Assembly: GCF_000165505.1 (NCBI RefSeq)
Contig: NC_014632.1
Coordinates: 1,364,001-1,428,000, forward strand
Reading direction: 5' to 3'
DNA: 64,000 nucleotides
From: Ilyobacter polytropus DSM 2926
Lineage (GTDB): Bacteria > Fusobacteriota > Fusobacteriia > Fusobacteriales > Fusobacteriaceae
Shown here: piece after piece, positions 1-64,000 of the stretch
How the letters are laid out: every line of letters starts with the position of its first letter
Numbering within the stretch: position 1 is the first letter of the stretch
Made by a program: the position numbers and the translations under genes
The notes under the pieces: generated by a model
Databases searched by the model: none
The model's input: only the letters and a program-made list of their open reading frames with translations
What the model was told of the DNA's origin: nothing

Positions 1-207
1 AATATAGTAAATTATAGAAAAAGAAACTACAAATCCACTCATATAGGTTCCGTACTTAAGGGATATAACCGCTATTACAATCAAAAGGGGATGAAGGTTC
101 ATAGCCAAAAAACTATATTTAAAGGAAGAAAAATGAAAAAATACCAGATAAACTGCCGTGGTGTATAATAAACTCTCTATAAAACAATTAAAAGTTTTGC
201 TTTTCAT
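1..207 (-). CDS. N-terminal part of a membrane protein, PelD-like (runs off the window)
   Basis: The first 69 codons of a gene that continues beyond the window edge are open. The ATG at 207-205 is preceded by GGAGTAAATT, whose GGAG sits across the stop codon of the upstream hydrolase gene, so the two are translationally coupled. The peptide shows at least two hydrophobic segments (about residues 10-35 and 38-55), with ESLLYTT near the start and HPLLIVIAVISLKYG in the middle. That pattern (ET/ES helix, then HP..L..I.LRYG) resembles the N-terminal membrane region of PelD, the c-di-GMP receptor of Pel polysaccharide synthesis. This is from memory of the family and only the N terminus is visible. 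Coupling to a GH114-type hydrolase supports a Pel-like cluster. It could instead be another multi-pass sensor protein. Confidence 0.5.
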   Translation of the reverse strand, partial: MKSKTFNCFIESLLYTTAVYLVFFHFSSFKYSFLAMNLHPLLIVIAVISLKYGTYMSGFVVSFSIIYYI

Positions 208-210
208 AAT

Positions 211-1125
211 TTACTCCTTTTCCTCAAAAAACCTATAGGTGTCTACCGTATCCAAAAAATATCCGTCAAAACCTGCAGAATCTATTTTTTTCTGATAATC
301 TTTACTTATCTTTTTCCAAGCAGGATCCCAGTATTTTACAATATAATTTCCCGGCCAGTTGGGGTTTTCTTTTTCGATCCATTCAGGCAAAGTTTTACTC
401 CACTGCTTTTTCCAATACTTCCTGTAATTTTCCGCCTCTCCTATACTAAAATATGCAACAACCAGTCTTCTGGCTCCATTTTTCTTCTTTTTCAACCTTT
501 CTACCTGAGATCTGCTCAAGGCCTTCCCCATGTGGTCAGAATCTATTATAAGTAGATCATAATCTAGATTTTCAAGTGTTTTTATAAAACTTTCAGCACT
601 TTTAAATTTTTCTGGATTCAAGAGACACAAAAAATTTTCTGCATCTTCTAAAGACTCTACACTCTTATTATTGAATCCAGATAAGGGTTTATATATTGAA
701 TTTAGCTCATATGTATCGAAGCTTTCCCCTATAAAGTCATATTTCTTTATATACTTTTTTATTTTTTTCTTGTTCCAAAAGCTGTCTGTGTACTCTATCA
801 AGAGAATCTTTTTGTTTTTTTCTCTTATTCCTATGAGTTCTTTTAAGGGTTGCTGAATGTACTCAGAAGAATTTTTTTTGTTATATGCTCCTTCACCATA
901 AAAAAGTGATTCTCGGGATATCCCGTCTATTTTTGATAAAAGTTTTTTATCTGCTTTTTTTCCCTTGTAAAATAATTCAGTCGAGTTTTGCACTATGATA
1001 ATTTTCCCTTCATCAGAGCGCTCCCTTATCTCTCCTATAAAATTTATCATCTCTTTCCTGTAGTCTATATTTTCTCCGCTACTGGTAAGAAAGACAGAAA
1101 GCATGAGAATTAATAAAATCGGCAT
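211..1125 (-). CDS. Secreted GH114/TM1410-type glycoside hydrolase-like protein, circularly permuted
   Basis: 304 aa with a short hydrophobic leader (residues 1-16) and a good AAGGAGGG site, so probably exported. Residues 189-304 match the N-terminal half of the TM1410/GH114 TIM-barrel family: YDLLIID, VVAYFSIGEAENYR (229-235 is GEAENYR), NWPGNYIVKYWDP and GFDGYFLDTVDTY near the end. Residues 22-140 match what is normally the C-terminal half: MINFIGEI, IIIVQNSTEL, IDGISRESLFYGEG. The halves are therefore in reversed order. The family includes endo-alpha-1,4-polygalactosaminidases, and the Pel hydrolase PelA is related, so a role in cutting a galactosamine-rich exopolysaccharide is plausible. 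The usual QNGE motif reads QNSTE here. The next gene is PelD-like. Family membership is strong; substrate is inference. Confidence 0.75.
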   Translation of the reverse strand: MPILLILMLSVFLTSSGENIDYRKEMINFIGEIRERSDEGKIIIVQNSTELFYKGKKADKKLLSKIDGISRESLFYGEGAYNKKNSSEYIQQPLKELIGIREKNKKILLIEYTDSFWNKKKIKKYIKKYDFIGESFDTYELNSIYKPLSGFNNKSVESLEDAENFLCLLNPEKFKSAESFIKTLENLDYDLLIIDSDHMGKALSRSQVERLKKKKNGARRLVVAYFSIGEAENYRKYWKKQWSKTLPEWIEKENPNWPGNYIVKYWDPAWKKISKDYQKKIDSAGFDGYFLDTVDTYRFFEEKE

Positions 1126-1598
1126 TTTATTCCCTCCTTAATAATCGTCTAAATTTTTGTATCATAAATCAACTTTTTAAAAGCCAAAGTTTATAAAATT
1201 AATTTTAAAATTCAATGTATTTTCATTGTTTATTTGGTTTCACAGCTTATTTATACCATATTCACTATTTATTATCAATTTTTAGAAATTTAGGTTTCAT
1301 AATTAGTACAAAATGTAATTTTTATTCCTTTTTTCGCCCCTTAAAGAGATCTGTTTCCTTGAAAAACCCAGTATAATAACTTTTCTGCCTCTAAAAAAAT
1401 ACTTTCATTTTAAAAACAGTTCTTTTAAAGATAATTTATTTCAAAAAAAAATGAAATCTAATATTTCTTTCAAAAAGGAAAATAATTACTTCTCTTTACA
1501 AGGAACTGTTTGGACATTGAACATTCAGGACGTGAAGAGTATAGTTAATACATAAAGAGTAATATAATTAAAAAATTAAATTTGAGGAGGAAAAAATC
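1126..1598. other. 473-base A/T-rich intergenic region between divergent genes
   Basis: This spacer separates the start of the minus-strand hydrolase from mtlA. It holds the mtlA promoter at its right end. At 1440-1470 there are short A/T inverted repeats (ATTTCA, A-run, TGAAAT) that may be operator material but are too weak to call. I see no tRNA, small ORF with a ribosome binding site, or riboswitch. A promoter for the hydrolase must lie at 1140-1260, but no pair of boxes there is convincing. Confidence 0.5.
1517..1545 (+). promoter_or_regulatory. Predicted promoter of mtlA-mtlD
   Basis: TTGAAC at 1517-1522 and TATAGT at 1540-1545 are separated by exactly 17 bases. Transcription would start near 1552, giving a leader of about 47 bases that ends in GAGGAGG eight bases before the mtlA ATG. 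No catabolite-response box was recognised. Confidence 0.55.
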
Positions 1599-3482
1599 AT
1601 GAGTCAGACTGAAGTTAATAACGAAAGTCAAAGTTTGAAAGTTAAGGTTCAGGCATTTGGTAGATTTTTAAGTGCGATGGTTATGCCAAATATAGGGGCG
1701 TTTATCGCTTGGGGGTTTATCACGGCATTGTTCATCCCTACAGGATGGCTTCCAAATGAAACCTTGTCAACACTGGTAGGTCCAATGATAACTTACTTAC
1801 TCCCTTTATTAATAGGATACAGTGGTGGTAAAATCGTTGCAGGAGAGCGTGGAGGAGTGGTAGGAGCTATCGCTACTTCAGGAGTAATTATTGGTACTTC
1901 AATACCTATGTTTATGGGTGCTATGATTGCAGGTCCTATAGGAGGATACGCAATCAAGAAATTTGACGAAGCTATACACGGAAAGATAAAATCTGGATTT
2001 GAGATGCTTATAAACAACTTCTCATCAGGATTAATAGGTATGACTTTAGCTTTATTATTCTTCAAGGTTATAGGACCTGTTGTTGAGCTGCTTAACACAG
2101 CTTTAGGAAATGCAGTTAAAGCACTAGTTGAGATGAACCTTTTACCACTTACATCTCTTATAGTAGAACCTGCAAAGATCCTATTCCTTAATAATGCAAT
2201 CAATCATGGTGTATTCTCTCCACTAGGAATACAACAGTCAACTGAGGTTGGAAAATCATTATTCTTCTTGATAGAGGCTAACCCTGGTCCTGGACTTGGA
2301 ATACTAGTTGCCTATATGCTGTTTGGTAAGGGAATGGCTAAAGAATCTGCACCTGGTGCCGCTATAATACATTTCTTCGGTGGAATACATGAAATTTATT
2401 TCCCGTATGTACTTATGCAGCCATTATTGATAATAGCTGTAATCCTTGGTGGAATGACAGGAGTATTTACAAACGTATTGTTAAATGGTGGTCTTATAGC
2501 TCCAGCATCACCTGGAAGTGTCTTTGCAGTATTAGCTATGACTCCTAAAGGTGGATTTATTGCAACAATGACTTCAATCATTCTTGCAGCATTGGTTTCA
2601 GGTTTCGTAGCTATGATTATTCTCAAGAAAACTGCCACTGGAAAAGATCTTGATGAAGCTAGAGAAAATATGAAATCTATGAAAAACAAGACAAGTGTAG
2701 CAGGATCAAAAGATTTATCTGCAAATATCTCTAAAATAGTAGTTGCTTGTGATGCCGGTATGGGATCTAGTGCAATGGGTGCAAGTCTTCTAAGAAAGAA
2801 AGTAAAAAATGCAGGACTTGATATCAGCGTTACAAATCTGGCTATAAACAACCTTACTGAGGATATCGATATAGTTATAACTCATAAAGATCTTACTTCA
2901 AGAGCTGAAAAGAAAGTTACAAATCCTGTGCATATGTCTCTAGACAACTTTATGGACGGTAAATTCTACGACTCTTTAGTAGATGAACTCAAAAATAAAG
3001 TCAGTACAAGCACAAGTGATAAAACTGAAGAAGCCCCAGCTAAAGAGGCAGGAGATAACACTATCCTTGTAAAAGACGGAATCGTATTAGGACTTCCTTC
3101 TATCTCTAAAGAAGAGGCTATCAAAAAAATAGGTATGCAAATGGCTGAAATGGGTTATGTAAAAGATACTTATTATGAATATATGCTTGAAAGAGAAAGT
3201 AAATCTACAACATTTATAGGAAACAATGTAGCTATCCCTCACGGAACTCTAGAAGGAAAAGCAAGTGTTTTAAGAACTGGTATTGTTATCAATCAGTATC
3301 CTGAAGGTGTTGATTTCGGAGACGGTAACAAGGCATATCTACTAATAGGAATAGCTGGTAAAAATGATGAACATGTAGATATTATCTCTAATATCGCAGA
3401 TGCAATTGAAGAGGAAGAAACAGTAGAACTTCTGTCTAAAACAAAAGACAAAGAAGAAATTTATAGCAGATTTTCATCATAA
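1599..3482 (+). CDS. mtlA: Mannitol PTS transporter EIICBA
   Basis: 627-aa full-length mannitol permease that imports mannitol and delivers it as mannitol-1-phosphate. Residues 1-350 form the membrane EIIC domain, including the conserved GGIHEIYFPYV. The EIIB domain carries the phospho-cysteine in CDAGMGSSAMG (Cys about 384). The EIIA domain (about 490-627) has the phospho-histidine in IPHGTLEG (His about 548). All three active residues are present, so no separate mtlF is needed. GAGGAGG lies just upstream of the ATG. It is followed 22 bases later by mtlD, clearly one operon ending at a terminator at 4676. It differs from the paralogue at 7179, which is more divergent in its N terminus and membrane domain. 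Confidence 0.95.
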   Translation: MSQTEVNNESQSLKVKVQAFGRFLSAMVMPNIGAFIAWGFITALFIPTGWLPNETLSTLVGPMITYLLPLLIGYSGGKIVAGERGGVVGAIATSGVIIGTSIPMFMGAMIAGPIGGYAIKKFDEAIHGKIKSGFEMLINNFSSGLIGMTLALLFFKVIGPVVELLNTALGNAVKALVEMNLLPLTSLIVEPAKILFLNNAINHGVFSPLGIQQSTEVGKSLFFLIEANPGPGLGILVAYMLFGKGMAKESAPGAAIIHFFGGIHEIYFPYVLMQPLLIIAVILGGMTGVFTNVLLNGGLIAPASPGSVFAVLAMTPKGGFIATMTSIILAALVSGFVAMIILKKTATGKDLDEARENMKSMKNKTSVAGSKDLSANISKIVVACDAGMGSSAMGASLLRKKVKNAGLDISVTNLAINNLTEDIDIVITHKDLTSRAEKKVTNPVHMSLDNFMDGKFYDSLVDELKNKVSTSTSDKTEEAPAKEAGDNTILVKDGIVLGLPSISKEEAIKKIGMQMAEMGYVKDTYYEYMLERESKSTTFIGNNVAIPHGTLEGKASVLRTGIVINQYPEGVDFGDGNKAYLLIGIAGKNDEHVDIISNIADAIEEEETVELLSKTKDKEEIYSRFSS

Positions 3483-3504
3483 AATTATAAGGAAGGGGTA
3501 AATA

Positions 3505-4644
3505 ATGAAAATAGCAATTCAATTTGGTGCGGGGAACATCGGACGTGGATTTATAGGTAAACTTTTATCTCAATCAGGATACAGTGTGTACTTTGTAGAT
3601 GTAAACGAAAAAATTATTGACGAGCTTAAAGCTAAAAAGCAGTACACAGTAGAAGTAGTAGGAGAGGCCAAGGAAGATATCCTTGTAACAAATGTAGATG
3701 GTATGATGTCAACTAGTCCAGAAGTTCTAGACCTGATATCTAAAGCAAAAATAATAACTACAGCAGTTGGACCAAATGTTCTTAAAATAATTGCAAAAAC
3801 AATAGCAAAGGGAATCGAAAAAAGAATCCAAGATGGAAATAAAGAGAACTTAAACATAATTGCCTGCGAAAATATGATCAACGGTTCTACTTTCCTAAAA
3901 GAGGAAGTTGAAAAACATATATCTTCAGAGGCACTAACTGCAATGGCACCACTTGTTGGATTCCCAAATTCAGCAGTTGACAGAATTGTTCCTCCTATGG
4001 AAGGATCTGACGACGTACTAAGAGTACGTGTGGAACAGTTCAAGGAGTGGATAGTAGAAGAAACTTTATTTAAGGGAGAAATACCTAAGATAGAGGGAAT
4101 GCAGCTTACTGACAACCTTATGGCTTTCGTTGAAAGAAAGCTTTTCACTCTTAACACAGGACACGCTATAACTGCATATTTAGGAGTACTAAAGGGTTAT
4201 GAGACTGTAAAAGAGAGTATAGAGGATGAAGAGATTGCAAACACTGTAAAAGAGGCTATGAAAGAAAGTGGAGAGGTTCTTATAAACAGATACGATTTTG
4301 ACAGAGAAAAACACTATCTTTACATCGATAAGATACTAAATAGATTTAAAAATCCTTATCTGAAAGATGAAGTTAGCAGAGTCGGAAGAGAGCCTTTAAG
4401 AAAGCTTAGCTATAACGACAGACTTATAAAACCTTTAAGAGGTACTATAGAGTACAATACAAAAAATGATAGTCTGATAAAAGGTATCGCAGCAGCTTTA
4501 AAATACAGAAATTCTGCAGATGAACAAGCTCTTAAATTAGAAGAAAGATTAAGTAGCGACGATTTAAAAACTGCCATTGAGGATATCACATCACTTAGCA
4601 ACAAAGCTGTTATAGAAAAAATAATAGACGCTTACAAAGCTTAA
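3505..4644 (+). CDS. mtlD: Mannitol-1-phosphate 5-dehydrogenase
   Basis: 379-aa cytoplasmic enzyme that oxidises mannitol-1-phosphate to fructose-6-phosphate with NAD+. The N terminus has the Rossmann fingerprint FGAGNIGRGFIG (residues 7-18). ACENMINGS and the C-terminal helical domain are typical of the polyol-specific long-chain dehydrogenases, and length is normal for MtlD. AAGGAAGGGG precedes the ATG. It is the second and last gene of the mannitol operon and supplies fructose-6-phosphate, which the neighbouring glmS (minus strand) uses for glucosamine-6-phosphate. Confidence 0.96.
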   Translation: MKIAIQFGAGNIGRGFIGKLLSQSGYSVYFVDVNEKIIDELKAKKQYTVEVVGEAKEDILVTNVDGMMSTSPEVLDLISKAKIITTAVGPNVLKIIAKTIAKGIEKRIQDGNKENLNIIACENMINGSTFLKEEVEKHISSEALTAMAPLVGFPNSAVDRIVPPMEGSDDVLRVRVEQFKEWIVEETLFKGEIPKIEGMQLTDNLMAFVERKLFTLNTGHAITAYLGVLKGYETVKESIEDEEIANTVKEAMKESGEVLINRYDFDREKHYLYIDKILNRFKNPYLKDEVSRVGREPLRKLSYNDRLIKPLRGTIEYNTKNDSLIKGIAAALKYRNSADEQALKLEERLSSDDLKTAIEDITSLSNKAVIEKIIDAYKA

Positions 4645-4675
4645 ATTTAATAGCTTGCAGTTTAGCTGAAATTAT

Positions 4676-4715
4676 AAAAGGTGTAATTCTTGTTATAAGA
4701 ATTACACCTTTTTTT
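4676..4715 (+). terminator. Rho-independent terminator of mtlA-mtlD
   Basis: A perfect 16-bp stem (4676-4691 with 4697-4712) around a 5-base loop is followed by a run of T. The stem begins with an A-run, so it could also act on the other strand. Confidence 0.9.
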
Positions 4716-4860
4716 ATTAAGCCAACTGTTTTATAGTCGTATTTAAAATGTGCGTAGACTATCAGATAATTCTTTTTATTCTTTTTATTTAATCAACTCA
4801 GGTTTTCTGACCAGTTTACGAATAAGGAGTTTAAAGTAAACTTATCTCTTATAAAAAATA

Positions 4861-4881
4861 AATCCGGAGCTTTTGCCCCGG
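4861..4881 (-). terminator. Rho-independent terminator of glmS
   Basis: On the minus strand CCGGGGC, loop AAAA and GCTCCGG form a 7-bp stem with one G-T pair (4864-4870 with 4875-4881), followed by ATTTATTTTTTAT. It lies about 10 bases after the glmS stop codon. Confidence 0.8.
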
Positions 4882-4891
4882 CATTTTAAAT

Positions 4892-6718
4892 CTATTCTAC
4901 TGTAACTGATTTTGCTAAGTTTCTAGGTTTATCAACATCTATTCCTCTCATAGCTGATACATGGTAGGCTAAAAGTTGAAGTGGTACAATTGCAGTTATT
5001 CCCGCAATAAGGTCATCTGTTTCAGGGATATAGATTACTTCATCAGAAACTTCCTCTACCACTTTGTTATTTTCTTGAGTAACAGATATTACATAGGCTC
5101 CTCTTGCTTTTACCTCTTTTATATTAGAAACGGACTTTTCAAAAAGGCTAGACTGAGTAGTTATTGCAACTACAGGTATATCATCCTCTATAAGGGCAAT
5201 AGTACCATGCTTTAATTCTCCAGAAGCAAATGCCTCTGTATGCATATAAGCAACTTCCTTCATTTTTAGAGAAGCCTCTGTTGCCACACTATAATCAAGT
5301 CCTCTTCCTAGGTAAAAACCTTGAGTACAGTCTTTTATTTTTTCAGCTATTGCCTTTATCTTATCTTCCTGAGCAATTATTTTTTCAATTTTTTCAGGTA
5401 CTTCATTAAGTCCGTTTAAAATTGTTGTATAATCCTCATCAGTGATTATCTCTTTAAGTTTTGCAATATAAAGTGAAAGCATGTAGAAAACAACTACTTG
5501 AGTTGTATAAGCCTTTGTAGATGCAACTGCGATTTCAGGACCTGCCCATGTATAGATTACATTGTCTGCTTCTCTTGCTATTGATGACCCTATAACGTTT
5601 GTTATTGCTAATGTTTTAGCACCTTTTAGTTTGGCCTCACGAAGAGCTGCCAAAGTATCTAGAGTTTCACCAGACTGACTTACCAGTATTACAAGAGTTG
5701 TTTCATCCATGAAAGGATCTGAATATCTGAATTCTGAGGCAATATCAGCATCTGCCTTTATTTTTGCTATCTTCTGTAGTGCGAACCTCCCTTGAAGGCC
5801 AGCATTGTAAGCTGTACCACAGGCTATGATATAAATATCTTTTATAGCTTTAAGTTCTTCTTTACCTAGGTTAATATCATCAAAATGGATAAGATTATTT
5901 TCATCTACCCTTCTTTTTATTGTCTCTCTTATTCCCTCTGGTTGTTCATTTATCTCTTTTAGCATGAAATGAGGATATCCGGCTTTGGTAGCCTGCTCTA
6001 AAGACCATTCGATTGTAACCATTTCTTTTTTTATCTCATTTTTCTCTATGTCATATACTTCTACAGAGTCTTTCTTCACAATACCTATCTCTCCGTTTTC
6101 AAGAAAATATACATCTTTAGTATACTTTAGAAGAGCAGGAACGTCAGAAGCTATGAAGTTTTCATCTTTCCCAAGACCTATTACTAAAGGACTGTCTTTT
6201 CTAGCACAAAATACAGTATCTGGATATTTTGTATTTAATATCCCAAGTCCATAAGAACCTTTTACTTTTTTCAGAACTTTCTGAATAGTGGCAAAAAAGT
6301 CTTCTTCTAAATATAAATCTAGAAGATGAGCCAATACCTCTGTGTCTGTATCTGAAAGAAACTCATATCCTTTTTCAATTAATTCTTTTTTTATTTCTAT
6401 ATAGTTTTCTATTATACCATTGTGAACAACAGAAATACTTTCGGTGGCATTTGAGTGAGGGTGAGAATTTTCATCAGATGGCTTCCCGTGAGTAGCCCAT
6501 CTAGTATGACCTATAGCCACATGTCCCTCTATAGGATTTTTATCGATATAGTCCTGTAAATTTTTCAGCCTTCCCTGCTTCTTTTTTACAATTAACTTAT
6601 CTCCAGAACTTACAGCAATACCTGCTGAGTCGTATCCCCTATACTCTAATCTGCTTAATCCGTCTAAGATAACCCCACTGGCATCTCTGTCTCCTACATA
6701 ACCTACAATTCCACACAT
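4892..6718 (-). CDS. glmS: Glutamine-fructose-6-phosphate aminotransferase (isomerizing)
   Basis: 608-aa enzyme making glucosamine-6-phosphate from fructose-6-phosphate and glutamine, the entry step to peptidoglycan and lipopolysaccharide amino sugars. The N terminus starts MCGIVGYVGD, so Cys2 becomes the N-terminal nucleophile of the glutaminase domain. HTRWATHG and HNGIIENY follow. Two SIS domains (about 285-420 and 455-590) carry the sugar site, with SQSGETLDT and STKAYTTQ. The C-terminal DKPRNLAKSVTVE is the conserved tail. GGAGG lies upstream of the ATG. A glmS ribozyme in the leader shows that expression is controlled by glucosamine-6-phosphate. nagB, the reverse catabolic enzyme, lies elsewhere in the window. 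Confidence 0.97.
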   Translation of the reverse strand: MCGIVGYVGDRDASGVILDGLSRLEYRGYDSAGIAVSSGDKLIVKKKQGRLKNLQDYIDKNPIEGHVAIGHTRWATHGKPSDENSHPHSNATESISVVHNGIIENYIEIKKELIEKGYEFLSDTDTEVLAHLLDLYLEEDFFATIQKVLKKVKGSYGLGILNTKYPDTVFCARKDSPLVIGLGKDENFIASDVPALLKYTKDVYFLENGEIGIVKKDSVEVYDIEKNEIKKEMVTIEWSLEQATKAGYPHFMLKEINEQPEGIRETIKRRVDENNLIHFDDINLGKEELKAIKDIYIIACGTAYNAGLQGRFALQKIAKIKADADIASEFRYSDPFMDETTLVILVSQSGETLDTLAALREAKLKGAKTLAITNVIGSSIAREADNVIYTWAGPEIAVASTKAYTTQVVVFYMLSLYIAKLKEIITDEDYTTILNGLNEVPEKIEKIIAQEDKIKAIAEKIKDCTQGFYLGRGLDYSVATEASLKMKEVAYMHTEAFASGELKHGTIALIEDDIPVVAITTQSSLFEKSVSNIKEVKARGAYVISVTQENNKVVEEVSDEVIYIPETDDLIAGITAIVPLQLLAYHVSAMRGIDVDKPRNLAKSVTVE

Positions 6719-6784
6719 AATTGTTTCCTCCTTCGTTGTCTGAAAGTATTCACTACTTCAGTAAATATGAATTTTTTCACAACA

Positions 6785-6808
6785 AAAAGAGTCTATTTTA
6801 ACTCTTTT
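6785..6808 (-). promoter_or_regulatory. Hairpin with T-run between glmS ribozyme and glmS
   Basis: On the minus strand AAAAGAGT and ACTCTTTT (6801-6808 with 6785-6792) form an 8-bp stem with an 8-base loop, followed by TGTTGTG. It looks like a weak terminator or a structure that influences decay of the cleaved message. It lies after the ribozyme P4 region and about 65 bases before the start codon. Confidence 0.5.
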
Positions 6809-6814
6809 ATGAGA

Positions 6815-6960
6815 AGGAAATGCTACTGAAACGTCTTTTGTCCCAAAGATCACTCTTTGAATTTGTAACGTTACTGAGGTTGTAACCACCTTCGGAGCAT
6901 CCGCCGAATTTTCGATAACTCCGTTCCTCGTCAGCTTATAAGATCATAAGCTCTGGCGCT
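6815..6960 (-). promoter_or_regulatory. glmS ribozyme (glucosamine-6-phosphate-activated riboswitch)
   Basis: Reading the minus strand from 6960, the RNA begins AGCGCCAGAGC, then a P1 stem (AGCUUAU with AUAAGCU), GACGAGG, a P2 stem CGGAG/CUCCG enclosing UUAUCGA and UUCGGCGGAUGC, then P3 and a P4 hairpin CAAAGAgugaUCUUUG followed by GGGACAAAAGACG. These are the conserved core elements of the class. Self-cleavage is expected between A at 6960 and G at 6959. Binding of glucosamine-6-phosphate triggers cleavage and lowers glmS expression. The downstream boundary is approximate. Confidence 0.95.
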
Positions 6961-7117
6961 TTTTTTATTTTTATTTCCCTCTTGTTGCTTTTATATAGTA
7001 TATTATAATAAATACATACTACATATTTATTGTAACAGAAAAAAAATTTATTTACAATTCAATTTTTCAGCATATCATCAAATCATTTTTTTCAAAAAAA
7101 ACTGAAAAGATTTGTTA

Positions 7118-7146
7118 TTGTTTCGATTTGGTAAAAACAGTACAAT
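7118..7146 (+). promoter_or_regulatory. Predicted promoter of the second mannitol-type PTS operon
   Basis: TTGTTT (7118-7123) and TACAAT (7141-7146) are spaced by 17 bases. The start codon at 7179 has AGGTGAGGGG upstream. The spacer to the divergent glmS ribozyme (6961-7117) is almost pure A/T and contains a TATAAT on the minus strand at 7007-7002 that may serve glmS, without a good -35 box. Confidence 0.5.
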
Positions 7147-7178
7147 ATACAAACAATATAAGGTGAGGGGATATCTTT

Positions 7179-8984
7179 ATGAAGATAAAACTAAAAAAGA
7201 TTCCAGAATTTCTGAGTCATATAATTGTAGAAAATATACCACTTTTTATAATTATAGGAATACTTAACTTCTTCGATTTGGGAGATTTAAGATTATTCCT
7301 GTATAAGGTTATCATGCCCTTGGTTATCGCCTATACATCTGGGGCTGCAGTAGAAAAAAAATATGGAGGCATAACTGCCGTAATTATAATCGGGGGAGTA
7401 CTGTCTCGATATAACGTAGACACTTTATTAGAACCAGTTTTTATAGGAGCTTTGTCAGGATTTGCCATAAAAAAATATCATGATTTCCTGGAGAAATATA
7501 AATTTCCAGGTTTTGAAATGCTTCTTAATAATCTTGGGGTCGCATTTATAAGCTTAGGTCTTGTAATCATATTAAACAAAGTACTTCCATTTTATGAAGG
7601 GTTCCGAACTATCTTTTATAAAAATATAATTTCAAACCTCTTCAAAACAGGTTATCTGCCGCTTTATTCGATAATAATAGAGCCTGCAAAGGTTCTTTTT
7701 ATGAATAACTTCGTCAACCACGGTATTTTTTCAGTTTTAGGTCTTTCTGAACTCAATGAAAAGGGAAAATCTATTTTTTTTCTTTTAGAAACAAATCCTG
7801 GGCCTGGAATGGGACTGCTTTTAGCTTATTTTTTCAGGGAAAAGGAAAAAAAGAAAAAAAAGGAAGCCCTTTCAAATATCTTTATACAGTCTATAGGTGG
7901 AATCCACGAGGTATATTTCCCTTATGTTCTAAGAAACCTTAGATTAATTTTACCTTTGATTTTAGGCGGAATGTCTGGTATATTTTTATTTTCAATATTT
8001 GACTCTGGCCTTATGGGAGTAGCCTCTCCAGGAAGCATTTTTCTCATAACTGTTTTGACACCTGCACAGAACCGACTTACTCTACTACTTGCAGTAGCAG
8101 TCTCTGCATCTGTTACTTTCTTCCTATCTTATATTATGATAAGGCAGGAAGATATGGCAAGAGACAAGATAAAAACAAATGAATCAAAGAAACTTTTTCC
8201 AGATATTAAAACTGATTTTGCTCAAAACAAAAATTATAATAGTATTTATATAGTCTGCGATGCAGGAATGGGTTCAAGTGCCATGGGAGCTACATTTTTG
8301 AGACGTAAATTAGAAAAAGCCGGCTTGAAAGATATAAATGTGGGAAACTGTTCTATAGACAAGATAAAATCAGAAAACCCTGATATAATAATAGTTCACA
8401 GGCAGCTTCTTGAAAGAGTAAAAAAAGAGGTTAATAATGCAGAAATAGTCATCGTAGATGATTTTCTCGATCCAAAACCATACGATCTGCTTGTTGAAAA
8501 AACAAAAAATTATAAAACTATTAAAAATCCTACCACTCAAGAGGATAAAATACTAGAGCATTCAAATATAGAGCTAGGACTAAAAAGGATAAAAAAAGAA
8601 GAGGCTCTTAAAAAAATCGGTGAGTCCATGATACAAAGAGGATATGTAGAACCTTATTACCTAGATAGTATATTTGAAAGGGAAAAAATATCGAATACAT
8701 ACCTTGATAATGGAATTGCTATTCCTCACGGAACATTTGAAGGGAAAGTTTATATTAAAAAGACAGGAATAGTTATACATCAGTACCCCTACGGAATTGA
8801 TTTTGAAAATGGAAACACCGCCTATGTACTTATAGGCATCGCAGCCTTAGAGGACGAGCATACTGAAATAATTTCCAAAATAGCAGATATTGTAGAGGAT
8901 GAGAAACTTGCAGAGACACTTACTACGGCTATAGAGGTTGAAGAAATTTACAAAATACTATGTTTGGAGGATGACCGTGCTTAA
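7179..8984 (+). CDS. Second mannitol-type PTS EIICBA transporter
   Basis: 601-aa paralogue of MtlA with the same EIIC-EIIB-EIIA order. EIIC has GGIHEVYFPYV, EIIB has the phospho-cysteine in CDAGMGSSAMG, and EIIA has IPHGTFEG. A lysine-rich stretch (EKEKKKKKEA, about 226-235) replaces part of a cytoplasmic loop, and the N terminus diverges from MtlA. All phosphorylation sites are kept, so it should be active, but the substrate (mannitol or a related hexitol) is not decided by sequence. It overlaps by 8 bases the start of the downstream PRD regulator, so transporter and regulator are co-translated. That arrangement suggests that it feeds or senses for the regulator. Confidence 0.88.
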   Translation: MKIKLKKIPEFLSHIIVENIPLFIIIGILNFFDLGDLRLFLYKVIMPLVIAYTSGAAVEKKYGGITAVIIIGGVLSRYNVDTLLEPVFIGALSGFAIKKYHDFLEKYKFPGFEMLLNNLGVAFISLGLVIILNKVLPFYEGFRTIFYKNIISNLFKTGYLPLYSIIIEPAKVLFMNNFVNHGIFSVLGLSELNEKGKSIFFLLETNPGPGMGLLLAYFFREKEKKKKKEALSNIFIQSIGGIHEVYFPYVLRNLRLILPLILGGMSGIFLFSIFDSGLMGVASPGSIFLITVLTPAQNRLTLLLAVAVSASVTFFLSYIMIRQEDMARDKIKTNESKKLFPDIKTDFAQNKNYNSIYIVCDAGMGSSAMGATFLRRKLEKAGLKDINVGNCSIDKIKSENPDIIIVHRQLLERVKKEVNNAEIVIVDDFLDPKPYDLLVEKTKNYKTIKNPTTQEDKILEHSNIELGLKRIKKEEALKKIGESMIQRGYVEPYYLDSIFEREKISNTYLDNGIAIPHGTFEGKVYIKKTGIVIHQYPYGIDFENGNTAYVLIGIAALEDEHTEIISKIADIVEDEKLAETLTTAIEVEEIYKILCLEDDRA

Positions 8985-11085
8985 TAAACGTTGTTTAGAG
9001 ATAATTAAATATTTGATCGATCACGAAAAGCAGATATCCATTAGAGAATTGGCTGATGTTTATGAAATAAGTGAAAGAAGCATCAGATATGACATTGATA
9101 ATATCAACTATTTTTTGAAAAAAAATGGATTTAGACAACTAAATAAAATGTCAAAAGGGATATATGAAATTGATGAAACCAAAGAAAATTTAACCACAGT
9201 AATAGAACTGTTAAATGCCAGTTTTTACAGTTTTTCAAAGCATGAACGAAAGGAATATATAAAATCCATATGTCTTTTTTCAGAAGACATTATAAAACTT
9301 CATGAGATATCAGAGACCCTATCAGTAAGTCTAAGCACTATAAAACTTGACCTAAAAGAGATCAAAGCCTTTCTAAGCGAGAAAAAATTAAACCTTAAAT
9401 TTTTCTCTAAAATGGGTCTGGTTTTAGAAGGAGAAGAGGAAAAACTAAGAAAAGCCCAGCTCAAGTTTCTTCTTGATTATCTAGAGTTTTCCAAAGATGA
9501 GCTTGCAACTAAAAATAATATTGAAGAAACTTTAGGATATAAAATGATCTCTGAGGAGTTATTCTCATACTTTGAAGAATTCCCAATAAGAGATATCAGG
9601 GTTTTTATAAAAAGAATTGAAAAACACTTAGAAACAGTTATCTCAGACGAGGCATACAAGGTTTTAGAATTTTATCTAATGATTACTTTAAAAAGATTAG
9701 AAAAAAAATTCCCTATAACTCAAAGAGAGGAAAATGAAAATTTTCTAAAAAAAACGAAAGAATATAATATCCTTTTAAAAGAGTTAAAACACTTTGAAGA
9801 AAATTTTAGTGTAGAATTTAATGATTCTGAAATTCTTTTACTAACTGAGCTTTTTTTAGGAAGTCACTCTTATAATTTCAAATCCTCCTTTTATGAAAAA
9901 TGGATTGAAATTGAAATCTCAGTAAATGAGATAATAAAAGAGGTCAGTCAAAACATAGGAATAGATTTATCTAATGACAAAATACTTTTAGATGGGCTAT
10001 TAAATCATATAAAACCTGCAATTTATAGAATAAAAAATGATATCGTTTTAGAAAATGAGATTTCCAATGAAGCAAAATTTTTGTATGAGGAACTTTTCCA
10101 AAATGTGAGAATCGTATGCAACAAACATCTCCGGCCATACATGAATAAATCAGTCCCAGAAGAAGAAGTGGCATTTTTGACAATTCACTTTAAAATCGCA
10201 ATTGACAGAAAGGCAAACATAAGCAAAGAAACCAAAAATGTATTACTAGTCTGTGGTTTCGGATACGGTAGTTCAAAACTTTTATCACAGAAATTACTGG
10301 AAAGATATGATGTAAACATACTCGATATCCTTCCGTACCATAAATTTTTGGAAATAGAAAATTATGATGATATAGACCTTATAATATCTACTTTAGATGT
10401 TGATGAACATATCAAATATCCTTTTCCCATAATAAAAGTTCATCCTATTTTTTCAAAAAATGACAGGATGAAACTCGAAGAATACGGTTTAACTGAGGTT
10501 AGAAAAAAAATATCTTTGACAAAACTTTTAGACGTAATAAAAAATGAATGTACTATAAAAAATGAGAGTAGACTAGCCGGTAGTCTTAAAGACTTTTTTG
10601 CTTCAAAAATTTTTGATGACAGAGATAAGTATAATAAAAAAGATCTGTCCAATCTTTTGTCAGAAAAAAATATTAAATTAAATTCCCAAGCCAAAGACTG
10701 GCAAGATGCCATAAGAATAGCAGGTAATATATTGGTGGAAAACGGCTCTGTAACCAACGATTATGTTGAAGATATGATAGAAGCGGTAAACAAAAATGGA
10801 AGCTATATGGTAGTTGCAGAAATGATAGCACTCCCACATGCAAGAGTGACAGAATCGGTTTTAAAAACAGATATGAGTTTAATAAGGCTGGTTGATCCAG
10901 TTATTTTTCCAGGGAATAAAAGTGTAAAAATAATATTTCCATTTTCAAGTGTTGACCAAAACGAACACATTGAAGCTCTTTCTGAATTAGTTACATTGAT
11001 AGAGGATTACGACCTCATAAAAATTATAGAAAAAACAGAGAAGCCTCAGCAGTTAATAGAATTTATAGCTGACAATAAGATATAA
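8977..11085 (+). CDS. PRD-containing transcriptional activator, MtlR type
   Basis: 702 aa from the GTG at 8977, chosen because GGAGG ends six bases before it; an ATG six bases earlier touches the GGAGG. Order: N-terminal HTH (ISIRELADVYEISERSIRYD, about 22-41), a second HTH-like segment, PRD1, PRD2, an EIIB-like domain (LLVCGFGYGSSKLL) and a C-terminal mannitol-type EIIA domain (ALPHARV). PRD2 keeps histidines in LLNHIKPAIYR and LTIHFKIA. PRD1 appears to lack its usual histidines. Such proteins activate hexitol operons and are tuned by PTS phosphorylation. The target is probably this operon and perhaps mtlA-mtlD. Confidence 0.88.
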   Translation: MLNKRCLEIIKYLIDHEKQISIRELADVYEISERSIRYDIDNINYFLKKNGFRQLNKMSKGIYEIDETKENLTTVIELLNASFYSFSKHERKEYIKSICLFSEDIIKLHEISETLSVSLSTIKLDLKEIKAFLSEKKLNLKFFSKMGLVLEGEEEKLRKAQLKFLLDYLEFSKDELATKNNIEETLGYKMISEELFSYFEEFPIRDIRVFIKRIEKHLETVISDEAYKVLEFYLMITLKRLEKKFPITQREENENFLKKTKEYNILLKELKHFEENFSVEFNDSEILLLTELFLGSHSYNFKSSFYEKWIEIEISVNEIIKEVSQNIGIDLSNDKILLDGLLNHIKPAIYRIKNDIVLENEISNEAKFLYEELFQNVRIVCNKHLRPYMNKSVPEEEVAFLTIHFKIAIDRKANISKETKNVLLVCGFGYGSSKLLSQKLLERYDVNILDILPYHKFLEIENYDDIDLIISTLDVDEHIKYPFPIIKVHPIFSKNDRMKLEEYGLTEVRKKISLTKLLDVIKNECTIKNESRLAGSLKDFFASKIFDDRDKYNKKDLSNLLSEKNIKLNSQAKDWQDAIRIAGNILVENGSVTNDYVEDMIEAVNKNGSYMVVAEMIALPHARVTESVLKTDMSLIRLVDPVIFPGNKSVKIIFPFSSVDQNEHIEALSELVTLIEDYDLIKIIEKTEKPQQLIEFIADNKI

Positions 11086-11135
11086 TTCTTTATAAAGCAT
11101 CTGAATTTTTATTTTTAAACATCGATACTATAACC

Positions 11136-11170
11136 AGAGTAATTGCTAATAACAGCAGTTACTCTTTTTT
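11136..11170 (+). terminator. Terminator of the second PTS/regulator operon
   Basis: AGAGTAATTGCT (11136-11147) and AGCAGTTACTCT (11154-11165) pair with one mismatch around a 6-base loop, followed by TTTTT. Confidence 0.8.
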
Positions 11171-11283
11171 ATATGTTTCATTTTTACTTGGAACTATAGT
11201 TAATACCATTTATTTAAACCGCTTTATAAAAATTTAAAAAATCCCAATACTTTGCTTATATGCAATTAATCTTGCAATACAAA

Positions 11284-11328
11284 AACCTTCAGAACCACCA
11301 AATTAATTTTGGATAAGATCTGAAGGTT
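11284..11328 (-). terminator. Probable terminator of the patatin-like gene
   Basis: AACCTTCAGA and TCTGAAGGTT form a perfect 10-bp stem with a long 25-base loop. On the minus strand TTTG follows; on the plus strand a T-run lies a few bases further on. It may act both ways between convergent genes. Confidence 0.6.
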
Positions 11329-11368
11329 TATAGGTTTTTTAGAACTTAAGTTATCAACATTTATTTCA

Positions 11369-13657
11369 TTAAAATATGTATCCTATATTGAACTGCGTCA
11401 AGACATTTTGAGTATCACTATCCTCCATTACGCTAAGCTCTAGAGGTCCAAAAGGACTATCTATCCCAAGAGTGACACCATAACCTTTGACTTTATCGTC
11501 CCATATTTTTTTGTCATTTTCTCCTTGTACAGGAGCCCCTGTATATGTGGCTATATTCCATTTCCCAGCCAAATATATATTTGAATAAAATCTATACTGT
11601 AATCCCAGTTGGGCTATTGCAAATTCCTCAACAAGTTTTCTCTGAGAGTTGTATCCATAAAAGGCAAACTCCTTGTTGGATATGTCACTTCTCATTCCTC
11701 CTAGTTTAAAGTATTCATCTGCAAGTATTCCTTCACCTTGTATACTTCCTCCAGCCACTGCTGATAAGAACGATAATTTTTTTGTGACTGGAAAATAACC
11801 CTCTAAAAGATAAGCCGGTCCATAAAAATCTACACTTTCAGTACCAAAGTCTCCGCCCCAAGTATACTGGAAATCACTTCTTATCCCCTGACTAGGATAC
11901 ATTTTATTGTCCAGATTATCCAAAACAATTTGGAAGAAAACATTTCCATAACTTTCATCATATTCAAGACTCTTGTCTTCACTCAAACCAATATCTTGCT
12001 CTAGTTCACTAAACTTCTGTGAGAATCCATAGGAGATAAAAAACTGGTTTTCAAACTGTGTTGCAAGAGCACCTTTTAACTCAAAAGTTTTATTTGTAAA
12101 TTCACTTCTTTTTTCATCTCCCTCATAAAAGAAAAATGGGGTTTCATTATAACCAATCTCAAAAATAAAACCTATCTTATCTTCGATTCCATAGTAAGCG
12201 TAATTTTTTGCACTTGCTTCAAAATAATCTCCAAATTTAAAATCAAAAACAGTTTTACGTCCAGTTTTACCTGTAGATAAAGTATCTGTCTCCAAAGCTA
12301 TCGTTGTTCCATATTCACTATTATAATTCATCCCAAGCTTTAGATAGTTTGTTGGTCTTTCAACAGTTTCTATATAGAGATCTTTTCCCTTTATTTTATA
12401 ATAAGCTTTTTCTATATATGGCAGTGCATAAAGATTTAATATCATATTTTCCAAGTCTGATTCAGTAACTTCACCTGGAATTTCCTTTCGTAAATTTCCC
12501 TCTATAATCTCCAGATTTACATTTACGTTTCCGACCAAATATATATTCTCTATAAAGACTGAATCCGAATCCTTAGACTTCAAAACTGTTCTTTTCTCTG
12601 GAATTTTCTCTGTTTCACTTAAATTCTTCATCGAGTTTATTTTAGCCCTTGCTTCCTTTTCACCGACTTTTATTATCTCTTCTACTTTTTCAAAATCAGT
12701 GCTCTTAAATTTTGAAATATCAGGCTCAATTATATAGTTTACCATTGACTTTTGATCTGGAGTCGACCCTGAACTCTGTATGGCAAGAACCTGATCTAAA
12801 ACTGTCAGTATATTATAATCTTCTTTTTCTTTTATACGAGTCCCGACATTCACCCCTATTACAATATCAGCTCCCATATCAATCACATCTTCTACTGGGA
12901 AGTTCCTTGTCACGAGACCATCTACATAATTTTTGCCATCTATCTTTACAGGTCCAAAAAGTGTTGGAATTGCTATACTTGCACTTATTATTTTAGAAAG
13001 GTCACCACTTGAAAAAGATTTTACTTTTCCACTGTCTAAATCAGTGGCTATTATCCTCATTGGGATAGGAAGCTCATCAAAATTCTCAATATTTTCAACA
13101 TTCCAGAGAAGTTCTTTTAATTTTAGATATATTTTCTGTCCCTGTTTCAGTCCTCTTGGAAAATATATATTGAGTTCTTTGTCAAAGGCTATAGAAGCCG
13201 GATATTCTTTCTTGCCTATCTTATCCTCTAGAGGAATGTCTAGCCTGTCTGGAGCATCTTTTAATATCTTGTTCCAGTTAGTTTTTATCATTACATCTTC
13301 TATCTCTTCTGGAGAGTACCCCACAGAATAAAGAGCCCCTATAACAGCCCCCATACTGGTTCCTGTGATATAATCCACCTTTATATTGTTCTCTTCGAGA
13401 ACTTTGAGAACCCCTATATGGGCAAATCCCTTGGCTCCACCTCCACTTAATACAAGTCCTAGTTTTGGCCTTGTATTTTCGGTGTCTTTGGCCATCCTCA
13501 GTTTTTTAGATCTCTTCAATATATGAATTTTACTCTGAATACTCTCAATTTCTGCTTCTAACTGTTTTATTTTTACATCTTCATAATAAGTTTTTTCATC
13601 TGCCTGTATAGCTATTGAAAAAATAAAAAATACCAGTAAGATTATTTTTCTTAACAT
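11369..13657 (-). CDS. Patatin-like phospholipase autotransporter, type Vd (FplA/PlpD-like)
   Basis: 762 aa from the ATG at 13657, which follows AAAAGGGG and begins a clear signal peptide (MLRKIILLVFFIFSIAIQA). Then come a short coiled coil (about 25-50), a patatin lipase domain (about 65-330) with oxyanion loop GGGAKG (72-77), nucleophile GTSMG (Ser about 101) and an Asp in VDGLVTRN, one POTRA-like domain (about 370-450), and a 16-strand-type Omp85/BamA-like barrel to the C terminus ending in NIGYIF. This is the layout of FplA of Fusobacterium and PlpD of Pseudomonas, surface phospholipases. All catalytic residues are present. It is a single-gene unit followed by a terminator. Confidence 0.9.
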   Translation of the reverse strand: MLRKIILLVFFIFSIAIQADEKTYYEDVKIKQLEAEIESIQSKIHILKRSKKLRMAKDTENTRPKLGLVLSGGGAKGFAHIGVLKVLEENNIKVDYITGTSMGAVIGALYSVGYSPEEIEDVMIKTNWNKILKDAPDRLDIPLEDKIGKKEYPASIAFDKELNIYFPRGLKQGQKIYLKLKELLWNVENIENFDELPIPMRIIATDLDSGKVKSFSSGDLSKIISASIAIPTLFGPVKIDGKNYVDGLVTRNFPVEDVIDMGADIVIGVNVGTRIKEKEDYNILTVLDQVLAIQSSGSTPDQKSMVNYIIEPDISKFKSTDFEKVEEIIKVGEKEARAKINSMKNLSETEKIPEKRTVLKSKDSDSVFIENIYLVGNVNVNLEIIEGNLRKEIPGEVTESDLENMILNLYALPYIEKAYYKIKGKDLYIETVERPTNYLKLGMNYNSEYGTTIALETDTLSTGKTGRKTVFDFKFGDYFEASAKNYAYYGIEDKIGFIFEIGYNETPFFFYEGDEKRSEFTNKTFELKGALATQFENQFFISYGFSQKFSELEQDIGLSEDKSLEYDESYGNVFFQIVLDNLDNKMYPSQGIRSDFQYTWGGDFGTESVDFYGPAYLLEGYFPVTKKLSFLSAVAGGSIQGEGILADEYFKLGGMRSDISNKEFAFYGYNSQRKLVEEFAIAQLGLQYRFYSNIYLAGKWNIATYTGAPVQGENDKKIWDDKVKGYGVTLGIDSPFGPLELSVMEDSDTQNVLTQFNIGYIF

Positions 13658-13771
13658 CCCATTCCCCTTTTTCATATGTAACTTATAATATCTGAAATTA
13701 TTTTGAGTTTTTCTATAGAGCAAACTTCTCCAAAAATATTATTATTATAAATAAATTTAATTTTCTTAATT

Positions 13772-16345
13772 CTAAAATTTATTTATGTTAGACATCAACT
13801 GTTCTTTTGTAATACCTTTGTAGTCAAGCTGCCTGTATAGAGCATCTTCGAGTATTTTCCTAAATTCCGGACTTGGTTTGTAACCTACACTGATAAGGTC
13901 AGCTCCTGTTACAAGAGGTTTTATTTTTGAAAGATCAAATATAAATTTTCTTATCTTTTCTCTTGATGATTTTTTACCTTCTAAATATATCAGCATAAGT
14001 ACCTCAAAACTTATCTCATTTAGAGTATCATAAATTTCAGAATTTTTATCAGCCTTTTTTAATTTTGAAAGTGCCTCTGACCTTTTTTTTATTCCAAATT
14101 CATATTTCTTTCTAAAATCCTGAGAGAAACTAAACTTATTAAAGATCAGCTCTATTTCATCGCTTTTCAAGTCCTCCATGAGAATCAAAAAAGCCATAAT
14201 CCATTTTTTAAGTTTTAATTGAGAGAACATCTCCCCTAGAGAATTAAGCTCCTCTAGGTGCTTTTTCATTTTTTCAGTAAGTTTTATATTGTGATGAATA
14301 TTTTTTAAAACATCATATTTTTCTAAAAAATTTAAAGCTTTTTCGGGATTTTTATCTCCTAAAATTATTTTAAATTCATTTTTCACTCTCGGCCAGGATA
14401 TTTTTTTCAGAAAACCGTTTTCAACAGCATCCTTTAAGAATCTTTCTGTCTCTTCTTCTATTTTAAAATCGTACCTGCTAGCAAATCTAAAGGCCCTTAT
14501 TATTCTAGTAGGATCTTCTACAAAGCTAAAATTATGAAGTATTCTGATCTCTCTGTTCTGAATATCTCTGTAACCATTAAAAAAATCTACCAACTCTCCA
14601 AATTTCTGATAGTCTACCTCTAAAGCCAGAGAATTTATTGTGAAATCCCTTCTGTACATGTCCTCCCTTATACTTCCATAATCAACACTTGGAAGTGATG
14701 TAGGATACTCATAGTACTCCACTCTAGATGTAGCCACGTCAATTTTAAGATCTTTATCTACTATTACCACTGCCGTCTTAAACTTTTCATGGACGACTAT
14801 TTTTTCCCCATTGAGCTCATTTTTTAGATCCCATGCAAAGGCTATCCCCTCGCCTTCCACAACTATATCAATATCTTTATTAGGAATCCCTAGAATTATA
14901 TCCCTTACTATCCCGCCTACCATATAAACTTTTTCTTTTCTTTTTTTAGCTATTTTTTCTATAGCCTTTAAGAGGTCTATAAGGTCTTTTGGAATCTTAT
15001 CCAAAAGCTGTTCCCTCATGGCCTTTGAGACTTTTCGTTTTTTTATATCCATCCTTTTTTTCTGGGCATAGAGAAATCTCAAAATATCAGCTCTTGTAAC
15101 TATTCCTACCAGCTTATCCCCTCTGAGTATGGGAATTCTTCCTACTTCATTTTCTACCAATAACTGTTTAAGATCCTCAATGGAAGTTTCTTCTGAGGCT
15201 GTTATGAGTTTTGATGTCATATAAACCTTAACCGGTGCATTGGCAAAACCATGTCCCATTGAACGATCAATATCACGTCTTGATATTATCCCTGCAAGTT
15301 TTCCGTCTTCTACAACAGGAAGACCTGTATAACCAAATCTAGTCATTATTTTATGAGCATCTCTTAGTCTTGTTTCCATTGTAATGGTCTTTACTGGAGT
15401 GGACATTATCTCTTTAGTTGTTTTCCCTTTTTTTACATTTTTAAGTATAATCTCCCGTAGTTGATTATAGAGCTCATCTACAGGTATATTTTTAACTACC
15501 ACAGAAGATGCACTGGTGTGCCCTCCTCCCTGATATCCCTCTAGTATCTCATCTAATGGAACCCCTATACTAGAGCTTCTCGCTATTATATTAGACTTCT
15601 CATCATTACCGCATATTATAAAACAGGCAGTACAGTCCTCTACATCCTTTATCTTATTTATTAGTTCATCTATTCCGCCTAGAAATTCTTCTGAGTATAA
15701 CTTAGTTAGAAATATCCTCTCTGCTGAAAATTTTATAGTCTCTCCTGCCTCAAGGAGTTCTATAAAGGTTTCCTTCTGATCCTCCCTGAGCCCCTTGGTT
15801 GTATACTCATGAACAAATTTCAAATCCCCACCTTTTTTTATCAAAAAAGCCCCGGCTTTTAGATCCTTTGGAGTAGTTATAGAGTATGTAAAATTTCCCG
15901 TATCTTCATATAATCCCATCAAGGCCACATTTAGTTCATATTTTTCGAAGTTCACACTGCTGCCTAGTCTGTTTTTTATGATCTCTAAAAGATGTGTTGT
16001 ATTAGATCCATAGTCTACTCTCACTATATTTCCCTCTATATCTTCATCACTTTCAGGATGGTGGTCATATATCTCTACAGGAACCTTGCCTATAAGTTCG
16101 CTAAACCTTCCTATCCTTGAAACTTTTGCCGTATCTACAACTATAAGCTTCTCTACCTGATCAAAATCAATCTCCTTGGTTTTGCTTATCCCGAGGAAAT
16201 CCTGGTAAAGGGTCACAAATTTTTTCACATTATTACTCACATTTCCAGGAAAAGCTATGACAGCATTTGGATAAAGTTTTTTTGCCAAAACCATGGATGA
16301 AAGAGCATCCAAGTCTGCATAAATATGTGTTGTAATCAGTTCCAT
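13772..16345 (-). CDS. DHH - CBS pair - CCA/poly(A) nucleotidyltransferase fusion
   Basis: 857 aa in three parts. Residues 1-300 are a DHH/DHHA1 phosphoesterase-like domain with YDHHPES and GGGHTSASS. Residues about 310-435 are two CBS motifs. From about 460 there is a class II nucleotidyltransferase head with VGGIVRDIILG, DIDIVVEG, RRDFTINSLALEV and EDPTRIIRAFRF, then helical RNA-binding domains. The family adds A or CCA to tRNA 3' ends; the DHH part may hydrolyse an oligonucleotide or cyclic dinucleotide, and the CBS pair probably binds an adenine nucleotide. The N-terminal metal motif reads THIYADLDAL, slightly off the common HxNPDxD form. Whether it is CCA- or A-adding cannot be told here. 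Confidence 0.88.
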   Translation of the reverse strand: MELITTHIYADLDALSSMVLAKKLYPNAVIAFPGNVSNNVKKFVTLYQDFLGISKTKEIDFDQVEKLIVVDTAKVSRIGRFSELIGKVPVEIYDHHPESDEDIEGNIVRVDYGSNTTHLLEIIKNRLGSSVNFEKYELNVALMGLYEDTGNFTYSITTPKDLKAGAFLIKKGGDLKFVHEYTTKGLREDQKETFIELLEAGETIKFSAERIFLTKLYSEEFLGGIDELINKIKDVEDCTACFIICGNDEKSNIIARSSSIGVPLDEILEGYQGGGHTSASSVVVKNIPVDELYNQLREIILKNVKKGKTTKEIMSTPVKTITMETRLRDAHKIMTRFGYTGLPVVEDGKLAGIISRRDIDRSMGHGFANAPVKVYMTSKLITASEETSIEDLKQLLVENEVGRIPILRGDKLVGIVTRADILRFLYAQKKRMDIKKRKVSKAMREQLLDKIPKDLIDLLKAIEKIAKKRKEKVYMVGGIVRDIILGIPNKDIDIVVEGEGIAFAWDLKNELNGEKIVVHEKFKTAVVIVDKDLKIDVATSRVEYYEYPTSLPSVDYGSIREDMYRRDFTINSLALEVDYQKFGELVDFFNGYRDIQNREIRILHNFSFVEDPTRIIRAFRFASRYDFKIEEETERFLKDAVENGFLKKISWPRVKNEFKIILGDKNPEKALNFLEKYDVLKNIHHNIKLTEKMKKHLEELNSLGEMFSQLKLKKWIMAFLILMEDLKSDEIELIFNKFSFSQDFRKKYEFGIKKRSEALSKLKKADKNSEIYDTLNEISFEVLMLIYLEGKKSSREKIRKFIFDLSKIKPLVTGADLISVGYKPSPEFRKILEDALYRQLDYKGITKEQLMSNINKF

Positions 16346-16520
16346 ATTCGACCCCGCCCTTCTTTATATATTATAATTTATTTTAGCTTTTTTTAATATA
16401 AAAGTCTAGCTATAATGATATTCTTGACTTGTCGTAAATTTTCATCAGAATTTTTGATGTGCAAAATTATCATATTTTTAGTATAATATGATATCGTTCA
16501 AGTTTAAAGGAGGGGGTATT
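16346..16520. promoter_or_regulatory. Divergent promoter region of the CCA-fusion and lipoprotein genes
   Basis: TATAAT occurs on the minus strand at 16375-16370, upstream of the nucleotidyltransferase gene, and on the plus strand at 16482-16487, about 40 bases before the lipoprotein start. Neither has a good -35 box at 17 bases, so these are -10 calls only. Confidence 0.4.
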
Positions 16521-17729
16521 TTGAAAAAATTCATCTTTCTTTTTCTTCTGGTATTGACAATCTCAGCCTGCAGCAATGTTGAAAAAGCTGATTATCTCAA
16601 CATAAATAAATCTGAATTAAAGTCATCCTATGATTCTTCTGATTATGATAAATTAAAGGATGATCTCAAAACAAACACTATCTTTTTAGCAGGTGAAATA
16701 CACGGCATAAAGGAAAATTACACCCTCAGAATGAATCTTCTTAGATTCCTAAAAGAAAATGCTGATGTTAAATACTACTTAGCTGAAATGGGTTACAGCA
16801 GCAGTTCTTATATAAACAAATACCTCTCCACAGGAGATGAGAAATATCTGTTTCTTGTGACTAACTCTATAGTAGGTTCATATGACTATTCTATAGAGGA
16901 TGTTGAGTTTTGGAGAAGCCTCTACAAATACAACAGCTCCATTTTGGAAAAAGAAAAAATTAAAGTTATCGGTCTTGATTTAGAGCACCAATACTGGATA
17001 TCTATTATACATCTTAATGATATTTTAAAAAACAAAGAGCTAGGTCCAAATATGACAGTAGTTCTAAAGGAGCTAAACAGACTTACCTCTTATATCTGTC
17101 CCGATATAAATAATACAGAAAATATCCTCAAAAATGTTCAAGGAATAAAAATTTCATACCTCAAGAAAATAACTGAAAATATAAACAAAGATTTAGAAAA
17201 AAGAAAATTTTTATATAAGAAAATTCTTAATAAACAAGAGTTTCGCGACTTAGAGTTAACTCTGTCTAACTCTAGGGATACTGCTAGAATCTACAGTAAT
17301 ATAGACGATAATAGATCTTTCAACTGTGAGAGAGAAAAAAGTATTTATAACAATTTTCTTAAAGTCTATAATGAACTTGGCAGTAGTAAATACTTCGGTC
17401 AGTGGGGTGGATTTCATATCCTTCAGAAAAGCAGATATGATGAAGATTCTTTTGCCTCTTATCTTAACTTAAAAGATTCTCCTGTGAGAAAAAAAGTAGT
17501 AAGTATAAAATTTGTCTATGACAATAGTAAACACAAAACCACAAACAGAAAATTACTAAACGCTTTTAAGGAGTACAGCAACTCTAAATTCACTTTATAT
17601 AAACTTAAAAATTCTGACAGTATAGGGGATGGCCCATGTCCTATCAATGATTATGACCCCTCTGATATAACTGAATATTTTCAGTATGGAATTCTTATTA
17701 GAGACCCTAAAAAAGTAACTGCATTATAA
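16521..17729 (+). CDS. Erythromycin esterase-like lipoprotein
   Basis: 402 aa from the TTG at 16521, chosen because AGGAGGGGG ends six bases upstream and the protein then begins with a lipoprotein signal (KKFIFLFLLVLTISAC; lipid on the Cys of TISAC). The mature part belongs to the erythromycin esterase/EreA superfamily: FLAGEIHGIKEN, YYLAEMGYSSS, VIGLDLEHQYW and GQWGGFHILQKS carry the His/Glu residues of the active site. Members hydrolyse macrolide esters, but many are unlinked to resistance. Here the native substrate is unknown and membrane anchoring is unusual for a resistance enzyme. It is monocistronic, with a terminator directly after the stop. Confidence 0.75.
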   Translation: MKKFIFLFLLVLTISACSNVEKADYLNINKSELKSSYDSSDYDKLKDDLKTNTIFLAGEIHGIKENYTLRMNLLRFLKENADVKYYLAEMGYSSSSYINKYLSTGDEKYLFLVTNSIVGSYDYSIEDVEFWRSLYKYNSSILEKEKIKVIGLDLEHQYWISIIHLNDILKNKELGPNMTVVLKELNRLTSYICPDINNTENILKNVQGIKISYLKKITENINKDLEKRKFLYKKILNKQEFRDLELTLSNSRDTARIYSNIDDNRSFNCEREKSIYNNFLKVYNELGSSKYFGQWGGFHILQKSRYDEDSFASYLNLKDSPVRKKVVSIKFVYDNSKHKTTNRKLLNAFKEYSNSKFTLYKLKNSDSIGDGPCPINDYDPSDITEYFQYGILIRDPKKVTAL

Positions 17730-17731
17730 AA

Positions 17732-17755
17732 GGTCTGCCAGTGGCAGACCTTTTT
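17732..17755 (+). terminator. Bidirectional terminator between convergent genes
   Basis: GGTCTGCC (17732-17739) and GGCAGACC (17743-17750) form a perfect 8-bp stem with a 3-base loop. TTTTT follows on the plus strand and TTTT on the minus strand, so it serves both the lipoprotein gene and the U32 gene. Confidence 0.9.
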
Positions 17756-17778
17756 CTATTGATATTTTAAAATCGAGC

Positions 17779-19008
17779 TTATTCTTTTGCAGGCAAAATC
17801 TTTCTTATCATATCCATCTCTTCCATAGAATGATCTATATTTATTTTTACAAAAGAGTTTGGATTCGCAGCTTCCACCTCTTCTTCATGTCTGTTTTTTA
17901 CCAGTATCATTTTAGGTAGAGTTATTTTTTTCGGATCTCCCTCAGGGGTCACTATCTCTAGCTCTTGACCGGTTTCTATACGGTTTCTTACAGCTAACAG
18001 ATATTCATTTTTAGATATCTTTTTTTCTACCTTGGCTACAAGCTGATGACTCTGGCTGTATGAATTCCTGTTGTTATAATTTTGAGCTTTATCGTCAGGT
18101 CTTCCAAAATAAAAACCAGGTGTATAGAGTCTATGGGAAACAGTCTCTAGTTCCTTCAGCCATTCTTCCTTAAACTTGTAATTCCCCTTATAATAACTGT
18201 CCACAGCCTCACTGTATACCTTTACCACATTGGAAACATAATATATTCCCTTCATCCTTCCCTCTATCTTGAGAGAATCCACACCGAGGTCCAAGATTTT
18301 ATCTATAAACTCTATTGTGCAAAGATCTTTTGAATTAAAGATATGGGTTCCCCCCTCATCTTCATATACAGGCATATACTCCCCTGGACGAGTTTCTTCA
18401 ACTATAGAGTACTTCCACCTGCAAGATTGAGCACAGTCGCCTCTATTGGCGTCTCTTCCTGTCATATAGTTACTTAGTAAGCATCTCCCTGATATGGACA
18501 TACACATGGCTCCGTGTACGAATACCTCGATCTCAATATCTGGAACTTTAGCCCTTATTTCAGCTATATTTTCAATGGATATTTCTCTTGCCAAAACTAC
18601 TCTTTTGGCTCCCATATCCTTCCACATCTTTACCGATCTCCAGTTGGTATTACTAGCCTGAGTACTTATACTTATTGGAATTTCACTGTTTTCTCGAACG
18701 ACCTGAAAAACACCTAGATCTGCTACAATAACACCATCTACTTTGATTTTTTCTAGAAATTTTACATATCCAGGAAGAATCTCTAACTCCTCATTGTGAG
18801 GTATTATATTTAAAGTCACATAAACTCTTTTCCCCATTTTATGTGCATAATCAACTGCTTCTTCCAATTCTTTATCGGAAAAATTATGACTTCCTGCTCT
18901 AAGATTAAATATTTTTCCACCTAGAAAAACTGCATCTGCCCCATAATGGAAGGCCATTTTTAATTTTTCCATATTTCCTGCAGGAGCCAACAACTCTGCT
19001 CTTTTCAT
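17779..19008 (-). CDS. U32 peptidase family protein, likely tRNA 5-hydroxyuridine synthesis (TrhP-like)
   Basis: 409 aa. N-terminal ELLAPAGNMEKLKMAF opens the U32 TIM-barrel domain, and EVFVHGAMCMSISGRC is the family signature, followed by GDCAQSCRW with cysteines that may bind an iron-sulfur cluster. A C-terminal beta-barrel (about 330-400) completes the YegQ/YrrO type. Older annotation calls these collagenase-like proteases; the Escherichia and Bacillus members (TrhP) act in prephenate-dependent hydroxylation of tRNA wobble uridine. It follows dnaB by 20 bases, so it is last in the yybS-rplI-dnaB unit. Function is by family; protease activity is unlikely. Confidence 0.85.
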   Translation of the reverse strand: MKRAELLAPAGNMEKLKMAFHYGADAVFLGGKIFNLRAGSHNFSDKELEEAVDYAHKMGKRVYVTLNIIPHNEELEILPGYVKFLEKIKVDGVIVADLGVFQVVRENSEIPISISTQASNTNWRSVKMWKDMGAKRVVLAREISIENIAEIRAKVPDIEIEVFVHGAMCMSISGRCLLSNYMTGRDANRGDCAQSCRWKYSIVEETRPGEYMPVYEDEGGTHIFNSKDLCTIEFIDKILDLGVDSLKIEGRMKGIYYVSNVVKVYSEAVDSYYKGNYKFKEEWLKELETVSHRLYTPGFYFGRPDDKAQNYNNRNSYSQSHQLVAKVEKKISKNEYLLAVRNRIETGQELEIVTPEGDPKKITLPKMILVKNRHEEEVEAANPNSFVKINIDHSMEEMDMIRKILPAKE

Positions 19009-19028
19009 TTATTTCATCCTTTCTGAAT

Positions 19029-20369
19029 TTAATCAATTTTTGTAGTATAATCAGCAAATTTCGTAAGTTCGTGGAAAAACCTTAAGTTTACAGTTCCTAC
19101 AGGACCGTTTCTCTGCTTTCCTATATTTATTTCAGTTATTCCCTTAAACTCACTCTCTTCATTATAGTAATCATCTCTGTAGAGAAATACTACCATATCT
19201 GCATCTTGCTCTATGGCACCAGACTCACGAAGGTCAGACAGTATAGGTCTTCTGTCTGCTCTTTGTTCAGGTGCACGGGATAGCTGTGACAGGGCTATTA
19301 CAGGTACATTTAGCTCCCTAGCTATTCCTTTTAGTGCTCTTGATATGTCGGAAATTTCCTGTTGTCTGCTGTCGTTTTTACTGCCAGAACCACTTATCAG
19401 CTGTAGATAATCTATAAGTATCATATCAAGTTTCCCCGCAGCTTTTAGTCTTCTGGCCATGGCTCTTATTTCAAGAACAGATACATTTGGAGTGTCCGCT
19501 ATATGAATCTTAGAATTTGCGAGTTTTGCACTGGCTATCCCAAGTCTTCCCCATTCTTCATCATTCAAGAATCCGTTCCTTATCTTTTGAAGTGGAAGAC
19601 TGCCTTCCACAGCAAGAAGTCTTTGTAAAAGTTGAGAATTAGACATCTCCAAACTGAATATGAGAACTCCATTGTCTCCGTTTTTTACGGCGTTTAAAGC
19701 CAGGTTAAGAACAAAAGCTGTTTTACCCATAGAAGGTCTAGCCGCTATTATAACCAAATCCGAAGGATGGAATCCACTTGTCATATCGTCAAAATGCTTG
19801 AATCCGGAAGATATACCTATAGTTGCTCCTCTGTTATTTTGAAGATTTTCAAGTCTTTCAAACTCTTCACCTAAAATATGACTTATGCCTACCACATCTT
19901 TCGCTTCTTTGGTCTCAGATATTTTAAATATCATCCCCTCAGCTTTATCTAAAATAGCATCGGCATCTTCATACCCCTCATACGTCATCTCTACTATTTT
20001 TGTTCCCACGTCTCCTAGTCTTCTTAAAATAGCTTTTTCTTTTACTATTTTTGCATAGCTTAGAATATTGGCAGCAGTTGGAACCTCTTCTATAATCTCA
20101 TAGATTATAGAGTTCCCTCCGCTTTCATCAAATTTTTCTTGTTTTTTTAATTTATCAATTAAAACAATGGGGTCGATAACTTCCCCATTGTTATAAGCTG
20201 CTATCATAGCTTCATAGATATTTCTATGTGCCGCTTTGTAAAAATCTCCCGGTGCCAGTATCTCCACTACATCACCTAATGCATCGGGCTTTAATAGTAT
20301 CCCACCTAGAATAGACTTTTCTGCTTCTAAGCTACTAGGAACTTTTCTCAATTTATCTAAATCATGCAT
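19029..20369 (-). CDS. dnaB: Replicative DNA helicase
   Basis: 446-aa hexameric helicase that unwinds DNA ahead of the replisome. The N-terminal primase-interacting domain begins VPSSLEAEKSILGGILL. The RecA-like motor has Walker A ARPSMGKT, Walker B MILIDYLQL, and the C-terminal ESGAIEQDADMV and KQRNGPVGTV. Length is normal, and no intein is present at the usual Walker A insertion site. It follows rplI by 13 bases, the same order as in Bacillus (yybS, yybT, rplI, dnaC), although the yybT phosphodiesterase is missing here. Confidence 0.97.
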   Translation of the reverse strand: MHDLDKLRKVPSSLEAEKSILGGILLKPDALGDVVEILAPGDFYKAAHRNIYEAMIAAYNNGEVIDPIVLIDKLKKQEKFDESGGNSIIYEIIEEVPTAANILSYAKIVKEKAILRRLGDVGTKIVEMTYEGYEDADAILDKAEGMIFKISETKEAKDVVGISHILGEEFERLENLQNNRGATIGISSGFKHFDDMTSGFHPSDLVIIAARPSMGKTAFVLNLALNAVKNGDNGVLIFSLEMSNSQLLQRLLAVEGSLPLQKIRNGFLNDEEWGRLGIASAKLANSKIHIADTPNVSVLEIRAMARRLKAAGKLDMILIDYLQLISGSGSKNDSRQQEISDISRALKGIARELNVPVIALSQLSRAPEQRADRRPILSDLRESGAIEQDADMVVFLYRDDYYNEESEFKGITEINIGKQRNGPVGTVNLRFFHELTKFADYTTKID

Positions 20370-20382
20370 AGATTATACTCCT

Positions 20383-20829
20383 TTATCCCTTAGCCACCAA
20401 TTTTAGTTTCGCTTTTACATCACTATGCAGTTTAAGAGTAACTATATGCTCACCTGTGGTCTTTATATGTGCATCTATCTTCTTCTTGTCTACAGTCAAT
20501 CCAAAATCCTTTTCTATTGCTGCCGATATTTCTTTTGTAGTTACCGAACCAAATATCTTTCCACTTTCTCCAGCCTTAACTTCCATTACCAGCACTTTTT
20601 TCTCTATCAAATTTTTGAGTTCTTCAGCTTTTGCTTTTTCCTCAGCCAATTTTTTTTCTGCTTTTAGCTTCTTTTTTTCAAGCTTTTTAAGTTCCTCATC
20701 TGTTGCAATTATCGCTTTATTATTTTTTAAAAGGAAGTTTTTTGCATATCCTTCAGATACATTTATTATTTCACCTTTTCTACCTTGTCCTGCTACGTCT
20801 TGTGTAAGAATAACTTTGATCTTTGACAT
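20383..20829 (-). CDS. rplI: 50S ribosomal protein L9
   Basis: 148 aa from the ATG at 20829 (TTGGGGGAA upstream); an upstream in-frame TTG is not needed. The N-terminal RNA-binding domain has KVILTQDVAGQGRKGEI and the signature GYAKNFLLKNNKA. A long lysine/alanine/glutamate helix (about 45-75) links it to the C-terminal domain with GKIFGSVT. This is a normal bacterial L9. It lies between the YybS-like membrane protein and dnaB. Confidence 0.97.
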   Translation of the reverse strand: MSKIKVILTQDVAGQGRKGEIINVSEGYAKNFLLKNNKAIIATDEELKKLEKKKLKAEKKLAEEKAKAEELKNLIEKKVLVMEVKAGESGKIFGSVTTKEISAAIEKDFGLTVDKKKIDAHIKTTGEHIVTLKLHSDVKAKLKLVAKG

Positions 20830-20847
20830 TATAAATTCCCCCAAACT

Positions 20848-21648
20848 CTATTTTTTTTCAACATTTATTTTTATTATATCAAAACTTTTTACAGCTCCTA
20901 TTATAAAAACTGCCGTTGGAAACATTGCAGCAGTAAGCACTGCCAAGATTTTTGTAAACCCTTTTATGCTAAACTTTTTACCAAACATCGAGTAAATTAC
21001 CTTTATACCGAATATCATATACATCAGTTTACTTATACTCAAAAGGTTGTTGAGATAAAAATTTTCCGTACCCAGAAACTTTGTAGAGAAAAAAGCAATT
21101 ATATAGATAAGGGTCCACTTATAAGAAAAGTCCCATACTCTATAAGTCTTTGAGTTCAGATTAAAATAAGTAAAATAGTTGCATATAAAAGAATATATAA
21201 ACATTATAAACAGCGAATTAGCTGAAATATATTTAAAAACTTCCTCCATCTGTTTCGGATCCATTTTTAAAGCTTCAATGTATAAACTTTTATTTGCCTC
21301 TATAACAGTTGCTGAATCTTTTACTACAAGCAGTGAAAAAACAAGAGCAAGTAGAGTTATTATAGAGGTAGATACAAAAATCCTGTCAAATATAGCCATA
21401 TCCGGTTTATATTTTTCAAAATAATAATACAAGGTCTCTATTACAAGAAATACTCCTATGTATGCAATCAAAAGACTTAGGTCAAATATTCCAATAGCTG
21501 CCATAGCTAGAAAGTTAGCAATCAGTCTGGATTTCATATTCATGGTACGCATCTTTTTTATCTTGTATACCGGAAGTAAAAAGGATAAAAAAGGAACCAT
21601 CAGGGCTACTAAAAACAATCCGAAAATATTAATTGCTGCTATTATCAT
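20848..21648 (-). CDS. YybS-like (DUF2232) membrane protein
   Basis: 266 aa, strongly hydrophobic, with about seven predicted membrane helices and no charged soluble domain. The sequence itself has few landmarks. The call rests on overall type (DUF2232) and on its position directly before rplI-dnaB, which matches Bacillus yybS. The function of the family is not established; an ECF-transporter-like fold has been suggested for it, from memory. It is first in the operon, with a strong promoter about 70 bases upstream and AAAGGAG before the ATG. Confidence 0.65.
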   Translation of the reverse strand: MIIAAINIFGLFLVALMVPFLSFLLPVYKIKKMRTMNMKSRLIANFLAMAAIGIFDLSLLIAYIGVFLVIETLYYYFEKYKPDMAIFDRIFVSTSIITLLALVFSLLVVKDSATVIEANKSLYIEALKMDPKQMEEVFKYISANSLFIMFIYSFICNYFTYFNLNSKTYRVWDFSYKWTLIYIIAFFSTKFLGTENFYLNNLLSISKLMYMIFGIKVIYSMFGKKFSIKGFTKILAVLTAAMFPTAVFIIGAVKSFDIIKINVEKK

Positions 21649-21713
21649 CTTAAACTCCTTTCAAAAAAATAATAAGTTACCTGTGAACTCAACATATAAA
21701 AATACTTTAAATC

Positions 21714-21742
21714 ATTATAACATAATTTCATTATTTTGTTAA
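21714..21742 (-). promoter_or_regulatory. Promoter of yybS-rplI-dnaB-U32
   Basis: On the minus strand TTAACA (21742-21737) and TATAAT (21719-21714) are separated by 17 bases; both are near consensus. Start of transcription would be about 21707. Confidence 0.75.
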
Positions 21743-21800
21743 CTTTAGGTAATTCCCTCTTTAATCCAAAAGATTTTAAACAACTGTAAAGATAATTAAT

Positions 21801-23261
21801 TTACATAAGTTCTCCATCAAAAAACTCTATTATTTTATCAGAGAAAGATTTTCCAGTTTCAGTTTTTTTATTTTTTTCTCCAACTATTTCATATACTATT
21901 TTGAGTTTTGGATGAGTCAGTTCTCTCATAGAATTTAGGAATATATCTCTGTACTGATTCTCTTCCATTTTATCCCGAGAAAATCTATTCTCTGGGTAAA
22001 ATCCCACATAAAGAGTTCCTTCAGAAACTTTTACAGGAAAAGCCCCTGTAAGAAGTGCCGCTATAGTTATCTTTTCATTTTTAGCCCTTTTTACGGCTTC
22101 ATCCCATGATCTTTTTACATCGTCTATAGTCACTCTTATTTCAGATTCAGAGAGTTCCTTCTCCAATGTTTCTTCGGTGTTGGTCTCTCTTATTTCAGGA
22201 ATATATCCTGTTTTTTCTTCTTTGTAGACTGTTTTAGGTAAACTAACTTCTCCTGAAAGTTTATGAAGAATTACATACCCGAGAAGCCTCTTATCCTCTT
22301 CATATTTAAACTTTGTTATAACATCATATATCGCCCCTATAATAGGCATCCCTTCCTCTGGAGTCAGCTCATCTTTCAGCATAAGCTCTTTTGACAACTT
22401 TGCCAGATCTCTAAAAAAACTCTCTATATTCACAGAACCATTCCAAAGTTTATCCAAAAATTTTACACCTTTATAGCTGTCTCCTTCCCTTGCTATTTGA
22501 AGAAATTCCATAAGCTGTTTTTCTGGTATAACTCCTAGAACCTTCTGACTTTTTTCTATTGTGATACTCTCTCCATAACAACTTGAAATAAGTTTTTCAA
22601 ATATGGATATAGCATCTCTCATGCTTCCTCCTGCCTTTTCATAGATAAGAAGTAAACTTTCATCATCCACCTCTATACCCTCACTTTTACCTATTTCAAG
22701 CAGCCTGTCCCTTGTACTTTCAAATGAAATAGGTTTAAAATCATATCTTTGGCATCTCGATATGATAGTTGGAAGTATTTTATCAGGTTCAGTTGTTGCC
22801 AGTATAAACAATACATGACTTGGAGGTTCTTCCAGAGTTTTTAAAAGTGCATTAAAGGCTTCTTTTGTTAACATGTGAGCCTCGTCGATTATATATACTT
22901 TTTTTCTTCCTCTTGCAGGTCTGTAGTTTATCTTGTCCTTAAGCTGCCTTATCTCGTCTATACCTCTGTTTGATGCTGCATCTATCTCTATCATATCGAC
23001 AAAATTTCCCTCGTTGACTGCTAGGCAATTGTCACAGATATCGCATGGATCATCTGTTATGCCATTTGTAAGACAGTTTAATCCCTTTGCTATAAGCCTT
23101 GCAGTTGTGGTCTTTCCAACACCTCTTGGACCTGCAAAAAGATATGCATGAGCCATCCTATTTTCTCTCAAGGAATTTTTTATGGTTTTTATTATATCCT
23201 CTTCTCCCGCCACTTCATTAAAATTGGAAGGTCGGTATTTTCTATATAAAGTAAGATGCAT
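21801..23261 (-). CDS. dnaX: DNA polymerase III subunit gamma/tau
   Basis: 486-aa clamp-loader ATPase. LYRKYRPSNFNEVAGEE opens the AAA+ domain, AGPRGVGKTTTARL is Walker A, the zinc cysteines lie in CDICDNC with an upstream Cys, and IIDEAHMLTKEAFNALLKTL contains Walker B. The C-terminal part (about 370-486) is short compared with long tau proteins. An A-run near codon 465 is too late to give a useful gamma form by frameshifting. It lies downstream of the NtrC-like gene with its own promoter and a structured leader. Confidence 0.95.
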   Translation of the reverse strand: MHLTLYRKYRPSNFNEVAGEEDIIKTIKNSLRENRMAHAYLFAGPRGVGKTTTARLIAKGLNCLTNGITDDPCDICDNCLAVNEGNFVDMIEIDAASNRGIDEIRQLKDKINYRPARGRKKVYIIDEAHMLTKEAFNALLKTLEEPPSHVLFILATTEPDKILPTIISRCQRYDFKPISFESTRDRLLEIGKSEGIEVDDESLLLIYEKAGGSMRDAISIFEKLISSCYGESITIEKSQKVLGVIPEKQLMEFLQIAREGDSYKGVKFLDKLWNGSVNIESFFRDLAKLSKELMLKDELTPEEGMPIIGAIYDVITKFKYEEDKRLLGYVILHKLSGEVSLPKTVYKEEKTGYIPEIRETNTEETLEKELSESEIRVTIDDVKRSWDEAVKRAKNEKITIAALLTGAFPVKVSEGTLYVGFYPENRFSRDKMEENQYRDIFLNSMRELTHPKLKIVYEIVGEKNKKTETGKSFSDKIIEFFDGELM

Positions 23262-23351
23262 TATTTCCTCCTAAAAGCTACCTTATTTTGAATTACAGCA
23301 GCAAAATCAACCATTGATCTCACAGCTCTAATACAATTTTATCAGATAAAT

Positions 23352-23397
23352 CATCGCGGAGCGATGTTTTTCTTCCACCCCTCCGCAGTATATTATA
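23352..23397 (-). promoter_or_regulatory. dnaX promoter (-10) and structured leader
   Basis: TATAAT lies at 23397-23392 on the minus strand, with a poor -35 (TTACGG) 17 bases upstream inside the end of the preceding gene. The leader starts GCGGAG (23386-23381) and contains the hairpin CATCGC-TCC-GCGATG (23366-23352). Its CTCCGC (23361-23356) can instead pair with the leader GCGGAG, so two structures exclude each other. No known riboswitch class was recognised. Confidence 0.45.
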
Positions 23398-23404
23398 AGA
23401 CCAA

Positions 23405-24805
23405 TTATTCCAGCCCGTAATTATTCATCTTTGTTCTAAGTGTATTTCTTGTTATTCCTAAAATTTCTGCTGTTTCGACTTTTTTACCACTTGTCATCTC
23501 AAGAACCTGTCTTATAAGCTCTTTCTCCACTCTTGATATTACGTTTCCATAATAATCCTTTTGGGAATTTCCCTTTAAAACCGAAACTTCTCCTTCTATC
23601 CAGTCTGCAAGTATCCAGTCCTGTATATCTCCTCTTCTCTTGCTTATCTTAGCCCCTATAACATTTGCCGGAAGGTCCTCTACAAGTATTGAGTTTCCTC
23701 TGCAAAGTGCCACAGCAGATCTAACTGCATTCTTTAGTTCACTCACATTTCCAGGCCAGTCATATCTCATTATTTTTTTAATGGCAGGTTTTGAAACCCC
23801 TTTTACATTTTTCCCAAACTCCTCATTACAATCCATTATATAATGATCTATTATAAAAGGTATATCATCCTTTCTGTCTCTAAGTGGCGGTATATCTATC
23901 TCTAGAACTTTTAACTTGTGATAGAGTTCCTCTATAAACTTACCGTTTACAATAAGCTCCTCTATATTTTCACTAGAAGCCGTTATTATCCTCAAGTCTG
24001 TTTTCAACAGCTGTGTTCCTCCGATTCTAAAGAATTCACCTTCCTGGAGAACACCCAAGATTTTTGATTGCATATCTATACTTAGAGATTCAATATTTCC
24101 CAGATATAAAGTCCCTCCGTTGGCTTTCTCTAGCTCACCCATCTGGTCAAAAGCTGCTCCTGGAAAGGCACCTTTTTCATAACCGAATATCTTTCTCTCT
24201 AAAAACTCATCCTGAAAAGCAGTACAGTTTATACTTACAAAGGGCTTGTCACTAAAGTCGCTAAACTGATGTATTGATATAGCCACAGATTTTTTTCCGG
24301 TCCCTTTTTCCCCTGTTACCAGTACCGGTACTCTGCTGGCAGCCATTTTCCCCACCATCTTATAGACTTCAACTATCTCCTTTGTCTGACCTATTAGTTT
24401 GTCTCCAGTATCTTTATTCTTATCAACTTTCTCAGCCTTGAGTTTATGGTCTCTGACTGCCTTTTCCAAAAGTCTTGATACCTTAAGTATCTCAACAGGT
24501 TTCAAAATATAATCATAAGCCCCTGCCTTTATGCTTCCTGCCACTAGGTCAAGATTTGATCTCTCTCCCAAAATCATTATAATAATTTTTCTCTGGGCTG
24601 TACTTATCATTTCAATTGACTCAATAAGCTGAGACTTCTCCATAGTATCACTATCTAATAATACAGCATCATACTTGGCTTCCTCGAGCATTTCAAGAGC
24701 CCTCAAGACTCCCTCTGCAAACTCGATACTCCCATCGATGGATTCAGCTATCCCATTCTTCAATTTTTCATCTATCAGTATACCTAAAGCATTCAAATAC
24801 ATCAC
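23405..24805 (-). CDS. NtrC-type AAA+ response regulator with altered GAFTGA motif
   Basis: 466 aa: a receiver-like domain (1-120; DAVLLDSDTM with the phospho-Asp, then GAYDYILKPV), an AAA+ sigma-54-activator domain (about 145-375; Walker A GEKGTGKKSVA, GGTLYLGNIESL), and a Fis-type HTH at the C terminus (AEILGITRNTLRTKMNNYGL). The sigma-54 contact loop, normally GAFTGA, reads GAFPGA. The Thr is usually required for contact with sigma-54, so this protein may activate poorly or work another way. The N-terminal acidic pocket is also reduced (GILIDEK). It abuts tonB (its start follows the tonB stop directly), the last gene of the TPR-ExbBD-TonB unit. No sensor kinase is nearby. Confidence 0.85.
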   Translation of the reverse strand: MMYLNALGILIDEKLKNGIAESIDGSIEFAEGVLRALEMLEEAKYDAVLLDSDTMEKSQLIESIEMISTAQRKIIIMILGERSNLDLVAGSIKAGAYDYILKPVEILKVSRLLEKAVRDHKLKAEKVDKNKDTGDKLIGQTKEIVEVYKMVGKMAASRVPVLVTGEKGTGKKSVAISIHQFSDFSDKPFVSINCTAFQDEFLERKIFGYEKGAFPGAAFDQMGELEKANGGTLYLGNIESLSIDMQSKILGVLQEGEFFRIGGTQLLKTDLRIITASSENIEELIVNGKFIEELYHKLKVLEIDIPPLRDRKDDIPFIIDHYIMDCNEEFGKNVKGVSKPAIKKIMRYDWPGNVSELKNAVRSAVALCRGNSILVEDLPANVIGAKISKRRGDIQDWILADWIEGEVSVLKGNSQKDYYGNVISRVEKELIRQVLEMTSGKKVETAEILGITRNTLRTKMNNYGLE

Positions 24806-25693
24806 CTACTCTCCTCTGACCAAATTAAATCTATATTCTAGTAAAACTGTCCCCTTTACGCTGAGACCGTTTTTCGTCAAATAGATCTTCCATGTTCTTC
24901 CTACCTCTTCTATAGCCCTGTCAATCTCAGGAATTCCACTTTTTTCTTCTACAATCAATTCATTGATTGTACCATCTATTCCTATATCGGCTTTAAGTTT
25001 TACAACTCCTGAAAGCCCTCTTTCTAAAGCTGTTTCAGGATAGATCGGTTCTCTGTTTGCACTGTCCCATTTGGCAGTTATATCTCCGTCTGCAAATCCC
25101 ATTTTATGTCCCTTTGGAAGACCTTCTATCTTATCTGAATCTGAAGATATCAGTGTAAATTCCATCTCTTTTCCCTTTTCTTCAGATGTAAAGCTTCCGG
25201 TTATCTCTTTGTCACTTAAAATACTCTTTATATTTTTTTGCTCTATCTCCTGGAGTTTCTCCTGACCTTTCAGCTCTCCTTCTGTAACTTCAAGCTTTTC
25301 ACTTGTTTCTACCTGGGGAGCCGCCTTATTATTCAATATATCTTTTTTTGTGACTATCTTTCTCTCCACCAAAGATTTATCTACTGCCAGCAGAGAGTCT
25401 ATTTCAAAATCTGGATTTTCTATTTTCACAGGTTTGATCTCTTTTTTCTTCACAGGATCCAATTTTTCTTTTTCTATCTTTATCTCTTTTTTTACCTGAG
25501 GAATAGTTTTTTCAACTGACTCTTGTTCTGTTTTCTTGGGGGGAACCTTTTTATTTTCATCCTTTAGTTCTATAAATCCCACACTTATTTTAGCTGTATC
25601 CACCACTGTTTCGCGGATTCCAGGTAGAAGAAATATGATAAAAAGATTCAGAATCAGCGATATCCCAAGACTACGAATATCATTTTTTTCCAT
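24806..25693 (-). CDS. TonB-like energy transducer
   Basis: 295 aa from the ATG at 25693 (AGGAGG six bases upstream). One N-terminal membrane helix (about 8-25) is followed by a long acidic/basic periplasmic stretch rich in Lys, Glu and Pro (30-200). The C-terminal TonB domain (about 205-295) has YPETALERGLSGVVKLKADI and IDRAIEEVGRTWKIY. It should carry proton-motive-force energy from ExbB/ExbD to an outer-membrane partner. The membrane helix has SLILN where the classical TonB motif is SxxxH, so the usual His is Asn. It overlaps nothing but sits 10 bases after exbD. Confidence 0.85.
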   Translation of the reverse strand: MEKNDIRSLGISLILNLFIIFLLPGIRETVVDTAKISVGFIELKDENKKVPPKKTEQESVEKTIPQVKKEIKIEKEKLDPVKKKEIKPVKIENPDFEIDSLLAVDKSLVERKIVTKKDILNNKAAPQVETSEKLEVTEGELKGQEKLQEIEQKNIKSILSDKEITGSFTSEEKGKEMEFTLISSDSDKIEGLPKGHKMGFADGDITAKWDSANREPIYPETALERGLSGVVKLKADIGIDGTINELIVEEKSGIPEIDRAIEEVGRTWKIYLTKNGLSVKGTVLLEYRFNLVRGE

Positions 25694-25703
25694 AGTCTGC
25701 CTC

Positions 25704-26141
25704 CTACTTTGCAACAGCTGTGTCTATATCTAGAGAACTTGCTCCTGCTTCTTTGGCTATTGTCATTATTTCTACTATAAAGCCATAGTCAAGTTTTTTA
25801 TCAGCAGTTATTATTACATTTTTCTCACTGCTGTTCAAAAGTTTTTCTCCTAGTTCCTCTTTAAGATTTTCAAGAGTGACTTTCATACTCTTTTTAGATT
25901 TAGTAGTTTCTCTGTAATTAAGATATAGTTCGCTGTTTTCATCTATCAGTATCTGTATCTCCTTTACTTCTCTGACCTCTTTGATCGTAGACTGAGGAAG
26001 GTCTATTTTTATTCCACTTAAGTCTTCAAAAGTAGTGGCCACCATAAAAAATATAAGAAGGAGGAACACTACGTCAATAAGAGGCGTAAGTTCTAAAATC
26101 ATATTACCACTGTTTCTTCTGGTCATTCTCTTCAATCTCAT
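25704..26141 (-). CDS. exbD: ExbD/TolR family protein
   Basis: 145 aa with one N-terminal membrane helix and a periplasmic domain. LTPLIDVVFLLLIFFMVATTF spans the helix, shown here in two parts: LTPLIDVVFLL and LIFFMVATTF. The Asp in LIDVV is the proton-path residue. ADKKLDYGFIVEIMTIAKEAG is the typical C-terminal portion. It is the partner of the ExbB-like protein encoded 9 bases upstream and of TonB downstream. ExbD and TolR cannot be told apart by this sequence alone; the neighbouring TonB favours ExbD. Confidence 0.9.
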   Translation of the reverse strand: MRLKRMTRRNSGNMILELTPLIDVVFLLLIFFMVATTFEDLSGIKIDLPQSTIKEVREVKEIQILIDENSELYLNYRETTKSKKSMKVTLENLKEELGEKLLNSSEKNVIITADKKLDYGFIVEIMTIAKEAGASSLDIDTAVAK

Positions 26142-26150
26142 GGTCTATAC

Positions 26151-26762
26151 CTACTTTCTGAAAAAGTTGATCATTTCAACACTAGACTTTTCCATATTGT
26201 TTACTACAGTATCTATTCTTTTATTAAAATAGTTATAGAAAATTACTGCTGGTATTGCAACAGTCAGTCCTCCTGCCGTTGTAATAAGAGCCTTAGATAT
26301 TCCCTCGGCAAGTACTGAAGGGTCTCCTGTCCCGTAAGAAGCTATTGCATGAAAAGCCTGTATCATTCCTGTAACTGTACCTAGTAGTCCTAGAAGCGGA
26401 GTTGTATGAGCCACTATACCTAACAGCCACATTCCCCTTTCAAGTCTTGGAAGTTGTGAAAGTCCAACCTCTCTGGCCTTTTCTTCCATGTGAACTATAC
26501 TATAATCTTTATTTTTAGTACACTGAAGTAAGAGTTCCTTTAAAACTTTATAAGTAGAGCAATCATGCTTTTCAAGAAGTGCAAAGGCTCCTGTATAATC
26601 ACCTTTTTCTATGTACTCTTTCACATTCCATTTTATATCATCAAAATTTCCTTTCTCTTTCGATGCAAAATAAATACTTTTATCTATTACAACTGCCAAT
26701 CCGATTACTGACATGGCAACTATAAAATACATGAGTATCCCGCCGTTTTGTATCCACTCCAT
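26151..26762 (-). CDS. exbB: MotA/TolQ/ExbB proton channel family protein
   Basis: 203 aa with three membrane helices (about 10-30, 105-130, 145-175). GLLGTVTGMIQAFHAIASYG and ALITTAGGLTVAIPAVIFYN are the conserved family segments. It forms the proton channel with ExbD. AAGGAGG lies before the ATG. The gene follows the 118-aa bitopic protein by about 30 bases. Confidence 0.92.
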   Translation of the reverse strand: MEWIQNGGILMYFIVAMSVIGLAVVIDKSIYFASKEKGNFDDIKWNVKEYIEKGDYTGAFALLEKHDCSTYKVLKELLLQCTKNKDYSIVHMEEKAREVGLSQLPRLERGMWLLGIVAHTTPLLGLLGTVTGMIQAFHAIASYGTGDPSVLAEGISKALITTAGGLTVAIPAVIFYNYFNKRIDTVVNNMEKSSVEMINFFRK

Positions 26763-26792
26763 TTTTGATTCCTCCTTAAAAAGCTATTAAAA

Positions 26793-27149
26793 CTAAAAAA
26801 CTGCAACTCCTAGTACAATAACTGCTGCTACGCCTATAAGATATTTCCAGAGAGGCTTGTTTGACGCCATGTCCTCAGACAGTTCGTTTTCAAGTTCATT
26901 ATTATTTTCCTGTTGCTTAGCAATGTCCAATTTTTCTTTACTTTGCTGTACATCGTCACTCTTTAGTTTTGCATCTACATCACTTATATCCTCGTCCTGA
27001 ATATTTTCAAGGACCGTTATCTCATTACCGCTTTCTAAAGTTTCCTGACTGACGCCTGTTACCTCTTGGCTGATTTCAGCAGTATTTTCCTCTCCGTATA
27101 AAAAAACAAAAGATAGCATTAACATTAAAAAAACTAATTTTTTTTTCAC
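26793..27149 (-). CDS. Small bitopic envelope protein of the TPR-ExbBD-TonB operon
   Basis: 118 aa, not recognised. It starts with GTG at 27149, sharing GTGA with the stop of the TPR gene. A signal-like helix (KKKLVFLMLMLSFVFLYG) is followed by about 75 residues rich in Glu, Asp, Gln and Ser with no cysteines. A C-terminal membrane helix (YLIGVAAVIVLGVAVF) ends the protein. If the leader is cleaved, the acidic segment would sit in the periplasm anchored by the C-terminal helix. Tight coupling to the TPR gene and position before exbB suggest an adaptor or regulator of this complex. Confidence 0.75.
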   Translation of the reverse strand: MKKKLVFLMLMLSFVFLYGEENTAEISQEVTGVSQETLESGNEITVLENIQDEDISDVDAKLKSDDVQQSKEKLDIAKQQENNNELENELSEDMASNKPLWKYLIGVAAVIVLGVAVF

Positions 27150-29992
27150 TGTTTTTCCCCCTCTTCGAAATACTCAATATATTTTTCTGACTTCTCAGGT
27201 GATCTTTTTTTGAGCTCCTCATAATATAACACAGCTTCTTTTTTATTTTCCTCTTTCAAATTCATACTGATTAACTTTTCTAATGCAAAATCTTTGAATT
27301 TGGACTCTTTATATTCATCTAAAAAATCGTTATAACTTTTTTTTGCTTCTTTTTCATCCCCTAGAGCTTCATAAACAACAGCAATCTTTATTACTGAGGA
27401 TTCTTTAAGAGGACTGTCCTTATAAAGAAGATTCACCTTTGTAAACATCCTAAGGGCGTTGTTATAATCTTCCTCTTTCTCGTATATAACCCCTAGCTGA
27501 AATGCAGCTGTGTCTTTATACTGGCTTTCACTACTCTTATCAACTATTTCATAATACTTCTTCGACTCTGCGTAGTTTTCTTTTTTGAAATAATAATTCG
27601 CCAGATTAAATGCCGCCCTGTCCCTATATTTTTCATCTTCAAGAAGTTTTTTGTACTCAGTATGAGCCAGATCCACCTCACCTTTTTTATCATAGGTGAT
27701 TGCTTTCCAATAACTGGACTTGTTTTTTACAGGAATTTTATCTGCCCATAAGAGTGCATCGTCAAGATTGTTGCTTTGATAATATATTTCTGTAAGTTTA
27801 GAAGCCGAGTTTTCTTTTAGATTTTCATCCTCTATAGTATCATAAAGTTCTTTATAAGTAGCAATTGCACCTTGGAAATCTTCAGAAGCCATATTTGCGT
27901 CTGCACTAAAAAGCATAACATTTCCTCTATAGGTACTTTTCTTATAATTCTTCAGAAATTCCGATGAACTTTTCTTCAAAAGCTCAAACTCCTCTAGGTT
28001 ATAAAGTGAATTTATTTCCCAGTATAACGAGTCCTCAGCATATTTTCCTTTTGGGTCTTTATTATATATATCTCTGTAGACTTTAGAAGCCTCTTTATAT
28101 TCGCCCTCACTGTAAAAACTTTCTCCTGTCTGGAATAATGCATAGTCGCCATAGCCCTCTATACCCTCGAGCTTTTCATAGGTTTCCCTGCTTTTTTCAT
28201 ACTCTCCCATCCTAAAATATGAAAGAGCTATTTTATCCAAAGTGTCTCCTTTGTTTCTTCCATAACCATTTTCTAGGTAACTTTCACCGGTTTTTACAGC
28301 TTCAGAATACTTTTCCCATGAAAAATAGGTTTTCATGAGGTTATATTGGGCTTTTTCTTTTGTCTCATTATTTTTAGATTCAGAAGCTTTCTTAAAGTAG
28401 CTTTCAGCATCCTGATATTTCATCATACCAAGAGAAGCTATTCCCTTAAGATATGTATTTTCAGAAGATGAATTCTGCATATTCAGATATTTTGACATCT
28501 TTTCATACTGTTTTTCATTTAAGAGTATAGCTATTAGATTTCCAAGTATCTTTTCATCTCTGCTGCTCCTTAAATATTCTTCATAGACACTCTGAGCCTT
28601 AGCTATATCTCCTGCAGTGTAATAAGATGCCCCTACAGCTAGATAGACATCTTTTTTATACTGCTGGTCCCTTACAAATGTTTTTCTGTATTCATCAAAA
28701 CGAATCTTAAGGTCTTTCAAATCCCCTATTTTACTGTCCACTACTATAATTTTATAGAGTTCATCTTTTCTATAAGATTTTTCATAGACCTCCATATAAT
28801 ACTTTCTTGAAAGCTTATATTTACCAGTTTCATAGGCAGAACTTGCCATCATAAGATAAAGATTTTCGTTATATATTGATTTTATTTCTCTGCCGTTTAA
28901 GTTTTTAGTCAGATTTAAAACATCATTATACTTATTTTTTTCATAATTAATAAGTACAGAGTAATAAAGCGATTCATCTTCATATTCAGTATCGCTGAGA
29001 TTTTTAAAGTAATTTAAAGACTTGGTTTTTTCACCTTTTTTAAATAAAGAATAAGCATACCCATAAATTACACTTGGGTCATCTGACATGGAAACTATTT
29101 TTTCATAATATTCTGCAGAACTAGAGTAGTCTCCCTTATTCAGGTTATATTCTGCCACAAGTTTGTATGCAGTATTTGCTTCCTTACCCTTTTTTAGTCT
29201 AGCTACAGCATTCATCATTTCAGCTTCGTTTTTCATATCCCTGTATATCGACACCAGAGAAAGAAGACTACGTTGTGCATAAGTGTTCTCAGGATAGTTT
29301 GCTGCCACCTCTTTAAAATAACCTTCTGCCTTTGCTATATCATCCATTTTATAGTAGCATGACCCATATATATAATTCATGAGAGGATAATTTTTATCTT
29401 CTTCAGTTCCGTTATAATACTCATCTAAATAAACTATACTCTTGACATATTGTCCGTTGTTATAAGATGACAGGGCGAGGTATAATATTCCCTCATCATA
29501 ATAATTCCCCTTGCTGCTTAAGAGTTTCGATAGCTCAGTCTGAGCCTTATTGTATTCTCCGGACTTGTAATACTCCTTCCCCAGTTCGTAAATAGCTTTG
29601 TCATAATATTCACTTTTTACATCAAGATTCTTTTGATAGACTATGGCATCTTCAAAGTTCCTTAAATAGGCACAATTTATCGTCTGATAGTAGTAGAACT
29701 CATTTTTTTCTTTTCTTTTGAGCCTGTAGTTTGCCAAAAGAATATCAAAATATTTTTTGGACTTTTCATGGTTTTTTTCCAAAAAATAAGTTTTTGCAAG
29801 TCTTTCCTGTATTGTTTTTACATATTTAGATTTAGGGTAATTCTTTAGAAAACCTTCCAATTCAAGAACTGCAACCTTGTAATTTTTGCTCTTATACAGT
29901 TCATCTATATACTTTATGTCCTCTTTTTCCCCTGCAAAAGATACGGTATTGAGAACAATCAGAAAAGCCATGATTGTCAGCTTTTTTTTCAT
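27146..29992 (-). CDS. Large secreted TPR-repeat protein
   Basis: 948 aa from the ATG at 29992, which follows AAGGGGGATC and begins a signal peptide (MKKKLTIMAFLIVLNTVSFA). The rest is almost entirely tetratricopeptide-type repeats of about 34-38 residues, with recurring Y.LG..Y...G.Y..A and AA..F....Y motifs. Examples are YELGKEYYKSGEYNKAQ and AAFQLGVIYEKEEDYNNAL. This gives an extended periplasmic superhelix for protein contacts. The operon context (118-aa protein, ExbB, ExbD, TonB) recalls Tol-Pal clusters, where a TPR protein (CpoB/YbgF) ties the energised complex to the cell wall. That role is inference. Confidence 0.85.
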   Translation of the reverse strand: MKKKLTIMAFLIVLNTVSFAGEKEDIKYIDELYKSKNYKVAVLELEGFLKNYPKSKYVKTIQERLAKTYFLEKNHEKSKKYFDILLANYRLKRKEKNEFYYYQTINCAYLRNFEDAIVYQKNLDVKSEYYDKAIYELGKEYYKSGEYNKAQTELSKLLSSKGNYYDEGILYLALSSYNNGQYVKSIVYLDEYYNGTEEDKNYPLMNYIYGSCYYKMDDIAKAEGYFKEVAANYPENTYAQRSLLSLVSIYRDMKNEAEMMNAVARLKKGKEANTAYKLVAEYNLNKGDYSSSAEYYEKIVSMSDDPSVIYGYAYSLFKKGEKTKSLNYFKNLSDTEYEDESLYYSVLINYEKNKYNDVLNLTKNLNGREIKSIYNENLYLMMASSAYETGKYKLSRKYYMEVYEKSYRKDELYKIIVVDSKIGDLKDLKIRFDEYRKTFVRDQQYKKDVYLAVGASYYTAGDIAKAQSVYEEYLRSSRDEKILGNLIAILLNEKQYEKMSKYLNMQNSSSENTYLKGIASLGMMKYQDAESYFKKASESKNNETKEKAQYNLMKTYFSWEKYSEAVKTGESYLENGYGRNKGDTLDKIALSYFRMGEYEKSRETYEKLEGIEGYGDYALFQTGESFYSEGEYKEASKVYRDIYNKDPKGKYAEDSLYWEINSLYNLEEFELLKKSSSEFLKNYKKSTYRGNVMLFSADANMASEDFQGAIATYKELYDTIEDENLKENSASKLTEIYYQSNNLDDALLWADKIPVKNKSSYWKAITYDKKGEVDLAHTEYKKLLEDEKYRDRAAFNLANYYFKKENYAESKKYYEIVDKSSESQYKDTAAFQLGVIYEKEEDYNNALRMFTKVNLLYKDSPLKESSVIKIAVVYEALGDEKEAKKSYNDFLDEYKESKFKDFALEKLISMNLKEENKKEAVLYYEELKKRSPEKSEKYIEYFEEGEKQ

Positions 29993-30045
29993 GATGCGAT
30001 CCCCCTTAAAGTAATTGTAGTTACCCATCTTAGACTAAGTTAAAG

Positions 30046-30582
30046 CTATTTTTTTCCAACTAAATCAAAAATTTTTTTTATTTCTTCTAGAGAAACATCT
30101 GTATTCATACACGGACCGTTGTCTAATTTATTAAATATCCCATAAACTATCATAGGAAAAGAGTCATATATTCCTGCAACAAGATCCCTTTCACAGGCCA
30201 CAGCCACTACAAAATCAGGTTTTTCATTTTTCAAAAAAAGCCTTGCCAAAGTACCACCTGTAGCTATTTTTACTATGGCATTTCTTTCCTTTACAAATTT
30301 AGATATTTCACCTATTTTACATAGTCCACACTCTCTGCAGTTTCCTATATCAGAAGTTATCTTATATGGACATGAATAATTTTGTATGCAGTGGGGAAGG
30401 AGAAGGGCTATTTTTTCTATCTTTACCTTCTTACTTCTCTTTATAGCCAGTCTGTTATTAAACTTTATAAAGCCTTTTGAAACACAATTATTTTCACATC
30501 TGTTTTTGTTAAATTTTTTTGCCACGATATAGGCAAAATAATAAAATGTATAAGCTGTTTTAAACAGTAAATTTTTGACCAT
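30046..30582 (-). CDS. DUF116 family cysteine-rich protein
   Basis: 178 aa from the ATG at 30582 (AAGGGGAAAG upstream). The N terminus is hydrophobic. The domain has LLLPHCIQNYSCPYKIT, CRECGLCKIGEI, KIATGGTLARLFL, VAVACERDLVAGI and NGPCMNT, the DUF116 pattern with about nine cysteines, probably for an iron-sulfur cluster. The family has no proven biochemical role. It is separated from dnaN upstream by a terminator and lies about 50 bases before the TPR gene; whether it belongs to that operon is unclear. Confidence 0.85.
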   Translation of the reverse strand: MVKNLLFKTAYTFYYFAYIVAKKFNKNRCENNCVSKGFIKFNNRLAIKRSKKVKIEKIALLLPHCIQNYSCPYKITSDIGNCRECGLCKIGEISKFVKERNAIVKIATGGTLARLFLKNEKPDFVVAVACERDLVAGIYDSFPMIVYGIFNKLDNGPCMNTDVSLEEIKKIFDLVGKK

Positions 30583-30655
30583 TTTTTCTTTCCCCTTGTG
30601 GATTTTATCATAAATTAGTATAGCATATTTATTTTCCCTTTTCAAACAATGAAAA

Positions 30656-30677
30656 AAGCAAGTCTGCAGACTTGCTT
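30656..30677 (-). terminator. Terminator of the dnaN operon
   Basis: AAGCAAGTCTGCAGACTTGCTT is a perfect palindrome (11-bp stem on paper, about 9 bp with a minimal loop) followed on the minus strand by TTTT. It overlaps the dnaN stop codon by two bases. Confidence 0.85.
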
Positions 30678-31791
30678 AATCTCTTAGGGCTAAAGGCATA
30701 GCTATATATAAATATTTTTCATCTTTGCTATTTTTAAGTTGTATGGCACTATTTGAAGTTAAAAGATCAATTATTAACCTGTCATTTTTATCCAGGTGTT
30801 GTATAAAATCCAAAAGGAATTTTACATTTAGGGAAATTTTTACATCCTCTCCCTCTTGTTCCACCTCTATATGCTCATTAACTTTTGCAGTTTCTGACAC
30901 ACCACTTACATAAAAACTTCCAGCCTCTAGACTAAATATTGCACTGTATTTAGACTCACTGTTATTTTTTACAAATATCTGAACTCTTTTCAAGATTTTA
31001 GAAAATTCTTCAGTATTGGCCGATATTTTCTTGTTGTGAGATACAGACTTCATTATTCCGTTATAGTCTGGAAAAGGTAGATCTATTACCCTACTCAAAA
31101 CCATTGAATTACCCACCTTAAAGAAAACCTGATTTTCTTCAAACTTAAACTCAACATTTTCTTCATCTAAAGTTCTGAGGGTCTTTATCAATGCATCTAC
31201 TGTGGTCAGAGGAATGCTGACTTTGAGAGAACCATCATACTCTATGTCGTCTTCTAAGTATACCAGACGGTAAGTGTCAGTGGCTACAACCTTTACCTTT
31301 TTATCTTCTATTTCAATCCTTACGCAATTTATAGACAGATTATCAATAGAAGTAGATGCGCCGAATTTTGTTTTTTCAAGCATTTCAGAAAGCTTCTCTC
31401 TTGAGAAAACTATACCGGTTCCCTCTATACTATCTTTTATCCTCGGATACTCTTCAGGCTCCATTACAGAAAATTCAGAAGATGAATCAGATGTCTCTAT
31501 AATAAGAAGCCCCTCCTTTACCACAAGGTTTATCTCTTTGTCTGTTATTTCCTTTAGATATTCTTCAACAAGCTGATATGAAAATACCGCTTTCCCCTTT
31601 TCCTGAACCTCCCCCTCCATAAAGGATGTTATAGTAAGTTCAAGATTCGTACCTCTTAGTACAATTTTTCCGTCTTCTTGTGCTTCTAAGTAAACACAAG
31701 AAATTATAGGTCTTATTTTATTTTCAGCTATGGCTTTTTCAACTACCCTAAGAGTTTTTAAAAACTCCTGTCTGTCTACCTTGATATTCAA
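30676..31791 (-). CDS. dnaN: DNA polymerase III beta sliding clamp
   Basis: 371-aa clamp. It starts MNIKVDRQEFLKTLRVVEKAI and contains IRPIISCVYLEAQ, ATDTYRLVYLED and the C-terminal YLYIAMPLALRD, the three-domain clamp pattern with normal length. GGAGG precedes the ATG. It is not beside dnaA as in many bacteria. Here it ends an operon with plsY, gpsA and a sigma factor, 22 bases after the latter. Confidence 0.97.
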   Translation of the reverse strand: MNIKVDRQEFLKTLRVVEKAIAENKIRPIISCVYLEAQEDGKIVLRGTNLELTITSFMEGEVQEKGKAVFSYQLVEEYLKEITDKEINLVVKEGLLIIETSDSSSEFSVMEPEEYPRIKDSIEGTGIVFSREKLSEMLEKTKFGASTSIDNLSINCVRIEIEDKKVKVVATDTYRLVYLEDDIEYDGSLKVSIPLTTVDALIKTLRTLDEENVEFKFEENQVFFKVGNSMVLSRVIDLPFPDYNGIMKSVSHNKKISANTEEFSKILKRVQIFVKNNSESKYSAIFSLEAGSFYVSGVSETAKVNEHIEVEQEGEDVKISLNVKFLLDFIQHLDKNDRLIIDLLTSNSAIQLKNSKDEKYLYIAMPLALRD

Positions 31792-31813
31792 ATTATTTCC
31801 TCCTGCTTAGAGA

Positions 31814-32641
31814 TTATTTAAAAAGATATGGTTTTAACTCTTCACTGAACTTATTTCGAAGTTTCTGAAGGGTCTTTTTCTCTATCTGTCTAACTCTCTC
31901 TCTGGTTATACTAAAACTTTTCCCTATCTCTTCTAGGGTGTGTATCTCATAACCATCAAGTCCATATCTAAGTTTTAATATCTCTTTCTCACGGGGTTTT
32001 AACACTTCTAGTATATCATTTATCTCGTTTCTTCCTATCTCTCCCAATACTTCATCTTCAAGAGATTCTTCATCGGGCTGGCTGATCGTGTCTTCTAAGA
32101 AAATATCGTCACCTATTGATGCATTCAGAGACAAAAGATCTTGGAACTCAAGCATAACCTTCTGAACCTTTTTAGGAGTAATCTCCAGTCCTAGTGCTAT
32201 ATCCTCTATATTCGGGTAAACACTATTTTTCATCACAAATTCCATTATAAATTTATTTACCTTGTTTAAAAGATCATGCTTATACGAAGGAATTCTTATC
32301 TCTCTTCCTTTACTTATGATGGCCTTACTTATAGACTGTTTTATCCACCAGACAGCATAGGTAGAAAATCTAAAACCTTTTTCTACATCAAATTTTTCTA
32401 TAGCATGCATAAGTCCAAAATTACCCTCACTTATCAGGTCAATAAAACCCATTCCTTTATGGACGTAGCTTTTAGCTATATTAACAACCAATCTTAAATT
32501 AGAAAGAATAAGTTTGTGTTTAGCATCTTCACAACCGCTCTTAGCCCTTATTAAAAGATCTAATTCTTCTTCTTTCGTCAAAATGTTGTAACTACGGATA
32601 TCTTCAAGATAAAGTGAAACTAAATCTCTTTCTTTTTCCAT
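31814..32641 (-). CDS. Group 2 sigma-70 family sigma factor
   Basis: 275 aa from the ATG at 32641; a GTG 15 bases upstream is an alternative. Region 1.2 (LVSLYLEDIRSYNILT), region 2 (LILSNLRLVVNIAKSYVHKG; GFIDLISEGNFGLMHAIEKF; FRFSTYAVWWIKQSISKAI), region 3 and region 4.2 (THTLEEIGKSFSITRERVRQ in part: TLEEIGKSFSITRERVRQIE) are all present. It lacks the long N-terminal region 1.1 of the housekeeping RpoD, so it is an RpoS-like or other alternative factor that should read -35/-10 promoters close to the main consensus. The gene lies between gpsA and dnaN. The regulon is unknown. Confidence 0.88.
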   Translation of the reverse strand: MEKERDLVSLYLEDIRSYNILTKEEELDLLIRAKSGCEDAKHKLILSNLRLVVNIAKSYVHKGMGFIDLISEGNFGLMHAIEKFDVEKGFRFSTYAVWWIKQSISKAIISKGREIRIPSYKHDLLNKVNKFIMEFVMKNSVYPNIEDIALGLEITPKKVQKVMLEFQDLLSLNASIGDDIFLEDTISQPDEESLEDEVLGEIGRNEINDILEVLKPREKEILKLRYGLDGYEIHTLEEIGKSFSITRERVRQIEKKTLQKLRNKFSEELKPYLFK

Positions 32642-32689
32642 ATATCTCTTCCCCACTTCTTTTAAGTTTTAGTAAAAATAAGATACAGA

Positions 32690-33691
32690 TTAATAAAATT
32701 CCTCTTTTAAATCTCTTTCCATCAGTTTCTTTACCATCTCTTTTGCATTGGCATCTTCATAAAGTACCTTGTACACAGCATCAAGAATAGGCATAGACAC
32801 CTTATAAGATTTAGACTTTTCATAGACAGCCTTCACCGTCGGAACCCCTTCAGCTACCATAAGCATCTCGTCTAGTATTTCCTGGAGTTTCATACCCTTT
32901 CCAAGCTTATCTCCTACATGTCTGTTTCTGCTGTGTTTACTTGCACAAGTAACAATGAGATCCCCTATGCCACTAAGACCGCTAAAAGTTTTTTCATCTG
33001 CCCCAAGCTCCACTCCAAATCTAGTTATCTCTGCAATCCCCCTGGTTATAAGGGCAGCCTTGGTATTGTCTCCAAACTCCATTCCGTCAGCCATTCCAGC
33101 TGCTATAGCCAGGCAGTTTTTTACTGCTCCGCCTATTTCCACACCTATTATGTCTTCATTTATGTATACTCTAAAACTTCCCGTATTAAACAATTCTTGT
33201 ATTTTTTTTGCATTTTCAAGATTCCCAGCTGCTACAATTGTAGAAGGTATCTTGTTAGCAACTTCTTCTGCATGAGTAGGTCCTGACAGTACAACTATAT
33301 TTTTATGAAATTTACCCATTACTTCGTCTTTCATAACCTCTGACAGTCTCATTCCAGTTGATACTTCCAAGCCCTTAGCAGTATTTACTAAGACGATATC
33401 TTTTGTTATCTGAGGTGATATACTTTCGATTACCCCTCTAAGCACCTGAGAAGGAACTGAAAAAACAACACACTGGGCTCCTTCTAATAAACCATCTATA
33501 TCGGAAGTTACACTCAAGGTATCAGGAAATTTTATTCCCTTCAGGTACAGAGGATTCTCTCTTTCTGCCAGAAGTTTTTCTGCTCTTTCCTTTTTATATT
33601 CCCACAGAGTAACTGGATACCCCTTTTCAGCCAATAATACCGCCAAAGCCGTTCCCCAGCTTCCTGCGCCCATTACAACAATTTTGTCCAT
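32690..33691 (-). CDS. gpsA: Glycerol-3-phosphate dehydrogenase [NAD(P)+]
   Basis: 333 aa from the ATG at 33691, six bases after AGGGAG; upstream in-frame codons overlap plsY and are not needed. VVMGAGSWGTALAV is the nucleotide-binding loop. VLSGPTHAEEV, GGAVKNCLAIAAGM and SGIGDLIVTC mark the active site. It reduces dihydroxyacetone phosphate to sn-glycerol-3-phosphate, which the upstream PlsY acylates, so the pair start phospholipid synthesis. Confidence 0.96.
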   Translation of the reverse strand: MDKIVVMGAGSWGTALAVLLAEKGYPVTLWEYKKERAEKLLAERENPLYLKGIKFPDTLSVTSDIDGLLEGAQCVVFSVPSQVLRGVIESISPQITKDIVLVNTAKGLEVSTGMRLSEVMKDEVMGKFHKNIVVLSGPTHAEEVANKIPSTIVAAGNLENAKKIQELFNTGSFRVYINEDIIGVEIGGAVKNCLAIAAGMADGMEFGDNTKAALITRGIAEITRFGVELGADEKTFSGLSGIGDLIVTCASKHSRNRHVGDKLGKGMKLQEILDEMLMVAEGVPTVKAVYEKSKSYKVSMPILDAVYKVLYEDANAKEMVKKLMERDLKEEFY

Positions 33692-33701
33692 ATCCATCTC
33701 C

Positions 33702-34307
33702 CTATTTAAATTTAAATTTGTTTTCATTTCCATTCATAAGCCTAGATATATTTGTTCTGTGTCTGTATATTACAAATGCACCTATCAAAAATGTCATAAT
33801 GAAAAGTTCTACCCTTATAAGTGATTCCCTTATCGGCATGATAAGAGTAAGTATCGGCAGCAGTGCTGCACAGGTAACAGAGGCAAGAGATACATATTTG
33901 CTAAAGTACGCCACTATAACAAAGACCCCTATAGTCACTAGCATAATCTGTGGAACAAGATAGAGAAATACCCCCAAACTGGTGGCAACACCTTTCCCTC
34001 CCTTAAACTTTAGAAAAATCGACAGAGAATGACCCATTATTGTTATTAGCCCTACCAGTATCAGTAAAGTTCCCTCTATTCCTGCTAGGTCTGCAAACAT
34101 AACTGGGAAAAACCCTTTGGCTGCATCAGCTGCTAGCACCATAACTCCATACCTGGCACCTAGTACCCTGTAAGCATTTGTAGCCCCAGAGTTTTTACTT
34201 CCGTGCTCTCTTATGTCTATACCCTTCATTTTTTTTCCTATTATAACACCAGTTGGTATTGATCCCAAAAAATATGCCAAAACTGCAAAAAATATAAATT
34301 TAAACAT
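33702..34307 (-). CDS. plsY: Glycerol-3-phosphate acyltransferase PlsY
   Basis: 201-aa membrane enzyme transferring acyl groups from acyl-phosphate to glycerol-3-phosphate. It has about five helices and the family motifs GSIPTGVIIGK, HGSKNSGATNAYRV, HSLSIFLKFKGGKG and VATSLGVF. Normal length. GGAGG precedes the start. The product pathway continues with the neighbours gpsA (substrate supply) and pgsA (40015). Confidence 0.95.
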   Translation of the reverse strand: MFKFIFFAVLAYFLGSIPTGVIIGKKMKGIDIREHGSKNSGATNAYRVLGARYGVMVLAADAAKGFFPVMFADLAGIEGTLLILVGLITIMGHSLSIFLKFKGGKGVATSLGVFLYLVPQIMLVTIGVFVIVAYFSKYVSLASVTCAALLPILTLIMPIRESLIRVELFIMTFLIGAFVIYRHRTNISRLMNGNENKFKFK

Positions 34308-34316
34308 CGCTTCCTC

Positions 34317-35678
34317 CTAAGTTCTTTTTACAAATTTCCCCACAACTTCTATATGGCTCGTTTGAGGAAACATGTCTACAGGCTGTACCTTTAAAAGATC
34401 GTAACCTATTTCATTTAAAACATTGGCATCCCTTGCAAATGTAGAAGGATTGCACGATATGTAAACTATCTCATTTATTCCGGTTTTTGCAACACTGTGA
34501 AGGACGCTTTCCTCTATTCCCTTTCTAGGAGGGTCAAAAATAATAGCATCTATTTTTTCTCTTTTTTTGAGGAGTTCCTCTAGTTTGCCTTCTACTTTTC
34601 CGTTTATAAAATCAATATTTTTAATTTTATTTTCCATACTTGTTTTTTTTGCATCTAAAGTGGCAGATTTAACCATCTCTATGGCAAATACTTTTTTCGC
34701 CCAACGAGATAATATCATAGCTATTGTACCTGTCCCAGAATAAGCATCTACTATATTTTTATTTTTTACATCATCAAAATACGAGATGGCCGTTTCATAG
34801 AGTTTCTTTGTCTGTTCTAGATTTATCTGAAAAAAAGATTTAGGAGATATATTGAATTTTATATCAAAAAGCTCCTCTTTTAAAACCTCGTCTCCGTACA
34901 CATAGATATCCTCGTCCCCAAGGGCCACATTGGTTCTCTTATTGTTTACAGATATATAGGCGGCTTTTACCTCAGGACACCGGTCTCTTAGATCATATAA
35001 AATCTTTTTCAAATTCTTGGCAGGCTCCCCTTTCACAACAAGCACAACCATGGCTTCATCAAAAGAATTGGTTCTTACCATAACATGTCTCAGTATTCCT
35101 CTATGCTTTTTCTCATCATAAACAGGTATTCTTTTTTTATTAAGTATTTCCTTTAGCTCTTTTGTAATTCTGTTTGCAAGTTTTGACTGAAGCATATTTT
35201 CAGACACTTCAAAAACTTCATGAGATTTTTTCTTAAAGAAACCTGATATTATCTTCCCGTCTTTATAGGCAAAGGGTTCTATTACTTTGTTTCTGTAATA
35301 TTTCGGGGAAGTGCTTCCTATTGTATCGTAGATTTCAAAATTTTCCAGTTTACCTATTTTTTTTAATACATCTTCTACCATTTCTTTTTTATATTTTAGC
35401 TGGCTTTCATACTTTAGCATTCCAAAATCGCATCCGTGAAAATCTTCAAATGTAACCTTGTCTTTATCAGCTGCTCTTTCTTCACCTGGTTTTATTATAG
35501 CCTCTATAATCCCTCTGGCGTAACTCTTCTTCAGAGATATAATTTTAACTCTTACTCTGTCTCCAGGTACAGACATAGGAACAAATACAGCCATTTTTTC
35601 ATAATAGCCTAGTCCCTCTCCTCCAAAAATAAGCTTTTCAATATCCAGCTCGATTATCTGATCTTTTTTTAGCACCAT
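34317..35678 (-). CDS. RNA m5U methyltransferase, RlmCD/TrmA family
   Basis: 453 aa: N-terminal TRAM domain (about 5-60), a central domain, and a SAM-dependent methyltransferase with DAYSGTGTIAMIL, IIFDPPRKGIEE and the catalytic Cys in VYISCNPSTFARD. The family methylates uridines in 23S rRNA (RlmC/D) or tRNA. The iron-sulfur cysteine set usual in RlmD is not present: only one Cys is seen in the expected segment (FHGCDFGM). It is the first gene after a perfect consensus promoter and leads the plsY-gpsA-sigma-dnaN run. Target position cannot be read from sequence. Confidence 0.88.
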   Translation of the reverse strand: MVLKKDQIIELDIEKLIFGGEGLGYYEKMAVFVPMSVPGDRVRVKIISLKKSYARGIIEAIIKPGEERAADKDKVTFEDFHGCDFGMLKYESQLKYKKEMVEDVLKKIGKLENFEIYDTIGSTSPKYYRNKVIEPFAYKDGKIISGFFKKKSHEVFEVSENMLQSKLANRITKELKEILNKKRIPVYDEKKHRGILRHVMVRTNSFDEAMVVLVVKGEPAKNLKKILYDLRDRCPEVKAAYISVNNKRTNVALGDEDIYVYGDEVLKEELFDIKFNISPKSFFQINLEQTKKLYETAISYFDDVKNKNIVDAYSGTGTIAMILSRWAKKVFAIEMVKSATLDAKKTSMENKIKNIDFINGKVEGKLEELLKKREKIDAIIFDPPRKGIEESVLHSVAKTGINEIVYISCNPSTFARDANVLNEIGYDLLKVQPVDMFPQTSHIEVVGKFVKRT

Positions 35679-35711
35679 ATTATTTGGTTTCCCCTCTTTT
35701 TGTACTTTTTT

Positions 35712-35740
35712 ATTATATATTGTATGAAAACAAATGTCAA
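35712..35740 (-). promoter_or_regulatory. Perfect consensus promoter for rlmCD-plsY-gpsA-sigma-dnaN
   Basis: TTGACA (35740-35735) and TATAAT (35717-35712) on the minus strand with exactly 17 bases between. Transcription should start near 35705, giving a leader of about 25 bases with AGAGGGG before the start. Confidence 0.85.
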
Positions 35741-35768
35741 CGAAAGCTAAATTAAGAAAAAATAAAGT

Positions 35769-36041
35769 TTATTTCAATTTAAAGTATTCAATTTCGTTAG
35801 AAACTTCCATTCTCAATTTAGTTCTGGCTTCTTTTTCTATCTTTTCAAGGTCTACTTTGTTTTCAAGTTCTATTTTTTTACTTTGATAAAGCTCTTCAGA
35901 TTCACTTACAATTTTTTTTATTTTTCTGACCTCGCCCTGTTCCTTTGCCAGCTTTATAACATAATTAAGATGAACTATAGGAAGAGCTATAATCAAAAAA
36001 ACAATAAGTACTGTATATACCTCTTTCAGCTTTTTTTTCAT
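35769..36041 (-). CDS. FtsL-like small membrane coiled-coil protein
   Basis: 90 aa from the ATG at 36041, which follows GGGGTAAAAGT and starts KKKLKEVYTV. One N-terminal membrane helix (about 8-28: VLIVFLIIALPIVHLNYVI) leads into a charged coiled coil (30-85) ending FKLK. Position directly after rsmH, with 4 bases between the genes, is where ftsL lies in division clusters, and the topology fits. Sequence alone would not identify it. No ftsI follows; the next gene is rlmCD. Confidence 0.65.
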   Translation of the reverse strand: MKKKLKEVYTVLIVFLIIALPIVHLNYVIKLAKEQGEVRKIKKIVSESEELYQSKKIELENKVDLEKIEKEARTKLRMEVSNEIEYFKLK

Positions 36042-36045
36042 ACTT

Positions 36046-36990
36046 TTACCCCAGTCTTTCCACCACTCGTAATTTTGATGAACGGGCTCTCTTGTTAAAT
36101 TTAAGTTCGTCATCCTTTGGAGTTATAGGTTTTCGTGTTATTATTTTGACCTTGGCTTTATTGTCACATCTGCATACCGGGAGTTCAGGGGGACATATAC
36201 AGTCTACCGACATCTCCTTAAACTTATTTTTTACCATTCTGTCTTCTAGTGAATGAAAGGTTATTATAGCAAGCCTGCCTCCAGGTTTAAGAGCATTTAT
36301 CGCCTTGTCTATAGATCTTTCTAAAACGTCTAATTCTCTGTTTACCTCGATTCTGATGGCCTGAAAGGTTTTCATAGCAGGATGTTTAGGGCTCTTCCCC
36401 TTGTATGCTCTTTTTATTATTTCCACAAGGTCTCCAGTTGTTTCTATGGGCTTCTCTGCCCTGATTTCACATATAAGCCTTGCTATTTTTCTGGCGTGAC
36501 GTTCTTCTCCGTAATCATATATTATTTTAGAAAGTCTGCCTTCTTCATACTGGTTTACAACTTCATAAGCAGAGACCTTGGCATTTTTGTTCATTCTCAT
36601 ATCCAGTTTGGTGTCAAATCTATATGAGAAGCCTCTTTCTGGATCATCTAGCTGTGTAGAAGAGACCCCTATATCCATAAGTATTCCGTCTATCTTATCA
36701 TAACCAGCAAGATATAACACTGTGTCCAGGTTTTCAAAGTTATCCTTATAAGACTCCCATTTTTTACCATATTTACCCAGTCTTTCCCCTGCAAAATCAA
36801 GGGCTTGCTGATCCTGATCAATAGAAATAAGTTTCCCTTTTTCAGACAAAGCCTTTAGGATTCCTTCTGAATGACCTCCCCCTCCTAAGGTGCAGTCTAA
36901 ATAAACTCCGCCTTCATTTTTTACGAGATTTTCTATTGTTTCACGGTACAACACAGGTATATGATATTCACATTCTATATCTTCAAACAT
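36046..36990 (-). CDS. rsmH: 16S rRNA (cytosine(1402)-N(4))-methyltransferase
   Basis: 314 aa (MraW). HIPVLYRETIENL, LDCTLGGGGHSEGIL (SAM loop), GILMDIGVSSTQLDDPERGF, ITFHSLEDRMVK and the C-terminal RARSSKLRVVERL are the family landmarks. GGGAGTG precedes the ATG. mraZ, often upstream, is absent; the next gene is the divergent EAL-CBS-GGDEF protein. Confidence 0.96.
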   Translation of the reverse strand: MFEDIECEYHIPVLYRETIENLVKNEGGVYLDCTLGGGGHSEGILKALSEKGKLISIDQDQQALDFAGERLGKYGKKWESYKDNFENLDTVLYLAGYDKIDGILMDIGVSSTQLDDPERGFSYRFDTKLDMRMNKNAKVSAYEVVNQYEEGRLSKIIYDYGEERHARKIARLICEIRAEKPIETTGDLVEIIKRAYKGKSPKHPAMKTFQAIRIEVNRELDVLERSIDKAINALKPGGRLAIITFHSLEDRMVKNKFKEMSVDCICPPELPVCRCDNKAKVKIITRKPITPKDDELKFNKRARSSKLRVVERLG

Positions 36991-37031
36991 TAATTACACT
37001 CCCAATTTTTAAAAGATAGATTATTAGCTTC

Positions 37032-37060
37032 ATTTTACTATAATGAGGGAAAAAAAGCAA
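37032..37060 (-). promoter_or_regulatory. Predicted promoter of rsmH
   Basis: TTGCTT (37060-37055) and TAAAAT (37037-37032) on the minus strand with 17 bases between. Confidence 0.55.
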
Positions 37061-37174
37061 CTTAAGGGGCATCTGTCCAGAATAATATTTAATTTCATTT
37101 TCATCTTTTTTTTTAGACAAACTTTCATTTAATTCAAAATATAAGGTTAATTTCCTTTCAATTTTACAATATCT

Positions 37175-37202
37175 TTTACACTGTTTTTATATTTTTTATA
37201 CA
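37175..37202 (+). promoter_or_regulatory. Predicted promoter of the EAL-CBS-GGDEF gene
   Basis: TTTACA (37175-37180) and TATACA (37197-37202) with a 16-base spacer, 45 bases before the start codon. GGGGG precedes the ATG. Confidence 0.5.
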
Positions 37203-37247
37203 CTGAGATGCTAAACTTGTATTTTAAGATAAATACTGGGGGAATCT

Positions 37248-39014
37248 ATGAACAACATACTTTGGGATAACAAATTAAAAATTTTAGACTTTGCTTTTCA
37301 ACCTATAATATGTGCAAATTCAGGCGAGATATACGGTGTAGAAGCTCTTCTTAGAAACAGTTTAGAGGCTGGTTTCAAAAATATCGGAGATGTCTTTGAC
37401 AGCGCCTATAAGGATGGTTCCTTATATACACTTGATTTAATGCTTCGAGAAAAAGCCATCCAGAAATTTAAAAAACTGAAATTCCACAAAAGTATAAAAA
37501 TATTTTATAATCTAGACAACCGACTTTTAGAAATGCCCAACTTTTCAATGGGAAAAACAGAGATTCTTTTGAAGGAAAATAAAATAGAAAAGAGCTCTTT
37601 GTGTTTTGAGATATCGGAAAAATACAAACTCAACAAGATAGAGGATATCAATGATATGCTGAGCGTATATAAGAGTGAAGGGTATATTATTGCCTTAGAT
37701 GACTTTGGAAGCGGCTTTTCTAACCTTCAGAAACTTTATCACTTTGACATAAATCTTTTAAAAATAGACAGATTTTTTATCAAAAATGTGGGAAAGAGCA
37801 GTAAAAAAAGAATTTTCTTAAACAACATAATAAATCTAGTTCATACTCTAGGGGGACTTGTAGTGGCAGAAGGGATCGAGACAGAGGAAGAGATGCACGT
37901 TTGTCGTATGCTCGGCTGCGACCTCTTACAGGGATATTACATACAACATCCCAGTCAAAACTTAGACGATATCAAAGTGCTGTATCACCATGTAAAAGAA
38001 AACATTATAAAACAGGAGAATTTTTTAGGGGAAGACAGAAACATTATCGAAAGTCATATTTTAAAAATAGAAGGAACCTACATAGAAAACCATATGGATA
38101 AGATTTTAGAAGTTTTGAAAAAAAATAGCCATGCAGAGGTCTTCCCGATATTAGACCAAGACAAGAGGGTTCTTGGTATGATAAGAGAAAAAAAGATCAA
38201 AAGATATCTTTTGGCTCCCTTTGGAAATGAATTCCTCAAGAAGAAAACTGTACGTGACCTAATGGACATTGCAATAATTGCAGATATTAACGTCAACGTA
38301 AATAGACTAATAGAGATACTCTCATTAAATGATGAAGTAGAATTTATAATCATAACCTGCGATGGTAAGTATAAAGGTTATCTTGACAAAAATGCAGTCA
38401 TTAAAATAATCAGTGAAAAGAAGATAGGAGAAGCCAAAAATCAAAATCCCCTTACAAGGCTTCCAGGAAATACCCAAATATCAGATTTTATAGAAAAAAC
38501 TCTTTTAGATAAAGCAAATGGATATATTTACACATACTTTGACTTCAATAATTTCAAGAGTTACAATGACAAGTATGGATTTAAAAAAGGGGACAAAATA
38601 ATCACCTTATTTAGTGAGATTTTAAAAGATGAAGAAAAAGATGAAAATTCATTTATAGGCCATGTAGGTGGGGATGATTTTTTTTTAGGCATAAGGCAAA
38701 GGCCAAATAAAAATTTTAATGATACCCTAGATAAGATAACCTCAATTGCAGATATGTTTAAAACCCAGGCCCGGGACCATTATGATCAGAAAGACTTAAA
38801 AAAGGGTTTTATTTTAAGTCAAGACAGAAGCGGCCAGCTTAGAAAGGTACCTCTTATAACTGTCTCTGCTGCAATTTTAGAAATTATTCCAGGAGAAAGG
38901 AATTGTACAATCGAAGATGTCAGTGATCTCCTATTTAAATTAAAAAAGAATTCTAAAATAGCAAAAGATTCCACATGCTGTTCGACCATACTGCCATACA
39001 AACAATTTTTTTAA
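37248..39014 (+). CDS. EAL - CBS pair - GGDEF cyclic-di-GMP protein
   Basis: 588 aa. The EAL phosphodiesterase domain (about 10-250) has EALLR, FEISEKYKL, IALDDFGSGFSNL, LKIDRFFI, VVAEGIETEEE and LLQGYYIQ, so metal and catalytic residues look intact. Two CBS motifs (about 265-385) probably bind a nucleotide. A C-terminal GGDEF domain (about 400-575) carries HVGGDDFFLGI: the signature is GGDDF rather than GG(D/E)EF. Cyclic-di-GMP breakdown is therefore more certain than synthesis; the GGDEF part may be regulatory. No membrane helices. The family is known in anaerobes, and the Pel-like genes at the left end could be one target. Confidence 0.88.
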   Translation: MNNILWDNKLKILDFAFQPIICANSGEIYGVEALLRNSLEAGFKNIGDVFDSAYKDGSLYTLDLMLREKAIQKFKKLKFHKSIKIFYNLDNRLLEMPNFSMGKTEILLKENKIEKSSLCFEISEKYKLNKIEDINDMLSVYKSEGYIIALDDFGSGFSNLQKLYHFDINLLKIDRFFIKNVGKSSKKRIFLNNIINLVHTLGGLVVAEGIETEEEMHVCRMLGCDLLQGYYIQHPSQNLDDIKVLYHHVKENIIKQENFLGEDRNIIESHILKIEGTYIENHMDKILEVLKKNSHAEVFPILDQDKRVLGMIREKKIKRYLLAPFGNEFLKKKTVRDLMDIAIIADINVNVNRLIEILSLNDEVEFIIITCDGKYKGYLDKNAVIKIISEKKIGEAKNQNPLTRLPGNTQISDFIEKTLLDKANGYIYTYFDFNNFKSYNDKYGFKKGDKIITLFSEILKDEEKDENSFIGHVGGDDFFLGIRQRPNKNFNDTLDKITSIADMFKTQARDHYDQKDLKKGFILSQDRSGQLRKVPLITVSAAILEIIPGERNCTIEDVSDLLFKLKKNSKIAKDSTCCSTILPYKQFF

Positions 39015-39115
39015 CGTATCCATATCTTAAGCTTAATTTCTGTACCTCGAAATAGGTCAAGTCATTTTACTAATTATTTTATAAAAGCTAGTTTATAAAA
39101 CACAGACTAAAAAAG

Positions 39116-39132
39116 GGAGCCTCTAAGGCTCC
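39116..39132 (-). terminator. Terminator of the CpxP-like gene (probably bidirectional)
   Basis: GGAGCC (39116-39121) and GGCTCC (39127-39132) pair around a 5-base loop. On the minus strand CTTTTTT follows, a good T-run. Confidence 0.75.
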
Positions 39133-39187
39133 TTATACTTTTCTGGCTTTAACTTTTTGTCTATCCTGCTGAAGTTTCCACCTTAAA

Positions 39188-39571
39188 TTATATGCTGCTC
39201 GCAATTTTTATGCCGAACTTATCTTTTACTTCAAGTTTAAATTTCAACATACTTCTTTCTTGATCATCCTGAAGTCTGGATTTCTTGGCATTAAGCTTTT
39301 TTATTTTTTTTATATTTGGTTTTTTATTACGTCTTTCTTTTTGGATTTGATTATCTATTTCCTTAATAGCCATCTTATGTTTTTTCTTATTATCCATGGC
39401 TCTTTCATGCATAACTTTGTATTGTCTTTGTTGTCCTGGTTTTAGATCACTTACTTTTTTTGCTATTTGAGATTTTCCTGCATTCTTATGAACCGAATAA
39501 TTTACAGGCTGATTTTTAGAAAATGCCGTTGTTGAGATTATTATTGCTAAGATTCCGATTATTTTTTTCAT
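39188..39571 (-). CDS. Small periplasmic helical protein, CpxP/Spy-like
   Basis: 127 aa with a signal peptide (MKKIIGILAIIISTTAFS). The mature part is very basic and helical: DLKPGQQRQYKVM, then KKHKMAIKEIDNQIQ, a turn NKKPNIKKIK, then KKSRLQDDQERSMLKFKLEV. The helix-turn-helix hairpin and the LKPGQQ that resembles LTxxQ fit the Spy/CpxP/heavy-metal sensor type, but similarity is weak. GGAGG lies upstream of the start, with a dyad operator further up. It is monocistronic with its own terminator. Confidence 0.6.
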   Translation of the reverse strand: MKKIIGILAIIISTTAFSKNQPVNYSVHKNAGKSQIAKKVSDLKPGQQRQYKVMHERAMDNKKKHKMAIKEIDNQIQKERRNKKPNIKKIKKLNAKKSRLQDDQERSMLKFKLEVKDKFGIKIASSI

Positions 39572-39623
39572 TTTTTATAGTTCCTCCTGTTTGTTTTCTA
39601 CAGGAATATTCTAACTTACTTAA

Positions 39624-39652
39624 GTGACAGTTATGTGATTACAATGTGTCAC
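39624..39652 (-). promoter_or_regulatory. Candidate operator dyad upstream of the CpxP-like gene
   Basis: GTGACA (39624-39629) and TGTCAC (39647-39652) are perfect inverted repeats with 17 bases between them. They lie 50-80 bases before the start codon, where a regulator of a stress gene would bind. A weak -10 (TAGAAT) follows on the minus strand. The binding protein is unknown. Confidence 0.45.
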
Positions 39653-39715
39653 AATTTTCTCTTTCCTCACACTTACATTTCAGAACTTATTTATGAAAAT
39701 ATACATACATAAAAA

Positions 39716-39737
39716 AGGAGAAGCAAAAGCTTCTCCT
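39716..39737 (-). terminator. Terminator of rimO-pgsA-yggT
   Basis: AGGAGAAGC, loop TTTT and GCTTCTCCT form a perfect 9-bp stem followed by TTTTT on the minus strand. It overlaps the yggT stop codon. Confidence 0.9.
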
Positions 39738-39996
39738 AACGTAGCAACAGTCCAAATGCTAGATTTCTGATGAGATTAAGGGCAAAGTAAGCAAGTATAG
39801 GGGATAGATCCATCCTCATAGACCCTAAAGGTATTAGCATCCTAAAAGGTCTCAGTATCGGTTCTGTCACCTCATATACAAGATGTGTAAACTCATTTCT
39901 GCTGTATGGAGCCACCCAGGATATCACAATCCTTATCAAAATAAGCATTTTTAAGGCTCTTATAGCAAGATCTATAATTTTTAAAATCGATAACAT
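39736..39996 (-). CDS. YggT family membrane protein
   Basis: 86 aa with two hydrophobic helices and the family motif ILIRIVISWVAPYSRNEF, then VTEPILRPFRMLIP. YggT/YlmG proteins have a loosely defined envelope or division role. It follows pgsA by 18 bases and is last in the transcript. Confidence 0.88.
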   Translation of the reverse strand: MLSILKIIDLAIRALKMLILIRIVISWVAPYSRNEFTHLVYEVTEPILRPFRMLIPLGSMRMDLSPILAYFALNLIRNLAFGLLLR

Positions 39997-40014
39997 TATA
40001 TAATCCCCTTTCTT

Positions 40015-40551
40015 TTATTTTACATTCATAAAGTAGTGTTTAGCTTTTGCAGTATATTCCCATCCTGACCATATAGTCAGTATTACTGGGATCAACATCA
40101 GGTAAAAGTTATATTGATTTTTACCAAATATTATTATAATTATTATTACAATCATCTGAGAAGTAGTTTTATATTTTCCCAGTTTTGCCGCCGGAATTAC
40201 CTCTCCCTTAGCTGCAGCCAGTGTCCTTATGCCGCTTATCAAAAACTCTCTTGCAATTACAACTATAGACATCCATGCAGGTATGTATTTTATATCCACA
40301 AATATTACAAGGGCAGATATAACAAGGATTTTGTCTGCTAAAGGATCCATCAGTTTTCCAAAATCAGTTATAAGATTTCTTTTTCTAGCTATATAACCGT
40401 CAAAAAAATCAGTTATTGAAGCAACCGAAAATATCACCAGTGCAATAACTCTGTAAGCAAAACCTCCACTTTCTGCATTTCCCAAAAAAAATATAAATGG
40501 AATTGCTAAAATTATTCTGAGTAGTGTTAGTTGATTAGGCAGATTCATCAT
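40015..40551 (-). CDS. pgsA: CDP-diacylglycerol-glycerol-3-phosphate 3-phosphatidyltransferase
   Basis: 178 aa from the first of two ATGs five bases after GGAGG. It contains the CDP-alcohol phosphatidyltransferase signature: DFFDGYIARKRN, then FGKLMDPLADK (DG..AR........G...D...D). NLPNQLTLLRI is the usual N terminus, and about five membrane helices follow. It makes phosphatidylglycerol phosphate. It sits between rimO and yggT. Confidence 0.94.
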   Translation of the reverse strand: MMNLPNQLTLLRIILAIPFIFFLGNAESGGFAYRVIALVIFSVASITDFFDGYIARKRNLITDFGKLMDPLADKILVISALVIFVDIKYIPAWMSIVVIAREFLISGIRTLAAAKGEVIPAAKLGKYKTTSQMIVIIIIIIFGKNQYNFYLMLIPVILTIWSGWEYTAKAKHYFMNVK

Positions 40552-40689
40552 GTTATCCTCCATTAAATATGTTTGTCTTTTTTCCAAAATTTATCAATCA
40601 ATATAAACTCATACAGGATTCATTAAAAATTTGTAAAATTAAAAACAAATTACAGCGAAAAACACAACGAACCCAAATCAAAAAATAAT

Positions 40690-42036
40690 TTATTTTACTG
40701 TATCTTCATTTTCTACAATGGCCCCTAGAAGATCGTAGTCAAAATTTTGTTCGATTTTAACTTTTACTATCTCTCCTTGTTTTGCTGTCCCATCGTTGGT
40801 CAAAATCTTCCCGTCTATCTCTAAAGCCTGACCTCTGGTTCTTCCTTCAAGCATATATTCACTTTCTGAAGATACTGTATCTATAATAACTTCTACAGTT
40901 TTACCTATAAATTCTCTGTTTTTTATTTCAGCTATTTCTGACTGAAGATTGGTTAGCTCCATCCATCTTCTGTGCTTTACTTCTTCGTCTATCTGTTCAT
41001 CCATATCATGTGCTACTGTATCCTCTTCTCTAGAGTACTTGAATACTCCCACATAGTCAAATTTAAATTCTTTTACAAACTCTTTAAGCTCTATAAAATC
41101 CTCTTCTGTTTCTCCTGGGAACCCAACAATAACAGTAGTTCTAATGGTTGCATCAGGAATTTCCCGTCTTATTTTATATAGCAGATCTTTTATCTGTTGT
41201 CCAGTTTTAGCACGTCCCATATTACGAAGTACACTGTCAGAAACATGCTGCACAGGTACATCAAAATAATTACATACTTTTTCTTCTTTTTTCATTGTTT
41301 CAATAAGTTCATCAGTTATTGAATTAGGGAACATATAATATGTTCTTATCCACTCTATCCCTTCTACTTTTGAAAGAGCTTTCATAACATCTGGAAGTGC
41401 CTTCTTTTTGTATAGGTCGATTCCGTATTCAGTAGTTTCCTGGGCCAGAAGATTTATCTCTCTCACTCCACCAGCGGCAAGCCTTTGAGCTTCTTCTACT
41501 ATATCCTCTATATTTCTGCTTCTAAGGTCCCCTCTGAGCTTGGGTATAATGCAGTATGTACATCTCCTGTTGCACCCCTCAGCTATTTTAAGGTAAGCTG
41601 TATGAGGATGTGTAGTTAGTATTCTATCTGTATCGGCATTTGCAAGGAATTCCAGACTTTCACTTTTTATTATTTTTCTCCCAGCTAACACCTCGTCTAC
41701 GACCTCTTCTATCTTATCAATCTCTCCTGTTCCTATTACTGCATCTACTTCAGGCATCTCATTTATTATCTCTTGGGCGTATCTTTGTGCTAGGCAACCT
41801 GCCACTATTATCTTTTTAAGGTTTCCTCCCCTCTTGTATTCTCCTATTTCAAGTATTGTTTGGATGGATTCCTCTTTTGCATCTCCTATAAATCCACAAG
41901 TATTTATAAGAGCTATATCTGCATCCTCTATATCAGTTGTTATCTCAAATCCTTTTTTATTGACCATTATACCTATGAGGTTCTCACTGTCAACCAGGTT
42001 TTTACTACACCCTAAACTTATTAACGCTAATTTCAT
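40690..42036 (-). CDS. rimO: Ribosomal protein S12 methylthiotransferase
   Basis: 448 aa radical-SAM enzyme that adds a methylthio group to an Asp of ribosomal protein S12. The N-terminal domain has three cluster cysteines in LGCSKNLVDSE, NTCGFI and VAGCLAQ. The radical SAM cluster is CNRRCTYC within AEGCNRRCTYCIIPKLRG. LAQETTEYG and VGFPGETEEDF follow, and a C-terminal TRAM domain ends the protein. The early LVDSENL is typical of RimO rather than MiaB. It is followed by pgsA after a 138-base gap. Confidence 0.95.
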   Translation of the reverse strand: MKLALISLGCSKNLVDSENLIGIMVNKKGFEITTDIEDADIALINTCGFIGDAKEESIQTILEIGEYKRGGNLKKIIVAGCLAQRYAQEIINEMPEVDAVIGTGEIDKIEEVVDEVLAGRKIIKSESLEFLANADTDRILTTHPHTAYLKIAEGCNRRCTYCIIPKLRGDLRSRNIEDIVEEAQRLAAGGVREINLLAQETTEYGIDLYKKKALPDVMKALSKVEGIEWIRTYYMFPNSITDELIETMKKEEKVCNYFDVPVQHVSDSVLRNMGRAKTGQQIKDLLYKIRREIPDATIRTTVIVGFPGETEEDFIELKEFVKEFKFDYVGVFKYSREEDTVAHDMDEQIDEEVKHRRWMELTNLQSEIAEIKNREFIGKTVEVIIDTVSSESEYMLEGRTRGQALEIDGKILTNDGTAKQGEIVKVKIEQNFDYDLLGAIVENEDTVK

Positions 42037-42130
42037 TTAATACTCCTTTTAATATTTTTCATAGTCAATTATAACACATTTGATCGGCTAATAAAACCTA
42101 TAAAATTCTCTACTCCTGAGACAATAAAAA

Positions 42131-42160
42131 GAACACAGAACTAACTGTGTCCTTTTTTAA
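42131..42160 (-). terminator. Terminator of pnp
   Basis: GGACACAG, loop TTAGTT and CTGTGTTC form an 8-bp stem with one G-U pair, followed by TTTTT on the minus strand. T-runs flank both sides. Confidence 0.85.
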
Positions 42161-42188
42161 CTCAGTAAATTTTCAAGAATACTAATTT

Positions 42189-44339
42189 TTACTTAGTCTC
42201 TTCTGAAGATTTTTTGTTACTTTCTTTTACAGGTTTTGCAATAAGCTGTTTTCTACTTAAGCTTACCTTACCATTTTCATTTGATATAACTTTTACTTCT
42301 AAAATATCTCCTACAGAAAGCACGTCGTCCACATTTGCCACTCTCTCATGAGCTATTTCAGAAACATGCAGAAGTCCTTCTTTTCCAGGAAGTATTTGCA
42401 TAAAGGCTCCAAACTTGGCAACTTTCACAACTTTTCCTTGATAAATTTCTCCAGCTTCGATATCTTTTACATAGTTATTAACTAGGTTTATTGTTTTTTC
42501 AAGAGTTTCTCCATCATTCGAGAAGATCGAAACTTTTCCGTCATCCTCTATATCGATAGTAGCACCTGTTTCCTCTATTATCGCCTTGATGTTTTTCCCT
42601 CCTGGTCCTATTAGAGCAGCTATCTTGTCAGTAGGCACCATCATCTGATAGATTCTAGGAGCACTCGCTGCCAGTTCAGCCGGCGCCTCTATAGCATTTT
42701 TCATTACTCCGATAATCTGTAGTCTTGCATCTAAAGCTTGCTTCAGTGCTATTCTCATTACATTTTCATCTATTCCTGTGATTTTTATATCCATTTGAAG
42801 TGCAGTAATTCCAGCTTCAGTTCCTGCCACTTTAAAGTCCATATCTCCAAGGTGATCTTCCAATCCCATAATATCAGTAAGGACTGCATAGTCGTCTCCT
42901 TCTTTTACTAGACCCATAGCAATACCGGCAACATGACTCTTAACAGGTACACCTGCCGCCATTAGTGCCAACGAACCTCCGCATATAGACGCCTGTGATG
43001 ACGAACCATTTGATTCAGTTATCTCAGAAACCACTCTTACTGTATAAGGGAAATCATCTGTTGAAGGCATTACGTAACTAAGTGCTCTCTCTGCAAGGGC
43101 ACCGTGTCCTAATTCTCTTCTTCCTGGAGCTCTCATAAATCTTGCCTCTCCAACTGAGTAAGGAGGGAAGTTATAGTGAAGATAAAACTTCTTGTAGTAT
43201 TCTTCATTTAATCCGTCTACAAGCTGCTCATCCTGTTTCGTTCCAAGTGTTGTTGTAACTATTGCCTGAGTTTCTCCCCTTGTGAACATAGCAGAACCAT
43301 GAGGTAAAGGAAGTGTTCCTATCTCAGCATAAAGGTCTCTTATTTCATCAGTTTTTCTTCCGTCTACTCTGTGTTTATTATAAACGATTGCTTCTCTTAC
43401 AAATTTCTTCATAAGATCATGATAATAACTTTTGAACTCTCCTTCTATCTCTCCAGGAAGTTCTTCAAGCTCATTTTCCTGAATATACTTTTCAGTAAAA
43501 CTTGCTAAAAGCTCGTCTTCAAGATCATTAACTGCATCTTCTCTAGCCTGCTTTCCTATTGCCAATACAGCTTTCTTTAATCTCTCACCGCCATTTTCAT
43601 CGATAAAGCTCTGAACTGTTTCATCGATTTCAGGTTTTACAAATTCAAATTTCTCTTTTCCTGCTAGCCTTGCAAACTCTTCTTGGAATTCACATATTTT
43701 CTTTATATTATCATGGGCAAAAAGGATAGCCTTTAGCATTACCTCTTCTGACATTTCAGAGGCTCCCGCTTCAACCATATTTACAGCATCCTTAGTTCCT
43801 GCAACAGAAAGATTAAGAGGGCTCTCAGCCAACTCTTTTGGTGTAGGGTTGAGTATAAATTCCTCTCCCTTCATTGCAACTACGACTCCAGCAACTGGTC
43901 CTAAAAACGGAATATCAGATAACATAAGTGCTGCTGATGATCCTATTATTCCTAGGTAGTCAGGAGTATTGTCTCCATCATATGAAAATACAGTATTTAC
44001 AATATGTACATCATAATTGAATCCCTCTGGAAACATCGGTCTTATTGGTCTATCTATAAGCCTTGCAGTTAGAGTAGCATCAGTAGAGGGTCTTGCCTCT
44101 CTTTTATGAAACCCTCCTGGAAATTTTCCTACTGCATAATATTTTTCTAAAAAATCTACAGTCAGAGGGAAAAAATCCGCTCCTTTTCTTCCTTCTTTAC
44201 TTCTGTTCACTGTACTTAAAAGTATAGTATCTCCGTATTGGATCATTACTGCTCCACAAGATTGTCTAGCTATTTTACCTGTTGAAAGTGAGAGAGTTCT
44301 CCCCCCAATTTCCATTTCCATTTTTTTTTCTTCAAACAC
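42189..44339 (-). CDS. pnp: Polyribonucleotide nucleotidyltransferase (PNPase)
   Basis: 716 aa from the GTG at 44339, seven bases after GGAGG; an ATG two codons earlier almost touches the GGAGG. Two RNase PH domains are seen (first about 10-230 with [11 protein letters not shown], second about 330-545 with [12 protein letters not shown] and [16 protein letters not shown]). A KH domain follows ([20 protein letters not shown]), then an S1 domain ([20 protein letters not shown]). It degrades RNA 3' to 5' by phosphorolysis. rpsO, often upstream, is not here. It has its own promoter and a hairpin overlapping its ribosome binding site. Confidence 0.96.
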
Positions 44340-44349
44340 ACACATTCCT

Positions 44350-44372
44350 CCTCATTTTTTATAAAGATGAGG
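44350..44372 (-). promoter_or_regulatory. Hairpin overlapping the pnp Shine-Dalgarno sequence
   Basis: On the minus strand CCTCAT (44372-44367) pairs with ATGAGG (44355-44350), whose last bases are the first half of the GAGGAGG ribosome binding site. The stem is 6 bp with an 11-base loop. Upstream, AAGAAGC...GGTTCTT can form another hairpin. This could make pnp translation depend on leader processing. Confidence 0.45.
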
Positions 44373-44468
44373 TCAATTAGAACTGCAAATAATAAGGAGT
44401 AAAGCTTCCCCTAAGAACCTTCGCTTCTTACTACTTACGCCCTTTCTATGACCACAATCGTTCTTACT

Positions 44469-44497
44469 ATTATAACACCTTTAAAAATAAAAATCAA
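44469..44497 (-). promoter_or_regulatory. Predicted promoter of pnp
   Basis: TTGATT (44497-44492) and TATAAT (44474-44469) on the minus strand, 17 bases apart. The leader would be about 120 bases. Confidence 0.7.
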
Positions 44498-44530
44498 AAC
44501 TTATTTGTCCTTTAATTGGAGAATTAAATA

Positions 44531-44559
44531 TTGTATTACTCGGGTTTACATAGTATAAT
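44531..44559 (+). promoter_or_regulatory. Predicted promoter of the 86-aa protein gene
   Basis: TTGTAT (44531-44536) and TATAAT (44554-44559) with 17 bases between; AGAGGTGG precedes the start codon at 44584. Confidence 0.65.
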
Positions 44560-44583
44560 ATACAAAAAAATCAGAGGTGGATT

Positions 44584-44844
44584 ATGGAAAAAACTATTAA
44601 ATTTAATAAAATAGGAATTAAAAGACGTTTTATTCAATATATCGTTATTCTCCTTATCTCTATCTTTGTTCTCTTTCTAGCTTCTAAGCTAATTGAAAAA
44701 AGAAAACATTCTAAAATAAGGATTTATAACAGTCAAATAGAAAAACTGCAAGATGAAAAACAGAAAAAAATAGATTTAATCGAAAAAGAATATAATGATA
44801 AAATTGAAGCTCTTTTAAACAAAATCGATAAAATCAAAGATTAA
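44584..44844 (+). CDS. Small membrane-anchored coiled-coil protein
   Basis: 86 aa, not recognised. A basic N terminus (KRRFIQ) leads into one membrane helix (YIVILLISIFVLFLASKLI), then a highly charged helix with heptad-like spacing (IEKLQDEKQKKIDLIEKEYN) to the end. By the positive-inside rule the coiled coil would face outward. A good promoter, a ribosome binding site and a following terminator make it a real single-gene unit. Confidence 0.75.
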   Translation: MEKTIKFNKIGIKRRFIQYIVILLISIFVLFLASKLIEKRKHSKIRIYNSQIEKLQDEKQKKIDLIEKEYNDKIEALLNKIDKIKD

Positions 44845-44864
44845 AATTTTTAATCTTTTAGATT

Positions 44865-44896
44865 GTGGAATATCAAATTTGATATTCCACTTTTTT
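44865..44896 (+). terminator. Terminator of the 86-aa protein gene
   Basis: A near-perfect palindrome: GTGGAATATCAAA pairs with TTTGATATTCCAC (44865-44890), followed by six T. Confidence 0.9.
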
Positions 44897-45143
44897 ATTC
44901 ACATAAAATTCAAACTTGCTATAAATCAAAGATAAGAATTTACTTTTTCTATTTTTATAGAAATTTCCCATCAGGAACTATTCAAAAATTTAATATTATA
45001 TTATTTTCTAAAATCTTATCTGAACTGTATCAGATCCTTATAAATAAAGATATATACTACATTAAACCCCTTAATTCACTCCAATCTATCATTTACACAG
45101 TAAATAGTTAAACAGATAAGACTATATGTCGTAAATATTGTTA
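44897..45143. other. A/T-rich spacer without recognised features
   Basis: Between the terminator at 44896 and the promoter at 45144. A long open frame across it has no ribosome binding site and starts inside the terminator. ATCTGA...TCAGAT can form a small hairpin near 45017-45035. Nothing else seen. Confidence 0.5.
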
Positions 45144-45172
45144 TTGACATATCTACACTATTAATATATAAT
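45144..45172 (+). promoter_or_regulatory. Perfect consensus promoter for the 55-aa protein gene
   Basis: TTGACA (45144-45149), 17 bases, TATAAT (45167-45172). Start of transcription would be near 45179, giving an A/T-rich leader of about 114 bases with one small hairpin (AGTGC with GCACT). Confidence 0.85.
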
Positions 45173-45292
45173 CTTTGTATAGATATACAACATAAATATG
45201 AATTTAAAAATGCAAATAAAAAATTGAAGTGCATTAAAAAGCACTGAATAAAAATTTTATTTTATCATTACTTATTTCAGGGAGGTATTATT

Positions 45293-45460
45293 ATGACATT
45301 AAAAAAAATGAAGAAATCACACGAAATTTTACAGGCTATGTTAATACATGAAAATGGAATCGTATCCCACAGAGGATTTACATCATACGATGAAATTGTC
45401 GCTTATAGGGAAAGAAATAAAAATGACAAAGTAATTTTAGAAGTCGGAACTGAATCATAG
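45293..45460 (+). CDS. Small 55-aa basic cytoplasmic protein
   Basis: Starts ATG at 45293 after a strong CAGGGAGG six to seven bases upstream and ends TAG at 45460. The product begins MTLKKMKKSHEILQ, continues AMLIHENGIVSHRGF, TSYDEIVAYRERNKND, and ends KVILEVGTES. No signal peptide, membrane helix or cysteine. The pattern (short helix, HENGIVSHRGF, YDEIV helix, final strand) looks like a compact folded domain, but I do not recognise it. A perfect promoter upstream and a perfect terminator downstream say that it is made, and probably at a high level. Its shortness explains why it could be missed. Confidence 0.82.
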   Translation: MTLKKMKKSHEILQAMLIHENGIVSHRGFTSYDEIVAYRERNKNDKVILEVGTES

Positions 45461-45480
45461 TTTTTTAAAAACAAAAAATT

Positions 45481-45510
45481 AAGAGCTTATCCTTTAAAGG
45501 ATAAGCTCTT
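45481..45510 (+). terminator. Perfect palindromic terminator, probably bidirectional
   Basis: AAGAGCTTATCC and GGATAAGCTCTT form a 12-bp stem (with TTTAAA as the loop) at 45481-45510, followed by CTTT. On the minus strand TTAATTTTTTG follows, so it can also end nagB. Confidence 0.85.
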
Positions 45511-45569
45511 CTTTCATATGTCTTTATTAAAAATAAAATTTAATCCATTCCGCCGGGCTATCACAATAA

Positions 45570-46403
45570 TCAAAAGTAACTTGGAAAAACTTGATTTTTA
45601 ACATACTCCGAAAATTTTTTTATGTCTAAATTATCTTTTTCAAGTTCTTTAAAATAATTTACAGTTTTCACTTTCAGCTCTATCGTAGAAGCTTCATCGC
45701 ATACTATTATAGCTTTTTTATGGACTTGAATTGCTGTAACTGTCCACATATTATTGATATCTCCTTCAATAACCTGCTTTAGAGCCAAAGCTTTTTTCTC
45801 TCCTTTTGCCATTATCAGTACTTCTTTCGAATTCAAGATTGTTCCCACTCCAACAGTAAGAGCTTTTTTAGGAACTTTTGATACATCATTATCAAAAAAT
45901 CTAGAATTTGCCTTTAAGGTTTCTTCAGTCAATGTTATTAACCTTGTTCTTGAATCCAGTGAAGATCCTGGTTCATTAAATGCTATATGTCCATTTGCTC
46001 CTATTCCTCCTATAAATAGATCAATACCTCCATATTTTTTAATCTTTTCCTCATATTCTTCACATTCCTTCATAATATCCATTGCATCCCCATTTAAAAT
46101 GTTTATATTTTCATCTGGGATGTCAATATGCCTAAAGAAATTCTTATGCATAAAGGTATAGTAACTTTGAGGGTGATCTTTAGGAATACCAACATATTCA
46201 TCCATATTAAAAGTTACTACATTTTCGAAAGATACTCTACCCTTTTTATGGAGTTTTATGAGTTCCTTATACATTTTAAGAGGCGTCTCTCCTGTCGGCA
46301 GTCCAAGTACAAAATTCTTGTTGTTATCTGAATAATCATTTATTTTAGATGCTATATATAAAGCTGTCCATTCACTCATTTTATCCGTGACCAAAACTCT
46401 CAT
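45570..46403 (-). CDS. nagB: Glucosamine-6-phosphate deaminase
   Basis: 277 aa. [52 protein letters not shown] and LTVGVGTIL are the family motifs, and length fits the hexameric enzymes. It converts glucosamine-6-phosphate to fructose-6-phosphate and ammonia, the reverse of GlmS metabolism. AAAGGAGGG lies upstream. A small hairpin CCTTCT-TGCT-AGAAGG (46476-46491) in its leader could be an operator. nagA is not nearby. Confidence 0.96.
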
Positions 46404-46517
46404 GTTACCCTCCTTTACATTAAGTTTTTCTGCTATTACCTAAATTAATATACTTTCTATAGACATTACATCCTTCTAGCAAGAAGGTCTGGTCTTATTT
46501 TTTCAACAAACTAAAAA

Positions 46518-46538
46518 GAATTCCCATAAAGGGAATCC
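46518..46538 (-). terminator. Terminator of glpF
   Basis: GGATTCCC and GGGAATTC pair with one G-U around TTTAT, followed by TTTTT on the minus strand. Confidence 0.85.
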
Positions 46539-46554
46539 TTTTCCATTAATTATA

Positions 46555-47274
46555 TCAGTTCCAAATCAGCAGACAGGCACTAAATATTTGCGCTCCTAAA
46601 ACTCCTCCCACAAGAGGAGCAACAACCGGAATCCAAGCATATGCCCAATCTGAATCTCTTTTCCCCTCTATAGGAAGGAGTGTGTGAGCTATTCTCGGAC
46701 CTAAATCTCTGGCTGGATTTATGGCATAACCTGTAGGCCCACCGATACTAAGGCCTATTGACCATACCAAAACACCCACGAGAAGTGCCGCCATAGGCCC
46801 TACGTTATTATTGCTGTTTGTTATCCCCATTATTCCTATCACTAGAACGGCGGTACCTATAGTCTCAGTAACAATGTTCCACTTGGATCCGCTTATGGCA
46901 GGCCCTGTGGAAAAAGTTGCAAGTATCCCATCGGCGTCATCAGTCTCATCATAATGCTGTTTGTAAGAAAGATACACAAGGACAGCACCTGCAAATCCTC
47001 CTGCCACTTGGGAAACTACATAACCTGGAACAAGGGACCAGTCAAAGACACCTATAGAGGCCAAGGCCACAGTCACCGCGGGATTTATGTGAGCTCCACT
47101 TACCCAGCCAGTGACGTATACTGCTACTGTGACACCAAATCCCCATCCTGCAGTGATCGCTATCCATCCCCCGCCATTACCCTTGCTTTTACTCAACACG
47201 ATATTTGCCACAACTCCGTTCCCAAGAAGTATTAATATCATCGTACCTATAAATTCTGCTAAATAAATTCCCAT
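46555..47274 (-). CDS. glpF: Glycerol uptake facilitator (aquaglyceroporin)
   Basis: 239 aa from the ATG at 47274 (CAGGAGG upstream). Six membrane helices and the two half-helix signatures: HINPAVTVAL and GYAINPARDLGPR. The Asp after NPAR is typical of glycerol facilitators rather than water-only channels. It follows the dehydratase reactivase gene and should bring in the glycerol used by the dha enzymes. A hairpin with T-run separates it from the operon upstream, so it may be partly read-through. Confidence 0.94.
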   Translation of the reverse strand: MGIYLAEFIGTMILILLGNGVVANIVLSKSKGNGGGWIAITAGWGFGVTVAVYVTGWVSGAHINPAVTVALASIGVFDWSLVPGYVVSQVAGGFAGAVLVYLSYKQHYDETDDADGILATFSTGPAISGSKWNIVTETIGTAVLVIGIMGITNSNNNVGPMAALLVGVLVWSIGLSIGGPTGYAINPARDLGPRIAHTLLPIEGKRDSDWAYAWIPVVAPLVGGVLGAQIFSACLLIWN

Positions 47275-47315
47275 TTTAACCTCCTGATAATCTTTTATTG
47301 TGTAAATTTTTCCAA

Positions 47316-47366
47316 ATAAAAAACTACACAAAAATAAGTATTTTTCTATACCTTTTATGCGTAGTT
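47316..47366 (-). terminator. Terminator or attenuator between gdrB and glpF
   Basis: On the minus strand AACTACGCA (47366-47358) and TGTGTAGTT (47330-47322) form a 9-bp stem with one G-U, enclosing a 27-base loop, followed by TTTTT. It is 20 bases after the gdrB stop. Confidence 0.65.
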
Positions 47367-47385
47367 TTTATTGACACTATCGTCC

Positions 47386-47712
47386 TTATCTAAGTGGCAG
47401 ACCCTTTACAAGTCTTGCTCCGTTGCTTCCTAAATCTCTCAATTTATTTTTTTCTACAAAAATGTTTGCCTTTTGTATATATTCCTTATCGTACTTCCTT
47501 GTTGTTAGAAGGGCGTCGCCATTTTCTAATACTCCGATACCTATCTCTAGAGTTCCTGAAACATAATTTTCTTTGACAACTTCTTTAGAAGGTACAATTT
47601 TCAGAAGATATGGTATCTCTTCCTCCTCTATACCCCACAAAATTTCATTAATATATTCCCTGTCAATATTATCTGAGCAAAATAATGTTATATTAGGCCT
47701 GTTGTCCATCAT
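47386..47712 (-). CDS. gdrB: Glycerol/diol dehydratase reactivase small subunit
   Basis: 108 aa, DdrB/PduH type. NITLFCSDNIDREYINEILW, GIEEEEIPYL, GTLEIGIGVLENGDALLTT and LGSNGARLVKGLPL are family features. It resembles the beta subunit of the dehydratase and swaps with it during release of damaged cobalamin. It overlaps the large reactivase gene by 20 bases. Two adjacent ATGs offer the start; the second (47709) is better spaced from GGGGGTG. Confidence 0.9.
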   Translation of the reverse strand: MMDNRPNITLFCSDNIDREYINEILWGIEEEEIPYLLKIVPSKEVVKENYVSGTLEIGIGVLENGDALLTTRKYDKEYIQKANIFVEKNKLRDLGSNGARLVKGLPLR

Positions 47713-49516
47713 TCACCCCCATTACAAGTCCAGTGGCTACAGCATTTCTAGGGCCCTCTGTTCCTCTTATATTTCCGCATCCTGCTACTATTCCATACTC
47801 AGATAAAGCTTCAGTTATCATCTGAGATATTTCAAAATCCAATGCAGATCCTCCAACAATAACTACAAATTCAAAATCCCTAATATTTTTTGTATGAGAA
47901 ACTTTCCTTAATGATCTAAGTACATTGGTTATAAAAATTTTTCTTTTGGCAGACCTTCTGATAATTCTGATTTTTTCCAGAGACATATCAAGGTCGATTG
48001 GAATAAGTTCACCTTCTTTTATAAGGACATTTTTAGCAAATACTTTCGGAGAAAGAGAGTTTTCAAAAAATTGAACATTTCCATCCTCGTGTCTTATATA
48101 AAATAGAGATTCTACTTTTGCCAGAGGATATTTTTTTATATCTTCAGCAAGATTAAAATCCTCTATACCCAGCTCTTTTTGAATAAGAAGTGTTGTCATA
48201 TTACCAGCTCCGGCCAGATGAACCAGTTCTTTATTTCCATATCTGTCAATGGAACATGCATCTGTCGAACCTGCTCCTATATCTACAATTACCAGAGGTG
48301 TTCCTGTGCCTGGAGTAGTTAGAGCACCGGTTATAGCCATATCTGCCTCTACTCCTCCTACTTCTACTTTTACTCCCAGTTCTTTTTCAATCTCTTTCGC
48401 TACTTCGGACATTTGATTTTTTTTGGTATTTACCATTGCAGCTATTCCTACAGCATTTTCAAATACAAATTCTTCTGCAATTCCCCCCTTTATCTTTTGT
48501 GGGACAAAGGTATCTACTGCCAATATGTCTTTTATTTTTATATTATCAATGGACTCATTGGTGAAATTCCCCATTACACTTTTTACATTTTTTAGCATTC
48601 CTCCGATATTGGTTCCAGATTCTCCATTTATATCTTGGACATGCTCAATACTTCCCAGGGCTTTCATTATTCTTTTGGAACCCTCTTCTATATTTACACT
48701 TTTTGACCTGTAGTTTCCGTCAATCTGTATCCTTCCAGCAGGGATAACCTTCTCTTTTACATCTCCGTGAGGTGTCTTGATAACTACTCCAGACCTGTTG
48801 CCTATAAGTGCTTTAGAAATAGGAACTATTTTTTTAGTCTCTTCTGAAGTGAGGGAAAAAATTGTGGCAATGCCATATGGATTTGAAATAACCTCTATTA
48901 TTTTTCCCTGTGGAGCTACTTCTACAGCAGCCTTCATCCCTGTAGGTACTTTTTTAACAAAAAGTACCTCATCAACTATGGGGATTTTATTTATGAGTCT
49001 GTTATTTATGAGAACCCCATCATCTTTTTGAATAATAGCACCCTTTATTTTGCATCCATTTTTAAAAGCTTCATTGATTCTGTGAGCTACCTCTAAGAAG
49101 CTGAAACTTTTTTCCACTATTACTATGTAATCTTTATCATTTTCAAAATTTCCAAGCTCTTGGAATAGGATTGTTTCTCCTATCCCAAGACCTATTCCCC
49201 CAGGAGTTGAAGGGTTATGTCCAATCATAGTAGACTCTGTAATTATTGTTTCTGTTATAGTTTCCATAGAAACGTCTCCTATAACAGGAGTAGCTTCATT
49301 TATCCTGATTAAAGATAAATCTGCATTTTTTAAATCAGCTCTTTTCATTGCCTTCTTAATGGCTCTTTTTATTCCCAAAACATTATCTTTAGTACCTTTT
49401 AAACCTGTTGTTTCATGTAAGGCACTGGATAAAAACTTACATTCTATATTGTCTACCTTTGCCAAAGCTACTTCTGTTGTAGCATTTCCAATATCTACAC
49501 CCACTATGATCTTCAT
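47693..49516 (-). CDS. gdrA: Glycerol/diol dehydratase reactivase ATPase large subunit
   Basis: 607 aa, DdrA/PduG/GdrA family with an Hsp70/actin-like ATPase core: VGVDIGNATTEVALA (phosphate 1), LVIVDIGAGSTDACSIDRYG (phosphate 2) and VVIVGGSALDFEI (adenosine site). It uses ATP to expel inactivated cobalamin from the dehydratase. Directly downstream of the small subunit of the dehydratase by 18 bases. Gene names differ between species (dhaF, gdrA, ddrA). Confidence 0.95.
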   Translation of the reverse strand: MKIIVGVDIGNATTEVALAKVDNIECKFLSSALHETTGLKGTKDNVLGIKRAIKKAMKRADLKNADLSLIRINEATPVIGDVSMETITETIITESTMIGHNPSTPGGIGLGIGETILFQELGNFENDKDYIVIVEKSFSFLEVAHRINEAFKNGCKIKGAIIQKDDGVLINNRLINKIPIVDEVLFVKKVPTGMKAAVEVAPQGKIIEVISNPYGIATIFSLTSEETKKIVPISKALIGNRSGVVIKTPHGDVKEKVIPAGRIQIDGNYRSKSVNIEEGSKRIMKALGSIEHVQDINGESGTNIGGMLKNVKSVMGNFTNESIDNIKIKDILAVDTFVPQKIKGGIAEEFVFENAVGIAAMVNTKKNQMSEVAKEIEKELGVKVEVGGVEADMAITGALTTPGTGTPLVIVDIGAGSTDACSIDRYGNKELVHLAGAGNMTTLLIQKELGIEDFNLAEDIKKYPLAKVESLFYIRHEDGNVQFFENSLSPKVFAKNVLIKEGELIPIDLDMSLEKIRIIRRSAKRKIFITNVLRSLRKVSHTKNIRDFEFVVIVGGSALDFEISQMITEALSEYGIVAGCGNIRGTEGPRNAVATGLVMGVNDGQQA

Positions 49517-49534
49517 AACTATCCCCGAACCTTT

Positions 49535-49966
49535 CTAATCTTTTCTAAGTTGACCTCTTTGTTCATAAACTTCTGCGGCTTCCTTGATAAATGCAGATAT
49601 TACAACAGCTGAATACTTACTTTCTAGTTCATCGGCTATTTCAAATAATTCTTCCTTTGAAGATCTGTAAGGTCTCAAAGCGTTGTAAGTTGCTAATATT
49701 TTATCATCTGGAATGGCAACCATTTCACTGGCTCTTTCAAAGTTCTTTGTTATAGTTGGCCTGTTACCTTTCTTTGCTATCTCTCCCTGTAATTTTAGAG
49801 TTTCAGGTGAGATTCTTATATCTTCAGGCTTTATATCTCCATTTATTACATTTTCTAAAGTTATTTCATCCAAAGTTTTACCTGTGGATGTTTTCAACCA
49901 TTCTTTTCTCTTTTCTCCTAATGGATAATCAGAGATTGGATTTATATTTTTAACATCTATATTCAT
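49535..49966 (-). CDS. dhaE: Glycerol dehydratase small (gamma) subunit
   Basis: 143 aa. SDYPLGEKRKEWLKTSTGK, GDIKPEDIRISPETLKLQGE, NFERASEMVAIPDDKIL and YNALRPYRSSKEEL are the family motifs. The length, without the N-terminal extension of PduE, points to glycerol dehydratase rather than diol dehydratase. Confidence 0.94.
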   Translation of the reverse strand: MNIDVKNINPISDYPLGEKRKEWLKTSTGKTLDEITLENVINGDIKPEDIRISPETLKLQGEIAKKGNRPTITKNFERASEMVAIPDDKILATYNALRPYRSSKEELFEIADELESKYSAVVISAFIKEAAEVYEQRGQLRKD

Positions 49967-49978
49967 AATTCCTCCAAA

Positions 49979-50542
49979 CTAAAATTCATACTTTATCTCT
50001 ACTGGTTTTCCGTGTTGAACGACATGTTTTGTCTCTTTTATATGTAGTAATGCTGCTTTTGCCTGATATTTAGGTCTCGCCATCTGGTCACTGGCTACAG
50101 GTACTGGATTTGGAGATTCTCCCTTTGCATATTTTGCAGCATTTTTTCCTATTAATCTGAATGTTTCAGGTGTTAATAGTGGAGCCTGTGGGAAAAGTTC
50201 TAGATTGTTTAGAGGAAGCAGATCCTTTTGGTGGATTACTGTTGTTCCCTTTGACTGAATTCCTATTCCTATTCCAGAACCACTTAACTTTGCAGCATCC
50301 AGCGCCATAAATGAAACATCAGAAGTTCTTGTTACTCTTACGATTCTTGCCTTTAATCCCTCTTCCTCTATACCTGCGATAAGTTCAGTCAGGACTTCAT
50401 CGTGAGGGACATCTGTTATTGTTTTATGTTGAAATTTTTTAAATGCAGGAGCCAGTCCTATAACTACTTCTTCAGATCTGCTTCCTTTTTTTGCTTCTCC
50501 GATTTCTTCTATCTTTACAGATGGTACAAATTTATTTTCCAT
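49979..50542 (-). CDS. dhaC: Glycerol dehydratase medium (beta) subunit
   Basis: 187 aa from the ATG at 50542, after [64 protein letters not shown] and [20 protein letters not shown] identify it. It contributes to the cobalamin site. Lacking the 30-40 residue N-terminal extension of PduD, it is not targeted to a microcompartment. Confidence 0.94.
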
Positions 50543-50556
50543 AATAGTAAACTCCC

Positions 50557-52221
50557 CTATTCTATACTTTCTGGTTTTATAGCTGATGGGATATTTTTGA
50601 TCTCTTCCCATCTTTCCTCGCTTATTCTATATCCGCTTCCAGGACCCATGTAATCATTTCTATCGTTTATGGCACTCTTTATTTTAAAGCCTTTGTCTAA
50701 TATAGCTGAAGTTTGCAGGTAATCTCCTGAAACTCTCTGTTTTAACATACCTAAAACATGCTCAGCTACATCGTCAAATCCGCTTCTGCTAAGTCCTTTA
50801 ACAAGATCTACTCCTGTTATTCCAGAGCTTAAAAGTTCTTCTGCCGCTTTTAAATCTTCAACCACATTTCTTGCAGGCATATCAACACTTCCGTGGGCAT
50901 ATGTTGCTGCTTCCACTTCTTCATCTGTTATTTCAGGAAGATCAAGTTCTTTGAATAACCCCTGTATTGCTCTGGCTGCTTTATTTCTTACTTTGACAAT
51001 CTCATCTTCAGTTACAGGTTTTAAACCACCGTCTATTTTAAGGTCTCTCTGAAGAGCATTATAGTCATCAAAATCCTCTGCATCAAAATTTGATCCAGCA
51101 AACATGTTATCACAGTTTGGTACGGCACTATATCCTGAGAATATGAAGTCTGTTCCAGGAAGCATCTGCATTAGAGTTCTTGCTGTCCTTCTATATTCTG
51201 AGTGAGAGAATGTCTGGTCATTTGCTGATGCACATTCTAAGTCAAGTAACATTGCTATCAGGTTTTCAGCCAGTACAGCCCTTATTCCTCCAGGTAGTGA
51301 CCCAGGCATCCCTATGCAGCTTACAGAACCATTTTGTAGTCCTTGTACTCCAGACCCTCTTGTTACGTAGATACATCTTGCTTCAAGGTAAAGCATTGAT
51401 TTCCCTTCAGCATTTCCCATAAGAGCCTCTGAACCAGTTCCAGATGTAAATCTCATTTTTAATCCTCTTGATGCATATGCTGAAGCAAGGAAGGCTTTTG
51501 ACCAAGGAGTGTCGTCACCGTCTATAAACACTTGCTCTGTACCATATACAGACACTGTTTCTGCATAACTTGTGAATCCTTTCATTCCAAGCTCTAATTC
51601 AGTAGCTTCTTCTACAGAACACTGAGTCAGTATTCCTCCTCTACCTACTTGTGAACCTACAAATATTGAGATGGCATTGAAAGGTGCATATCTTACTATA
51701 CCGATTGTAGTCTCCTGTTCATCAAAACCTCTTACTGACGCTTCGGCAGCATCAGCGGCAATTAATACAGGATTGTCTCTCAAGTTAGTTACATGACACT
51801 GATTGGAAGGAGTTTTTCTGGCTCTCATTTTTTGTACGGCCATCATCATCTCTACAACATTCATGTGTTCCATAACTTTAATTATTTTTGCTGGGGTAAT
51901 TCCTGTTGTTATTTCCAGCACTTCATCTCTTGATACATTTATGTCTACTAGTTTTTTAGATATTTCCATAGATGACATTTTCATAGCTTTTTCAGCATTT
52001 TCCATATTTATTGCATAATCTGCTATAAATCTGTCGATCATGTCAAATTCTTCTCTGCTTTTACCGTCTAACTCTGTTATTTGACCATTTTCTATTTTCA
52101 AACTTGGATTAGGATCGTTAGGACTTTCCATTGCGATTAGTCCTTCTTCTATCCATTCACTTATAAAGCCATCTTTATTTACAGGACGTTCCTTCAATAC
52201 TTCAAATCTTTTTGATTTCAC
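50557..52221 (-). CDS. dhaB: Glycerol dehydratase large (alpha) subunit
   Basis: 554-aa TIM-barrel catalytic subunit of the coenzyme-B12-dependent enzyme that turns glycerol into 3-hydroxypropionaldehyde. It starts [17 protein letters not shown] in the usual way. [56 protein letters not shown] and [11 protein letters not shown] are conserved substrate, K+ and core segments. It is not the glycyl-radical (B12-independent) type. It is the second gene after the HbpS-like gene, at 17 bases. Confidence 0.96.
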
Positions 52222-52238
52222 TTATTATTCACCCCAAA

Positions 52239-52658
52239 CTATAAAATTTCTAAAGCTGCTTTAGCTATAGTCATATCTTCTTCAACTGTTCCGCCACTGA
52301 CTCCTATGGCACCAATTACCTGTTCTTCAAAGACAACTGGAAATCCTCCTCCAAAAGAGATGATTCTTGCATCATTTGTAAGATTTAATCCATAAAGGCT
52401 TTCTCCAGGCTGAACAACTTGGCTAATTTCGTGAGTCCCGGTTTTTAATGCCCATGATGTGAAAGCCTTGTTATTTGCAATATCTACACTTGTTACGAAA
52501 GCTTTGTCCATTCTTTCTGTGTAAAGAAGGTTTCCTCCGGCATCTACTACTGAAAAGACAACCGGTACATCGATTTCTTCAGCTTTTTTAATAGCTTTTT
52601 CTCCCATAAGTTTAGCAGTCTTTAATGTGATTTGTTTCACAGTTACGACATCAATCAT
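52239..52658 (-). CDS. HbpS/GlcG family protein, first gene of the dehydratase operon
   Basis: 139 aa from the ATG at 52658 (GGGAGG upstream). VPVVFSVVDAGGNLLYTERM, AFVTSVDIANNKAFTSWALK, IISFGGGFPVVFEEQVIGAI and GVSGGTVEEDM are the GlcG/HbpS (DUF336) motifs, also found at the PduO C terminus. Members bind haem or corrinoid. Leading a B12-enzyme operon, it may handle cobalamin; that is inference. Confidence 0.85.
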   Translation of the reverse strand: MIDVVTVKQITLKTAKLMGEKAIKKAEEIDVPVVFSVVDAGGNLLYTERMDKAFVTSVDIANNKAFTSWALKTGTHEISQVVQPGESLYGLNLTNDARIISFGGGFPVVFEEQVIGAIGVSGGTVEEDMTIAKAALEIL

Positions 52659-52811
52659 TTCATTACCTCCCAAATTTTAATTAAATCTGATACAAGATTC
52701 CTTTCCGGTTTCCGTCTATTCAGCTCTTGTTTAAGAACACATATTACAATATCAGTTTAATTTGTTCTTTAAAAGGTAAAGTTTTATCTAAAAATGGTAC
52801 TTTTTGATTTA
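52659..52811 (-). promoter_or_regulatory. Leader/promoter region of the dehydratase operon
   Basis: 153 bases between pocR and the HbpS-like gene. It contains the imperfect repeat TGTTCTTAAACAAGAGC and the short hairpin CGG-AAA-CCG, with no clear -35/-10 pair, as expected for an activator-dependent (PocR) promoter. No cobalamin riboswitch (B12 box) is seen. Confidence 0.4.
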
Positions 52812-53717
52812 TTAATATACTGTCTTGTTCTTTTTTTCGAATAATTCCCTATATTTTTTGGGTGTTACCCCCACATGTTTTTTAAACATTTTGGTAAAAT
52901 AGCTGGTATCTTCGATTCCGATGGAATACCCTATATTGTAGATTGTGTTATTAGTTGACTTGAGCAAGTACTCTGCCTTTTCTATTTTTTTCCCGTTTAG
53001 ATACTCTTTAAAATTCTTACCCACCTCTTTTTTGAAAACCTTGCTGAAATGAGATACACTCAAATTGCAAAGAGACGCTGCTTTTTCTAAGCTTATATTT
53101 TTATCTAAGTTGTTTTTTACGTGATTTACAGCAGGCCCTACTGGCGATATGGAAAGTTCCAAATTTTCCAGATTGTTATCAATTTTATGATTATGCCACT
53201 TTTTTGACTCTATGTTTTCCACGATATAAAAACTAGAGTAATAGACCATATTTGCGATACTGTTTAATTCTTCATGGTAGAATTTTTGAAGTTTATCATA
53301 GGCATCTCTAACACTCTTATCCTTCATGCTATCCCCTATACTCTTCCCCACATTCTTATCCAGAATCCTCTCTACACCGTAGCTTTCATCGGAAAGAAGT
53401 ATGGCCTGACCTATCAGTATAGCCCCTAGATACTCTCCGTTTAGCACCAGAGGTATAGCCATATCAATAAGCCCAGAATGGCACCTGTATATATAAGGTG
53501 AGGAGGTACAAAAAGACCTGTTTAATGCTTTAACGTCACATTTTTCACATAGACTCTTCAGTTTGTCGTTCTTCCTGAATATAGAACAAAACTCAGAATA
53601 GTTCTGCTTTTTGGTGATATAGTGCCCCTCTTTATCAACTATGACTATAGCCAATTTTGTTACATCTGCTATCTCCTGCTGGACTTTTTCTAGCTCTTGT
53701 TTAAATTTATAAAGCAT
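52812..53717 (-). CDS. PocR-type AraC-family activator of glycerol metabolism
   Basis: 301 aa from the ATG at 53717, six bases after AGGAGG. Residues 1-165 are a PocR sensory domain with the cysteines of EFCSIFR, LCEKCDVKALNRSF and YRCHSGLIDMAIPL. The C-terminal AraC HTH pair (about 195-300) has SLEKAASLCNLSVSHFSKVF and IGYSIGIEDTSYFTKMFKK. PocR regulators activate pdu/cob/dha genes in response to diol or glycerol. It lies upstream of the dehydratase operon and divergent from dhaT, so it probably controls both. Confidence 0.9.
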   Translation of the reverse strand: MLYKFKQELEKVQQEIADVTKLAIVIVDKEGHYITKKQNYSEFCSIFRKNDKLKSLCEKCDVKALNRSFCTSSPYIYRCHSGLIDMAIPLVLNGEYLGAILIGQAILLSDESYGVERILDKNVGKSIGDSMKDKSVRDAYDKLQKFYHEELNSIANMVYYSSFYIVENIESKKWHNHKIDNNLENLELSISPVGPAVNHVKNNLDKNISLEKAASLCNLSVSHFSKVFKKEVGKNFKEYLNGKKIEKAEYLLKSTNNTIYNIGYSIGIEDTSYFTKMFKKHVGVTPKKYRELFEKKNKTVY

Positions 53718-53867
53718 CTTCACCCTCCTAAAATTTAAATCATATATGAAATAAATGTAAAATTTCTTTATTTGCTTATAATAAAATATTCTAGCATATT
53801 TATTAGATTAAATGACATTTTTCACATTAAAAAATAGTTTTTTCCCATTTTTTAATATTATTTCACC

Positions 53868-53896
53868 TTGTTTAAAATGTTTCTGATTGATATATT
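53868..53896 (+). promoter_or_regulatory. Predicted promoter of dhaT
   Basis: TTGTTT (53868-53873), 17 bases, TATATT (53891-53896). A small inverted repeat TGTGT...ACACA lies in the leader (53919-53937). ATGGAGG is upstream of the start. The space up to pocR (53718-53867) is A/T rich and probably holds operator sites. Confidence 0.5.
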
Positions 53897-53965
53897 TTCA
53901 ATATGAACAAGAAAAAAATGTGTTGTTTTTATACACAAAAAACTAAAATTAGATGGAGGTAAAAG

Positions 53966-55123
53966 ATGAGATATTATGATTATTTGATGCCAAGTGTTAA
54001 CTTTTTCGGACCTGGATGCCTTGAGGTTATAGGTGAGAGAGCTAAAATTTTAAACGGAACAAAAGCTTTAATAGTCACTGACAAGTTCTTAAGTTCACTA
54101 AAAGGTGGAGCTGTAGAAAAAACTTTGGAATATCTAAAATCCGCTGGAGTAGAAGCAGTTGTTTTTGACAATGTCGAGCCAAATCCTAAAGATACAAACG
54201 TATATGAAGGTGCAAAAGTTTATAAAGAGAATAATTGTGACATGATCATCACTGTTGGTGGAGGATCTCCCCATGATTGTGGTAAAGGTATTGGTATTGC
54301 AGCTACTCACGATGGAGATATCTGCGACTATGCAGGCATAGAGACACTTACTAATGCTCTGCCTCCAATTATTGCGGTAAATACTACTGCTGGTACAGCT
54401 TCTGAAGTTACAAGACATGCTGTTATCACCAATACTAAAACAAAGGTTAAGTTTGTAATCGTAAGCTGGAGAAATCTTCCTCAGGTTTCAATAAATGATC
54501 CACTTCTAATGATTGGAAAACCTGCGGGACTTACAGCTGCTACTGGAATGGATGCACTGACTCATGCTGTAGAGGCCTACATATCAAAAGATGCAAATCC
54601 TATAACTGATGCTGCAGCAATACAGGCTATCAAACTTATTGCTCAAAATCTGAGACTTGCCGTTGCAAACGGAGAAAACTTAAAAGCCAGAGAAAACATG
54701 GCCTACGCTTCTGTTCTTGCTGGAATGGCTTTTAACAACGGAAACCTAGGTTATGTACACGCTATGGCTCACCAATTAGGAGGGCTTTACGATATGCCCC
54801 ACGGTATAGCAAATGCAATGCTTTTACCACATGTGTGTAAGTACAACATGATCTCTAATCTGGATAAATTTGCTGATATTGCTGAATTCATGGGAGAAAA
54901 TGTAGACGGACTTTCTAAATCAGAAGCTGCTGAAAAGGCAATCAGTGCAATGTTCAGACTTTCATCAGACCTTGGAATTCCAACAAGTTTAGAAGAAGCA
55001 GGAATCAAAGAGTCTGATATAGAATTGATGGCTGAAAACGCTCTTAAAGATGGAAATGCATTTAGCAACCCTAGAAAAGGTAATGAAAAGGACGTTGAAA
55101 ATATTTTTAAAGCTGCAATGTAG
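53966..55123 (+). CDS. dhaT: 1,3-propanediol dehydrogenase (iron-dependent alcohol dehydrogenase)
   Basis: 385 aa. It starts MRYYDYLMPSVNFFGPGC as DhaT proteins do. TVGGGSPHDCGKGIG is the nucleotide-binding loop, TGMDALTHAVEAYIS and the HAMAHQLGG / MPHGIANAMLLPHV segments carry the iron ligands. It reduces 3-hydroxypropionaldehyde to 1,3-propanediol with NADH, regenerating NAD+ in glycerol fermentation. It is monocistronic and divergent from pocR. Confidence 0.95.
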   Translation: MRYYDYLMPSVNFFGPGCLEVIGERAKILNGTKALIVTDKFLSSLKGGAVEKTLEYLKSAGVEAVVFDNVEPNPKDTNVYEGAKVYKENNCDMIITVGGGSPHDCGKGIGIAATHDGDICDYAGIETLTNALPPIIAVNTTAGTASEVTRHAVITNTKTKVKFVIVSWRNLPQVSINDPLLMIGKPAGLTAATGMDALTHAVEAYISKDANPITDAAAIQAIKLIAQNLRLAVANGENLKARENMAYASVLAGMAFNNGNLGYVHAMAHQLGGLYDMPHGIANAMLLPHVCKYNMISNLDKFADIAEFMGENVDGLSKSEAAEKAISAMFRLSSDLGIPTSLEEAGIKESDIELMAENALKDGNAFSNPRKGNEKDVENIFKAAM

Positions 55124-55151
55124 TTATAGATAGAAAAATTTTAATAAAAAT

Positions 55152-55180
55152 CACGGGCAACTAAAGTTGTCTGTGTTTTT
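55152..55180 (+). terminator. Terminator of dhaT
   Basis: CACGGGCAAC (55152-55161) and GTTGTCTGTG (55166-55175) pair with two G-U pairs, followed by TTTTTT. Confidence 0.85.
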
Positions 55181-55244
55181 TATTATTTTAAATCCTTTAT
55201 GATTTTAACTTTATCTGCTTTACAAGAGAAAGGAGAGAGACCAA

Positions 55245-55793
55245 ATGAATTTTACACATTTAACTTTTATATCAATATGTCTAGCAGCAGACACCTTTGC
55301 TGTCTCCTTGGCCAAAGGATTTATAATTGAGAAATTAAAATTCACTGAAATTTTTAAAATAAGTTTTATTTTTGCCATGTCCCAAACTATGATGTCTTTT
55401 CTTGGTTCCAAACTTGGAAAATTATTTATCAATCAAATCAGTGGATTTAGTCACATAATTATTTTTTTGATTTTAACTTTTACAGGAAGTAAAATGATCT
55501 TTGACGCCTGGAGGGAACATCGAAACAGGGATGCTCCTAGGTTTAAATTAAATTCTAACTTATTTATATTAAGTTTAGCCACAGGTATAGACTCTTTAAT
55601 AATAGGAACATCTTTTTCATCAATATTAAATTCAAATATTAATTTTTTTATTGTCTTTACAGCGGTGATAACTTCTATAGCATCCCTTACTGGAATTTTT
55701 TTAGGATATAAAAGTTCGTCTTTTATGAGCCACTACACAAATTTTGTAGGAGGAAGTGTCCTTATTCTTATAGGTTTCAAAAGCTTATTATGA
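55245..55793 (+). CDS. mntP: Manganese efflux pump MntP
   Basis: 182-aa, six-helix membrane protein. CLAADTFAVSLAKGF and SLATGIDSLIIGTSFS are the two conserved Asp-containing repeats of MntP/YebN, each facing the metal path. It exports excess Mn2+. AAAGGAGAG precedes the ATG. There is no yybP-ykoY manganese riboswitch in the 120-base leader. It is convergent with the cofactor operon. Confidence 0.88.
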   Translation: MNFTHLTFISICLAADTFAVSLAKGFIIEKLKFTEIFKISFIFAMSQTMMSFLGSKLGKLFINQISGFSHIIIFLILTFTGSKMIFDAWREHRNRDAPRFKLNSNLFILSLATGIDSLIIGTSFSSILNSNINFFIVFTAVITSIASLTGIFLGYKSSSFMSHYTNFVGGSVLILIGFKSLL

Positions 55794-55815
55794 TCTTAGT
55801 TTCTAAAAGATACAA

Positions 55816-55840
55816 TAAAAAAAGGGCCGAAAAACGACCC
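55816..55840 (-). terminator. Terminator of the tup-moa operon
   Basis: GGGTCG, loop TTTTT and CGGCCC form a 6-bp stem with one U-G, followed by seven T on the minus strand. Confidence 0.75.
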
Positions 55841-55854
55841 TACTGCAATCTTCT

Positions 55855-56304
55855 TCACACAACCTCTATACTGTCTCCTGCCTTCACCACGCCGCTTACT
55901 ATAACCTTGGTAAATATACCTTCCTTTGGCATCACACATTCACCTACAGCTTGCTTTATGGCACATCCTGTGTGACACTCCTTGCCTATCTGCGTCACTT
56001 CCTGCAGTGATTCACCTATCTTAAGTTTAGTTCCTACAGGTAAGCTATACAGCTCTAGTCCCTCTGTAGTTATATTCTCAGCAAATTTTCCGTCCTCTAT
56101 ATCTAGTCCTGCAGCCCTTACCTTATCTGCACTTTCACTTGCGAGGAGACTCACCTGCCTATGCCAGTTTCCTGCATGGGCATCTCCCTCTAGACCGTGG
56201 TCAATTTTAAAATAACCTTCTTTTACTGGATTTTTAACAACACCCTTTGTTTTACTTATATTTACAGCTTTTACTCTTCCATGTATTTTTTTTTCTTTTT
56301 CCAT
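55855..56304 (-). CDS. MOSC-domain protein
   Basis: 149 aa from the ATG at 56304, after GGGGGAATAAT. GRVKAVNISKTKG, GLEGDAHAGNWHRQVSLLA, DIEDGKFAENITTEGLEL and IGKECHTGCAIKQAVGECVM show a stand-alone MOSC (molybdenum cofactor sulfurase C-terminal) domain. Such proteins bind Moco or pass sulfur to it. It is the last gene of the tup/moa operon, one base after the moaC stop. Confidence 0.9.
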   Translation of the reverse strand: MEKEKKIHGRVKAVNISKTKGVVKNPVKEGYFKIDHGLEGDAHAGNWHRQVSLLASESADKVRAAGLDIEDGKFAENITTEGLELYSLPVGTKLKIGESLQEVTQIGKECHTGCAIKQAVGECVMPKEGIFTKVIVSGVVKAGDSIEVV

Positions 56305-56305
56305 A

Positions 56306-56773
56306 TTATTCCCCCAATGAAAAGTCTGATTTCCCACCTGTCTTCCTAATTAATTTAATATCCCCAATTATCATTTTTTTATCTATTGCCTTGCACATAT
56401 CATATATACTCAAACAGGCTACAGAAACTGCCGTAAGAGCTTCCATCTCTATGCCAGTCTTACCAGTTGTTCTAACCTTTGCCTCTACCCATATTCTGTC
56501 TGAATCAACTGTAAAATTTATATCTGCACCGTCTATCAAAATATTATGGCACATAGGAATAAGGTCCCAGGTTTTTTTGGCTCCCATTATCCCACCTACC
56601 TGTGCTACTGAGAGAACATCCCCCTTTTTTATTCCTCCATTTTTTACGGTTTCTATGGTTTTTTCTGCCATTAGGATATATCCCCTAGCCACTGCCACTC
56701 TGTCAGTCTGAGATTTATCCCCGACATCCACCATCCGAGCTCTGCCTTTATCATTAAAATGAGTTAAGTTCAT
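56306..56773 (-). CDS. moaC: Cyclic pyranopterin monophosphate synthase
   Basis: 155 aa. ARMVDVGDKSQTDRVAVARG, KKTWDLIPMCHNILIDGADI and EMEALTAVSVACLSIYDMCK are the conserved active-site segments. It acts with MoaA to make cPMP from GTP. Its ATG follows the moaA TGA directly and its ribosome binding site is the GGAGGA that encodes the last two Gly of MoaA. Confidence 0.96.
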   Translation of the reverse strand: MNLTHFNDKGRARMVDVGDKSQTDRVAVARGYILMAEKTIETVKNGGIKKGDVLSVAQVGGIMGAKKTWDLIPMCHNILIDGADINFTVDSDRIWVEAKVRTTGKTGIEMEALTAVSVACLSIYDMCKAIDKKMIIGDIKLIRKTGGKSDFSLGE

Positions 56774-57721
56774 TCATCCTCCAATTTTATACATATCTTT
56801 ATCTATATACTGCTTTTCGTCCAAATGATGTTTTTCAGGTTTATCCAGTATATTTTTTTTTAACAATTCCCGTATATTTTCACCTTTTCTAAGAGACCCC
56901 AATAGATCTATCTCTTTATTTGAATGAAGACACAATTTCAATTTTCCAGAGGAGGTTATCCTGACTCTGTTGCATGAGTCACAGAATTTATTGGAAATAG
57001 TATTTATAATTCCCACTCTCCCTTTTCCTTCAGGTAGTTTATACAATATTGAAGGGGATGATGCATAATCCTTTTCCAACATTTGTAGCCTAGGACATCT
57101 ACTTAGAACCTCTTGGGAAGAAAGGTACTCTTTTTCAATCCAGCTTACTGAACTCCCCATGGGCATGAGCTCTATAAACCTCACATCTATCTTTTTTTCC
57201 ACTGTTATATTTACAAAATTTTCTATCTCTTCCTTATTATAGCTATTCATAAGAACCACATTTAATTTTATGGGATAAAGTCCCTCAAGTTTAGCCTTTT
57301 CTATCCCCTCTATAACCCTTTTAAGATTTCCCCCAGTAAGTTTACTATACTTATCCTCTTCTAGGGTATCAAGGCTTACATTGACTCTCATAAGTCCGGC
57401 TTTTTTTAGCTCCTTAGCCTTTTCAGCGAGAAAAATTCCGTTGGTAGTCAGGGCTATATCATCAATTCCTTCGATCTTTGAAACTTCAGAAATAATTTCC
57501 GTTATATCCTTCCTTAGTAGCGGCTCCCCACCTGTAAAACGAACCTTTTTCACTCCAAGGTCTGCCATCGCCTTCACCATAGATACAACTTCTCTTTTGG
57601 TCATAGGGTCTCTTCTAGCCTCTATACATTCATCAGGTTTGCAGTAGATGCACCTCAAATTACAGTTCTCAGTGAGAGATATTCTTAAATAATCTATGAC
57701 TCTTCCGTGTAAGTCCCTCAT
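56774..57721 (-). CDS. moaA: GTP 3',8-cyclase
   Basis: 315-aa radical-SAM enzyme. CNLRCIYCKPDE binds the SAM cluster, RFTGGEPLLRKD follows, and FCDSCNRVRITSSGKLKLCL holds the second cluster. The C terminus ends KIGG; the terminal Gly-Gly is functionally needed in MoaA proteins. ATGA overlaps the moeA-PBP gene upstream by four bases. Confidence 0.97.
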   Translation of the reverse strand: MRDLHGRVIDYLRISLTENCNLRCIYCKPDECIEARRDPMTKREVVSMVKAMADLGVKKVRFTGGEPLLRKDITEIISEVSKIEGIDDIALTTNGIFLAEKAKELKKAGLMRVNVSLDTLEEDKYSKLTGGNLKRVIEGIEKAKLEGLYPIKLNVVLMNSYNKEEIENFVNITVEKKIDVRFIELMPMGSSVSWIEKEYLSSQEVLSRCPRLQMLEKDYASSPSILYKLPEGKGRVGIINTISNKFCDSCNRVRITSSGKLKLCLHSNKEIDLLGSLRKGENIRELLKKNILDKPEKHHLDEKQYIDKDMYKIGG

Positions 57722-59610
57722 GAAATATCTCCTTTAAAAATCAGTTTTCCCGTTTCTCTTGCATTATACCCACCTAGATTTTTGATTTTATCTTCAAATC
57801 TTTGAGATCTTATAAAATTTAAAAAACTTTTCATTCTCTCATCTGAAAGAGTCTCTTTTTTTACTAAAAAATCATAATTCTCAAAGGTTATTGGAATAAA
57901 ATCCAAATCCATTACTTGGGCGGCAGCCTTTATGCCTAGTGCCACATCTGCAGAACCACTTTTAACTGCAGTAGCACAGGCCATATGAGTAGTAGCTTCC
58001 CTTTCATAACCAGTTATATCACTGCTGCTTATTCCATCTTTTTTTAGCAAATAGTCTAAAAGTATTCGTGTCCCAGCTCCCCGCTGTCTATTAATAAAAA
58101 TTATATTTTCTTTTAATAAATCTGATATTCCAAATATATTTTTTGGGTTTCCCTTTGGAAGAATTAGACCCTGCTCTCTCTCTACTCCACGTATTAGAAC
58201 CGTCTCATCATCAAAATATTTATCCAAAAGAAATTCATTATAAACACCATTTTGTTCATTTAGTATATGAACTGGTGCAATATGAGTTTGACCTCTTTTC
58301 AATGCAGTTACGCCACCCATACTCCCTGTGTGTGTAGACGATAGGTTGACTTCGTCAGCGATAAGATCCATTACAATGTCATGACTTCCTATGGAAATCA
58401 AATACTCCCCTATTTCTTCAAGTGGCCTCAAAAGCGTAACTTCCACTTCCTCGCCTTTCTGGTAACCCTCATAGTTTCTAGGTATTTCAAGTAAGGCATC
58501 GGCTTTTACAAGACTCATGCTGACACCGGCTCCTCGAGAAAGAGGTGTGGCTATCAGCTTTCCGTCAATAAACCCTAGAGTGACTCTTACAATCTCCCTA
58601 TGCTTTAAAGATGACGGAATGGATCTTGATAAAACAGCCTTTATTTTAGATCTATTTTGCTTTTTCTGTAGAAGATAATTTTCAATCAGTGGTTTTAAAA
58701 AAGTTTCTGCAGATATAAAGGCAGATACTGGATATCCCGGAATCCCCAATACTGGTTTCCCTTGAACAACAGCTAGAATAGTTGGTTTACCTGGTTTCAA
58801 AGCCACTCCATGACTTAAAACTTCCCCCATATCTCCTATTATCGACGCTGTAAAATCCTTTGTTCCAGTAGATGACCCTGCATTTATAACTACTATATCA
58901 TTTTCTTGTACGGCTTTCTTTATTGTTTCTGATAATTTATGATAGTTATCCTCTGTTGGTGAAAATCTAGATGCTTCCCCACCCCATTTTTCAACCATGG
59001 CAGCAAACATTCTAGAGTTTGAATCCATTATTTTACCGTAAGAAAGCTCTTTAGAATCTTCCACTATCTCAGTTCCTGTCGGGATTATCCCGACTTTTGG
59101 TTTTTTATAAATTGGTATTTCCATCAATCCCGCAGACAAAAGGGCCCCTATATCCTGGGGTCTTATCTTGTGATTAGCAAAGAGTACAGGCTCTCCTTTT
59201 ATTATATCCTCGCCTACCGGTCTCACATGTTGCCATGGCCTTGCAGGAGATATTATTTCCACTTCACCCTTATCTAGCTCCACAACATCTTCTATCATTA
59301 TTACAGAGTCATACTCTTTAGGAAGAGGATTTCCTGTATTTACATATAAAAAGTCTGTCTTTTCCTTGAGAATCAATGGCGAGTTTTCTCTTGCATTAAT
59401 TGTTTTTTTTGATAAAACTGCGATTCCATCCATTGCCGCAGCGTTATAATTAGGGGAAGAAAAATTTGCTGATATAAGATCTCCTGTGATTCTGTCTAAA
59501 GAATCCCAAGGGGCTTTTTTTTCTATCTCTCTTTTAAAGTCAATTTTTGAGAGGAATTTCTGCAATGCTTCCTCTACGTCAATATTATCTATGTATTTAT
59601 CTCTTTTCAA
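57718..59610 (-). CDS. MoeA fused to a C-terminal PBP-like domain
   Basis: 630 aa from the TTG at 59610, seven bases after AGGAGG. Residues 1-400 are a molybdopterin molybdenumtransferase: MDGIAVLSKKT, GNPLPKEYDSVIMIEDV, NAGSSTGTKDFTASII and GIPGYPVSAFI. Residues about 410-630 form a periplasmic-binding-protein-like domain (COG1910): STHTGSMGGVTALKRGQTHI, NRQRGAGTRILLDYLL and GSADVALGI. The C-terminal part resembles oxyanion or small-molecule sensors, but is cytoplasmic here. It may sense or deliver molybdate/tungstate to the MoeA active site; inference. It follows a second, plain moeA. Confidence 0.9.
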   Translation of the reverse strand: MKRDKYIDNIDVEEALQKFLSKIDFKREIEKKAPWDSLDRITGDLISANFSSPNYNAAAMDGIAVLSKKTINARENSPLILKEKTDFLYVNTGNPLPKEYDSVIMIEDVVELDKGEVEIISPARPWQHVRPVGEDIIKGEPVLFANHKIRPQDIGALLSAGLMEIPIYKKPKVGIIPTGTEIVEDSKELSYGKIMDSNSRMFAAMVEKWGGEASRFSPTEDNYHKLSETIKKAVQENDIVVINAGSSTGTKDFTASIIGDMGEVLSHGVALKPGKPTILAVVQGKPVLGIPGYPVSAFISAETFLKPLIENYLLQKKQNRSKIKAVLSRSIPSSLKHREIVRVTLGFIDGKLIATPLSRGAGVSMSLVKADALLEIPRNYEGYQKGEEVEVTLLRPLEEIGEYLISIGSHDIVMDLIADEVNLSSTHTGSMGGVTALKRGQTHIAPVHILNEQNGVYNEFLLDKYFDDETVLIRGVEREQGLILPKGNPKNIFGISDLLKENIIFINRQRGAGTRILLDYLLKKDGISSSDITGYEREATTHMACATAVKSGSADVALGIKAAAQVMDLDFIPITFENYDFLVKKETLSDERMKSFLNFIRSQRFEDKIKNLGGYNARETGKLIFKGDIS

Positions 59611-59621
59611 ATTTTCCCCTC

Positions 59622-60815
59622 CTAAAATGCCCACACATCTACTATGTCTCCTGAATTAAATCCCTCTTTATCTGAGGGAATTATCGTATACCCAAAAGCT
59701 TTATTCAAAAGACTTATTACCCCTGATTTTCCGTGCAAAGGAACTGCATATTCTCCATCTATGACAACAGGTTGATAGGTGGTTCTTCCTGGAGTCGAGT
59801 GAATCTCCTTTTTCAAAATCATTCTATATGATTTGCCTTTGTCTTTATTCAGAAAATCTTCAAGTAGTGCCTTAAATACCATAAGAGCTGACACTGGATG
59901 CCCTGGAAGACCTATAACCAGTTTCCCATGGACTCCACCTATAATTGTTGGCTTACCGGGCTTGATAGACATCCCGTGCACCATGATTTCTCCACCTAGT
60001 TCTTTTATGGCTCTGCAAGTATAATCCTTACTCCCAACAGAACTTCCTCCTGAAAGAATCAAGATATCTGAGACTTCAATACCTTTTTTTATCTCATTCT
60101 TCAAAAGCTCAAGATTATCTCCCACTAGTGTACGCCCCTTTAGCTTGGAGCCCCACTCATTTACTAGAGCCTCCAGGGTATAGGAGTTTATATCTATTAT
60201 CTCTCCCGGTTTCAGCTCAGATCCCAGACTTTTAACCTCATCACCTGTAGAAATAATATAAAAACTCGGATTCACTGATACCTCTACCTCTGTTATTCCT
60301 CCAGCAGCAAATGTACCTATATTTTGAGGTCTTATCTTTTTCCCGGATTCCAGCAAAATATCATTTTTTTCAAGGTCTTCACCCCTATAGATTATATTTT
60401 CTCCCTTTGCCACAGAAGTATTTAAAAATATTTCATCACCTAAAACTTCAGAATATTCTATCATAACAACAGCATCTGCGCCACAAGGAATCATCCCTCC
60501 TGTTGGCACATACACTGTTTCACTAGAATCAATAGTATATGTATTCTCTTTTCCCATCTCAGCCTCTCCTTTCAGGTTTAGCATAGAGGGAATTGAATCT
60601 GAGGCCCCATGGGTACTTTCAGCTTTTACTGCATATCCATCTACCGTAGATTTATCAAAACTGGGAACAGAATCCCTTGAGACAATCTTGGAGGCAGAAT
60701 ACCTTCCAATTGACTCACTCAAAGGAACAATTTCTTTTTTTGAAAATATTTCAATAAATTGTTTTCTTATTATTTTTTTTGATTCTTCCAATGAAGTCAC
60801 TTTAAAAAAATCCAA
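59622..60815 (-). CDS. moeA: Molybdopterin molybdenumtransferase MoeA
   Basis: 397 aa starting with TTG at 60815 immediately after the tupC stop, with GGGAGTG upstream. SFDKSTVDGYAVKAE, GADAVVMIEYSEV, LSGGSSVGSKDYTCR and VIGLPGHPVSALMVF are MoeA motifs. It inserts molybdate, or here possibly tungstate, into molybdopterin. Two MoeA-type proteins in tandem suggest specialisation for the two metals. Confidence 0.94.
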   Translation of the reverse strand: MDFFKVTSLEESKKIIRKQFIEIFSKKEIVPLSESIGRYSASKIVSRDSVPSFDKSTVDGYAVKAESTHGASDSIPSMLNLKGEAEMGKENTYTIDSSETVYVPTGGMIPCGADAVVMIEYSEVLGDEIFLNTSVAKGENIIYRGEDLEKNDILLESGKKIRPQNIGTFAAGGITEVEVSVNPSFYIISTGDEVKSLGSELKPGEIIDINSYTLEALVNEWGSKLKGRTLVGDNLELLKNEIKKGIEVSDILILSGGSSVGSKDYTCRAIKELGGEIMVHGMSIKPGKPTIIGGVHGKLVIGLPGHPVSALMVFKALLEDFLNKDKGKSYRMILKKEIHSTPGRTTYQPVVIDGEYAVPLHGKSGVISLLNKAFGYTIIPSDKEGFNSGDIVDVWAF

Positions 60816-61433
60816 TTAATTCACTCCCTTTATGTAGTCCTTCAGTTCAATAGTCTGATCTGCCATCCTATTAATCTGCTCATTATCATGACTGATCATT
60901 ATAATTCCAGCCTTCTCATCTTGGGTATATTTACTCAGCACACTCTCAGCAAGGAAGGTAGATTCTTTATCTAGATTGGAAGTAGGCTCATCCAAGAGTA
61001 TCAGCTTTGGCCTAAAGGAAAGTGCTCTGGCAATGGCAACTTTCTGACTTTCTCCGCTACTAAGTCTGCTAGCATTCTTATCAGATAAGTGTTCTATTTT
61101 AAATTCAGACAAAAGAAAATCCACTCTTTTTTTTATCATTTCGTTGTTCCATTTTCTTATTTTTAGGGGATAAGATATATTCTCATAAACAGTTCTTTTC
61201 AGCAAATAAAAATTCTGCTGAACAAAGGTTATATCCTTCTCATCTATTCCTTTTTTTAAAATCTCACCTTCAAAATCCTTTTCTATTCCGGATATCAAAG
61301 AAAACAAGGTTGTTTTTCCTAAGCCGTTTTCACCTCTTACAGCGGTTATTCCCATAGTATCTATTACCATTTTCTCTATATCCAAAACTCTTCTTTTACC
61401 AAATGATTTGACGAGGTTTCTTATCTCTATCAT
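60816..61433 (-). CDS. tupC: Tungstate ABC transporter ATP-binding protein
   Basis: 205 aa from the ATG at 61433. Walker A GENGLGKTTL, signature LSSGESQKVAIARAL, Walker B LILLDEPTSNLD and switch His in IMISHD are intact. Walker A has Leu for the usual Ser/Cys (GENGLGKTT). It powers uptake with TupA and TupB. A GGGAGAG lies about 12 bases before the start, a long spacing. Confidence 0.9.
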   Translation of the reverse strand: MIEIRNLVKSFGKRRVLDIEKMVIDTMGITAVRGENGLGKTTLFSLISGIEKDFEGEILKKGIDEKDITFVQQNFYLLKRTVYENISYPLKIRKWNNEMIKKRVDFLLSEFKIEHLSDKNASRLSSGESQKVAIARALSFRPKLILLDEPTSNLDKESTFLAESVLSKYTQDEKAGIIMISHDNEQINRMADQTIELKDYIKGVN

Positions 61434-61440
61434 AATTTGC

Positions 61441-62130
61441 CTACTCTCCCTTGTGAAGTGTGTACACCACACTGTTGACACCAAAGGTTAACAACATTAG
61501 TATTATTCCAAGAGCTATCCCCATTGGATACTCACCCATGGAGTTTAGCATAGAAATAGTTGTAGTCATCACCCTGGTTCTCCCTTTGATGTTTCCCCCT
61601 ACTATCATTACTGCTCCTACTTCTGTTATGGCCCTTGAAAAGCAGGTCAGAAATATAACCAGCAACTCTTCCCTTAGTTCCTTCAAAACCAGTATCAATA
61701 AATCCTTTTTCTTTGCCCCTAGGAGTTTTCCCTCATTTTTTATTTTTCTACCTTGGAATTTCGAAAGTTTATATGAGAGACCCATTCCCAACGGAAAAAC
61801 TAAAAGAACCTGGGCAATTATCATCGCTCCAGGTGTGTAAAGAAGTCCTAAAAATCCAAATATAGAACGTCTAGACATAAGAAGTGCTACTACGAGTCCA
61901 ATCACTACAGAAGGAACCCCCATCATTGAAAACAATATTTTTTCAAATAGCCTTTCTCTTTTAAACTTTCTTAGACCTACAGACACACCAATTGGCACAA
62001 ACAAAGCTGTAGCTATAAGAGTTGCACTTAATGAAACCAAGATAGAGAGAAGTATAATACTGTACAACTCCCTATCTAGTTTTACTAAAAGAGTAAGTGC
62101 CTGATATACTCCTTGTATTATATAATCCAT
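61441..62130 (-). CDS. tupB: Tungstate ABC transporter permease
   Basis: 229 aa with five to six membrane helices and the cytoplasmic EAA loop (GKLLGAKKKDLLILVLKELR). SRAITEVGAVMIVGGNIKGR is typical of TupB/WtpB-type permeases. It starts three bases after the tupA stop with no good ribosome binding site, so is probably translated by coupling. Confidence 0.9.
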   Translation of the reverse strand: MDYIIQGVYQALTLLVKLDRELYSIILLSILVSLSATLIATALFVPIGVSVGLRKFKRERLFEKILFSMMGVPSVVIGLVVALLMSRRSIFGFLGLLYTPGAMIIAQVLLVFPLGMGLSYKLSKFQGRKIKNEGKLLGAKKKDLLILVLKELREELLVIFLTCFSRAITEVGAVMIVGGNIKGRTRVMTTTISMLNSMGEYPMGIALGIILMLLTFGVNSVVYTLHKGE

Positions 62131-62133
62131 AAA

Positions 62134-62943
62134 TTAATTTTTTCTATCTGGTACAAATAATGACATCCCAAATTCTTCAATACCAAACTTACCAACCTTA
62201 TCTTTTATTTTATCAGAAGATATCCAGTCCATAAATACCTTAGCACCTTCAGCATTTATATATTTATTTTTTGAAGGATCGATAGTTATAACTCCGTACT
62301 GATTTAAAAGACTTTTATCTTTCCCTACTTTTATTTCAAGGTCAAGATCTTTGCTCAAATGTAAATAAGTAGCCATATCTGTAAGAGTATAAGCTTGCAT
62401 CTCACTAGCTATTTTCAGTGTAGCTCCCATTCCACTTCCTGAAATAATGTACCATCCACCTTTAGGAATTATCCTATTTTTATTCCAAAGCTGAAGTTCT
62501 TTTTTATTTGTTCCTGAATTATCCCCTCTTGAAGCAAAATTTAACTTTTCTTTGCTTATTTTTCCCAGCGCATCTTCTACAGAAGACATCTTCTGTTTAT
62601 CCTTTGGACCTACAATTACAAAATAGTTATGAAAAACTTCTCTTCTTTCTTTACCATGCCCATTTTTCATAAACTTTAACTCAGAAGGCTTTGCATGTAC
62701 TAGAAGAACATCTGCTTCTCCGTCTCTACCCATTTGAAGGGCTTTACCTGTTCCAACTGCGATAAGTTTAACCTTATACCCTGTTTCACTCTCAAAACTT
62801 GGTATAAGATAATCCATGAGGCCTGAATCCCTTACGCTGGTAGTAGTAGCTAGAACGATATCCTTATTCGACTTCGCAAAAACACCCACTGAACAAAGCA
62901 CCCCGATTAATAATATTAGTAGCGACCTTTTGATTTTTAACAT
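62134..62943 (-). CDS. tupA: Tungstate-binding protein
   Basis: 269 aa with a signal peptide (IKRSLLILLIGVLCSVGVFA). The TupA hallmark VLATTTSVRDSGLMDYLIP is present, with GEADVLLVHAKPSE and FASRGDNSGTNKKELQLW. TTTS and the following residues bind the oxyanion; the family prefers tungstate over molybdate. It heads the operon with AGGGGGAG upstream. Confidence 0.93.
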   Translation of the reverse strand: MLKIKRSLLILLIGVLCSVGVFAKSNKDIVLATTTSVRDSGLMDYLIPSFESETGYKVKLIAVGTGKALQMGRDGEADVLLVHAKPSELKFMKNGHGKERREVFHNYFVIVGPKDKQKMSSVEDALGKISKEKLNFASRGDNSGTNKKELQLWNKNRIIPKGGWYIISGSGMGATLKIASEMQAYTLTDMATYLHLSKDLDLEIKVGKDKSLLNQYGVITIDPSKNKYINAEGAKVFMDWISSDKIKDKVGKFGIEEFGMSLFVPDRKN

Positions 62944-62994
62944 TTTTTTCTCCCCCTTATTTAATTTGTTAAACTATTTAAAGTTTATAAAAAG

Positions 62995-63023
62995 AAACTA
63001 CACTGTAATTAACCTTATATCAA
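62995..63023 (-). promoter_or_regulatory. Predicted promoter of the tup-moa operon
   Basis: TTGATA (63023-63018), 17 bases, TAGTTT (63000-62995) on the minus strand. The leader is A/T rich, with no Moco riboswitch fold seen. Confidence 0.5.
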
Positions 63024-63079
63024 CTTTAAATCCTCTCAATTTTTATCTATTTCATAGTATTTTTTAACTACTTAAAAAC

Positions 63080-63112
63080 AAATAGTGGTAATTTTTTGAA
63101 TTACCACTATTT
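63080..63112 (-). terminator. Terminator between the moeB-like gene and tupA
   Basis: AAATAGTGGTAATT and AATTACCACTATTT form a perfect 14-bp stem around 5 bases, followed by GTTTTT on the minus strand. Confidence 0.8.
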
Positions 63113-63191
63113 GAAATTTTAATTCATTTTAATAAAAATTACAACTATAAATTTTCATTAAATAAATTTAACTATTCATATTTCAATATTT

Positions 63192-63875
63192 TTAAGCTTC
63201 AAAAGTCGAAAATGTGTTGTTTTCCAAATCTATATATAACACTTGACTCTGTAAAGAATCACCCTTATTCAGTAACAATTTCAATGTTTCTGAAACCTGA
63301 ATCGATGCGGCTAAAGCCGGAGTAAAAGAGGGATTACCAAGTTCTGCCTCTATACCCTTTTCTATGCCGCTATACATTTTTTTCAGTATAAAATCCCCAG
63401 GTCTTATTACGGCTATCTGAGCTACCCATCCCCCTATTGCTCCGTGAACTATTGATATGCCTAGATGAGAGCACTTTTCTTCTACCATTATCTTCAAAGG
63501 TATAGAGTCTAATGCATCTACTACCAAGTCTATATCTGTTAATAGATTGTCTATATTTTCTTCGTCAACTTTAACATTGAAACCTTTTGTTTTAATATCT
63601 GAATTTATTGATTTAATCCGTTTCAGAGCTTCTTCCACTTTAAAAAATCCCAGGTTTTCTTCATTTGAGAGAATCTGTCGGTTGAGATTACTTTCATCAA
63701 AAATATCAAAATCAACCACCTTAAGATTACCCACTCCCAATCTTGCCAGCATTTCGATTATATAGCCACCCAGTCCGCCACATCCCAAAACCAAGACTCT
63801 TTTATTTTTCAAAACTTCCTGTTCCTTTTGAGAAATAAGTTTTTTGTTCTTAAGGTAGCGCTTTGAGTAGTCCAT
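63192..63875 (-). CDS. MoeB/ThiF/HesA family adenylyltransferase
   Basis: 227 aa. LVLGCGGLGGYIIEMLARLG is the ATP loop; VDFDIFDESNLNRQILSNEE and DLVVDALDSIPLKIMVEEKC follow. It should adenylate the C terminus of the MoaD encoded just upstream. The paired CxxC zinc site of classical MoeB is missing (few cysteines, none paired), so it is nearer to the short HesA/ThiF-like forms. The start is three bases after the MoaD stop region. Confidence 0.88.
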   Translation of the reverse strand: MDYSKRYLKNKKLISQKEQEVLKNKRVLVLGCGGLGGYIIEMLARLGVGNLKVVDFDIFDESNLNRQILSNEENLGFFKVEEALKRIKSINSDIKTKGFNVKVDEENIDNLLTDIDLVVDALDSIPLKIMVEEKCSHLGISIVHGAIGGWVAQIAVIRPGDFILKKMYSGIEKGIEAELGNPSFTPALAASIQVSETLKLLLNKGDSLQSQVLYIDLENNTFSTFEA

Positions 63876-63876
63876 A

Positions 63877-64000
63877 CTAACCCCCTCCTACTGGAGGGAA
63901 TAAAGCTATTCGGTCGCCGGCTTTTAATTTTTTCTCAAAGTCTTTTTCCCGCCGTCCATTTTTCAAAATAATAACAGTTGATCTGTCTATCTCTCCGATT
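63877..64000 (-). CDS. moaD: MoaD/ThiS-like sulfur carrier, C-terminal part (runs off the window)
   Basis: The last 40 residues are visible: TVIILKNGRREKDFEKKL, then AGDRIALFPPVGGG before TAG. LFPPVGGG is the MoaD-type end; the Gly-Gly carboxyl end carries the thiocarboxylate for MPT synthase. It has three Gly rather than two. The gene is cut by the window end. Its GGA GGG GGT codons also form the ribosome binding site of the next gene. Confidence 0.85.
   Translation of the reverse strand, partial: IGEIDRSTVIILKNGRREKDFEKKLKAGDRIALFPPVGGG

Follow-up and report, generated by a model that had tools for sequence, protein, structure and literature searches.

A 55-codon gene on chromosome I of the Ilyobacter polytropus type strain is a genuine single-gene transcription unit for a lineage-restricted, soluble protein, with its own promoter, Shine-Dalgarno (SD) sequence and terminator and with a reading frame that bears the marks of selection. 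Annotation often misses small proteins. Here, the promoter, SD sequence, frame, terminator and selection make the gene unusually well supported by sequence alone, and it offers an easy experimental target in a phylum with little small-protein study. Positions refer to the window, that is, the whole 64,000-nt stretch of DNA analyzed, in which the following features were distinguished.

45118..45143, + strand: A/T-rich block 5' of the -35 hexamer, possible UP element with a TATATNTNNTNAAT core (alignment)
45144..45172, + strand: sigma-70 promoter TTGACA-17-TATAAT, 12/12 match to consensus
45175..45190, no strand assigned: palindrome TTGTAT-AGAT-ATACAA, candidate operator over the expected transcription start (invariance in the genus, uniqueness in the genome)
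45179..45292, + strand: untranslated leader, about 114 nt from the presumed transcription start (conservation in the genus)
45278..45285, + strand: SD sequence CAGGGAGG (sequence)
45293..45460, + strand: 55-codon gene for a soluble small protein (purifying selection, invariant residues, AlphaFold2 models)
45481..45510, + strand: intrinsic terminator hairpin with a 13-bp stem and a 4-nt loop (stem), probably bidirectional with nagB

Conservation and Distribution of the Gene

The frame runs from the ATG at 45293 to the stop codon at 45458-45460. The five homologues, counting the window gene, come from three Ilyobacter species, with one in each, and from Propionigenium maris, which has two paralogues; every one of them is exactly 55 codons long, with no indels. 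Identity to the window protein is 93-96% in the other two species of the genus and 75% and 60% in the P. maris copies, and 29 of the 55 residues are invariant across the five sequences. The dN/dS ratio (NG86) is 0.05-0.22 in the eight computable pairs; in two more, synonymous change is saturated. Third codon positions carry an excess of changes both in the G000-G002 comparison (11 of 14 changes, P=0.0007) and between the two P. maris paralogues (24 of 47 changes, P=0.009). The original prediction described a 55-codon frame, and considered that the frame might not be conserved in relatives or that the RNA alone might be; the frame is present, at 45293-45460, and it is the frame that is conserved in the five sequences, as the low dN/dS and the third-position excess indicate. 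The gene is almost certainly real and, judging from these substitution patterns, the ORF is protein-coding beyond reasonable doubt.

The gene is present in 4 of 98 Fusobacteriota genomes, representing 2 of 29 genera, the closely related anaerobes Ilyobacter and Propionigenium. A scan of 84,980 species, with a reach of close relatives, returned one true relative, P. maris, plus false matches to FtsX. The latter is a 300-aa membrane protein that has YRERNKND in common with the 55-aa protein by chance and is otherwise not homologous to it; these loci (L003-L005), together with a viral locus (L035), were rejected as matches due to the short seed peptide. Weak matches to SMC-like, Der-like GTPase and Ffh-like proteins in other Fusobacteriota were likewise rejected, being chance stretches in large conserved proteins. 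The codon use of the gene agrees with that of its neighbors, and thus there is no sign of recent foreign origin. A literature search found no paper on this gene. At the level of sequence, its conserved short ORF, purifying selection and limited taxonomic range are those of a lineage-restricted small protein, new as a family and ordinary in kind.

Transcription and Translation Signals

The TTGACA-17-TATAAT promoter that had been proposed for the gene was found at 45144-45172. Both hexamers and their spacing are kept in the other two species of the genus. Among the Ilyobacter sequences, 26 of the 29 promoter columns and every one of the next 18 bases (18/18) are invariant, a conservation no lower than that of the coding sequence (151/168). 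Perfect matches to this promoter number three in the window versus 0.05-0.10 expected by chance. The second, at 35740-35712 on the - strand, stands ahead of a gene for a 453-aa RNA-methyltransferase-like protein, and the third, at 41993-41966 on the - strand, lies within rimO. Because the match at 35740-35712 is equally perfect, the signal of the 55-aa gene is not uniquely the strongest, and the initial description of the unit as carrying the strongest expression signals in the window was overstated.

Of the 26 columns of the A/T-rich block at 45118-45143, only 16 do not vary among the Ilyobacter species; in the alignment, its TATATNTNNTNAAT core is also present in both P. maris copies. A regulon sharing this UP box was rejected (18 genome matches versus 14 in the reversed control), as was one sharing the promoter block, which has no other significant copy (L095-L097 are chance matches).

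The invariant bases just 3' of the promoter (columns 45173-45190, three Ilyobacter species) include the 6-4-6 palindrome TTGTATAGATATACAA, which has no second perfect copy anywhere in the genome (3.13 Mb). This palindrome (45175-45190) may be an operator. In the P. maris alignment it is not preserved as a palindrome, which counts against this role. A palindrome regulon was rejected, since the other genome sites carry a mismatch and 10 of the 14 inspected fall in long open frames. No regulator acting at the palindrome was identified; the invariant palindrome provides a testable handle on the regulator of the gene.

The SD sequence CAGGGAGG is strong, as it is at the other four loci; AGGGAGG is preserved in four of the five and AGGGGGG stands in the fifth. 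All five ORFs have a terminator hairpin of their own downstream, which persists while its sequence varies, and the relatives have cleaner U-tracts. On the + strand of the window the hairpin is followed by CTTTCATATG, a mediocre U-tract; a better T-run is found on the - strand, at the nagB side, and therefore the hairpin probably serves both convergent genes. Of the 30-base palindromic terminator reported earlier, the hairpin at 45481-45510 is real, whereas the word "perfect" does not suit a mediocre tail.

Predicted Structure and Possible Function

The absence of a signal peptide and membrane helix, noted in the original prediction, agrees with a best 19-residue Kyte-Doolittle mean of 0.43, which corresponds to no hydrophobic segment; the protein is probably soluble and cytosolic. 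The window member is weakly basic (net charge +0.8, pI 8.1), and the two P. maris copies have pI values of 9.7 and 9.8. The basic N-terminal tail (L3 K4 .. M6 K7 K8) is invariant, as are R27, R39 and R41. AlphaFold2, given the five sequences as input, predicted strands at residues 13-18 and 24-29, a helix at 32-41 and a strand at 46-49, that is, a beta-beta-alpha-beta core (residues 13-49) with a disordered basic N-terminal tail (residues 1-9). Structure prediction, initially proposed as a check, gave this core in two divergent members, which are 60% identical and have the same predicted secondary structure (mean pLDDT 76 and 78, core 85-92). A structural search with the AlphaFold2 models (including Foldseek and PDB) produced no significant match. 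The sequence had not been recognized at first inspection, and family searches (Pfam above cut-off, NCBIfam, PHROGs, PADLOC, PDB) also gave no match.

The best explanation, which we put forward tentatively, is a small accessory or regulatory factor that binds nucleic acid or nucleoprotein and is produced from a strong promoter under repressor control. The TTGACA-17-TATAAT promoter would drive strong transcription, and a repressor, not necessarily encoded nearby, would bind the palindrome over the start site and turn transcription off. The product would fold into the compact beta-beta-alpha-beta domain, with the basic tail and R27, R39 and R41 contacting nucleic acid or a nucleoprotein machine such as the ribosome or RNA polymerase, and would act as a small cytosolic accessory or regulatory factor. 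Because there is neither a homologue of known function nor a significant fold match, the nucleic-acid binding is deduced from charge and conservation only, and the weak basicity of the window member tells against it.

Another scenario is a small regulator that binds protein, inhibiting or adapting one specific enzyme or membrane protein without nucleic-acid contact. Binding of one protein partner is common among characterized bacterial small proteins of this size, which counts in favor of this scenario, as do the compact predicted fold and the many invariant residues; on the other hand, no conserved neighbor gene hints at a partner. We regard it as plausible, though somewhat short of an even chance. 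A function in the nucleic-acid or nucleoprotein class is level with this single-partner alternative and is held with the same reserve. A more far-reaching reading is unlikely. In it, a new protein family, whose beta-beta-alpha-beta fold has no clear equivalent, emerged in the ancestor of Ilyobacter and Propionigenium, is produced abundantly and is controlled by a dedicated repressor at the genome-unique site; if so, the protein would count as a novel small regulator acting on a core machine.

It is improbable that the gene derives from a phage small protein, of the host-takeover or antitoxin-like kind, which the shared ancestor of Ilyobacter and Propionigenium domesticated. Such an origin is suggested by a weak resemblance in fold to many phage proteins of 40-65 aa (best E 0.06) and to the phage antitoxin Dmd (E 2-5), and by a weak colinear match of residues 24-51 to residues 24-51 of phrog_5461, a phage family of unknown function and similar length (58 aa), with E 0.12-0.2 against the profile and 0.6-0.9 in the genome search. 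However, every match is non-significant, the neighbors of the gene are ordinary chromosomal genes, and searches of phage records, plasmid collections and viral contigs, with two degenerate-motif scans of the viral contigs, returned nothing homologous. In a comparison of fold only, the mixed beta/alpha elements of Dmd, the RNA polymerase epsilon subunit YkzG and DdrB are small and comparable in size to those of the 55-aa protein; none of the three has a Foldseek E below 1.7, and none shows sequence similarity to it. For a Dmd-like antitoxin, neither the structural nor the sequence searches gave a significant match.

Slightly less probable still is a dual-function or regulatory RNA, with the function in the leader and a secondary role for the small protein. 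The 114-base leader predicted originally is borne out by the sequence, with a presumed start, and its identity within the genus is 84-87% versus 60-70% in the spacer upstream, as an RNA function would predict. In P. maris, however, most of the leader is unalignable, whereas the protein aligns; folding of the leader shows no excess over shuffles (z = -0.03) and no predicted fold, no Rfam family matches the leader or the unit above the gathering score, and selection clearly acts on codons.

The likeness of the protein to DUF5673 (PF18923), on whose function a literature search found no paper, consists of a gapless 33-residue match around ENGI...Y.EI..Y. The window member scores 20.2 bits, below the Pfam gathering cut-off of 26.7, and four of the five members match weakly (best E 0.0006). 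The match covers just profile positions 5-37 of 66, so that half of the domain is missing, and similar scores also come from other proteins across Fusobacteriota. A Fusobacteriota member above the cut-off (L081) has hydrophobic segments before a nearly full-length domain, in contrast to the 55-aa protein, which has no membrane segment; hhalign against its domain gave a probability of 2%, with a single sequence on that side. Membership was not accepted, given the score below the cut-off and the half-covered profile, and a DUF5673 remnant or short form is, despite the gapless match, the least probable of the readings considered.

Genomic Context

The Ilyobacter species share the gene order rimO, pnp, 86-aa gene, 55-aa gene but differ in what comes next. 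The two P. maris copies are located elsewhere and have unrelated neighbors. Standing alone in three different neighborhoods, the gene is therefore an autonomous unit with no fixed operon partner.

The diverged P. maris paralogue (60% identity; L034, 4953-5168) is preceded by a gene for a 158-aa cyclic-nucleotide-binding-like protein and by a 64-aa ORF, and its promoter looks much weaker. The 86-aa ORF between pnp and the 55-aa gene (44584-44844) is a small orphan gene with one hydrophobic stretch, a charged coiled-coil-like tail and its own terminator (44865-44890); it is 87-94% conserved in the genus and has no family above cut-off.

The stretch 46278-47877, which begins inside nagB and continues through an aquaporin gene into dehydratase-reactivase genes, matches a second Ilyobacter species (G002) at 99-100% identity, versus 80-87% for the 3' portion of nagB. 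Identity falls to 0.82 over the final block (47878-48041), which may be an alignment-end effect, and in G001 other genes occupy the place of this stretch. The pattern suggests a recent recombination event whose breakpoint lies within nagB. Elsewhere in the window, a glmS ribozyme is found at 6818-6971 on the - strand (Rfam RF00234, 101.8 bits).
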